DNA of 36,992 nucleotides, taken from NCBI GenBank assembly GCA_009694245.1, contig SHVO01000012.1:1-36992 (forward strand). Reading direction: 5' to 3'. The position numbers and the translations under genes are program-made. The notes under the pieces are model-generated. The model was not told the origin of the DNA. It made no database searches and saw only the letters and a program-made list of their open reading frames with translations. Source of the stretch: Rhodospirillaceae bacterium. Lineage in GTDB: Bacteria; Pseudomonadota; Alphaproteobacteria; Rhodospirillales; Rhodospirillaceae. Positions within the stretch are counted from its first letter, which is position 1; the number at the start of each line of letters is the position of its first letter. This document shows positions 1 through 36,992 of this stretch, one piece after another.

Positions 1-1
1 G

Positions 2-622
2 ATGGTGTCCGTCATGATGGTGATGCTCATGAACGGAACTAGATCCGACGGCGCGGCGCCGCCGCAACGTTTTGCGCCTGCGACATTGGAGGCGCTGGCA
101 CCGGCGCCGCGGGCGCTTGCCGAGCAGATCGTCAAGGTCTCGAGCATCGGCCTCGGCGGGCCCTATAACCCGCTGCTGCGCAGCCCGGAGATGGGCCAGC
201 ACATGTTCGATTTGCTGGCCTACTTGCGCTGGAAAACCACGGTGCCCCACCGGCTGAATGAGTTCGCCATCCTGATCGTCGGGCGCGAGTGGCGCTCGCA
301 GGTCGAGTGGTTCGCCCATGTGCCCATCGCCTTAAAGGCGGGCTTGTCGCAAAGCGTCATCGACGACCTTAAGGCCAATCGCCGCCCGGCATCGATGCAG
401 GCGGACGAAGCCGTGGTTTATGACTTTGTCAACGAGCTTCGCGCCCAGCACCGCGTCTCGGACGCCACTTTTGCCCGCGCCAAAACCTTGCTCGGCGAAC
501 AGGGCGTGGTCGACCTTACCGTCGTGGCCGGAACCTATGTAACCGTGGCGATGCTGATTGCCATGGCCGAAGAAACCGTACCCCCCGGCAAGGAACTGCC
601 GTTCCAGGCGGGCGATCCATGA
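2..622 (+). CDS. carboxymuconolactone decarboxylase (CMD/AhpD-like) family protein
   Basis: An open frame of 206 codons with the helical CMD/AhpD fold signature: a segment around residues 55-125 ending in the E-W-F-A-H stretch (102-106), which matches the conserved E-x(3)-H region of 4-carboxymuconolactone decarboxylase-like proteins. There is no CxxC pair, so it is not a thiol peroxidase of the AhpD type. Family members are small oligomeric cytosolic enzymes; the substrate here cannot be told. The start is uncertain. ATGs lie at 2, 14, 17, 23 and 29, none has a clear Shine-Dalgarno, and the frame is open to the window edge. ATG 29 gives the most typical N-terminus. It converges on the methyltransferase gene with a 13-base gap. 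Confidence 0.8.
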   Translation: MVSVMMVMLMNGTRSDGAAPPQRFAPATLEALAPAPRALAEQIVKVSSIGLGGPYNPLLRSPEMGQHMFDLLAYLRWKTTVPHRLNEFAILIVGREWRSQVEWFAHVPIALKAGLSQSVIDDLKANRRPASMQADEAVVYDFVNELRAQHRVSDATFARAKTLLGEQGVVDLTVVAGTYVTVAMLIAMAEETVPPGKELPFQAGDP

Positions 623-635
623 TCGCGACCGGCAC

Positions 636-1445
636 CTATTTCGATAGCCTGAGCGCAATGAAGGGCGAGAACATTCGCACACCGGGCCATTCAAGGGCCT
701 TCGTCAATCCCAGCCGGTAGAAAAGCTTGGCGATGCCGGCGAGGCTGCGTTGGCGATGGGCGAACTCCGGATCGGTGAAAAGCCGCTCGAACATGCGGCC
801 CATGACGCTTTCGTCGCTGTACAGCACAAGGCCCGCCGCGCGCGCAAAGCCGATGACCTCGCGTTTCTTGACAAAGTTCAGCGAGGCCCATAGCCCCTGG
901 TAGTCTTTCTTGCGCTCGTAGTCTTCGATCACACTTCCGAACACCCGGTAGGTGAGGGCCTTATTGGCGACAATTGGAATTCGGAAGTGCGGCTCCCACG
1001 GAAAGGAATAGTTGGGACAAAGAATGACCGAGAGCCCTCCCGGCGACAGCAGTTCGTGGGTGCGCGTCAGATAGTACCGCCAAGAAGCCACATGCTCGAA
1101 CACATTGATGGAAAAAATCAGGTCGTATTTCTGGTCGGTGTGAAAATCCTCATAGCTGCAGCGATGAATTTTCAAATTGGCGCGGGCGGCGATGATCGCG
1201 AGCGGCGCTTCGGTCTTGGCGAAGCCTGACCCCACCGGTTCGATGCCCTCGAAGCGGCCCTCGGGAAAGCGCATTTGCAAGCGCGCTAGCAGAAGTCCAG
1301 GCCCGCTGCCGATTTCCAGGCAGGTCAGCCCGCGAGAATTCCGCTGCGCGATGATACCGGCGGTCTCGGCGAAGCCAAACGCAGCTTCCTCGTCACAAAG
1401 CTTGAAATAATCCTGGTCGCTGAAGGCATCTCGGAAATCCATCAC
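636..1445 (-). CDS. class I SAM-dependent methyltransferase
   Basis: A 269-residue Rossmann-fold methyltransferase. Motif I E-I-G-S-G-P-G lies at residues 44-50. An acidic position follows at the end of strand 2 (G-I-E-P, 67-70). The N-V-F-E-H-V stretch (114-119) and E-L-L-S-P-G-G (131-137) are typical of Methyltransf_11/23 type enzymes. No signal peptide or membrane segment is seen. The acceptor substrate is unknown. The C-terminal half (W-E-P-H-F-R-I-P and beyond) resembles methyltransferases found in glycan or lipid gene clusters, but that is inference. Either of the two adjacent ATGs at 1440-1445 can be the start. The gene lies 15 bases beyond a ureD relic. Confidence 0.85.
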   Translation of the reverse strand: MMDFRDAFSDQDYFKLCDEEAAFGFAETAGIIAQRNSRGLTCLEIGSGPGLLLARLQMRFPEGRFEGIEPVGSGFAKTEAPLAIIAARANLKIHRCSYEDFHTDQKYDLIFSINVFEHVASWRYYLTRTHELLSPGGLSVILCPNYSFPWEPHFRIPIVANKALTYRVFGSVIEDYERKKDYQGLWASLNFVKKREVIGFARAAGLVLYSDESVMGRMFERLFTDPEFAHRQRSLAGIAKLFYRLGLTKALEWPGVRMFSPFIALRLSK

Positions 1446-1460
1446 CGCCCGCTCAGAATT

Positions 1461-1895
1461 TCAAGGCGTTCCCCGGGCGGCCACCTTCGCGGCCCCCGGA
1501 TGGTTCAAGAGCTTGGCGCCGACGGGCGCAATATAGATCAGCGAAGCCATGGCGAGATGGCCCGCCAGCACCGTTGGGATCATCACCGACGTCTCAAGTT
1601 CGTCCGTCAGACGGAAGGTGTCGGCATAAATCAGCCTGCCATCCCGGCGAATACGCCGGGCATCGGAGACAAAGCCAGTCCGCACCACCTCCTCCATGGC
1701 CGTGCGGCCAAGTAAGACCGCGTCGACGGCGAACAATGAAGCGTCCGATGCCACCTCCACATTCATGGTACGGCGCATACGGCCTTGATCAAACAAGATG
1801 GTCGGCTGCGTAAGCCATTCCAAGCACGCTTCCCTTTCCAGCGTCAACGTAGACGAGATGTTCGCGTGGTCGGCCGCCGCAGGAGACGAAAACAG
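1461..1895 (-). pseudogene. ureD: ureD (urease accessory protein) relic, truncated at both ends
   Basis: The minus-strand frame encodes the middle of UreD. It runs from D-H-A-N-I-S-S-T-L through A-C-L-E-W-L-T-Q, T-I-L-F-D, L-L-G-R-T-A-M and R-R-D-G-R-L-I-Y-A-D to H-L-A-M-A-S-L-I-Y. These match the conserved core of urease accessory protein UreD, which helps load nickel into urease. UreD is normally about 270-290 residues. Here an in-frame stop at 1896-1898 cuts off roughly the first 80 residues and the frame ends at 1461 without the last 90 or so. The longest start-to-stop version begins with a TTG at 1847 and has no clear ribosome binding site. No other urease gene is present in the window. 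I read it as a decayed fragment left by loss of a urease cluster. Confidence 0.8.
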
Positions 1896-2189
1896 TCAAT
1901 TTGAATTGGGCTTTACTATCTGCGCTGGCTTGGTGTGCCAAAAGACCGCGTGCTCGAGCACACTTGGCTGAGCCTATCCGCAGCGAAGGGAATGGAGTCG
2001 ACGGCAAGGTATTGTGATGAATCCGCCGGGACGATGACCACCAATCAAGTGGGGAAGCAGAGAAGATGGCGCGCGAGTGGAAACGGCCAAGCCCCTGATG
2101 CAGCCCCTGAAGGAATTGTCCACAGAGATGGGTAATCATCTCATATTACGCCACTAACCATTGAAATCTAAAGGATCTTTCAAGAATAG
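1896..2189. other. intergenic stretch without recognisable gene
   Basis: No convincing gene was found between the ureD relic and tRNA-Ser. Open frames on both strands (for example plus 1935-2135) have low-complexity translations with no recognisable family. The stretch contains one DnaA-box-like nonamer, ttgtccaca, at 2116-2124. It may be decayed sequence from the same deletion that truncated ureD. Confidence 0.5.
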
Positions 2190-2280
2190 TGGCGGAGGGG
2201 GCGGGATTCGAACCCGCGATACGCTTTTGACGTATACACACTTTCCAGGCGTGCGCCTTCAACCACTCGGCCACCCCTCC
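2190..2280 (-). tRNA. tRNA-Ser (GGA)
   Basis: Read on the minus strand, the acceptor arm GGAGGGG (2280-2274) pairs with CCCCTCC (2200-2194). G is the discriminator at 2193 and a CCA end is encoded at 2192-2190. The T arm contains GGTTCGAATCC. The anticodon stem CACGC/GTGTG closes the loop CTGGAAA, giving anticodon GGA at 2246-2244, which reads UCC and UCU serine codons. A long variable arm (stem around TACG/CGTA) is present, as expected for a class II tRNA. The length is about 88 bases plus CCA. Confidence 0.96.
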
Positions 2281-2415
2281 GGTACCGTCGCCCCCGAGCC
2301 GCAGCGCAAGACTCGGCGGCGGGTCGTTCTGGAAGGCGCCGAACCTATCTGAGCGACCTGACCCCTGCAACAAATCAGGTCGGCCCATTCGCCGTGAAGC
2401 GGCAAACTTCCCACA

Positions 2416-2437
2416 TTTTCCACAGGCTTGGGGATAA
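2416..2437. promoter_or_regulatory. pair of convergent DnaA-box-like nonamers
   Basis: TTTTCCACA at 2416-2424 and, on the opposite strand, TTATCCCCA at 2437-2429 each differ by one base from the DnaA-box consensus TTATCCACA. They are separated by four bases. A third one-mismatch box, TTGTCCACA, lies at 2116-2124 on the other side of tRNA-Ser. The arrangement recalls box pairs in bacterial origins or DnaA-controlled promoters. No dnaA, dnaN, hemE or parAB gene is nearby, so an origin function is only a possibility. Confidence 0.35.
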
Positions 2438-2569
2438 CTCGCCCAATCTCGCCAGCTCGCGAAAAATGTGCCGGGCGAGAATTAGCCAGAATCCTCTGTA
2501 ATTTAGGCGTTTTATGGACTATGCCTCAGACAACGGGGCAAGAAACCGACTCGGGGGCGTGGGGTTGCA

Positions 2570-2878
2570 GTGATTTTCGGGCGCGCGGCAGGGTGGGCGT
2601 TGGTCATTTTGGCCATGGTTATGGCTTCGGCCGAGGCGGTTATGGCCTTGGGAACCGGGGCTTATAACGGTTTAGCTACAGTAGATGTCTGGACCTTGCT
2701 GGTCGGACAGACACCCGCGTTCGCGACGCAAACCGATTCAACCCAACTATTTGCCGCCCTTGGGGTTGGTATCATGGCCATGCCGGCCTGGGTCGTCTTC
2801 GGCCTGAGCGGATTTCTCCTCATCCACGCCTGCCGCAAACGCCGCGCTCGCCGGCGTGTTATCCGCTCGGCGGCCTGA
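2570..2878 (+). CDS. small membrane protein, function unknown
   Basis: A 102-residue frame starting at GTG 2570. This is the first usable start after the in-frame stop at 2504. The sequence has two hydrophobic segments: residues about 8-28, running into A-V-M-A-L-G-T-G, and residues about 63-87 (A-L-G-V-G-I-M-A-M-P and F-G-L-S-G-F-L-L). It ends in a strongly basic tail (R-K-R-R-A-R-R-R) that should stay in the cytoplasm. The linker L-L-V-G-Q-T-P-A-F between the helices suggests a folded periplasmic loop. I do not recognise the family. The frame has coding-like composition and is bordered by noncoding DNA, so I think it is real, but the ribosome binding site is weak. It stands alone on the plus strand. 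Confidence 0.6.
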   Translation: MIFGRAAGWALVILAMVMASAEAVMALGTGAYNGLATVDVWTLLVGQTPAFATQTDSTQLFAALGVGIMAMPAWVVFGLSGFLLIHACRKRRARRRVIRSAA

Positions 2879-2927
2879 CCACTCCGGTCACTATTCGAAA
2901 ATCAAATCTTTGGTCACCGAGCTGATT

Positions 2928-3072
2928 TAGAGCAAGCAGCGCGAATTCAGAATCGCTCCGCTTGCTCTAGCTTTTTGTTTTCGCATCGTTCCGCGCGCGA
3001 AGGCGCGCACCTAGTTAATGCCGGTCTTCGCCGGCGCGAAACCCGGTTCCCACTTTTCGCCACGATGCCCTA
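2928..3072 (-). repeat. palindromic repeat, long form, copy A (145 bp)
   Basis: Read on the minus strand this 145-bp block matches 36236-36380 with about eight mismatches by eye and no gaps. It begins TAGGGCATCGTGGCGAAAAG and ends GCTGCTTGCTCTA. Inside are complementary pairs: GCATCGT with ACGATGC, an inner hairpin CGCGCCTTCGCGCG, and a terminal stem AGAGCAAGC/GCTTGCTCT. Its first three bases are the TAG stop codon of lepA, so the element abuts that gene exactly and may also act as its transcription end. See copies B, C and D. Confidence 0.85.
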
Positions 3073-4872
3073 GTCATCGCTCATGCGCAGCGCGTTGATG
3101 AAGGCCGATTGCGGAATCTCCACGCGGCCGAACTGACGCATGCGCTTCTTGCCTTCTTTCTGCTTGTCGAGCAGCTTTTTCTTGCGCGAGATATCGCCGC
3201 CGTAACACTTCGCGGTCACGTCCTTGCGGAGCGCGCTGATGGTTTCGCGCGCAATGACCTTGCCGCCGATGGCTGCCTGAATCGGAATCTTGAACAAGTG
3301 GCGTGGAATCAAATCTTTCAACCGCCCGCAAATCTGGCGGCCTCGCGCCTCCGCCTGGGCGCGGTGGGCCATGAACGACAGCGCGTCCACGGGATCGGCG
3401 TTCACCAGAATATTCACCTTCACCAGGTCGGCTTCATGATATTCGCCGACCTCGTAATCGAAACTGGCGTAGCCGCGTGAAATCGACTTCAAGCGGTCGT
3501 AGAAATCAAAGACAATCTCATTGAGCGGCAGACGATAGACCACCATGGCGCGGTTGCCGACATAGGTCAGATCCACTTGTTCCCCGCGCCGGTCGGTACA
3601 CAGTTTCAAAACCGTTCCCAGATATTCATCGGGCACCAGGATCGTCGCCTTCACCCACGGTTCCTCGATCAGCCTTATGCGCGTGATCTCCGGCATGTCG
3701 GCGGGATTGTGCAATTCATGGACCGCGCCGTCGGTAGTATGGACGCGGTAGACCACGCTCGGCGCCGTGGTGATCAGGTCGAGATCGAACTCGCGCTCGA
3801 GTCGCTCCTGGATGATCTCCATGTGCAACAGGCCGAGGAATCCGCAGCGGAATCCGAATCCCAAAGCCGCCGAGCTTTCCATGGTGAAATGGAAACTGGC
3901 GTCATTTAGGCGCAGTTTTGCTAGGCTATCGCGCAGGATCTCGAACTGGGCGGCGTCGACCGGAAACAAGCCGCACCAGACCACGGGCACGCTCGGCTTG
4001 AAGCCGGGCAGGGGCTCCGAGGCCGGGCGGGATTCGTCGGTGATGGTGTCGCCGACCGAACAGTCGGCCACGGCCTTAATGCCGGCGGTGATGAATCCGA
4101 GTTCGCCGGGCCTCAATTCGGGCACCTCCAGGCGCTTGGGCGTGAAGACGCCGACCCGCTCGACGGGATAAACCGTGCCCGAGGACATGAATTGAATCTT
4201 GGTGCCCTTCTTGATGGCGCCATCCTTGACGCGCACCAGAATGACCACGCCGAGGTAGGCGTCATACCAGGAATCTACCAGCAAGGCCTTCAAAGGCGCG
4301 GTCGCGTCACCGGTGGGCGCCGGCAGACGGGTGACGATTGCCTCCAGAACGTCCTTGATGCCGATGCCGATTTTCGCCGAGGCCAGCACGGCATGGGAGG
4401 CATCGATTCCGATGACGTCTTCGATCTGCTGCCGGATGCGTTCGGGCTCGGCCGCCGGAAGGTCGATTTTATTGAGAATCGGCACAATCTCGTGGTTGGC
4501 GTTGATGGCCTGATAGACATTGGCCAGCGTCTGGGCTTCAACGCCTTGCGACGCATCCACGATCAGAAGCGATCCTTCACAGGCTGCCAATGACCGGCTC
4601 ACTTCGTAGGCGAAATCCACATGGCCGGGTGTGTCCACCAGATTGAGCTGATAGGTCTTGCCGTCGTCGGCGGTATAGCCGAGGCGCACGGTCTGCGCCT
4701 TGATGGTGATCCCGCGTTCGCGCTCGATGTCCATGGTGTCGAGCACCTGCTCGGTCATCTCGCGCTGGGCAAGACCGCCGCAGTCTTGAATCAAGCGGTC
4801 GGCCAGCGTCGACTTGCCATGGTCGATGTGGGCGATGATCGCGAAGTTGCGGATGTGGGAAAGATCGGTCAT
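3070..4872 (-). CDS. lepA: elongation factor 4 (LepA)
   Basis: A translational GTPase of 600 residues, the usual LepA length. It binds ribosomes and promotes back-translocation or relief of stalled states. The G1 motif A-H-I-D-H-G-K-S-T is at residues 14-22, followed by the switch region [13 protein letters not shown] and N-K-I-D. The C-terminal LepA-specific region with [13 protein letters not shown] is present. I chose ATG 4872 (M-T-D-L-S-H-I-R-N) because this is where LepA homology begins; the frame is open 36 codons further upstream. It lies 31 bases downstream of pheT on the same strand, so it is probably read with it. Its TAG stop coincides with the edge of repeat copy A. Confidence 0.97.
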
Positions 4873-4903
4873 GAAAATTGAGTTGTAAGAGCGAGCGGAT
4901 ATA

Positions 4904-7327
4904 TCAAGCGCGTAGCCGCCCGCCGCAAGCCTTTTCCACGGCAGCCACAATCCGACTGGCCGCCGCCTCGATCTGCGCATCGGTTAGGGTGGCGTCGGTG
5001 GGCTGCAGCGTCACTGAAATTGCCAGCGACTTCTTGCCTTCACCCAAATGCGGGCCTTCGTAAACGTCGAACAGTCCGACCTCGGCAATCAGGTCTTTCT
5101 CGGCGTTGCGGACCGCGCGCAGCACGGCATCGGCGGCCACGCTGGTGTCGACGACAAAGGCAAAGTCACGCTCCACAGGCTGAAAGGGTGAGGTCTTCAG
5201 CAGCTGCCGCGCCGCGCCGGCCTTGGCCTTCTTGGGCTGGGGAACGCGCTCGAGAAACACTTCGCAGGCGACCATGGGTCCCTTGACGTCGAGCGCGGCA
5301 AGTACACCAGGGTGAAGTTCGCCGAAGGCCGCGAGGACCTGATGGCCCAGTTTCAGCACGCCGGAGCGGCCCGGGTGGTACCAGGCGGGGACGCCACCCC
5401 CCCCTGAACTTCCCGACCCGGAGGCGGTTTGCAAGGCGGAGATTACCGCGCCGGCTGCCTCCAGGGCGGCCAGCGCGTCGGCCTTGGCGTCCAGGGCATC
5501 CACGACCCGGCGATTGCCGGCCCAATGACGCGCTGCCGTGTGACCGGCTCTGAGAGCAGCCGCGACCAGGGCCTGTTGTCCCGGTTTTGGGCCCTCGAAC
5601 CTGGGGCCGACCTCAAAAAGCCCGCAATCATGCAGGCCCCGAGCGGCGTTGCGTCCGGCGGCGGCGGCGAGATTGGGAATGAGTGATGGCCGCAGGACAT
5701 CGAGATCCGAGCTGATCGGGTTGGCGATGGCCACACGCGGCGCTTCGCCCCGGAACAACTCGGCTTGCGCGCCCGCGAGGAACGACCAGGTCGTGGTTTC
5801 GTTCAAACCCCGCATGGCCAAGCTGCGCCGGGTGAACGCCACCTGGCGCTGTTGCGGCGAGAGCGCCACCTTGGGCATGGGCGCGCGCGGTAACGGTATG
5901 GGCGGAATGTTGTCGTAGCCGTGAATCCGCAAGACTTCTTCGACCAGGTCCTGCCAGCCCTCAACATCGGCGCGCCAAGAGGGTGGCGTGACCTTCCAGA
6001 CCTCGCCCGCAGCGGCGACGCCAAAACCGAGGCGCTCGAGGATCGATTTAATCTCGGCCCCGGGCATCTCCACACCTCCTAGCGATTTCACCCGCGCCGG
6101 ATTGAAGGCAATAACCCGGCTGAAATCGGGGGCCGTTCCGCCGATTATCAATTCCGAGGCCTCGCCGCCGCAAATTTCCAGAATCATGCGCGTGGCGATT
6201 TCCGCGCCGGTGACGGGCGACGTCGGATCGACGCCGCGCTCGAAGCAATAGCGGGCGTCGGAGTTGATTTGAAGCTTGCGGCCGGTCGCGCTCATGTTTC
6301 GGGGATCGAACAAAGCCGATTCCAGGAAAATCGAGGTCGTGGTCTCGGTTACGCTCGACGGCTCGCCACCCATGATGCCACCGATGCCGGCGGCGCTGGC
6401 TTGGTCGGCGATCACGACCATTTCCGCATCGAGGGTATAGGTCTTGCCGTTGAGCGCGGCGAGGGTCTCGCCGGGCGCTGCCAACCGCGGCCCCATGTCG
6501 CCGGTGAGCTTGGCGTCGTCGAAGGCATGCAGCGGCCGCCCCAGGTCGATGGTCAGGAATTGCGTGACATCGACAATTGCTGAGATCGGGCGCAGGCCCG
6601 CGGCTGTCAGCCGGGCCTTGAGCCACGGCGGGCTCTCGGTGTTCTTCACGCTCCGGATCATCCTGCCGACAAATTGCGGGCACTTATGCGCCTGATCCGC
6701 CGGTAAGGCCATCTTGACCTTGCGCGGACTGACAAACCGCCCCGGCACCGGCGCGTCGTTGATGGCTTTGAGTTTTCCCAGGCCGGCCGCCGCCAGGTCA
6801 CGCGCCACGCCGCGCACGCCGAGCGCATCGACACGATTAGGCGTCAGATTTATTTCGATGACGGGATCGAAATCGAGGACACCGGCCACCGGTGCGCCGA
6901 CGGTAGCGTCGGCCGGCAGCTCGATAATGCCGTCATGGTCCTCGCCCAGTTTCAACTCCCGCATTGAGCACAACATGCCTTGGCTCTCAATGCCGCGGAT
7001 GGAGCCTTTCTTCAGGACTTCGCCGCTCGAAGGAATCGTCACGCCTGGACGCGCCAGCACGACCTTCAAGCCCGCGCGGGCATTGGGCGCGCCGCAAACC
7101 ACTTGGATAGTCTCCGCGCCGGTGTCTACCGTGCACAGGCGCAGCCGGTCGGCGTTGGGGTGCTGCTTGGCATGGGCGATCTGGGCGACGATCAGACCGA
7201 CGAGACCGGCCCCGGGGTCTTCGATGTTTTCAACTTCTAGGCCGACCGAGGTCAGCTTGGCGCCGATCTCGCCCAGTGTCGCGGTGGTTTCAAGATGAGA
7301 CTTCAGCCACGAAAGCGTGAATTTCAT
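4904..7327 (-). CDS. pheT: phenylalanyl-tRNA synthetase beta subunit
   Basis: A beta subunit of 807 residues of the alpha2-beta2 PheRS that charges tRNA-Phe. Domains in order: an N-terminal EMAP/tRNA-binding fold (about 40-150, with H-P-N-A-D-R-L), the B3/B4 editing domain (about 210-370, including A-I-V-D-V-T-Q), B5 (about 400-475), the catalytic-like core, and the C-terminal FDX-ACB anticodon-binding domain starting near P-V-E-R-D-F-A. The start ATG 7327 overlaps the stop of the ASCH gene as ATGA. One oddity is a Ser/Gly-rich linker around residues 634-645 ([10 protein letters not shown]). It is encoded partly by a run of eight identical bases (5397-5404) and is not typical for the family. 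Confidence 0.97.
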
Positions 7328-7749
7328 GGCGCGACTCTCCTGAAATCCAGGCGCTCGATGACGCGGAAATGCTCGCAGACCAAAAGCATGTCGGCGGCGA
7401 AATAGCCTTCGCGCTTCAAGTGCGACTCCCGGATCTTGCGCCAATTGACCAGTGATCCATCGCCCTCGCCCTCGTCCCGGGCAAACTTTGCGTCAACCTC
7501 GTCGAAGGGCACGATCTCGGCCGCAACACACTCGATAACGCAGCGTGGCCGGCCGGCGCCGTCCAACAGGACGCTGCGGTCCCCGGGCTCGGGAACGGGT
7601 TCGTTCTCGTAGTGATAAAGCGCGCTGCAGGTGGCGGTCTTTTTGCCGTCGAGGACCAGGGCGCAAAGTTCTTCAGCGGCTTCCTTGCTGTGGCCGAGCG
7701 CCCATTGCGGCAAATGGGTATAAACCGATGGAACCGGAGCCTTGCTCAT
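7324..7749 (-). CDS. ASCH-domain protein between pheS and pheT
   Basis: A 141-residue single-domain ASCH (PUA-like beta barrel) protein. The signature [10 protein letters not shown] is at about residues 33-42. It is followed by [14 protein letters not shown], the acidic stretch D-E-G-E-G-D-G-S-L and W-R-K-I-R. ASCH proteins are predicted to bind RNA; relatives include the N4-acetylcytidine amidohydrolase YqfB and an RNase described in Zymomonas. Lys and Thr in the GKKTAT segment are the likely active-site positions by analogy. Start ATG 7749 overlaps the pheS stop by four bases (ATGA), and its own stop overlaps the pheT start the same way. This implies tight translational coupling with both PheRS subunits. 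The actual substrate is unknown. Confidence 0.88.
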
Positions 7750-8828
7750 CGGGTGAGCCCGCCCGTCACACTTGGAATGTCGAGCGCGGCGAAACCGTAA
7801 TGCTTCAGCCACGGCACGTCGGATTCGAAGAAGGTGCGCAGGTCGGGAATGCCGTACTTCAGCATGGCGATGCGCTCGATGCCCATGCCGGCGGCAAAGC
7901 CCTGGTAGACGTCGGGATCGAGGCCGCAGGCCTTGAGGACATTGGGATGCACCATGCCGCAGCCGAGGATTTCGAGCCAATCGCCGTGGTTGCCGATTTT
8001 CAGCTCGCCGCCCTTGCGCGAGCAGCCGATGTCCATTTCCGCCGACGGTTCGGTGAACGGGAAGTAGGAGGGGCGAAAGCGCGTCGTCAAATCCTCGACA
8101 CCGAAGTAAGTGCGCACGAATTCCTGCAGGCAGCCGCGCAGGTGACTCATATTGGTCTCGGTGTCGATGACCAGCAGTTCCACTTGGTGGAACATCGGTG
8201 TGTGCGTCATGTCGTAATCGCAGCGGTAGGTGCGCCCGGGAATGATCATGCGGATGGGCGGCTTTTGATTCATCATGGTTCGGATTTGCACCGGCGACGT
8301 ATGCGTGCGCAGGAGGTAGCGCTGCCCGTCTTCCGCCGGATCCAAGAAGAGCGTATCGTGCATTTCGCGGGCCGGATGCCCGGGCGGGAAATTCAGCGCC
8401 GTGAAATTGTGAAAGTCATCCTCGATATCGGGGCCGTCGGCGATCTCGAAGCCCATAACGCCAAAAATGGCCGCGACTTCCTCTATGGTTTGGCTGATGG
8501 GATGGAGCGTGCCCTTGGCCTCGGGGCGCACCGGCAGAGTCACGTCCATGCTCTCGGTCCCGAGGCGCGCGTCCAAAGCGGCGGCGTCGAATCCTTGCTT
8601 GCGGCGGTCGAGGGCTGCGGCGATTTCGTCCTTGAGCACATTCAATTTCTGCCCGAAGACTTTGCGGGCTTCCGGGGCCATGGCGCCCAGGTCCTTCATC
8701 AGGCCGGTGATGCGGCCTTTCTTGCCCAGCGCGGTGACGCGCACTTCGTCCAAGGCGGCGGCGTCTTTGGCCCCGGCTACGGCGGCCAAGAGTTCCTCGC
8801 GAAGCTGATCCGTGTTGTCGGTGGTCAT
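7746..8828 (-). CDS. pheS: phenylalanyl-tRNA synthetase alpha subunit
   Basis: The catalytic alpha subunit of PheRS, 360 residues. An N-terminal coiled-coil region (about 1-90, including [11 protein letters not shown]) precedes the class II synthetase core. Visible core features are [19 protein letters not shown] (motif 1 region), [22 protein letters not shown] and the C-terminal G-M-G-I-E-R-I-A-M (motif 3). Start ATG 8828 fits the usual N-terminus. A strong hairpin followed by a T-rich tract sits about 40 bases upstream, between rplT and pheS. The gene forms a cotranslated group with the ASCH gene and pheT. Confidence 0.97.
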
Positions 8829-8860
8829 GGCGCTTTTCGTCTTGGCATCTTCGTCACTTA

Positions 8861-8895
8861 AAAAGGAAAGGGGCTGCCTCTGGAGGCGGCCCCTT
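8861..8895 (-). terminator. hairpin with T-rich tail between rplT and pheS (attenuator-like)
   Basis: AAGGGGCTGCCTC (8868-8880) pairs with GAGGCGGCCCCTT (8883-8895), one position being a G-U pair, in a nearly perfect 12-13 bp stem with a tiny loop. On the minus strand it is followed by TTTTCCTTTTT. This looks like an intrinsic terminator lying inside the rpmI-rplT-pheS transcription unit, so partial readthrough or attenuation is likely. The 34 bases between rplT and the stem are too short for a Phe-rich leader peptide, and I see none. Confidence 0.7.
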
Positions 8896-8929
8896 GATCC
8901 ACGCTATTCGCAGAATTGACGAGGAGAAC

Positions 8930-9286
8930 TTAACCGAGCGCGGCTTGGGCCTGCTTCACCAGGTTGGCGAAGGTTTCGGGCTCCTTCAAGGCGAGATCGG
9001 CCAGAACTTTGCGATCCAGTTCGACACCCGCCTTCTTGAGCCCGTCAATAAATCGCGAATAGGTCAGCCCGAACGCGCGCACACCGGCGTTGATGCGCTG
9101 AATCCACAGCGAGCGGAAATCGCGCTTCTTCAGGCGGCGGTCGCGGTAGGCGTAGCGCAGCGCCTTTTCCAGGCGGTTGCGCGCGGGTTTGTAGGCGGTG
9201 GAATTGCGGCCGCGGAAGCCTTTGGTTTGCGCGAGGACCTTTTTGTGGCGGGCGTGTTTGGTAACGCCGCGTTTGACGCGTGACAT
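8930..9286 (-). CDS. rplT: 50S ribosomal protein L20
   Basis: 118 residues, the full usual length. The start M-S-R-V-K-R-G-V-T and the conserved [21 protein letters not shown] and R-I-N-A-G-V-R are typical of L20, an early-assembly 23S rRNA-binding protein. In several bacteria L20 also represses its own operon by binding the leader. The gene follows rpmI by 28 bases and precedes pheS across an attenuator-like hairpin. Confidence 0.98.
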
Positions 9287-9314
9287 GAGCGTGCTCCGTA
9301 AGGGGTTTCGGGAC

Positions 9315-9515
9315 TCAGCCGTAGGGCATGAAATTGCGCTTGATGATGATGCCGTCCGCTTTGGCGAGGACGCCCGTCCTGCGCGACGTCCGTTTCATCT
9401 TCTTGGGCTTACAGCCGAGGCAGTGGCGTTTATAAGCCGCGCCCGCCTTGACCTTGCCGGTACCGGTGATCCTGAACCGCTTTTTCGCGGCGCTCTTGGT
9501 CTTCATCTTGGGCAT
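9315..9515 (-). CDS. rpmI: 50S ribosomal protein L35
   Basis: A 66-residue basic protein. The sequence [14 protein letters not shown] and the C-terminal R-N-F-M-P-Y-G are diagnostic of L35. It is the first gene of the rpmI-rplT-pheS-ASCH-pheT(-lepA) unit here. A promoter-like pair and a nested leader fold lie upstream (9516-9723). In many bacteria infC is directly upstream; here doxX and an opposite-strand DUF3016 gene intervene. Confidence 0.97.
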
Positions 9516-9549
9516 TTTGGCGTCCTTTCATGCTGAACGACGGGTTTTT

Positions 9550-9617
9550 GGTCCCGGCCGGAGGCATGCCCTAAAAGTCTGATAGTGCTGACTTTTTAGC
9601 CCTTTGGCCGGTGGACC
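9550..9617 (-). promoter_or_regulatory. structured 5' leader of rpmI-rplT (candidate autoregulatory element)
   Basis: Two nested stems are visible. The outer one pairs 9550-9559 (ggtcccggcc) with 9606-9617 (ggccg, two-base bulge, ggacc). The inner one pairs 9571-9579 (ctaaaagtc) with 9590-9599 (gactttttag, one bulged base) around a 10-base loop. They lie in the presumed 170-base leader of rpmI. Feedback by L20 on its leader is established for E. coli and Bacillus. That this fold serves the same purpose here is inference. Confidence 0.45.
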
Positions 9618-9694
9618 CGGACACTCAGATCGGCGAGCGTTCGGCCCCTGATTCCAAGAGCGCCGGGACCAGTCCCAGCCGCTCAGAAGGCGCG

Positions 9695-9723
9695 CTTATA
9701 CCTAGTGAACCCAGGATTTGCAA
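9695..9723 (-). promoter_or_regulatory. sigma70-type promoter candidate for rpmI
   Basis: On the minus strand TTGCAA (9723-9718) and TATAAG (9700-9695) are separated by exactly 17 bases. The predicted start of transcription is near 9688, giving a leader of about 170 bases before rpmI. The -10 matches consensus at five of six positions and the -35 at four. Confidence 0.45.
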
Positions 9724-9801
9724 GGCGGGCGGCAACCATAATCTCACCATAAAGCCCGTTATACTTAAGCTCCCGACCCTCGATACCCAAGAGGTGCAGC
9801 C

Positions 9802-10320
9802 ATGCGTAATCTCAAATCTCTGATGGTCCTCGCGGCGCTCGCGGTGCCCATGACCGTCCCCGGGGTCGCCGGGGCGGCGGTAGAGGTGACCTTCACCAAC
9901 CCGGACAAATATATCGACGCCAGCTCGCGCGGTGAGGGGCGCCGCAAGGCCGACCCGGCGATTCTCGCCAAGTTGCGCCAGCATCTTGAGAAACAGGGCG
10001 AGCGTTACCTGAAGCCCGGCCAGACCCTAAGAGTCGAAGTGCTCGATCTCGATCTGGCGGGCCGCGTCGAATGGTGGCATTCCGCGGCCTACGACATTCG
10101 CTTCATGCGCGACATCGATTCACCATCCATGAAACTGCGGTATTCGCTCACAGAAAACGGCGCCACGCTGGCGAGCGGTGAAGAGCGGATTCTTGACCTT
10201 GGCTACTTGATGGGCATCAATTTGGGCCGCGGGTCCCAGGACTCGCTCAAATACGATAAGGCGATGTTGACCGATTGGTTTCGCAAGCGCTTCGCGAAAT
10301 TCGGTGCATCGGCCAGCTAA
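9802..10320 (+). CDS. DUF3016 family secreted protein
   Basis: A 172-residue protein with a Sec signal peptide (basic M-R-N-L-K, hydrophobic core, cleavage after about residue 25 at A-G-A). It matches the DUF3016 pattern: V-T-F-T-N-P-D-K-Y near the start, a predicted helix with L-R-Q-H-L, G-Q-T-L-R-V-E-V-L-D-L-D-L-A-G, and a C-terminal Y-D-K-A-M-L-T-D-W-F. The family has no known function; members are periplasmic or surface proteins. The gene is on the plus strand, divergent from rpmI and convergent with doxX (15-base gap). It therefore splits the usual infC-rpmI linkage. Confidence 0.85.
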   Translation: MRNLKSLMVLAALAVPMTVPGVAGAAVEVTFTNPDKYIDASSRGEGRRKADPAILAKLRQHLEKQGERYLKPGQTLRVEVLDLDLAGRVEWWHSAAYDIRFMRDIDSPSMKLRYSLTENGATLASGEERILDLGYLMGINLGRGSQDSLKYDKAMLTDWFRKRFAKFGASAS

Positions 10321-10335
10321 TTCCCTCAGCCCGCC

Positions 10336-10749
10336 TTAGGTAGGGTTCTTCTTGCGGGCAATGAAATTGTCCGCGCTCCAGGCCCCGCCGCCTGCGAAGA
10401 CGAAATACAGGTAGACGAAGCAAAACAGAATCGCGAGATCGCCACCGTTATTGATCGGAAAAAACTCGCGCGAGCCGTGGACCATGAAGTAGGCCACCGC
10501 CATCATGCCGCACAGGATGAAGGCCACGGGCCGGGTGAACAGGCCGATGGCAAAGAGCGCACCGCCCCCAGCTTCAAGCAGCCCAGCCGTGAGCATCAGT
10601 GGCGGCAATTCGCCCATCACCCGCGCCGGTTCCGGAAAGCCAAGAAGTTTCTGGGTGCCGTGCTGCATATAAAGCAGCGCGGTCACGATGCGTAAAACGC
10701 TCAAGATACGCGGCGCCCAGGGTGTCAAAACCGCTTCCAACTTCGACAT
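10336..10749 (-). CDS. DoxX family membrane protein
   Basis: 137 residues with four hydrophobic helices. It has the DoxX pattern: R-I-V-T-A-L-L-Y-M-Q-H-G-T-Q-K-L-L-G-F in helix 1, then G-L-L-E-A-G-G-G-A-L-F-A-I-G-L-F-T-R-P, A-Y-F-M-V-H and a C-terminal aromatic helix. DoxX proteins sit in the inner membrane; some take part in redox or thiol-stress complexes, but a role here cannot be assigned. It lies 69 bases downstream of infC on the same strand with no terminator seen between, so it is probably read from thrS-infC. Confidence 0.88.
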   Translation of the reverse strand: MSKLEAVLTPWAPRILSVLRIVTALLYMQHGTQKLLGFPEPARVMGELPPLMLTAGLLEAGGGALFAIGLFTRPVAFILCGMMAVAYFMVHGSREFFPINNGGDLAILFCFVYLYFVFAGGGAWSADNFIARKKNPT

Positions 10750-10818
10750 GCTTCCTACCTTGCTGCAAAACCCGCTGGAGACCCTTGCGAATCCCCAGCC
10801 GATGTTGTCCGGAAAAAT

Positions 10819-11358
10819 CTATTTCGGAGCGACGACCATCACGATCTGGCGACCCTCGGAGCGCGGCTCCTGCTCGACCTTAGCGTCATTCTCGAAGTCG
10901 GCCCTGACGCGCGCCAGTAGCTGGTGGCCCAACTCGACGTGCGCCATTTCGCGGCCGCGAAAACGTAAGGTCACCTTCACCTTGTCGCCCTCCTCAAGGA
11001 AACGGCGCATGGCGCGTATTTTCACATCGTAATCATGGTCGTCGATGTTGGGACGCAGCTTGATCTCCTTGACCTCGATGACCTTCTGCTTCTTGCGCGC
11101 CTCATTCTTGCGCTTTTGCTCCTCGTATTTGTACTTGCCGATGTCGAGGATTTTGCATACCGGTGGATCGGCATTGGGAGATATCTCCACCAAATCCAAT
11201 CCGGATTCTTCGGCTTTGCGCAAGGCTGTTTCGCGGTCTACGACCCCGACATTGACACCGTCGGCGTCAATCAGACGCACTGTGCGGTTGTCAATTTGAT
11301 GATTCATGCGCGGCCCATCGTTTTTGGACGCGGGCGCTTGTTGCTCGAACCTAGCTAT
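10819..11358 (-). CDS. infC: translation initiation factor IF-3, probable AUA start
   Basis: IF3 binds the 30S subunit, blocks subunit joining and rejects non-standard start codons. The C-terminal domain includes [12 protein letters not shown] and E-G-R-Q-I-V-M-V. The N-domain has V-R-L-I-D-A-D-G and [12 protein letters not shown]. Starting at the first ATG (11307) gives 162 residues and cuts off the conserved D-G-P-R before it. The frame continues upstream as [16 protein letters not shown], like other alphaproteobacterial IF3 N-termini. Its only sensible start is the ATA at 11358-11356, eight bases after an AGGAG (11371-11367). No ATG, GTG or TTG start lies between the upstream stop and this ATA. 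This gives 179 residues. E. coli infC uses AUU for autoregulation, so AUA here fits the known logic. Confidence 0.93.
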
Positions 11359-11366
11359 TTATCAAT

Positions 11367-11371
11367 CTCCT
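11367..11371 (-). promoter_or_regulatory. Shine-Dalgarno that fixes the infC AUA start
   Basis: AGGAG on the minus strand, eight bases before the ATA at 11358. It is about 60 bases from the first ATG at 11307, too far to serve it, and the ATG itself has no purine-rich site in front. Confidence 0.75.
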
Positions 11372-11394
11372 GTTGTTGTTTCCCACGAGGGTAT

Positions 11395-11427
11395 CGGGTC
11401 CGGTCCTCCCCAATGTACCGGCACCCG
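11395..11427 (-). promoter_or_regulatory. hairpin between thrS and infC
   Basis: ACCCG plus ACCGG pair with CCGGT plus CGGGT (10 bp, one bulged base) around a 12-base loop. The hairpin lies between the thrS stop (11440) and the infC ribosome binding site. No T run follows, so it is not a terminator; it could protect or control the infC mRNA. Confidence 0.45.
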
Positions 11428-11439
11428 GAAGGTTGCGAT

Positions 11440-13362
11440 TCACGAGCGCGCGCCGGGAACCGCAGCTTCCTTGGCAAGTCTATCGGTTGCTTCGTCCAGC
11501 GCAAGGACTTCTTGGGCCGCGCCGCCAAGACGGCGCAGGGCGACGCCACGCGTCTCCGCCTCCTTTTTACCTACAACCACAAGTATTGGCACCTTCGCGA
11601 GTGAGTGTTCCCGTACCTTGTAGTTGATCGTTTCATTGCGCAGGTCCACTTCGACTCGAAGGCCGTTGGCACGCAACGTCGCCGCGACCTCCTCGGCGTA
11701 GTCGTTGGCTTGATCGGTGATCGTGCACACCGTTGCCTGTACCGGCGCGAGCCACAGCGGAAATTTACCGGCGTAATTTTCCACCAGGATGCCGAAGAAG
11801 CGCTCGAACGAGCCAAGAATCGCCCGGTGAAGCATCACCGGCCGATGTTTCCGCCCGTCTTCCCCAACATATTCTGCCCCAAGGCGCTCGGGCAGGACGA
11901 AATCCGCCTGGAAAGTGCCGCATTGCCAGTCGCGGCCAATGGCATCGCGCAGGATGAAGTCGAGTTTTGGCCCATAGAACGCACCGTCGCCTGAATTCAA
12001 TTTAGTTTCCAGCCCGGCGGCGGCCGTCGAGTCGCGGAGCGCGCTCTCGGCCTTGTCCCAGATTTCATCGGAGCCCGCGCGGACCGGGGGACGATCGGAA
12101 AATAGAACACGGAGATCGTTGAACCCGAGATCGGCATAGACCACGCGGAGGAGGTCGATGAACTTCTTGGTCTCGGATTTGATCTGGTCCTCGGTGCAGA
12201 AGATATGTGCATCGTCTTGCACAAAGGCGCGCACCCGCATCAATCCATGCAGTGCGCCCGAGGCTTCGTTGCGATGACAGCTGCCGAACTCGGCTAGGCG
12301 CAGGGGCAGGTCGCGATAGCTTCTAATTCCTTGGTTATAGATTTGCACGTGGCCCGGGCAGTTCATCGGCTTGACCGCGAGAACTCGGTCCTCGGACTCG
12401 GAGATGAACATGTTCTCGCGGTATTTCTCCCAATGGCCGGACTTTTCCCACAAGACACGGTCCATGAGCAGCGGCGTGTTGACTTCCACATAGCCGGCGT
12501 CTTCAAGGCGGCGGCGCAGGTAATTCTGCAAGGCCCTGTACACGGCCCAGCCTTTGGGATGCCAGAACACCGCGCCTTGCGCTTCCTCCTGCAAATGGAA
12601 CAGGTCCATTTCCTTGCCGAGCCGGCGGTGATCGCGCTTCTCGGCTTCTTCCAGCATGGTGAGATATTCGCCCAGCTGTTTTTCGTCGGCCCAGGCGGTG
12701 CCGTAGATCCGATGCAGCATGGCGTTGTTGGAATCGCCGCGCCAATAGGCGCCGGCCACCTTCGTCAGTTTGAAGGACTTGCCGAGCTTGCCGGTGGACG
12801 GCAGATGCGGACCCAGGCACAGGTCCAACCACTTCTCGCCCTGGCGATAAATACTGATGGGCGCGCTCTCGGGCAGGTCGGCGATGATCTCGGCTTTATA
12901 GTGTTCGCCGATACCCTTAAAATATGCGATGGCTTTCGCGCGTTCCCACACTTCGCGCGCGATAGGCTCATCGCGGTCGACGATCTCGCGCATCCTGGCT
13001 TCGATCTTCGGAAGATCATCGGCCGTGAAGGGCTCGGCGCGCGCGAAGTCGTAGTAGAATCCATTCTCAATGGCCGGGCCAATAGTGACTTGCGTGCCGG
13101 GATAGAGTTCCTGCACGGCTTCGGCCATCACGTGGGCGGCGTCGTGACGCAGGAGCGCGAGGGCATCGGGGTCCTTGCGTGTGACGATGGCCACGCTTGC
13201 GTCCTCGCCGAGGGGCAAGAGCAAATCCCGCATCTCGCCATTGACCTTAACCGCCAGTGCAGCCTTGGCCAGGCCTGGACCAATATCGGCAGCCAGATCG
13301 GCGCCGGTTACGGGTCGGTCGAAGCGGCGCACGCTGCCGTCGGGTAAAGTGATCGCAACCAT
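11440..13362 (-). CDS. thrS: threonyl-tRNA synthetase
   Basis: 640 residues, the normal ThrRS length; it charges tRNA-Thr. It starts with a TGS domain ([10 protein letters not shown], 1-60). The second-domain editing site has H-D-A-A-H at 73-77. The class II core carries M-N-C-P-G-H (zinc and substrate site), [11 protein letters not shown] motif 2 and the motif 3 region near [10 protein letters not shown]. An anticodon-binding domain (L-A-P-V-Q-A-T-V) closes it. ATG 13362 matches the family start. It is first in the thrS-infC-doxX run. A TTGACA -35-like sequence at 13435-13430 on the minus strand may belong to its promoter, but the -10 is weak. Confidence 0.98.
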
Positions 13363-13458
13363 GGTTTTAAAATGCTCTTCGTCGGCAAATTGGATTCAAG
13401 CGGTCCTATGTCGATTGTCCAAGCGAGCTTGTCAAGCAAGCCCGGCGTGGGCGCATTT

Positions 13459-14166
13459 CTAGGCGAAAGGATTGAGCCTTTTTAACCAGCGGGAGAAATT
13501 CGCGGCCCGCGTTTTGTGGGCGACCTTGGCCTCATCGGTCAACCAGGCAATTTGCAGAACCTTGCGCTCTCCAGCAAAGGGGGGGTGGCCATGCCAGGAG
13601 TTTTCCGTCCGCCGAAAGCCGAAAACCCGGCCCAGGACCGGACTGATTTCAGCGGAATAGTCCTCGATATCACGGCTGCTCCGCAAAACCCTAAGGCAGC
13701 CGGCACGAGAATCCAGCCAGCAGTCATTGAGATAGATCAGCACCGTCGCGACCTTGCTGACGCTGTCGGTATGGATGCGTCCGTCGGAAGCGGCTGAACG
13801 ATGGCGCAACGTCACCAGCCGGGGCCGGTTCACGAGGTCTAGGCCGAGTTTGTCACCGACGGCAGTGCTGAAACCTGGGTCGTTGACGTCGGCGATCAGG
13901 TCGTGGAAAACGCCGGTTATGAGAAGGTCGCCCACCGGAAAGAAGCCGGTCTCGTCGATCGGCGGGAAATCCCGCGCCATCGCCTCCGCCGCGGCATTGA
14001 GGGCGTTGCTGCCAATGAAGTGGCGATAGGGTTCATGATGTAGCGTGGCCGAAGTAATGGCCTCAAGATTGACGACGTGCACGGGTGCTGAAATCTCCGA
14101 ATTGTAGGCCCCGGTAGTATATTCCATCGCCGCGACGGGTCGACCAGAGCTTTTGGTTAGGGCCAT
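13459..14166 (-). CDS. 2-oxoglutarate/Fe(II)-dependent oxygenase family protein
   Basis: 235 residues with the jelly-roll dioxygenase signature: the H-T-D iron motif at residues 132-134, a distal histidine at 192 or 194 (W-H-G-H) and an arginine at 201 suited to bind 2-oxoglutarate. The strands V-A-T-V-L-I-Y-L-N-D and G-R-V-F-G-F fit between them. No signal peptide or membrane segment is seen. It is the last gene of the GT4-GT9 operon (8 bases after the GT9 stop). A hydroxylase acting on a sugar, lipid or protein linked to that glycan is possible, but no substrate can be assigned. Confidence 0.78.
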   Translation of the reverse strand: MALTKSSGRPVAAMEYTTGAYNSEISAPVHVVNLEAITSATLHHEPYRHFIGSNALNAAAEAMARDFPPIDETGFFPVGDLLITGVFHDLIADVNDPGFSTAVGDKLGLDLVNRPRLVTLRHRSAASDGRIHTDSVSKVATVLIYLNDCWLDSRAGCLRVLRSSRDIEDYSAEISPVLGRVFGFRRTENSWHGHPPFAGERKVLQIAWLTDEAKVAHKTRAANFSRWLKRLNPFA

Positions 14167-14174
14167 TTGAGCCC

Positions 14175-15156
14175 TTATTTCTTTAGCGTTTCCAAGGTCA
14201 CCAGAACCTCGCCCACCGAAATTTCGCTAAGCCGCGGGCGCCGAAGTATGGCGACCCGACCGCCGCGATGACCCACCAGGGCCGGGTCGGATGCGCCATC
14301 GTATAGGACAACGGTCCGGCAACCGGCGGCGGCCGCGAGATGCATCGCGCCGTTGTCGGGACCGACGGCGGCCGTTGCCGCCCAGGCCAGGAAGACCGTT
14401 TCATTGACCGTTGTTCGCCGGCTGAGGTCGACGGCGCTGGGGCAGAAATCCATGATTGTGGCCACGACCTCGGCCGGCACATCGGGCCCCACGATCACCG
14501 GGATTTGCCCGCTGGCCGTCAACGTGCGCGCCAGCTCGCCGTAGCGCCCCCCGGCCAATTCGCGCCCGGCCCCGCCGCCGGCGCAATCAGCACAAAGGAC
14601 TCGGTCATGCGGAACGGGAGGTTAAAGGACTGAACCTGTCGCGCGACCCACGAAACGTCGGCGCGTAGGATCGCGCCAATGCCGGCGACCTTGAGTTGCG
14701 CGGCCCAGCGGTCGAGCAGGTGCATGGCCGCGCGCCGGGGTTCGCTATAGCAAAGGGCGGTGCCGGCGATCGCGCCCGACCACGGGACCTTGGCGCGGTT
14801 CTTGGGCAACGCCTGGCGCCCAAACATCAGCCAGAACAGACGCTGGCTGTGCGGCGTGGCATCAAGGTCGTAGATTCGCTCGAATGCCGCGGCGTTCAGG
14901 CGCGCCCGCAAGGCCCACAGCCGGCTGAAATTCAATGCGCCGTCGGTATCATCGGTCCAGACTTCATCGAAATAAGGCGCGGTGGCCGCAAAGGACGCCG
15001 TGGCCCGCGCCATCAGGAGGACAATCGCTGCATCGCGGTGACAGGCGCGAATCGCGCCCATGGCGCCCAGCGCCGGGACAAAGCGCGCGAGGCCTGACGT
15101 CGCAATAACCAGGATGCGCGGCCGCCGGCCGCCGGCGTCGCTGGCGCTGCGGTCAT
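14175..15156 (-). pseudogene. GT9 (heptosyltransferase-like) glycosyltransferase, frameshifted
   Basis: Two reading frames together make one GT-B enzyme of the ADP-heptose:LPS heptosyltransferase (GT9) family. The N-terminal part has P-R-I-L-V-I-A-T-S-G-L-A-R-F and D-L-D-A-T-P-H-S-Q-R. It continues to F-V-L-I-A-P-A-A-G-P-G-A-N-W-P-G-G and then loses frame. The rest, G-G-R-Y-G-E-L-A-R-T-L to G-P-D-N-G-A-M-H-L-A-A-A, lies in the next frame (14175-14558). The break is in a run of six C on the plus strand (14547-14552); seven would restore N-W-P-G-G-R-Y-G-E-L. The likely start ATG 15156 overlaps the GT4 stop (ATGA) but is also out of frame with the body; see findings. The enzyme would add a heptose-like sugar in LPS core or capsule assembly. 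It is either a decayed gene or an assembly error. Confidence 0.75.
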
Positions 15157-16385
15157 GTCGCCGCCAGATTTGAACGTGGCGGAGCTGAGACTGACGCGTG
15201 CTTTTCGAGCACTTCGTCGTAAACTGCGAGGGTTCGTAAGCACATCTCGGTTTTACTGAAAAGCGTGCGGGCGCGCGCAATCGCCGCCTCGGCAATGCCT
15301 ACACGCTCCTCCTGGTTGAGGCGCAACGCCCGATCCAAGGCATCGGCCAGGGATATTGGGTCGCTGGGAGTGAACAGCCAGCCGGTAACCCCCGGCACGA
15401 TGATCTCCGGGGCGCCGCCATGGGAAGGCGCCACCACCGGGCGCCCCATGGCCTGCGCCTCGGCCACGACGCGGCCGAAAGCTTCCGGCCGGGTCGACGC
15501 CGAAACAACAACGTCCGTGGCCATATAGGCGGCCGGCAAGTCGTTGCAGTCGTTGATAATATGCACGTCGGCGCCCCGCGCGGCGGCATGACGCATGATG
15601 TGAGCGCGGTGACTCATACGGCCGTGGTCCTGACCGACCATGATACAGCGCACGTCCGATTGGCCGCCGCTCCGGCGTTTCAATTCGGCGATCGCATCAA
15701 TCAGAAGGTCGTGCCCTTTCCACCTTGTCAGACGGCCCGGGAGCATGACCACTTGCGTCGATTCCTGCAGGCGCCACTTCGACGTGAGTTGGATGAGTCG
15801 CGTGGGCGAAACGCGGGCGGCATCAAACAGGTTTATGTCAACGCCACGGTGAATCACCCGGATGCGCTCAGCGGGCACACTGTATTCTCGCATCAGGTGG
15901 TCGCGGATGAATTCGGACACGGCGATGACCAGCTCGCCGTCGGCCATGACCCGGTTATAGAATTTCTTGATCCCGAAGGGGCCAAGGCCGTAGGTACCGT
16001 GGAAGGTTGTGATGAACGGCACGCCGGTCGTCCACGCTGCCTTGCGGGCGCTCCACGCCGGCGCGCGCGAACGGGCATGGATGATGTCCACGGCTTTCGC
16101 CCGGATCAGGTCTGTCAATGTTTCGGCATTCTTGCGGATCGCGAATGGGTTTTTGGTCGCGAGCGGCAAAATGATGTGTTCGGCCCCGGCGCGCTCGAGT
16201 TCACGCACCATCGGACCGCCGGCGGAGGCAACAATGGCGCGCCAACCCGCCTGCACCAGGGCCTGGGCCACGTCGACGGCGCCGCGTTCTACTCCGCCCG
16301 AGATCAGGCTCGGCAGCACCTGAAGGCTGGTCTTGGTTCTCGCGGTGGCGGTCGGGCTTGTCAGAGACATTTCGGGTTGTAACAT
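15153..16385 (-). CDS. glycosyltransferase family 4 protein
   Basis: About 410 residues, GT-B fold. The N-terminal domain has V-L-P-S-L-I-S-G-G-V-E-R-G, the usual opening of GT4 enzymes that work on lipid or surface polysaccharides, and T-T-F-H-G-T-Y-G. The C-terminal domain has V-M-L-P-G-R-L-T-R-W-K-G-H-D and R-P-E-A-F-G-R-V-V-A-E-A-Q-A-M-G, the E-x7-E nucleotide-sugar motif. I prefer ATG 16385 over the GTG at 16406. The first adds only seven residues less and sits nearer a purine-rich stretch, but both are possible. It is the first gene of a three-gene minus-strand operon and diverges from the hydrolase at 16448. Donor and acceptor are unknown. Confidence 0.9.
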   Translation of the reverse strand: MLQPEMSLTSPTATARTKTSLQVLPSLISGGVERGAVDVAQALVQAGWRAIVASAGGPMVRELERAGAEHIILPLATKNPFAIRKNAETLTDLIRAKAVDIIHARSRAPAWSARKAAWTTGVPFITTFHGTYGLGPFGIKKFYNRVMADGELVIAVSEFIRDHLMREYSVPAERIRVIHRGVDINLFDAARVSPTRLIQLTSKWRLQESTQVVMLPGRLTRWKGHDLLIDAIAELKRRSGGQSDVRCIMVGQDHGRMSHRAHIMRHAAARGADVHIINDCNDLPAAYMATDVVVSASTRPEAFGRVVAEAQAMGRPVVAPSHGGAPEIIVPGVTGWLFTPSDPISLADALDRALRLNQEERVGIAEAAIARARTLFSKTEMCLRTLAVYDEVLEKHASVSAPPRSNLAAT

Positions 16386-16447
16386 GCTCCGCTCAAGAAA
16401 TTGCACAAGAATCCCCGAAATGCTTGCATCTGAAGTAGTATTTCATC

Positions 16448-17230
16448 ATGGCTTCCGACGCGGAAATCCTCAAACGGCCCGATGGCGCGGCGCTGGCTTA
16501 TGACCGGATTGTCGGCACGCGGTCGAGCACACCGGGCGTCGTGTTCCTCCACGGCCTGATGTCCGACCGTACGGGGACCAAAGCCCAGGTCCTGGCGGAT
16601 CATTGCCGACGTCAGGGATTCAGCTTCGTGCGATTCGATATGTTTGGCCACGGCGCGTCCTCCGGGCGCTTTGAAGATGGCACCGTTTCCCGCTGGACCG
16701 AAGACTCGATCGCGGTCCTGGATGGCCTCACCAGCGGGCCGCAAATATTGATCGGCTCAAGCATGGGAGGCTGGGTTATGGTAAGGGCCGCCCTGGCCCG
16801 GGCTGACCGGATCAAAGGGCTCATCGGAATCGCGGCGGCGCCGGATTTCACCGAGGGCATCAGAACCAAGTTTTCGCCGGCCCAGCAGGCACTATTGCAA
16901 AGCAAGGGAATCGTCGAGGTGCCTAGCGACTATGACACTCGTCCCTATCCCATAAGTCGCTGCCTGATCGACGATGGCCGCCAGAATTCCGTGCTGGGAG
17001 GTCCCATCGCCATCAATTGCCCCGTCCGGCTCTTGCATGGCCAGCGTGATGCCAGCGTGCCCTGGAAAACATCGCTGCGCCTGGCGGAGAGAGTCACCAG
17101 CGACGACGTGAACGTGCTGCTCATTAAGCAAGGCGATCATCGCCTCTCGCGTCCCCAGGATTTGAAGCGGCTGTGCGTCGTGCTCGATGATTTGGTTGCG
17201 CAGTTAAGTTCCGCAAGGATGGGCGCCTGA
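16448..17230 (+). CDS. alpha/beta hydrolase (ABHD10-like)
   Basis: 260 residues. The nucleophile elbow G-S-S-M-G-G (103-108) gives Ser105. Asp201 (G-Q-R-D) and His231 (G-D-H-R) complete the triad. H-G at 35-36 forms the oxyanion hole region. The stretches S-D-R-T-G-T-K-A and F-V-R-F-D-M-F-G-H-G with S-S-G-R-F-E-D-G-T resemble the ABHD10 group, whose mitochondrial member is an acyl-protein thioesterase. The bacterial substrate is unknown. The protein should be cytosolic. Its TGA overlaps the start of the TPR gene by one base (TGATG), so the two are cotranslated. Confidence 0.9.
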   Translation: MASDAEILKRPDGAALAYDRIVGTRSSTPGVVFLHGLMSDRTGTKAQVLADHCRRQGFSFVRFDMFGHGASSGRFEDGTVSRWTEDSIAVLDGLTSGPQILIGSSMGGWVMVRAALARADRIKGLIGIAAAPDFTEGIRTKFSPAQQALLQSKGIVEVPSDYDTRPYPISRCLIDDGRQNSVLGGPIAINCPVRLLHGQRDASVPWKTSLRLAERVTSDDVNVLLIKQGDHRLSRPQDLKRLCVVLDDLVAQLSSARMGA

Positions 17231-18039
17231 TGCGCGCATATATTATGCTGGCGGCCTTGGCGTCGGTGTTGGTCTCGTCTATCGGCCGTGCCGCCGGTCC
17301 ATCTTCGCCAAGCACGCAGCCGTCGCCGGACCCGGACCTAGCCAATCCCGCCATGACCTATCACCTGTGCCTCGATCTCGCCCGCGAGCAGCCCGACAAG
17401 GCCATCGAGTTGGCGGGCAAGTGGGTCGGCCTCGGAGGCGGTGAGGGCGCCAAACACTGCCAGGCGCTTGCGCTCATCGGACTCAAGGAATACGGCGAAG
17501 GTGCTACGCGCCTGGAGGCCTTGGCCCGCCAGTCAAGGCAGGAGCCCCTGGTGCGCGCCAACATGCTGGCCCAGGCCGGCCAAGCGTGGATGTTGCAGGG
17601 CGAGACTTCCCGTGCCTACGCGGCGCAGTCGGCGGCCCTGAAGATTTTGCCTGAAGGCAGCCCGCAAAAGGCCGAAATTCTGCTCGATCGCGCGGGGGCT
17701 CTGGCCGATGCGGGAAAATATGACGAAGTCTTGCTCGACATCGATGCCGCACTCAAGATTTTCCCCAATAGCGCCGACGCGCTGGCGTTTCGCGCCAGCG
17801 CTAACCGGTCAAAGGGCGATATCGACGATGCCCTCAAGGATGCCGAACGGGCGGTGGCATCGGACGACACCAATCTTGCGGCATTGTTGGAGCGCGGCAA
17901 TCTCTACCGCATGAAAAAGCGCCTGGCCGATGCCCGCAAGGATTGGCTCCGGATATTGGAACTTGAGCCCCAGTCTGCCGCCGCCGACTCGGCCCGTACC
18001 AATATCGAACGCATCGATGTCGACACCAGGGCAAACTGA
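17230..18039 (+). CDS. exported TPR-repeat protein
   Basis: 269 residues with an N-terminal signal peptide (M-R-A-Y-I-M-L-A-A-L-A to about residue 21). Helical repeats follow: A-R-E-Q-P-D-K-A-I-E-L-A, then clear TPR units in the second half such as A-G-A-L-A-D-A-G-K-Y-D-E-V-L-L-D-I-D-A-A-L and A-N-R-S-K-G-D-I-D-D-A-L-K-D-A-E-R-A-V. TPRs bind partner proteins; no enzymatic motif is seen. It is coupled to the upstream hydrolase through a TGATG junction. Repeat copy B begins 12 bases after its stop. Confidence 0.85.
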   Translation: MRAYIMLAALASVLVSSIGRAAGPSSPSTQPSPDPDLANPAMTYHLCLDLAREQPDKAIELAGKWVGLGGGEGAKHCQALALIGLKEYGEGATRLEALARQSRQEPLVRANMLAQAGQAWMLQGETSRAYAAQSAALKILPEGSPQKAEILLDRAGALADAGKYDEVLLDIDAALKIFPNSADALAFRASANRSKGDIDDALKDAERAVASDDTNLAALLERGNLYRMKKRLADARKDWLRILELEPQSAAADSARTNIERIDVDTRAN

Positions 18040-18051
18040 GGTATGCCAAAC

Positions 18052-18155
18052 TCGAGCATCGCGCCGAAAAGTGGAAACCGGTTTTCGGCAAAAGCGATGC
18101 GACCACAGGTAGATAGCGCCATCACTGTGATTCCGATTTAGTGCTGTTTGCTCTA
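18052..18155 (+). repeat. palindromic repeat, short form, copy B
   Basis: A 104-base element filling the whole gap between the convergent TPR and GST genes. It has the family core GAGCATCGCGCCGAAAAGTG, then CCGGTTTTCGG and GCGATGCGA, and ends GTTTGCTCTA next to the GST stop codon. The inner stem is CCGAAAA/TTTTCGG and the outer is GCATCGC/GCGATGC. It lacks the roughly 45-base hairpin insert found in copies A and D. It could act as a bidirectional transcript end. Confidence 0.8.
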
Positions 18156-18156
18156 G

Positions 18157-18825
18157 TCAAAAGTCCAGATCGGCATAAACCGCCGCGGCTGGAATGCCCG
18201 GAATCGTATCTTTGAGTAGGCACCGGAAACTCGGTCGTGATTTGACGCGCACGTACCACTCCTTGGTCAAGGGATGGTCGTTCCAGGGTACGTCGCCGAT
18301 ATAATCCACCAGTGAAAGATTTGCCGCGGCGCTGAGATCGGCGATGCTGATTTGGTCGCCGGCGAGCCAGCTGCGCCGCTCCGTCAGCCAGGCGATATAC
18401 TGCATATGTGTGTGGATATTCTCGCGGCCGGCCTTGAGGGCGCGGGAGTCGGGCGCGGCGTTGGCGCTGACGCGGCGCGTGAGTTTCTCTCCGGCCAGGT
18501 GCTGGGTCACTTCACGGAAAAACTTTTCGTCGAACCAAGCGGCTAGGCGCCGGGCCTCGGCACGGCCCGCCGGCGAGCGGCCGAATAGCGGCGCCTCGGG
18601 ATAGACTTCGTCGAGATATTCGCAGATCGCGCCGTGGTCGCAGACGACAGTTTCGTCGTCATCCACCAGCACGGGCAGGTCGCCTGATGGATTGAGCCCG
18701 AGCAGGTCGTCATCGCGCCGCCAAGGTTCGATGGCATATTCGGCGAACTCCAGGCGCTTTTCGTGCAGGGCCAAACGCACCTTGCGCGCCGCGGGAAGAA
18801 GTGTGTGATGATAAAGCCTGCGCAT
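18157..18825 (-). CDS. glutathione S-transferase family protein
   Basis: 222 residues. The N-terminal thioredoxin-like domain (1-80) has N-P-S-G-D-L-P-V-L with the cis-proline at 51, and C-D-H-G-A-I-C-E-Y-L-D-E binding the gamma-glutamyl end of glutathione. The helical C-terminal domain has the hydrophobic-core motif I-S-I-A-D-L-S-A-A-A. The catalytic residue is unclear: a Tyr, or the H-H-T-L-L-P-A-A-R-K loop at residues 6-15. It probably conjugates or reduces small electrophiles in the cytosol. The start ATG at 18825 gives the normal N-terminus. It is flanked on both sides by repeat copies B and C. Confidence 0.9.
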   Translation of the reverse strand: MRRLYHHTLLPAARKVRLALHEKRLEFAEYAIEPWRRDDDLLGLNPSGDLPVLVDDDETVVCDHGAICEYLDEVYPEAPLFGRSPAGRAEARRLAAWFDEKFFREVTQHLAGEKLTRRVSANAAPDSRALKAGRENIHTHMQYIAWLTERRSWLAGDQISIADLSAAANLSLVDYIGDVPWNDHPLTKEWYVRVKSRPSFRCLLKDTIPGIPAAAVYADLDF

Positions 18826-18878
18826 GATTCAACGCGTCGCGGAATTCGTTGTTAAAATTGGCGGTGGTGCGAGGGGTT

Positions 18879-18980
18879 TAGAGCATCGCGCCGAAAAGTG
18901 GGAGCCGGTTTTCGGCATAGACGATGCGACAACAAAAAGTTAGGCCAAGCAGCGTGACCTTGGAATCCCGATCGGCGGGC
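18879..18980 (+). repeat. palindromic repeat, short form, copy C
   Basis: It begins TAGAGCATCGCGCCGAAAAG, continues with CCGGTTTTCGGCA and ACGATGCGACAACAAAAAGT, and keeps a decayed version of the terminal stem (GCCAAGCAGCG). It is closest to copies A and D in the ACAACAAAAAG linker but lacks their hairpin insert. It lies between the GST start and the fliN stop. The right end is approximate. Confidence 0.75.
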
Positions 18981-19004
18981 TCGCCCGGAAGCACGCGCCG
19001 ACAA

Positions 19005-19308
19005 CTATTTTTCACCCTGATAGTAAATTGATTTGACCAGCTCCGTCAGGGTGACGCCGATCTTGTCGCCGGATGTGATCACCACTTCGCCGCAGGCGAT
19101 CAGCACTTCGTTGGCGAAGATCTCCACCCGGATCCGACGTCCGCTGTTCCAGTTCGACGACGGCGCCCCGGCCCAGTTTCAGGAGTTGGTTGACGCGTAA
19201 GGTGGATTGACCAAGAACCACGGAAATATCGACGTCGACGCCGTAGAGCGCGTGTTTGCTCTTGGCATCGTCGTCGTCATCGTCCTTGCCTTTGCTTTTG
19301 TCGGCCAT
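19005..19308 (-). pseudogene. fliN: fliN-like flagellar motor switch gene, single-base frameshift
   Basis: The start M-A-D-K-S-K-G-K with an Asp-rich tail leads into the SpoA/FliN core V-D-V-D-I-S-V-V-L-G-Q-S-T-L-R-V-N-Q-L-L-K-L-G-R-G-A-V-V-E-L-E. The frame is then lost. The rest of FliN is in the next frame: D-P-V-E-I-F-A-N-E-V-L-I-A and C-G-E-V-V-I-T-S-G-D, then G-V-T-L-T-E-L-V, ending at a TAG at 19007-19005. One extra base in the CCC run at 19127-19129 explains the break. FliN forms the C-ring of the flagellar switch. No other flagellar gene is in the window, so this is an orphan copy. It is either decayed or intact with a read error. The intact product would be about 100 residues. Confidence 0.75.
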
Positions 19309-19437
19309 GCTTCGTTTCCGTTCGGCGGGGTCTTGCGCGTTATCGACTATGAGCTACGGTTATCGAGGCGGCAAGGGCGGCGGCTTTTCGGGGCGTTCGC
19401 CGCCATATTTCCCGGCCCTACCCGTAATTGCTATTGG

Positions 19438-21060
19438 TTAAGAAGGCGTAACCTTTAGATCCAGCGCGGCCGCCATCAGCGCGCGGGTATAGGGATCTTT
19501 GGGCGCGGCAAACACTTGGCCGGCTTCGCCGGCTTCCCGTACGGTCCCGTCTTTCATGACGATGATGGTGTCCGCCAAAGCCCGAACCACACGCAGGTCA
19601 TGGCTGATGAATAGGTAGGCGAGGCTGTACTTGGCTTGCAAGTCACGCAGCAGATCGACAATCTGCGCCTGCACCGAGACATCGAGCGCGCTGGTGGGTT
19701 CGTCGAGGATCAGGAACTTGGGCCGCAACACCATGGCGCGGGCGATGGCGACGCGCTGGCGCTGTCCGCCGGAAAACTCATGGGGATAGCGATCGCGCAT
19801 GTCAGGATCGAGGCCCACCTCGCGCAACGCCTCGGCGACACGGTCGGCCCGTTCAGAAGCTTCGCCCAGGCGATGAACGTTGAGGCCCTCGGCGACAATC
19901 TGTCCGATGGAAAGTCGCGGACTCAAGGAGCCAAAGGGGTCCTGAAACACGATCTGCATATGACGGCGCAAGGGCCGCAAGGCCTTCGCGGCCAAGCCGT
20001 CGATGCGCTCCCCCTGGAATCGGATTTCACCCTTGCTGGCGACCAGCCGCAGGAGCCCGAGGCCAAGAGTGGTTTTGCCCGAGCCACTTTCGCCGACCAC
20101 GCCGATGGTGCGGCCGGCGGCGACCGAAAATGAAACGCCGTCCACGGCCTTGATATGGCCCACCGTCCGGCGGATGACGCCCCGGTGGATCGGGAACCAG
20201 ACTTTTAGGTCTTCAGCGGCGAAAATTTCCGCACCGGCGGGCGCAGCCACGCCCTTGGCTTTTGGTTCTGCCGCCAGTAGGCGCTTGGTGTACTCGTGGC
20301 GTGGCGCCGCAAAGATCTCGCTGACCGCGCCGTGCTCGACAATCGCACCATCCTTCATCACGCAAACACGGTCGGCGATGCGCCGGACAATCGCCAGGTC
20401 GTGGGTAATGAACAAGAGGGCCATGCCCAGGCGCTGCTTCAAATCGCCGAGCAATTCGAGAATCTGCGCCTGGATCGTAACGTCGAGCGCCGTGGTTGGC
20501 TCGTCAGCTATGAGAATGTTCGGGCCCAGCGCGAGGGCCATAGCGATCATGACCCGTTGTCGCTGACCGCCCGAAAGCTCGTGCGGCAAGGCGCCCAGCC
20601 GGCTTTCAGCCTCGGGCAATCCGACCAGCGACAACAACTCGAGCACGCGGGCGCGCTTGGCGGCGCCGGTCATACCGGCGTGGATTTCCAGAACCTCGCC
20701 CACCTGCTTCTCGATATTGTGCAGCGGATTGAGCGAAGTCATCGGCTCCTGAAACACCATGCCGACGCGGTTGCCGCGCACCCGGCGCAAGGTCTCCTCC
20801 GGCGCATTCAACAACTCACTGCCGCAGAATTTGATGCTGCCCGTGGGGTGGCGGGCAATCGGATAGGGCAATAGGCCCAGGATGGACAAGGCCGTGACCG
20901 TCTTGCCGCTGCCGCTTTCACCGACCAGCGCCAGGGTCTCGCCTTCGTTGAGGGTGAAGGACACACCCCTGGCGGCGATCACTTCGCCGGGGCCCTTGCC
21001 GAAAACCACCCCAAGGTCCGAAATCGTCAGCATCGGCGCGGTCGTGTTCACGTTCGTCAC
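19438..21060 (-). CDS. yejF: oligopeptide ABC transporter, fused double ATPase YejF
   Basis: 540 residues with two complete ABC ATPase modules. Walker A G-E-S-G-S-G-K-T occurs at 47-54 and again at 323-330. Signature motifs L-S-G-G-Q (162) and F-S-G-G-Q (429) and Walker B D-E-P segments (186-188 and 453-455) are intact. This fused layout is typical of YejF in the YejABEF importer, which takes up peptides and, in E. coli, microcin C. The first ATG (21060) overlaps the yejE stop as ATGA. It is the last gene of the operon. The protein works at the cytoplasmic face of the inner membrane. Confidence 0.95.
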   Translation of the reverse strand: MTNVNTTAPMLTISDLGVVFGKGPGEVIAARGVSFTLNEGETLALVGESGSGKTVTALSILGLLPYPIARHPTGSIKFCGSELLNAPEETLRRVRGNRVGMVFQEPMTSLNPLHNIEKQVGEVLEIHAGMTGAAKRARVLELLSLVGLPEAESRLGALPHELSGGQRQRVMIAMALALGPNILIADEPTTALDVTIQAQILELLGDLKQRLGMALLFITHDLAIVRRIADRVCVMKDGAIVEHGAVSEIFAAPRHEYTKRLLAAEPKAKGVAAPAGAEIFAAEDLKVWFPIHRGVIRRTVGHIKAVDGVSFSVAAGRTIGVVGESGSGKTTLGLGLLRLVASKGEIRFQGERIDGLAAKALRPLRRHMQIVFQDPFGSLSPRLSIGQIVAEGLNVHRLGEASERADRVAEALREVGLDPDMRDRYPHEFSGGQRQRVAIARAMVLRPKFLILDEPTSALDVSVQAQIVDLLRDLQAKYSLAYLFISHDLRVVRALADTIIVMKDGTVREAGEAGQVFAAPKDPYTRALMAAALDLKVTPS

Positions 21061-22112
21061 GTAAAGGTCTTGCGCGGATCAAGCGCGTCGCGCACGGCCT
21101 CGCCCACGAACACCAGAAGGGTCAACATACCGGCGATGGCGAAGAAGCCCGTGAATCCCAGCCAGGGCGCCTGCAGGTTTTCCTTGCCCTGACGCAACAG
21201 CTCGCCAAGAGAGGCCGAGCCCGGCGGCATGCCAAGCCCGAGGAAGTCGAGCGAGGTCAGGGCGACCACAGCGCCCGATACAATGAATGGCAGAAACGTC
21301 ACGGTCGCCACCATGGCATTGGGCAGGATGTGTTCGACCATGACGCCGGCGTCGTTCATGCCCAAGGCTTTGGCGGCGCGGACGTAGTCGAAATTGCGGG
21401 CACGCAGAAACTCGGCGCGCACCACTGAAACCAACGACGTCCAGCTAAACAGCAGCAATACCAAAAGCAGGGTCCAGAATCCGGGCGCGATAATCGAGGA
21501 CACGATGATAAGAATGAGCAGCTGCGGCAGGCCGCCCCAGATTTCGATGAAGCGCTGAAAAAACAAATCGATCATCCCGCCGAAATACCCCTGGACCGCG
21601 CCGGCCGCCACGCCGACGATGCTGGAGACGATTGTCAAGGCGAGCGCGAATAGCATCGAGATGCGAAAGCCGTAGATCAGGCGCGCGAGCACGTCGCGGG
21701 CCTGGTTGTCGGTCCCAAGCCAGTGCTTTGCCGAAGGCGGCGCCGGCGCGGGCCGCCCCAGGTTGAAATCGATGGTGTCGAAGCTGAAGGGGATCAGCGG
21801 CATGACCATCCAGCCCCCGGCATTGATGGCATCACGCAGGAATGAATCGGTGTAGTCCGCCGGTGTTTCAAAAGCGCCGCCGAACGCGGTCTCGGGATAG
21901 TCGAACAATACCGGCGCGTAGATCGCGCCCTTGAAGCCCACCAGCAACGGCCGGTCATTGGCGATAAACTCGGCGAACAGCGACAGCACGAACAATGCGG
22001 CGATAATCGCGAGCGACCAGGACCCGCGCCCGTTGCCCTTGAAGTTGGCCCAGCGGCGCCGATTGATGGCCGAGAGCCTGGGCGCGGCCAGCCTTGATGC
22101 CAGCGCGCTCAT
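21057..22112 (-). CDS. yejE: oligopeptide ABC transporter permease YejE
   Basis: 351 residues of the BPD_transp_1/DppC type. An N-terminal cytoplasmic stretch is followed by a first helix ([18 protein letters not shown]). A periplasmic region has [16 protein letters not shown], the OppC-N signature. Five further helices carry the EAA loop [12 protein letters not shown] that docks the ATPase. The start and stop overlap yejB and yejF by ATGA, so all three are translationally coupled. Confidence 0.95.
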
Positions 22113-23197
22113 GTATTTCTGGCCTCGAAGTCGATGCGCGGATCGACCATGTGATAGACCAAGTCGCTGATAAGATTGAGCGCGAGCCCGATGATGCTGA
22201 AGAGATAGAGTGTGCCGAAGACCACCGGGTAGTCGCGGTCAAGGACCGCTTGGAAACCCAAGAGCCCGAGGCCGTCCAGCGAAAAAATCACCTCGATCAG
22301 CAGCGAGCCGGTGAACAGCATGCCGACAAGCGTTGCGGGAAATCCGGCGACGACCAAGAGCATGGCGTTGCGGAAGATGTGGCCATAGAGCACGCGGTTC
22401 GGCGTAAGTCCCTTGGCCTTGGCGGTTAGCACATACTGCTTGTTGATTTGATCGAGGAAGCAATTCTTGGTGAGCATGGTCAACGAGGCAAAGCCGCCGA
22501 TGGTCATTGCCGTTACCGGCAAGACCAGGTGCCAGGCGTAGTCGGTGATCTTGTCCCATCCGCTCAGGGACGCCCAATTGTCGGAGGTCAACCCGCGTAA
22601 TGGGAACCAGGCGAGGTAGCTGCCGCCGGCGAACAGTACGATCAGGACGATGGCGAACATGAACGAGGGCACGGCATAGCCGATAACCACGACGTAGGAT
22701 GTGGCGATATCGAACTTTGAGCCGTCCCGCACGGCCTTGGCGATACCCAAGGGAATCGAGATCAGGTAAATGATCAGCGTCGACCACAGGCCGATGGAAA
22801 TCGACACCGGCATCTTCTCGAAGATCAAATCGCCGACGTCGATGGTCCGGTAGAAGCTCTGGCCCAAGTCGAAGACCAGATAGTTCTTGATCATCAGAAG
22901 GAAGCGCTCGGGGGCGGGCTTGTCGAAGCCGAACTGCTTCTCGATCTCCTTGACGAATGCCGGGTCCAGCCCTTGGGCGCCGCGGTACATGCTCTTAGCG
23001 CCGGCGCCGGACTGCGCGAAGTCACCGCCGCCTCCGCCAACGCCCCCGGCGCCCACCCCATCCATGCCCTTGAGCTGCGCCAGCACCCGTTCGACCGGCC
23101 CGCCGGGCGCAAGCTGCACAATGACGAAATTAAGGGTGATGATCCCGAACAGCGTCAGCGGAATCAGGGCTAAGCGGCGGATGATATAGGCGAACAC
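22109..23197 (-). CDS. yejB: oligopeptide ABC transporter permease YejB
   Basis: 362 residues from a GTG at 23197 ([13 protein letters not shown]), where family homology begins; E. coli YejB is of nearly the same length. The frame is open 19 codons further upstream to 23254. There are six predicted helices, with a long periplasmic loop after the first (V-E-R-V-L-A-Q-L, then a Gly-rich stretch [10 protein letters not shown]). The EAA-type loop L-T-A-K-A-K-G-L is present. It pairs with YejE to form the membrane channel. About 240 bases separate it from the upstream binding-protein gene, unlike the tight spacing downstream. Confidence 0.93.
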
Positions 23198-23437
23198 GGG
23201 CGGTGGCCGACCCTGTATAAGTTCGCGGACGGCGAACGGCGAACACCACCACACTCAACGCAATTTCCACAAGGGCTAAGTTCGCCGTGGCCGGCGGCCG
23301 ACCCCTACACCCGGGCGTTGCGGTGCCGGCCGGCATGGCCTGCGAAGCCCCAATCCCGGCAATACCCGGCCAGGGTAAGGAGGGATCGGCCCGACCCTAA
23401 TTATCCGGCGGATGATTCCGGCTAAAATCATCCTGAT
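23198..23437. other. spacer between yejA and yejB with imperfect repeats
   Basis: No gene seen. Two related blocks are visible on the plus strand: ggtggccgaccctgtataag at 23202-23221 and ggcggccgacccctacac at 23295-23312, each next to an aagttcgc. A weak AT-rich hairpin (gatgatt/aatcatc, 23411-23432) follows the yejA stop on the minus strand. The spacer may hold a processing site or secondary promoter for yejBEF. Confidence 0.3.
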
Positions 23438-25288
23438 CTAAGGCCTTGCCGGGGTCGCCGCGGCCGGATCCATCCACCATGTCGAGACGATGCCGGCGCC
23501 GACACCAAGGCCGTGCATGGGGAACTTCTCCGGGCGTTGTAATTTGCTCCAGTAGGCGAACCGTTCGGTAGGGCTGCCGTAGGTCAGCAGACGAAAAAAG
23601 TTCCAAGTCAGCACTCGGTCCAGGGCATGGGCGGCGGTGACCAGACTGTCACGGTCACGCGCGTTGATGATTTTTTCAATCAGCGCGTCCACGGCCGGAT
23701 CGCCGACGCCGCTGTAATTCTGGCTGCCGGTGTTCTTGGCGGCGCTGCTGCCCCAATACTCCAGCTGCTCGTTGCCGGGGCTCAAGGAGTTGGCACCTGG
23801 TACAGATGTTACGTCGAAGTCGAAATCATTGATGCGGTTGAAAAATTGCGAGCTGTCGATCAACCGAATCGAGGCCTTTATGCCCAGCCGCTCAAGGTTC
23901 TGGATCCAAGGATTGAGAATTGCATCTAAGCCCGCCTGAACCTCCATGATTTCGAAGACGAAGGCCGCGCCGGTATCAGCCTTGACCAGCGCGCCGTTAC
24001 GGACAACCCAGCCGGCCTGGGCCAGTAAATCGCGGGCCTTGAGGAGATTGGCGCGCAGATCGTTCGGGTCATTGTTTGTCGGCTGCGCGAACTCTTGGGT
24101 AAACACCTCGGGCGGCAGCTTTTCGCGCAGCGGTTCAAGCAAGGCCAATTCGGCGGCGCTCGCAAGGCCCTTGGCCTCCAGTTCTGATTTTTGCCAGTAG
24201 CTGCGCAAGCGTTGGTATTGCTGGTAAAAGATTGTCTTGTTCAGGGACTCAAAATCGAAGGCATAGTTCAGGGCCTGACGCACACGGCGATCTTGAAAAA
24301 GCGGCCTGCGAAGATTGAAGATGATCGATTGATAGTTCATGGGCGAGCCATCGGTCACTTCGATCTTCTTGACGCGGCCTTGCTTCGCCGCCGGAAAGTC
24401 GTAACCTGTGACCCACTTGCGCGCCGTCGATTCACGCACGAAATCGAAGGCGCCGGTCTTGAAGGCCTCAAATTGCACCGTGTCGTCGCGGAAGTATTCG
24501 ACGCGGATACGTTCGAAATTATTGGTGCCGCGATTGACCGCGAGGTTGTCGCCCCAATAATTTGGAATGCGCTTGTAAACGACATAACGGCCGATATCGT
24601 AGGACTCGATGGTATATGGCCCGCTGGCCAGCGGTACGTCCAAGGTTGTGGCGGTAAAGTCCCGTTTACTCCAATAAGCCTTCGATAAAATCGGCAGAAT
24701 CTGACCGATAATAGCTGGCAGCTCGCGGTTGGTGGCGGTTTTGAACGTGAAGCGCACGGTCGCCGCGTCCTTCACTTCCACCTTCGCGACATCGGCCCAA
24801 TAGAGGCGATACTGCGGCGCGCCTTTCTCAACCAGCGTCGTGTAACTGAAAGCGACGTCCTCCGCCGTGACCGGACTTCCGTCCTGAAACCGGGCGATCG
24901 AGCGAATCTTGAATTGCACCCAGGTATTGTCCGGCGCCACTTCCACTGTCTCGCAAACCTGGCAGTACATTGTAAACGGCTCGTCTAGGCCGCTGGTCAT
25001 CAGCACGTCGTACATCAGGCCAGAACTGTTGACCGGAGCGCCCTTCAGGGTAAATCCGTTGAAGGTGTCAAATGTCTTATCGTTTTGGTTGGTGATCACG
25101 AGCGTCCCGCCCCTGGGGGCGTTGGGGTTTACATAATCGAAGTTTTTGAAGTCGGGGCCGTGTTTTGGCTCGCCGTAAAGGGTTAGGGCGTGCACCGGCC
25201 TGCCGAGAACCATTGCCTGGGCGCCGTGACCCGCGGCGGCGAGGGCAAATGTCCCCAATACCGCGAATAAGTTTCTTCGTGAGAACAT
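23438..25288 (-). CDS. yejA: peptide-binding protein YejA, second copy (Tat-like signal)
   Basis: 616 residues, SBP_bac_5 family. It captures peptides in the periplasm for YejBEF. The N-terminus M-F-S-R-R-N-L-F-A-V-L-G has a twin-arginine motif, so Tat export is likely, with cleavage near A-Q-A. Family features are H-A-L-T-L-Y-G-E-P-K, N-P-N-A-P-R-G-G, R-Q-A-L-N-Y-A-F-D-F-E-S-L-N-K-T and the C-terminal S-L-S-P-G-N-E-Q. It is clearly a paralogue of the copy 10 bases upstream but has no membrane anchor and ends shortly after W-W-M-D-P-A-A-A. Length and layout match E. coli YejA (about 600). Confidence 0.92.
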   Translation of the reverse strand: MFSRRNLFAVLGTFALAAAGHGAQAMVLGRPVHALTLYGEPKHGPDFKNFDYVNPNAPRGGTLVITNQNDKTFDTFNGFTLKGAPVNSSGLMYDVLMTSGLDEPFTMYCQVCETVEVAPDNTWVQFKIRSIARFQDGSPVTAEDVAFSYTTLVEKGAPQYRLYWADVAKVEVKDAATVRFTFKTATNRELPAIIGQILPILSKAYWSKRDFTATTLDVPLASGPYTIESYDIGRYVVYKRIPNYWGDNLAVNRGTNNFERIRVEYFRDDTVQFEAFKTGAFDFVRESTARKWVTGYDFPAAKQGRVKKIEVTDGSPMNYQSIIFNLRRPLFQDRRVRQALNYAFDFESLNKTIFYQQYQRLRSYWQKSELEAKGLASAAELALLEPLREKLPPEVFTQEFAQPTNNDPNDLRANLLKARDLLAQAGWVVRNGALVKADTGAAFVFEIMEVQAGLDAILNPWIQNLERLGIKASIRLIDSSQFFNRINDFDFDVTSVPGANSLSPGNEQLEYWGSSAAKNTGSQNYSGVGDPAVDALIEKIINARDRDSLVTAAHALDRVLTWNFFRLLTYGSPTERFAYWSKLQRPEKFPMHGLGVGAGIVSTWWMDPAAATPARP

Positions 25289-25298
25289 GATGGCTCCT

Positions 25299-27287
25299 TT
25301 AGCTGCTGCGGCGGCGGGCGAAAATTACCCCGAGGACCAGCGCGCCGATCCCGAGGGCAACCAGCAGCCAGCGGTTCGCTGAGCCCGATTCCGCCGGTGC
25401 GGCATCCGGGCCAACGGTAGCCGCCGGCGCGCTTTCGCTGGTTTGCGCCGCCGCCGGATTCATCCACCAGATTGACGCTACCGTGCCTCCGCCGGGGCCG
25501 GGCATTCCCTGGACCGGAAACCGATCCGGGTGTTGCAGCTTCGTCCAGTAGGCATAGCGGTCGGTGGCCGGACCGTAGTGCAGAGTCGTAAAGTAATTCC
25601 AGGCCAGCACGCGGTCGAGGGCATGGGCCGCGGTCGCGAGGCTCGCGCGATCAGGCGCCTTGACGACTGCGGCGATCAGCGCATCGACGGCGGGATCCTT
25701 GACGCCGCCGATATTGCGGCTGCCGGGGCGGCCGGCGGCGGCGCTGCCCCAATACTCGTCCTGCTCGTTGCCGGGACTTAACGAGTTTCTTATTCCCGAA
25801 AACAGGACGTCGAAGTCGTAATCATTGACCCGGTTGACGATCTGGCTGGCGTCGATAACGCGCAAGGTGCCTTTGATGCCGAGTTTTTCGAGATTTTGCA
25901 GCCATGGAAGGATGACCCGCTCAAGCGAGGCGCTGACGACAAGCATTTCAAACGTGAATGGTTCCTTGGTTGTCTTGTTGATCAACTGGCCATTGACGAT
26001 CTCCCACCCCGCCGCGCTCAGCAGTTCACGGGCCTTGAGCAGGTTGTCACGCGGGTTGCCGTCGCCGCCGGTCGCGGGCTGGGTGAAGGCCTGGGCGAAG
26101 ACCTCATCGGGAATTTTGCCGCGGAACGGCTCAAGCAATGCCAACTCCTCCCTGCTAGGAAGTCCCGTAGCCTCCAAGTCCGAGCTTTGCCAATAGCTCC
26201 GCAGCCGCGTGTACTGCTCGTAGAATATGGTCTTGTTGAGGGACTCAAAATCGAAGGCGTAATTCAGCGCCTGGCGTACGCGGCGGTCCGTGAATTTTGC
26301 CCGGCGAAGATTGTAAACGAATCCTTGCGCGCTCATCGGTATCCCGACCGACACGTCCAGCTTCTTGACGCGGCCGTCGGTTATCGCTGGAAAGTCGTAT
26401 CCGGTCGCCCAGCGGCGCGCGGTATTCTCAAAGTGAAGGTCGAAGGCCCCGGATTTAAAGGCTTCGAAGGTGACGGTGTCGTCGCGGAAGTACTCGAAGC
26501 GAATCTCGTCAAAATTGTAGGTGCCGCGCGTGATTGGCAAATCCTTGCCCCAGTAATTGGGATCGCGTTTGTAAATAATGAAGCGCCCAGGTTCGAAGCC
26601 GGCGATGCGGTAGGGGCCGGTGGAGATGGGAACGTCGAGGGTCGAGGCCGTAAGATCGTGAGCCTCCCAGAAGGCTTTTTGGAGAATTGGAACCTGCCCA
26701 ATAATCATCGGCAATTCGACGTTGTCGCCGTTCTTGAAATTGAACCGCACCTTCATCGGGCCGGTCTTTTCGACCTTGGCGACATCGCCCCAATAGAGCT
26801 TGTAGGTAGGCAGGCCCTTTTCGAGCAACACGGTAAACGTTGCAACGATATCCTCAGGCGTCACCGCCGCGCCGTCGTGAAAACGGGCTTCGCGGCGTAA
26901 TGTATATTCAATCCAAGTATTGTCCTCGGCTACCTCCATGGTCTCACACAGCAGGCAATACTGGGAAAAGGGCTCGTCTTCATTCGATTCGGTCAGGCCC
27001 TCGATGAAAAGGCCGTTGGTGCCGAGATAGGTGAGGCCGGCGGCGGGTATGCCCTTGACGCTGAAGGAATTGAGCGAATCAAAAGTAGGCGCTCCGGCTT
27101 CCAGGCGCAACGTTCCGCCCTTGGGCGCACTGGGATTGACGTATCCGAAGCCCTCGCCGGGTCCGAGCTTTGGCTCGCCGTAAAGGGCAAGGGCGTGCAC
27201 GGGTTTGCCGCGGACGATGGCTTGGGCTGGTTGTACAGCCGCGAGACTCAGGGCTGCGCAAATACCGAGCCATGCCAATCTGTTCAT
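25299..27287 (-). CDS. yejA: peptide-binding protein YejA, first copy, with C-terminal membrane anchor
   Basis: 662 residues from ATG 27287, which has GGGAAG in front and begins a clean Sec signal peptide (M-N-R-L-A-W-L-G-I-C, cleavage near A-Q-A). The frame is open further upstream, but that part is not signal-like. The body is SBP_bac_5/YejA, with H-A-L-A-L-Y-G-E-P-K, N-P-S-A-P-K-G-G and R-Q-A-L-N-Y-A-F-D-F-E. Unlike the second copy it continues past W-W-M-N-P-A-A-A into a low-complexity linker rich in Ala, Ser and Pro. A hydrophobic helix (W-L-L-V-A-L-G-I-G-A-L-V-L-G-V-I-F-A) and A-R-R-R-S-S follow. This looks like a C-terminal transmembrane anchor that would tether the binding protein to the inner membrane. 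It is first in the operon. Confidence 0.93.
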   Translation of the reverse strand: MNRLAWLGICAALSLAAVQPAQAIVRGKPVHALALYGEPKLGPGEGFGYVNPSAPKGGTLRLEAGAPTFDSLNSFSVKGIPAAGLTYLGTNGLFIEGLTESNEDEPFSQYCLLCETMEVAEDNTWIEYTLRREARFHDGAAVTPEDIVATFTVLLEKGLPTYKLYWGDVAKVEKTGPMKVRFNFKNGDNVELPMIIGQVPILQKAFWEAHDLTASTLDVPISTGPYRIAGFEPGRFIIYKRDPNYWGKDLPITRGTYNFDEIRFEYFRDDTVTFEAFKSGAFDLHFENTARRWATGYDFPAITDGRVKKLDVSVGIPMSAQGFVYNLRRAKFTDRRVRQALNYAFDFESLNKTIFYEQYTRLRSYWQSSDLEATGLPSREELALLEPFRGKIPDEVFAQAFTQPATGGDGNPRDNLLKARELLSAAGWEIVNGQLINKTTKEPFTFEMLVVSASLERVILPWLQNLEKLGIKGTLRVIDASQIVNRVNDYDFDVLFSGIRNSLSPGNEQDEYWGSAAAGRPGSRNIGGVKDPAVDALIAAVVKAPDRASLATAAHALDRVLAWNYFTTLHYGPATDRYAYWTKLQHPDRFPVQGMPGPGGGTVASIWWMNPAAAQTSESAPAATVGPDAAPAESGSANRWLLVALGIGALVLGVIFARRRSS

Positions 27288-27421
27288 TGTGCACTTCCCT
27301 TCAGTTTTTTCCGCAGAGTCTCGCAATGGGCTGCGCGCATCGCCGCATGCCCGCCGCATGATCTTGCGAACGTTGGAATCGCGACCCGGGCGCCGGCCAG
27401 GGCAGGCCAAGAGAGGAGAGA

Positions 27422-28015
27422 TCAGTTAGCCGCGGGCGGGGCAGGTGTTTCGGCGGCCGCGGGGATCGGCGGCGCGTTGTCGGTGACGGATATCAGGTAC
27501 TTGATGACCGCCGCGCGCTCCTGGGGCTTTTTCAAGCCGACGAAGGACATGGAACCCTTGGGCGCCAGGCGCTTGGGGTTCTCGATATAGTCGTCGAGCA
27601 TTTCGTAGGTCCAGCTGCCGCCGATGGCCTTGAGCGACTCCGTGGTCTTGAAGCCATTGCGGTCGCCGATGGCGTCGCCGACGATGTTGTGGAGGTTCGG
27701 GCCCACCTTGTTGGCGCCGCCGGCCTCAGCGGTATGGCAGGCGCCGCATTTCTTGAAGGACGCCGCGCCGTCATCAACACTGGCCGCCGCCACCAGCGGC
27801 AGGCTGCTGACCAATCCACCGCCGCCGCCGGCTGCCTCGGCTGGAGCTTCCGCGACGACCTCGATCGGGTAGCCGAATTTTTCAACGTGTTCGGGCTCGC
27901 CCTCGATGGGGCTGCCGAACATGACGGTATTGCCGACCATGTTCACGCCCAGAATGGCCAGGAAAGCGACCCAGAAGGCCGCGATAATGGCGTACCACGT
28001 TAGTTTGTTTTGCAT
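27422..28015 (-). CDS. cycM: membrane-anchored c-type cytochrome (CycM-like)
   Basis: 197 residues. An uncleaved N-terminal helix (residues 8-28) anchors it. A flexible Ala/Gly-rich linker leads to a class I cytochrome c domain with heme motif C-G-A-C-H at 90-94 and the axial Met at about 156 (G-S-M-S-F). The F-K-K-C-G-A-C-H-T-A-E, K-V-G-P-N-L-H and G-F-K-T-T-E-S-L segments match mitochondrial-type cytochrome c. CycM carries electrons between the bc1 complex and terminal oxidase at the periplasmic face. The tail is Pro/Ala-rich. It diverges from kdsB-pheA, a neighbourhood common in alphaproteobacteria. Confidence 0.93.
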   Translation of the reverse strand: MQNKLTWYAIIAAFWVAFLAILGVNMVGNTVMFGSPIEGEPEHVEKFGYPIEVVAEAPAEAAGGGGGLVSSLPLVAAASVDDGAASFKKCGACHTAEAGGANKVGPNLHNIVGDAIGDRNGFKTTESLKAIGGSWTYEMLDDYIENPKRLAPKGSMSFVGLKKPQERAAVIKYLISVTDNAPPIPAAAETPAPPAAN

Positions 28016-28325
28016 TCCCGATTTCCTGGCCCAATGTCCTGGTAAGGGTCCCCGCGCGCCAGCTCCTTGAATACTGAGTTTGAGCTTAAATCACAATATG
28101 AATCAAGGCTCCTACGGCCCTGCGCTTGGGTTGAGCGGTGCCGGCCCGGTTTCCGCTAAGGCCTTGGCCGGTAAGTGCCCAGCGCCCCGGCCATACGCCC
28201 TTGGAACCGGGCCTCCAGTCCTGTATGTGTCGCGCCTTGCTCCGGCGGGATTGTTCCTGCGGGGGGTTTTTCGGTAAAAAGCCCTCGCGCGGGGACATCC
28301 CGAGGGGTTCTAAACAAGGTCCAAT
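28016..28325. other. 310-base divergent intergenic region between cycM and kdsB
   Basis: It contains the divergent control regions of cycM (minus) and kdsB (plus), but no promoter stands out clearly. A nested fold occupies 28143-28213 (separate entry). A second hairpin, CCCTCG with CGAGGG around GGGacatCCC, lies at about 28283-28309. A kdsB ribosome binding site (AAGG, eight bases before ATG 28326) is also seen. A 65-codon plus-strand frame from a TTG at 28080 spans the fold and shows no recognisable protein family. Confidence 0.5.
28143..28213. other. nested stem-loop, possible structured RNA
   Basis: Outer stem ggcccggtt (28143-28151) pairs with aaccgggcc (28205-28213). Inside it tggccgg (28165-28171) pairs with ccggcca (28187-28193). 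A short aagg/cctt helix lies between them. The stems are perfect and coaxial. The element is symmetric, so it could be transcribed from either strand. It may be a leader of cycM or kdsB, a small RNA or a dispersed palindrome; which one is not known. Confidence 0.4.
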
Positions 28326-29060
28326 ATGTCGGCGCTGATCGTCATTCCCGCCCGCCTCGCGGCAACGCGTCTGCCCAACAAGCCCCTGGCCATGATCGGC
28401 GCCGCGCCGATGATCGTGCATGTCTGGCGCCGGGCGGTGACGGCGGGCGCCGGCCCGGTGATCGTGGCCGCCGGCGATCAGCCGATTGTCGACGCCATCA
28501 CCGCTGCGGGCGGCACCGCCATTCTAACCGATCCGGCGTTGCCCTCGGGTTCCGACCGGGTTCACGCCGCCGCCGAGGCCTATGACCCAAAGGGCAAGTT
28601 CGAGATTGTCGTCAACGTTCAAGGCGACCTGCCGACCCTTGAGCCGATTCTAGTTGCGGCGTCGCTGACGCCCTTGGCCGATCCGGCGATTGATATCGCG
28701 ACGGTGGTCGCCCGCATCACCATTCCGGAAGAACGCGATGACCAGGCTGTGGTCAAGGCGGCACTTTCCCTTAAGCCCGGCGCGACCATCGGCCCGGTGC
28801 TTTATTTCAGCCGCAATCTGATCCCCTCGGGCGCCGGCGACCACTATCACCACATCGGCATCTACGCCTTCCGGCGCGCTGCCCTGCGCCGCTTTGTCGC
28901 TTTGAAGCCGACGGTCTTGGAACTCCGCGAGCGCCTCGAACAATTGCGCGCCATTGAAAACGGCATGCGCATGGCGGCGGCCGTGGTCGATACCATCCCG
29001 CTCGGGGTCGACACGCCATCGGATCTCGAGCGTGCGCGACGCCTGCTCGGGTTCGCGTAA
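28326..29060 (+). CDS. kdsB: 3-deoxy-manno-octulosonate cytidylyltransferase
   Basis: 244 residues, the usual KdsB length. It makes CMP-Kdo from CTP and Kdo for LPS inner core synthesis in the cytosol. The N-terminal nucleotide loop I-P-A-R-L-A-A-T-R-L-P-N-K-P-L, the L-P-S-G-S-D-R-V segment, V-N-V-Q-G-D-L-P and Y-H-H-I-G-I-Y-A-F-R are all conserved. E-L-R-E-R-L-E-Q-L-R followed by V-D-T-P-S-D-L-E closes the protein. It runs into pheA with a 13-base gap and is divergent from cycM. Its presence shows an outer membrane with Kdo-containing LPS. Confidence 0.96.
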   Translation: MSALIVIPARLAATRLPNKPLAMIGAAPMIVHVWRRAVTAGAGPVIVAAGDQPIVDAITAAGGTAILTDPALPSGSDRVHAAAEAYDPKGKFEIVVNVQGDLPTLEPILVAASLTPLADPAIDIATVVARITIPEERDDQAVVKAALSLKPGATIGPVLYFSRNLIPSGAGDHYHHIGIYAFRRAALRRFVALKPTVLELRERLEQLRAIENGMRMAAAVVDTIPLGVDTPSDLERARRLLGFA

Positions 29061-29073
29061 AGGAGAGCGCATT

Positions 29074-29943
29074 ATGGCGAGATCTCGCAAAACCGGGGCG
29101 CCCAAAAACGCCATCGCCTTTCAGGGCTTCCTCGGCGCCAATTCGCATATCGCCTGCGTTGAGCGCTTTCCGAAGATGAAGCCGCTGCCTTGTGCGCAGT
29201 TCGAAGACGCTTTCGCCGCCGTGCAAAACGGCCAAGCACGCCTCGCCATGATCCCAGTGGACAACTCCGTAGCCGGGCGCGTTGCCGACATTCACCATAT
29301 TTTGCCGCACGCGGGACTGCACATTATCGGCGAGCATTTTCTGCGCGTGAATCATCACCTGCTGGCTGTCCCGGGCGCGTCCCTGACGACTCTCAAGCGC
29401 GTCGAGAGCCACGTCCACGCCCTTGGCCAGTGCCGGAATTTCATTCGCAAACACAAATTGAGCCCGATCGTCTCGGCCGATACCGCCGGCGCGGCCATGG
29501 ACGTGGCCAAGCGCGGCGACAAAAGCGTGGCTGCGATCGCGCCGAAACTCGCCGGCGAAATCTACAAGTTAAAAGTGCTGGCCGCGAATATCGAGGACGC
29601 CGACCACAACACCACGCGCTTTCTGATCATGGCGCGCGCGCCCGTGGCGACAAATCCCAGGAAGGGACCGTTCATCACGTCGTTCGTGTTCCGCGTGCGC
29701 AGCGTGCCGGCCGCGCTTTACAAAGCCCTGGGTGGTTTCGCCACCAACGGCGTGAACATGACCAAGCTGGAGAGCTACATGGTCGGCGGTCATTTCTCGG
29801 CGGCGCAGTTCTACGCCGACGTCGAGGGCCACCCCGGTGATCCCGCGCTCAAACTGGCGCTGGAGGATTTGCGCTTCTATTCCAAGGAAGTAATCATTCT
29901 CGGCACGTATCCGGCGCATCCGTTCCGCGCGAAAGCGAAGTAG
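29074..29943 (+). CDS. pheA: prephenate dehydratase
   Basis: 289 residues. It converts prephenate to phenylpyruvate in phenylalanine synthesis. Catalytic domain: I-A-F-Q-G-F-L-G-A-N-S-H, then P-V-D-N-S-V-A-G-R-V and the N-T-T-R-F catalytic motif. A C-terminal ACT domain (I-T-S-F-V-F-R-V and N-M-T-K-L-E-S-Y-M-V-G-G) serves Phe feedback. I chose ATG 29074 because of the AGGAG directly after the kdsB stop and because homology starts there; the longer frame overlaps kdsB. The ACT motif reads E-S-Y-M rather than the E-S-R-P of E. coli, as in other alphaproteobacterial members. There is no chorismate mutase domain. Confidence 0.95.
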   Translation: MARSRKTGAPKNAIAFQGFLGANSHIACVERFPKMKPLPCAQFEDAFAAVQNGQARLAMIPVDNSVAGRVADIHHILPHAGLHIIGEHFLRVNHHLLAVPGASLTTLKRVESHVHALGQCRNFIRKHKLSPIVSADTAGAAMDVAKRGDKSVAAIAPKLAGEIYKLKVLAANIEDADHNTTRFLIMARAPVATNPRKGPFITSFVFRVRSVPAALYKALGGFATNGVNMTKLESYMVGGHFSAAQFYADVEGHPGDPALKLALEDLRFYSKEVIILGTYPAHPFRAKAK

Positions 29944-29963
29944 TTCGAAAACTATTCCGCCAG

Positions 29964-30082
29964 TGGTCAAAATCTAACGCTTCGATTCCATCGATTGCGT
30001 TGGATTTTGACCACATCATAAGGGTTTGCTAGTGGATCGGCCTGACACTTGGGGGAACCAAGTGTCAGAATCGATCTACTAG
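29964..30082. repeat. two tandem palindromes at the pheA/nudC junction
   Basis: First palindrome: tggtcaaaatctaacgc (29964-29980) pairs with gcgttggattttgacca (29997-30013) with one G-U position, and the loop itself pairs tcgat/atcga. Second palindrome: ctagtggatcg (30029-30039) with cgatctactag (30072-30082), enclosing a perfect ctgacacttgg (30042-30052) / ccaagtgtcag (30058-30068). The second covers the last codons and stop of nudC. There is no T run after either arm, so intrinsic termination is not obvious; a REP-like element is likely. Confidence 0.7.
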
Positions 30083-31027
30083 CCAGCCGTCAATCAGCAA
30101 GCGGGCGATGGCGTAACGGTTCGGCAACTTGAAGCCGGGGCCGGCGGCGTTGCGTTCGCCAAAGGCGCGCAGCTCGTCCTTGGTGAACCAGCGGCAGTCT
30201 TCCAACTCCAGGTCATTGCGGCTGATGGCGGCGCTGGTGGCCGCGGCCTGGAAACCCAGCATGATCGAGGCCGGAAAGGGCCAGGGCTGCGAGGCCACAT
30301 AGCGCACATCGCCGACACTTTCACCAATGATGACTCCGGTTTCCTCGGCGGCCTCGCGGCGGACGGCGTTCTCCAGGGTTTCACCCGGCTCGACAAAGCC
30401 GGCGATGCACGAATACATGCCGGGGGGCCAAGCCGCCTGGCGCCCCAACAAACAAACCTCGCCCAATTGTTTATCGCCGCGCGTGATCAGCGCGATCACC
30501 ACCGGATCGGTGCGCGGAAAGGTGCGGTGCGCGCAAGCCGGATTGACGCAGGTGCTGCTATGGCCGGACTCGGTGATCGCCGTCTTCGCGCCGCAGCGGC
30601 CGCAATGACGGTGGTTGTGATGCCAGAGGATCATGGCCCGGGCATAGGCCAGTATTGAAGCGTCTTCACCCGGCAGCAACGCGACCACCTCGTTGAGGGC
30701 CCGGTAATCGAGGGCCGTGAACGCGCCCGGAATATCGAGAGCTGGCGGCGCTTCGCTGTTGGGCAGGCCGAGCGCGAACCACGGTGTGTTGTCCTGAAGG
30801 CCGAGAAAGACCAGCGTCGAAGCCGTCGGGTCGTAGGCGCCGGCAATTGCCGCGAAGCTGAGCGTTTGGAGACGCGGGGCGTCGTCAATAAGATGGCGCA
30901 GGTTCCACATCAGCACGATGCGGGCCGCGCCGCCGGTAAGCAAAGTTTGCACATGGGCCGTGTCGCCGCGCAGAAGCGTGGCGCGATCCAGCGCGTTCGC
31001 GGTGTAGGTCAGCGGCTGACTGGTCAT
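30065..31027 (-). CDS. nudC: NADH pyrophosphatase NudC (NAD decapping enzyme)
   Basis: 320 residues. It hydrolyses NADH and removes NAD caps from RNA. Zinc ribbon cysteines are C142, C145, C160 and C165 (H-C-G-R-C-G and N-P-A-C). The Nudix box runs from G210 to V232 (G-F-V-E-P-G-E-T-L-E-N, then R-R-E-A-A-E-E-T-G-V). The family marker Q-P-W-P-F-P is at 247-252. The N-terminal domain is the less conserved NudC-N fold. The last residues (L-V-D-R-F) are encoded within a palindromic element and may have been added by it. The gene follows rlmH by 6 bases. Confidence 0.95.
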   Translation of the reverse strand: MTSQPLTYTANALDRATLLRGDTAHVQTLLTGGAARIVLMWNLRHLIDDAPRLQTLSFAAIAGAYDPTASTLVFLGLQDNTPWFALGLPNSEAPPALDIPGAFTALDYRALNEVVALLPGEDASILAYARAMILWHHNHRHCGRCGAKTAITESGHSSTCVNPACAHRTFPRTDPVVIALITRGDKQLGEVCLLGRQAAWPPGMYSCIAGFVEPGETLENAVRREAAEETGVIIGESVGDVRYVASQPWPFPASIMLGFQAAATSAAISRNDLELEDCRWFTKDELRAFGERNAAGPGFKLPNRYAIARLLIDGWLVDRF

Positions 31028-31033
31028 CTTGGG

Positions 31034-31492
31034 TTACGCGCGGTGATAGGGGTGGCCCGTGAGTATAGTGTGAGCACGGTAGAGTTGCTCGGCCAACAGC
31101 ACGCGCACGAGCATATGAGGCCAGGTAGCCGCGCCAAAACTCAAGGTCGCCTCGGCGCGCTTGCGCAGGCTTTCATCCAAGCCGTCGGCGCCGCCGATCA
31201 GAAAGGCCATGCCACGCACGCCGTCGTCGCGCCATCGGCCGAGGCGTTTGGCGAAGGCCTCGCTGGTCTCGGATTTGCCGCGTTCGTCGAGGGCGATGAT
31301 CCGTGCGCCCTCGGGCACCGCGGCCAAGAGCGCCGCAGCCTCAAGACGCCGCCGTCCATCGACGGCGATCTTTTTCTTGATTTCGATTTCCTTTAGATCG
31401 ACGCGCCAGGGAAGGCGGGCGACATAGGACGCGAATAAATCCCGCTCCGGCCCAGGCTTGGCCCGGCCGACTGCCGCGACGACGATGTTCAC
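31034..31492 (-). CDS. rlmH: 23S rRNA (pseudouridine1915-N3) methyltransferase RlmH
   Basis: 152 residues, SPOUT fold. It methylates pseudouridine 1915 in helix 69 of 23S rRNA. Typical features are the N-terminal V-A-A-V-G-R-A-K-P-G-P-E, the I-A-L-D-E-R-G-K strand, the knot loop F-L-I-G-G-A-D-G-L and the C-terminal L-A-E-Q-L-Y-R-A-H-T-I-L-T-G-H-P-Y-H-R. The start is a GTG at 31492 fixed by homology. No Shine-Dalgarno precedes it; instead the stop codon of a 27-codon ORF overlaps it (GTGA), which suggests translational coupling. Confidence 0.95.
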   Translation of the reverse strand: MNIVVAAVGRAKPGPERDLFASYVARLPWRVDLKEIEIKKKIAVDGRRRLEAAALLAAVPEGARIIALDERGKSETSEAFAKRLGRWRDDGVRGMAFLIGGADGLDESLRKRAEATLSFGAATWPHMLVRVLLAEQLYRAHTILTGHPYHRA

Positions 31493-31572
31493 GTGGAATT
31501 ATTCGCGCCGAAGGCGACACTATTCGCGGCCATAGCGATATTGTTCACGCCGAAGGCGTTGCCGGAAATCAC
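31489..31572 (-). CDS. 27-codon micro-ORF of 7-residue tandem repeats linking rsfS and rlmH
   Basis: On the minus strand a GTG at 31572 overlaps the rsfS stop (GTGA). The frame reads I-S-G-N and then three 7-residue units: A-F-G-V-N-N-I, A-M-A-A-N-S-V and A-F-G-A-N-N-S. It ends T-stop with a TGA that overlaps the GTG of rlmH. The units correspond to three 21-base blocks at 31557-31537, 31536-31516 and 31515-31495. No family is known to me. It may be translated as a bridge that couples rsfS to rlmH, or the overlaps may be chance within a 21-base tandem duplication. Confidence 0.4.
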   Translation of the reverse strand: MISGNAFGVNNIAMAANSVAFGANNST

Positions 31573-31979
31573 GCGCGGCGCGCGGGTTTGCGCGTCCGCG
31601 CCGCGCCGGCTTTCGCCGCCTTCTTCCGACCCGATTTTAGGCCTGTCTTTACCGGCGCCGTGTTTGGCGAGCTTGCGGGCGCGGCCCAAATGCGCTCGAT
31701 GTTGTAAAAAGCGCGCACCTCGGGACGGAACAGGTGGACAATAACGTCGCCGGCGTCGATCAAAACCCAATCGCCGTATTTCTCGCCTTCGCTTTGGGGT
31801 TTCAACCCCATGGCTTTCAGTTTGACCATCAGGTGCTCGGCCATGGCCGAGACCATGCGCCCCGAGGTACCCGAGGCCACGACCATGCGGTCGGCGATGC
31901 TGGTTTTGCCGACGAGATCGATGGCGAGAACGTCTTGGGCCTTATCGTCGTCGAGGGAAGCAAGGATGCCGTCGAGCAT
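31569..31979 (-). CDS. rsfS: ribosome silencing factor RsfS
   Basis: 136 residues from ATG 31979. RsfS binds L14 (uL14) and keeps subunits apart in starvation. Diagnostic stretches are D-D-D-K-A-Q-D-V-L-A-I-D-L, T-S-I-A-D-R-M-V-V-A-S-G, G-D-W-V-L-I-D-A-G-D-V-I-V-H-L-F and F-Y-N-I-E-R-I-W. The tail is an Ala/Lys/Arg-rich extension. The start is uncertain. A perfect AAGGAG (32048-32043) lies upstream and is followed by in-frame ATC codons at 32039 and 32036, with no stop before the ATG. Translation from ATC would add 19-20 residues. The gene lies between nadD and rlmH, the usual neighbourhood. Confidence 0.94.
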   Translation of the reverse strand: MLDGILASLDDDKAQDVLAIDLVGKTSIADRMVVASGTSGRMVSAMAEHLMVKLKAMGLKPQSEGEKYGDWVLIDAGDVIVHLFRPEVRAFYNIERIWAAPASSPNTAPVKTGLKSGRKKAAKAGAARTRKPARRA

Positions 31980-32063
31980 GCGCTCCAGGCTGCTGGGAGA
32001 TTTTGGGTCGGTTGCGACTTTGGTTGCTTTAGCGATGATGGTCTCCTTCGAGGGGTCTGCGGT

Positions 32064-32705
32064 TTAGCCGGCGGTACTGGAAAATTCAGCGCGCACCGCC
32101 GTCGCCGAGGCCGGGTGACGGCGGATGGCGACATATGTCCAGGCCGGTGGAAGACGAAACCAGATGGCTGAAGACCTCCTCGTTCGAACCTGGGCAAATC
32201 GCCGCGCCGCCGCACCGGCCAAAGCCTGGTAAGAATAGGGGCTGCGGTCGAAAACCGCAACGCGCGCGGCGCCGAAGATCCGAATCCAGCGCCACCAGCG
32301 CGGGCATTGGCCCAGGTTATCGGCGCCCATAAGCCAGACAAACCGCAAGCCGGGATAGCGCCTTGCCAGAAGCCGCAGAGTTAAGGCCGTGCGCGTGGTG
32401 CCGAGCCGGCGTTCGAGATCGGTGACGACGATCCGCCGATCCTCGACCATGGCTTGACCTTGCGCGAGGCGCGCCGCCAGGGGCGCCATGGTGCCAGCGG
32501 GTTTCAGCGGGTTTTGGGGGCTCACCAGCCACCACACCTGGTGCAGTCCGAGCGCCTTGATGGCTTCCAGGCTGATGTAGAGGTGCCCTTCGTGGGCGGG
32601 ATTGAACGAGCCGCCCAAGAGCCCGATGCGCCGGCGCCGGCGGTCGCCGAACGGCGGCGGACCCAACGGAACCCGAGGCACGAAGGAGGGCGAAGATCCC
32701 GGCAT
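32064..32705 (-). CDS. nadD: nicotinate-nucleotide adenylyltransferase
   Basis: About 213 residues from ATG 32705 (a GTG at 32732 would add nine and overlap proA). It makes deamido-NAD from nicotinate mononucleotide and ATP. The nucleotidyltransferase motif G-G-S-F-N-P-A-H-E-G-H is at about 31-41. W-W-L-V-S-P-Q-N-P-L-K and F-V-W-L-M-G-A-D-N-L are the other family marks. The C-terminal S-S-A-I-W-F-R-L region replaces the usual I-S-S-T-x-I-R motif and looks diverged. A Pro/Arg-rich leader precedes the fold, as in related alphaproteobacteria. It is in the chain obgE-proB-proA-nadD-rsfS. Confidence 0.93.
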   Translation of the reverse strand: MPGSSPSFVPRVPLGPPPFGDRRRRRIGLLGGSFNPAHEGHLYISLEAIKALGLHQVWWLVSPQNPLKPAGTMAPLAARLAQGQAMVEDRRIVVTDLERRLGTTRTALTLRLLARRYPGLRFVWLMGADNLGQCPRWWRWIRIFGAARVAVFDRSPYSYQALAGAAARRFAQVRTRRSSAIWFRLPPAWTYVAIRRHPASATAVRAEFSSTAG

Positions 32706-32709
32706 TCGA

Positions 32710-33990
32710 TTACGGTCGAGTCTGGCCGTCACCGCGCACCTTGTATTTGAACGTCGTCAGCTGCTCGACCCCCACCGGGCCGCGGGCGTGCAGCTTGCCG
32801 GTGGCGATGCCGATCTCCGCGCCCATGCCGAATTCGCCGCCGTCGGCGAACTGCGTCGAGGCATTGTGCATGACGATGGCGCTGTCCAGCCCCGCCATGA
32901 AACGCTCGGCCGCGGCCCCGTCCTCGGTAACGATGGCGTCGGTATGCTCCGAGCCGTGGGCGACGATATGGGCCATGGCTTCGTCGAGGTCCTTGACGGT
33001 TTTTACCGACAAGATCGCGTCGAGGTATTCCGTATCCCAGTCGGCGGCGGTCGCGGCCTTCACCCGGGCGTCGAGCTTGCGCACAGCGTCGTCGCCGCGC
33101 ACCTCGCAGCCGGCCTTGATCAAATCATCGAGAATCGGCGCGAGAATCCTTCCAGCCACGGCTTCATCCACCAGCAGCGTTTCAGTGGCGCCGCAAATAC
33201 CTGTGCGGCGCATCTTGGCGTTGAGCGCGATCTTTCGCGCCTTGGCGGGATCGGCGGCGCTATGGATGTAGGTGTGGCACAGCCCGGTAAGATGCTGGAA
33301 TGTCGGCACGCGCGAATCACGCATGACGCGCTCGACCAGCGACTGGCCGCCGCGCGGCACAATCACGTCGATGTATTTTGTCATGGTCAGCATTTCACCG
33401 ACGGCGGCGCGGTCGGTGGTCGGCACCATTTGGATGCAGGCTTCCGGCAAGCGTGCGGCGCGCAGCCCATCCTGAAGCGCGGCAAAGATCGCCCGCGACG
33501 ATTGGAAACTTTCCGACCCACCGCGCAGAATGCAGGCATTGCCCGCCTTCAGGCACAGCCCGCCGGCATCGGCGGTGACGTTGGGGCGGGACTCATAGAT
33601 GATGCCGATGACGCCAAGCGGCGTGCGCACGCGCTGGATCTCAAGGCCATTGGGCCGGGTCCATTCGCCGATCACTTGCCCCACGGGATCGGTAAGCGCC
33701 GCGATCTCGACCAGGCCCTTGGCCATGGCGGCGATGCGGCTATCGCTCAGCTCCAACCGGTCGAGCAGCGCGGCGGTAAGGCCCTTTTCACGGCCCGCGG
33801 CCATGTCCTTGGCATTGGCGGCTTTGATTTCATCGCGGCGCGTTCCGATGGCCTCGGCCGCGGCCATCAGCGCCGCGTTTTTCGCAGCCGTCGGGGCCTT
33901 GGCGAGCGCGCGCGCGGCGGCGCGGGCTTTCTCGCCCATCTCGGCCATGAGGCCGGCGATCTTGCCGCTGTTCTCACCCGCGCCGTCCAT
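32710..33990 (-). CDS. proA: gamma-glutamyl phosphate reductase
   Basis: 426 residues from ATG 33990 (M-D-G-A-G-E-N-S-G), with AAGGG in front; the frame is open to 34032 but that would overlap proB. It reduces glutamyl-5-phosphate with NADPH in proline synthesis. It is an aldehyde-dehydrogenase-fold enzyme with the catalytic Cys in [10 protein letters not shown], the A-N-A-K-D-M linker, [13 protein letters not shown] and the [17 protein letters not shown] segment. It works with ProB, encoded directly upstream. Confidence 0.96.
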
Positions 33991-34021
33991 AACCCCGCAC
34001 CCTTCTTGGCAACAGTTTAAC

Positions 34022-35146
34022 CTAAATTCCAATCACAAGATCGTCGCGATGAATGATCTCGCTGCGGCCGCGAAAGCCCAGGATGTTCTCGATATCCTCG
34101 GACTTTCGGCCCTTTATGGCGCGCATGTCATTGGCGGCGTAGGCCGAAAGGCCCTTGCCGATGGCGCGCCCATCAGGCCCGCGTACTTCCACGGCGTCGC
34201 CGCGCTCAAAATCGCCCTGTACATCCAAAACGCCCGCGGGCAGCAGGCTTTTGCCGCCGTTGAGCGCGCTGACCGCGCCGTCGTCGACGACGATGACCCC
34301 GAGGGTCTGCATGCTGCCCGCGATCCAGCGCTTGCGCGCGGCGCGGGGTTCCGCCGAGGGCAGGAACCACGAGCACCGGCCGCCTTCTTCCAAAGCTTTC
34401 AGGGGCCGCATGGGCTTTCCGGGCGCGATCGCCATCCTGCAGCCGGCGCCAACACAGATTTTTGCCGCCATGATCTTGGTGACCATGCCGCCCGAGCCGT
34501 GGCCGGTGGCGGCGACGCCGGCCATGGCTTCGATCTCGGGGGTGATCTCGCGGATCTCGGGCACCAGTTTGGCGTCAGGATTGCCGCGCGGGTCGGCGGT
34601 ATAAAGGCCGTCGATGTCCGACAGCAGGACGCAGGTATCAGCGCTCACCATTTGCGTCACGCGGGCGGCAAGGCGGTCGTTATCGCCAAAGCGAATTTCG
34701 GTGGTGGCGACCGTGTCGTTCTCGTTGATTACCGGTACGGCGCGAAGCCTGAGCAAGGTATCAAGCGTGTTGCGGGCATTGAGATAGCGGCGGCGGTTTT
34801 CGGTATCGTCGAGCGTCACCAGCACCTGGGCGACGGTGATGCCGTGGCGATCGAGGGAACTCTGGTAGGCCTGGGTCAGGCGCATCTGACCGGTGGCGGC
34901 CGCGGCTTGCTTCTCCTCAAGGCGCAGCTTCCGCCCGATCATTCCCAAGGGGCCGCGGCCGATAGCGATGGCGCCCGAGGTCACGATCAGCACTTCCTGG
35001 CCGCGGCCGTGCGCGGCGGCGACATCGTCGCACAGCGCGTCCAACCACGTTTGATGCAATTTGCCGCCGTCCTCGTCCACCAAAAGGGCCGAGCCGATCT
35101 TGATCACCAGCCGCCGGGCGTCCTTCACATAATTTAAGGTGCTCAT
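34022..35146 (-). CDS. proB: glutamate 5-kinase
   Basis: 374 residues. It phosphorylates glutamate in the first step of proline synthesis, usually under proline feedback. The amino-acid kinase domain shows [38 protein letters not shown] and [16 protein letters not shown]-terminal PUA domain (about 278-360, including [13 protein letters not shown]) completes the long-form kinase. ATG 35146 is the family start. Its neighbours obgE (15-base gap) and proA suggest one transcript. Confidence 0.97.
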
Positions 35147-35161
35147 GGCGATGACAAGGGG

Positions 35162-36380
<1,219 letters not shown>

Positions 36381-36404
36381 AAGCCGGGGCACAATGCGGC
36401 GGGA

Positions 36405-36439
36405 CAAACAAAAAAGGAGACGGCAATCCGTCTCCTTTT
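36405..36439 (-). terminator. intrinsic terminator of rplU-rpmA
   Basis: A perfect 12-bp stem (AAAAGGAGACGG, 36412-36423, with CCGTCTCCTTTT, 36428-36439) closes a four-base loop. It is followed on the minus strand by TTTTTTGTTTG. It stands about 50 bases after the rpmA stop and separates it from obgE. Confidence 0.9.
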
Positions 36440-36489
36440 ATCAACCTGGGGAGGCCGCCAGCTCAGAAGCCGGCGATCGGTAATCGCCG

Positions 36490-36765
36490 TTATTCCGCCG
36501 CTTGCACCATCGGCGCCGGGTCCACGGAGACATAGACGCGGCCCTTGGTCGAGGTCTGGAAGCTGACTTTGCCTTCCAAGATAGCGAAAATGGTGAAGTC
36601 CCGGCCCAGGCCGACGCCCTTGCCGGGGTGCCACTTGGTGCCGCGCTGGCGGACGATGATGTTGCCCGGGACCACGCGCTGGCCGCCGAACTTTTTGATA
36701 CCAAGGCGTTTGCCAATGGTATCGCGGCCGTTACTCGACGAGCCGCCGGATTTCTTATGCGCCAT
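36490..36765 (-). CDS. rpmA: 50S ribosomal protein L27
   Basis: 91 residues. The start [15 protein letters not shown] and the following [11 protein letters not shown] and I-I-V-R-Q-R-G-T-K are unmistakable for L27, whose N-terminal tail reaches the peptidyl transferase centre. No N-terminal cleavable extension is present. AAGGAG at the end of rplU provides its ribosome binding site. It lies 13 bases after rplU and is closed by the terminator at 36405-36439. Confidence 0.98.
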
Positions 36766-36778
36766 TTCTCAAGTCTCC

Positions 36779-36992
36779 TTACGCGTCGGCGGATTTCTTG
36801 GCCGCCGTTTTTTTGACAGCGGGCTTCTTGGCAGACCCTTCGGCTTTCGGCGCGGCCGCGACCTTGGCTGGCTTCGTCGCAACCGCGGCCAGGCCCATGC
36901 CCATATCGGTGATCTTCACCAACGTCAGGTGTTGGCGGTGGCCATTGCGGCGGCGATAGTGTTTGCGGCGGCGCTTCTTGAAGATGATTTTC
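36779..36992 (-). CDS. rplU: 50S ribosomal protein L21, C-terminal part (runs off the window)
   Basis: The visible 70 codons read [20 protein letters not shown] and then [10 protein letters not shown], the conserved end of the L21 domain that binds 23S rRNA. An Ala/Lys/Pro-rich tail of about 35 residues ([13 protein letters not shown]) extends it, as in some alphaproteobacterial L21 proteins. The N-terminal part lies outside the window. The stop is TAA at 36781-36779. Confidence 0.95.

Follow-up and report, generated by a model that had tools for sequence, protein, structure and literature searches.

The infC gene in the stretch of Rhodospirillaceae DNA analysed here (36,992 nucleotides, referred to throughout as the window) is very probably translated from an AUA codon placed behind a strong Shine-Dalgarno (SD) sequence, with its product IF3 limiting its own synthesis as in E. 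coli; both initiation at this codon in cells and the repression are what we infer from sequence and analogy. The observations that support this reading are the position of the codon, its SD, the codon-like conservation of the segment that follows it, and the near-absence of AUG, GUG and UUG calls across a sample of the class. What is new here is that AUA is the commonest predicted infC start in that sample of the Alphaproteobacteria, as against AUC and AUU in other Pseudomonadota.

The infC locus and its candidate start codon

The gene occupies positions 10819..11358 of the minus strand, stop codon included, and encodes an IF3 of 179 residues that matches the TIGR00168 equivalog model with 243.8 bits (cut-off 60) and contains both IF3 Pfam domains at full length, IF3_N (PF05198) at residues 18–87 and IF3_C (PF00707) at residues 94–179; it thus carries the full set of features by which we recognise an IF3 gene. 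The candidate start is the ATA at 11356..11358 (minus strand). Reading the minus strand from 11371 to 11356, the order is AGGAG, then ATTGATAA, then ATA, with the AGGAG (11367..11371) lying 8 nt before the codon. Two tandem in-frame stops, TGA (11364–11362) and TAA (11361–11359), together filling 11359..11364, abut the ATA directly, and a start further upstream in the infC frame is thereby excluded. Downstream, codons 2–17 of the long form (11308..11355) lead to an internal methionine codon, the ATG at 11305..11307, which lies 17 codons from the ATA and is the first canonical codon in the frame, with no ATG, GTG or TTG in between; it is the codon that an ATG-based gene finder would be expected to pick. 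The arrangement that an earlier note on this DNA had described can be read directly from the sequence, and no near-cognate codon ahead of ATG 11307 other than the ATA has an SD. A start at an ATG that is common in relatives 11 codons before the IF3 domain was rejected: this ATG is absent from the window, and where it is present its SD is mostly weak among the loci examined.

The predicted duplex with the SD has an energy of −7.4 kcal/mol for the ATA versus −2.6 for ATG 11307. As a control, the same scoring chose the ATG of rplT and of the two genes that lie between infC and rpmI, and for thrS it gave no convincing site (ATC −3.9, ATG −2.1). The combination of a five-base SD word and an ATA 5–8 nt behind it occurs nine times on the two strands of the window, which corresponds to a chance expectation of 0.0024 in 20 in-frame codons. 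A feature that counts against the AUA reading is that in a predicted fold of the 170-nt leader its SD is partly paired (unpaired 0.11–0.77). In the same fold two of the three SD bases of ATG 11307 are paired, and this, together with the weakness of that SD, argues against translation from ATG 11307 with the 17 upstream codons serving as a leader, a reading that has in its favour a canonical codon and two IF3 domains that are complete from that point. The earlier note had held that a start at ATG 11307 leaves IF3 short, which is correct in so far as the N-terminal tail with its D-G-P-R would be lost; the folded domains would be intact, since IF3_N begins only at residue 18 of the long form.

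The gene for threonyl-tRNA synthetase, thrS (11440..13362, minus strand; Pfam TGS, tRNA_SAD, tRNA-synt_2b and HGTP_anticodon), precedes infC by 81 nt on the same strand, an arrangement that we take to be that of E. coli, where thrS is directly upstream of infC. On the other side, the presumed E. coli order infC-rpmI-rplT is interrupted, and the window does not have an operon of that type: infC is separated from rpmI (9336–9512, minus strand) and rplT (8930–9286, minus strand) by a DoxX gene (10336–10749, minus strand) and an opposed DUF3016 gene (9802–10320, plus strand). A search of positions 8000–14000 of the window against Rfam gave no match at the gathering score.

Conservation among close relatives

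Comparison within the genus strongly favours the AUA start that the earlier note had proposed. A caller based on SD energy puts the start at ATA in 17 of the 18 same-genus copies and at ATC in the remaining one, and among the 20 close copies formed by these, the window and L002, a second infC on contig C11 of the window's own assembly, the start is ATA in 18 and ATC in two, with AGGAGA at the SD in every one. One of the 18 same-genus genomes searched, G018, gave no IF3 match. The segment immediately downstream of the start evolves as protein-coding sequence does: pairwise differences at codon positions 1, 2 and 3 are 0.024, 0.055 and 0.380 in codons 2–9, as compared to 0.209, 0.212 and 0.382 at the same three positions in the 24 nt upstream of the start, and the distance from the start to the IF3 domain varies by whole codons only (16, 17 or 19).

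The position of ATG 11307 behaves differently, with ATG in 11 of the 20 copies, GTC in five and ACC in four. The earlier note had named, as the pattern that would tell against its claim, relatives with an ATG here and no conserved residues upstream; instead nine copies have no start codon at this position, and conservation of the residues upstream shows codon periodicity. Retention of methionine in the other 11 copies is a point for translation from ATG 11307, but with upstream codons that change as protein does and so many copies lacking the ATG we consider that reading very unlikely. A second alternative is that both starts are used, AUA yielding the long IF3 and ATG 11307 a minor short form. 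Nothing in the sequence is incompatible with this, as the ATG is in frame and is kept in just over half of the copies; however, its SD is weak, and with nine of the 20 copies lacking a start codon there, a short form could not have been retained across the genus. We regard the use of both starts as unlikely, and preferentially assign initiation to the AUA.

The L002 copy reads TGA TAC ATC GCT AGA at its start, and with ATC at the start and ACC at the position of ATG 11307 it is free of canonical codons from the stop up to and including that position. Positions 1–1708 of L002 carry a second thrS-infC pair, whose IF3 is 88% identical to that of the window over the matched part and which ends at the contig edge; this pair probably comes from another strain or species whose DNA is also in the assembly. 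We also note that the nearest named record (L033, 88% identity) is titled Candidatus Marinimicrobia, a title that looks wrong because the compared stretch is identical to that of a same-genus genome (L119).

Start codons across the Alphaproteobacteria

For a wider survey we gathered 361 infC loci: two from the window's own assembly, 142 from its genus, family and order, 80 from named organisms (the best 80 of at least 588 loci), 74 from elsewhere in the class, and 63 from outside the class but within the phylum. The class set came from 114 genomes searched, of which 113 gave a match and 70 contributed loci, and the phylum set from 120 genomes searched, all with a match, contributing 67 new loci, four of them from the class. 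Removal of ten duplicates and two truncated loci left 349, of which 286 are alphaproteobacterial and 63 belong to other classes, with class assigned from named relatives and from the taxonomy lines of annotated records; a 26-residue IF3 fragment (G071:C528) was left out. The energy caller looks back up to 30 codons, allows ATA, ATC, ATT, CTG and ACG as well as ATG, GTG and TTG, takes the site with the lowest SD energy, and returns no call above −4. An internal ATG was the call for six distinct alphaproteobacterial loci with an earlier caller that used exact SD words; the energy caller moves four of these to an isoleucine codon and L282 to ACG, and leaves L146 at ATG.

With the energy caller the 286 alphaproteobacterial loci divide into 203 with ATA, 54 with ATC, 13 with ATT, four with CTG, two each with ACG and TTG, one with ATG, and seven with no call, such that ATA, ATC, ATT and CTG account for 274 and canonical codons for three. 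A non-canonical infC start is therefore kept in relatives while the exact codon varies, and the called starts mark AUA as a habit of the clade and not an oddity of the window genome. It follows that the earlier note's description of AUA as a rarer codon does not hold as a peculiarity of this genome, given that no other codon is called as often in the class. In the 63 loci of other classes the order is different, with ATC in 25, ATT in 17, ATA in 13, ACG in three, GTG in one and no call in four. A codon-blind count gives a similar picture: in 347 loci, the single in-frame codon 5–7 nt downstream of the best SD word is ATA 198 times, ATC 61 times and ATT 10 times (all groups with duplicates kept, from the 361 minus two truncated loci and 12 without an SD word). 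It has also to be considered that a sequencing or assembly error turned an ATG into ATA in the window, which belongs to a draft assembly of 63 contigs that is 76.5% complete; recurrence of the ATA in 17 of the 18 same-genus copies and in most of the class makes this extremely improbable.

The preference for ATA at the start is not that of the gene body. By the exact-SD-word caller, ATA makes up 94% of isoleucine-type starts in the genus, 87% in the family, 71% in the order, 67% in the rest of the class and 80% in the named set, while its share of isoleucine codons in the gene bodies is 1.2%, 4.5%, 3.4%, 7.5% and 2.7%, respectively; in other classes it is 4.9% of body isoleucine codons and 20% of isoleucine-type starts. 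The two copies from the window's own assembly have ATA at three of 15 body isoleucine codons, so that it is the relatives that carry this contrast. No canonical codon at all is present from the upstream stop (or from 40 codons back) through the position of ATG 11307 inclusive in 134 of the 349 loci; ATG 11307 itself keeps the window out of this group. A FastTree phylogeny of 285 proteins requires a minimum of 55 start-codon changes when every labelled tip is counted, or 50 when only ATA, ATC, ATT and CTG tips are, although these counts are inflated by tree errors and leave out the seven loci without a call. ATG is nearly absent among the class calls even though it is a single transition away from ATA.

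The departures from this pattern are few. The TTG calls are L189, from the same order, and L285. In L146, from the same family, the internal ATG has a better SD (−8.7) than the ATC (−7.4), and in each of the two ACG calls (L196 and L282) an ATC or ATA is nearly as good. Among the loci with no site below −4, L230 and L320 retain an ATC in the usual position behind a weak SD, and L254, L288 and L321, from alphaproteobacterial genomes of 1.2–1.6 Mb, have an in-frame ATG without a good SD; L239 and L248 also have no site below −4. The three loci from small genomes may use ATG as the infC start, in which case the feedback loop may be lost there. The four CTG codons stand at the infC start behind the same SD, in two Pseudoroseomonas, one Roseomonas and one other member of the Acetobacteraceae (L090, L091, L101 and L110).

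Proposed feedback by IF3 and comparison with known systems

The fMet-tRNA would pair with AUA with a mismatch at the third position, and IF3 would be expected to destabilise such complexes. Because of this destabilisation infC would be poorly initiated when IF3 is plentiful, and it would be released when IF3 is scarce, giving a negative feedback loop identical to the one that E. coli infC owes to its AUU start. Across the class the start of infC appears to be kept at codons, mostly AUA, against which IF3 ought to discriminate, with AUG hardly ever seen, which suggests that the loop is under selection well beyond E. coli. A simpler proposal is that AUA is merely a weak start that holds IF3 low without any feedback. 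A Staphylococcus aureus study reports that in poor medium ccpN, cvfC1 and citZ reporters with AUA or AUU starts are expressed at about 10% of the level given by AUG, and the ccpN reporter at up to 30% in rich medium (PMC13009471), which makes a purely static effect plausible. On the other side, the ATT start of E. coli infC is tied to IF3 feedback in a second paper (PMC5472188), and the codons that are kept lie almost entirely outside ATG, GTG and TTG, the set that IF3 accepts; we give the static proposal a low probability and favour feedback.

The difference between classes in the choice of codon is accompanied by one in a putative initiator-tRNA motif, which raises the question of how the two are matched. 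A 15-base motif that we take to be the anticodon stem of the initiator tRNA in its A29-U41 form is present in 73 of the 114 genomes searched for the class; in the phylum set, 24 of 31 alphaproteobacteria and none of the 89 others have it. The alternative form, with three G-C pairs, occurs in one of the 114 and, within the phylum set, in none of the 31 and 70 of the 89; neither form was found in the window's own incomplete genome. Between classes, ATA among ATA, ATC and ATT starts differs sharply (29 of 43 vs 8 of 40, p = 2e-5), a comparison that is confounded with descent and that sets aside loci with no call or with TTG, GTG or ACG, and one G-C-stem alphaproteobacterium with an ATA start. Within the class, the share is 29 of 43 in genomes with the A-U stem and 10 of 20 in those with neither stem (Fisher p = 0.27). 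As stem motif and codon are not associated within the class, shared descent is enough to explain the difference between classes, and we think it unlikely that the Alphaproteobacteria retuned the IF3 loop to AUA together with an initiator tRNA changed to A-U from G-C at 29-41. If they did, the strength of IF3 discrimination would be set jointly by the weaker stem and the change of near-cognate codon.

Six annotated public records from Alphaproteobacteria were inspected among the matches listed (20 of 76); three of them have infC annotated at ATA, one at ATT and two at an internal ATG. The last two, Azospirillum lipoferum 4B and A. oryzae (L369 and L373), are annotated from an ATG inside IF3_N, with an SD and ATA present upstream, and illustrate how gene finders restricted to ATG, GTG and TTG truncate IF3.

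Unusual infC starts are described in several papers: AUU in E. coli and B. subtilis (PMC1805508), with the ATT of E. coli closing a feedback loop and the ATC of Streptomyces misannotated in most species (PMC5472188), ATT in Xanthomonas from proteomics (PMC5559785), and AUA in S. aureus, where ribosomes arrested by retapamulin (Ribo-Ret) are found at the codon and the authors expect autoregulation as in E. coli (PMC13009471). Our search of the accessible text of the open-licence literature turned up no mention of infC starting at AUA in the Alphaproteobacteria, nor of an AUA majority for infC across the class. Given the S. aureus case and the public ATA and ATT records, the start of the window infC is not new in kind. 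The alphaproteobacterial genes annotated at ATA or ATT (Azospirillum, Falsirhodobacter and Sinorhizobium) have the same kind of codon at the equivalent place. The E. coli gene is alike in encoding IF3, in starting outside AUG, GUG and UUG and in having thrS directly upstream; it differs in using AUU where the window has AUA, and feedback in the window is proposed by analogy with it. The closest parallel in codon and gene together is S. aureus infC, which is backed by retapamulin footprints; however, S. aureus is not an alphaproteobacterium, and its authors stress extended SD pairing near the start (PMC13009471).
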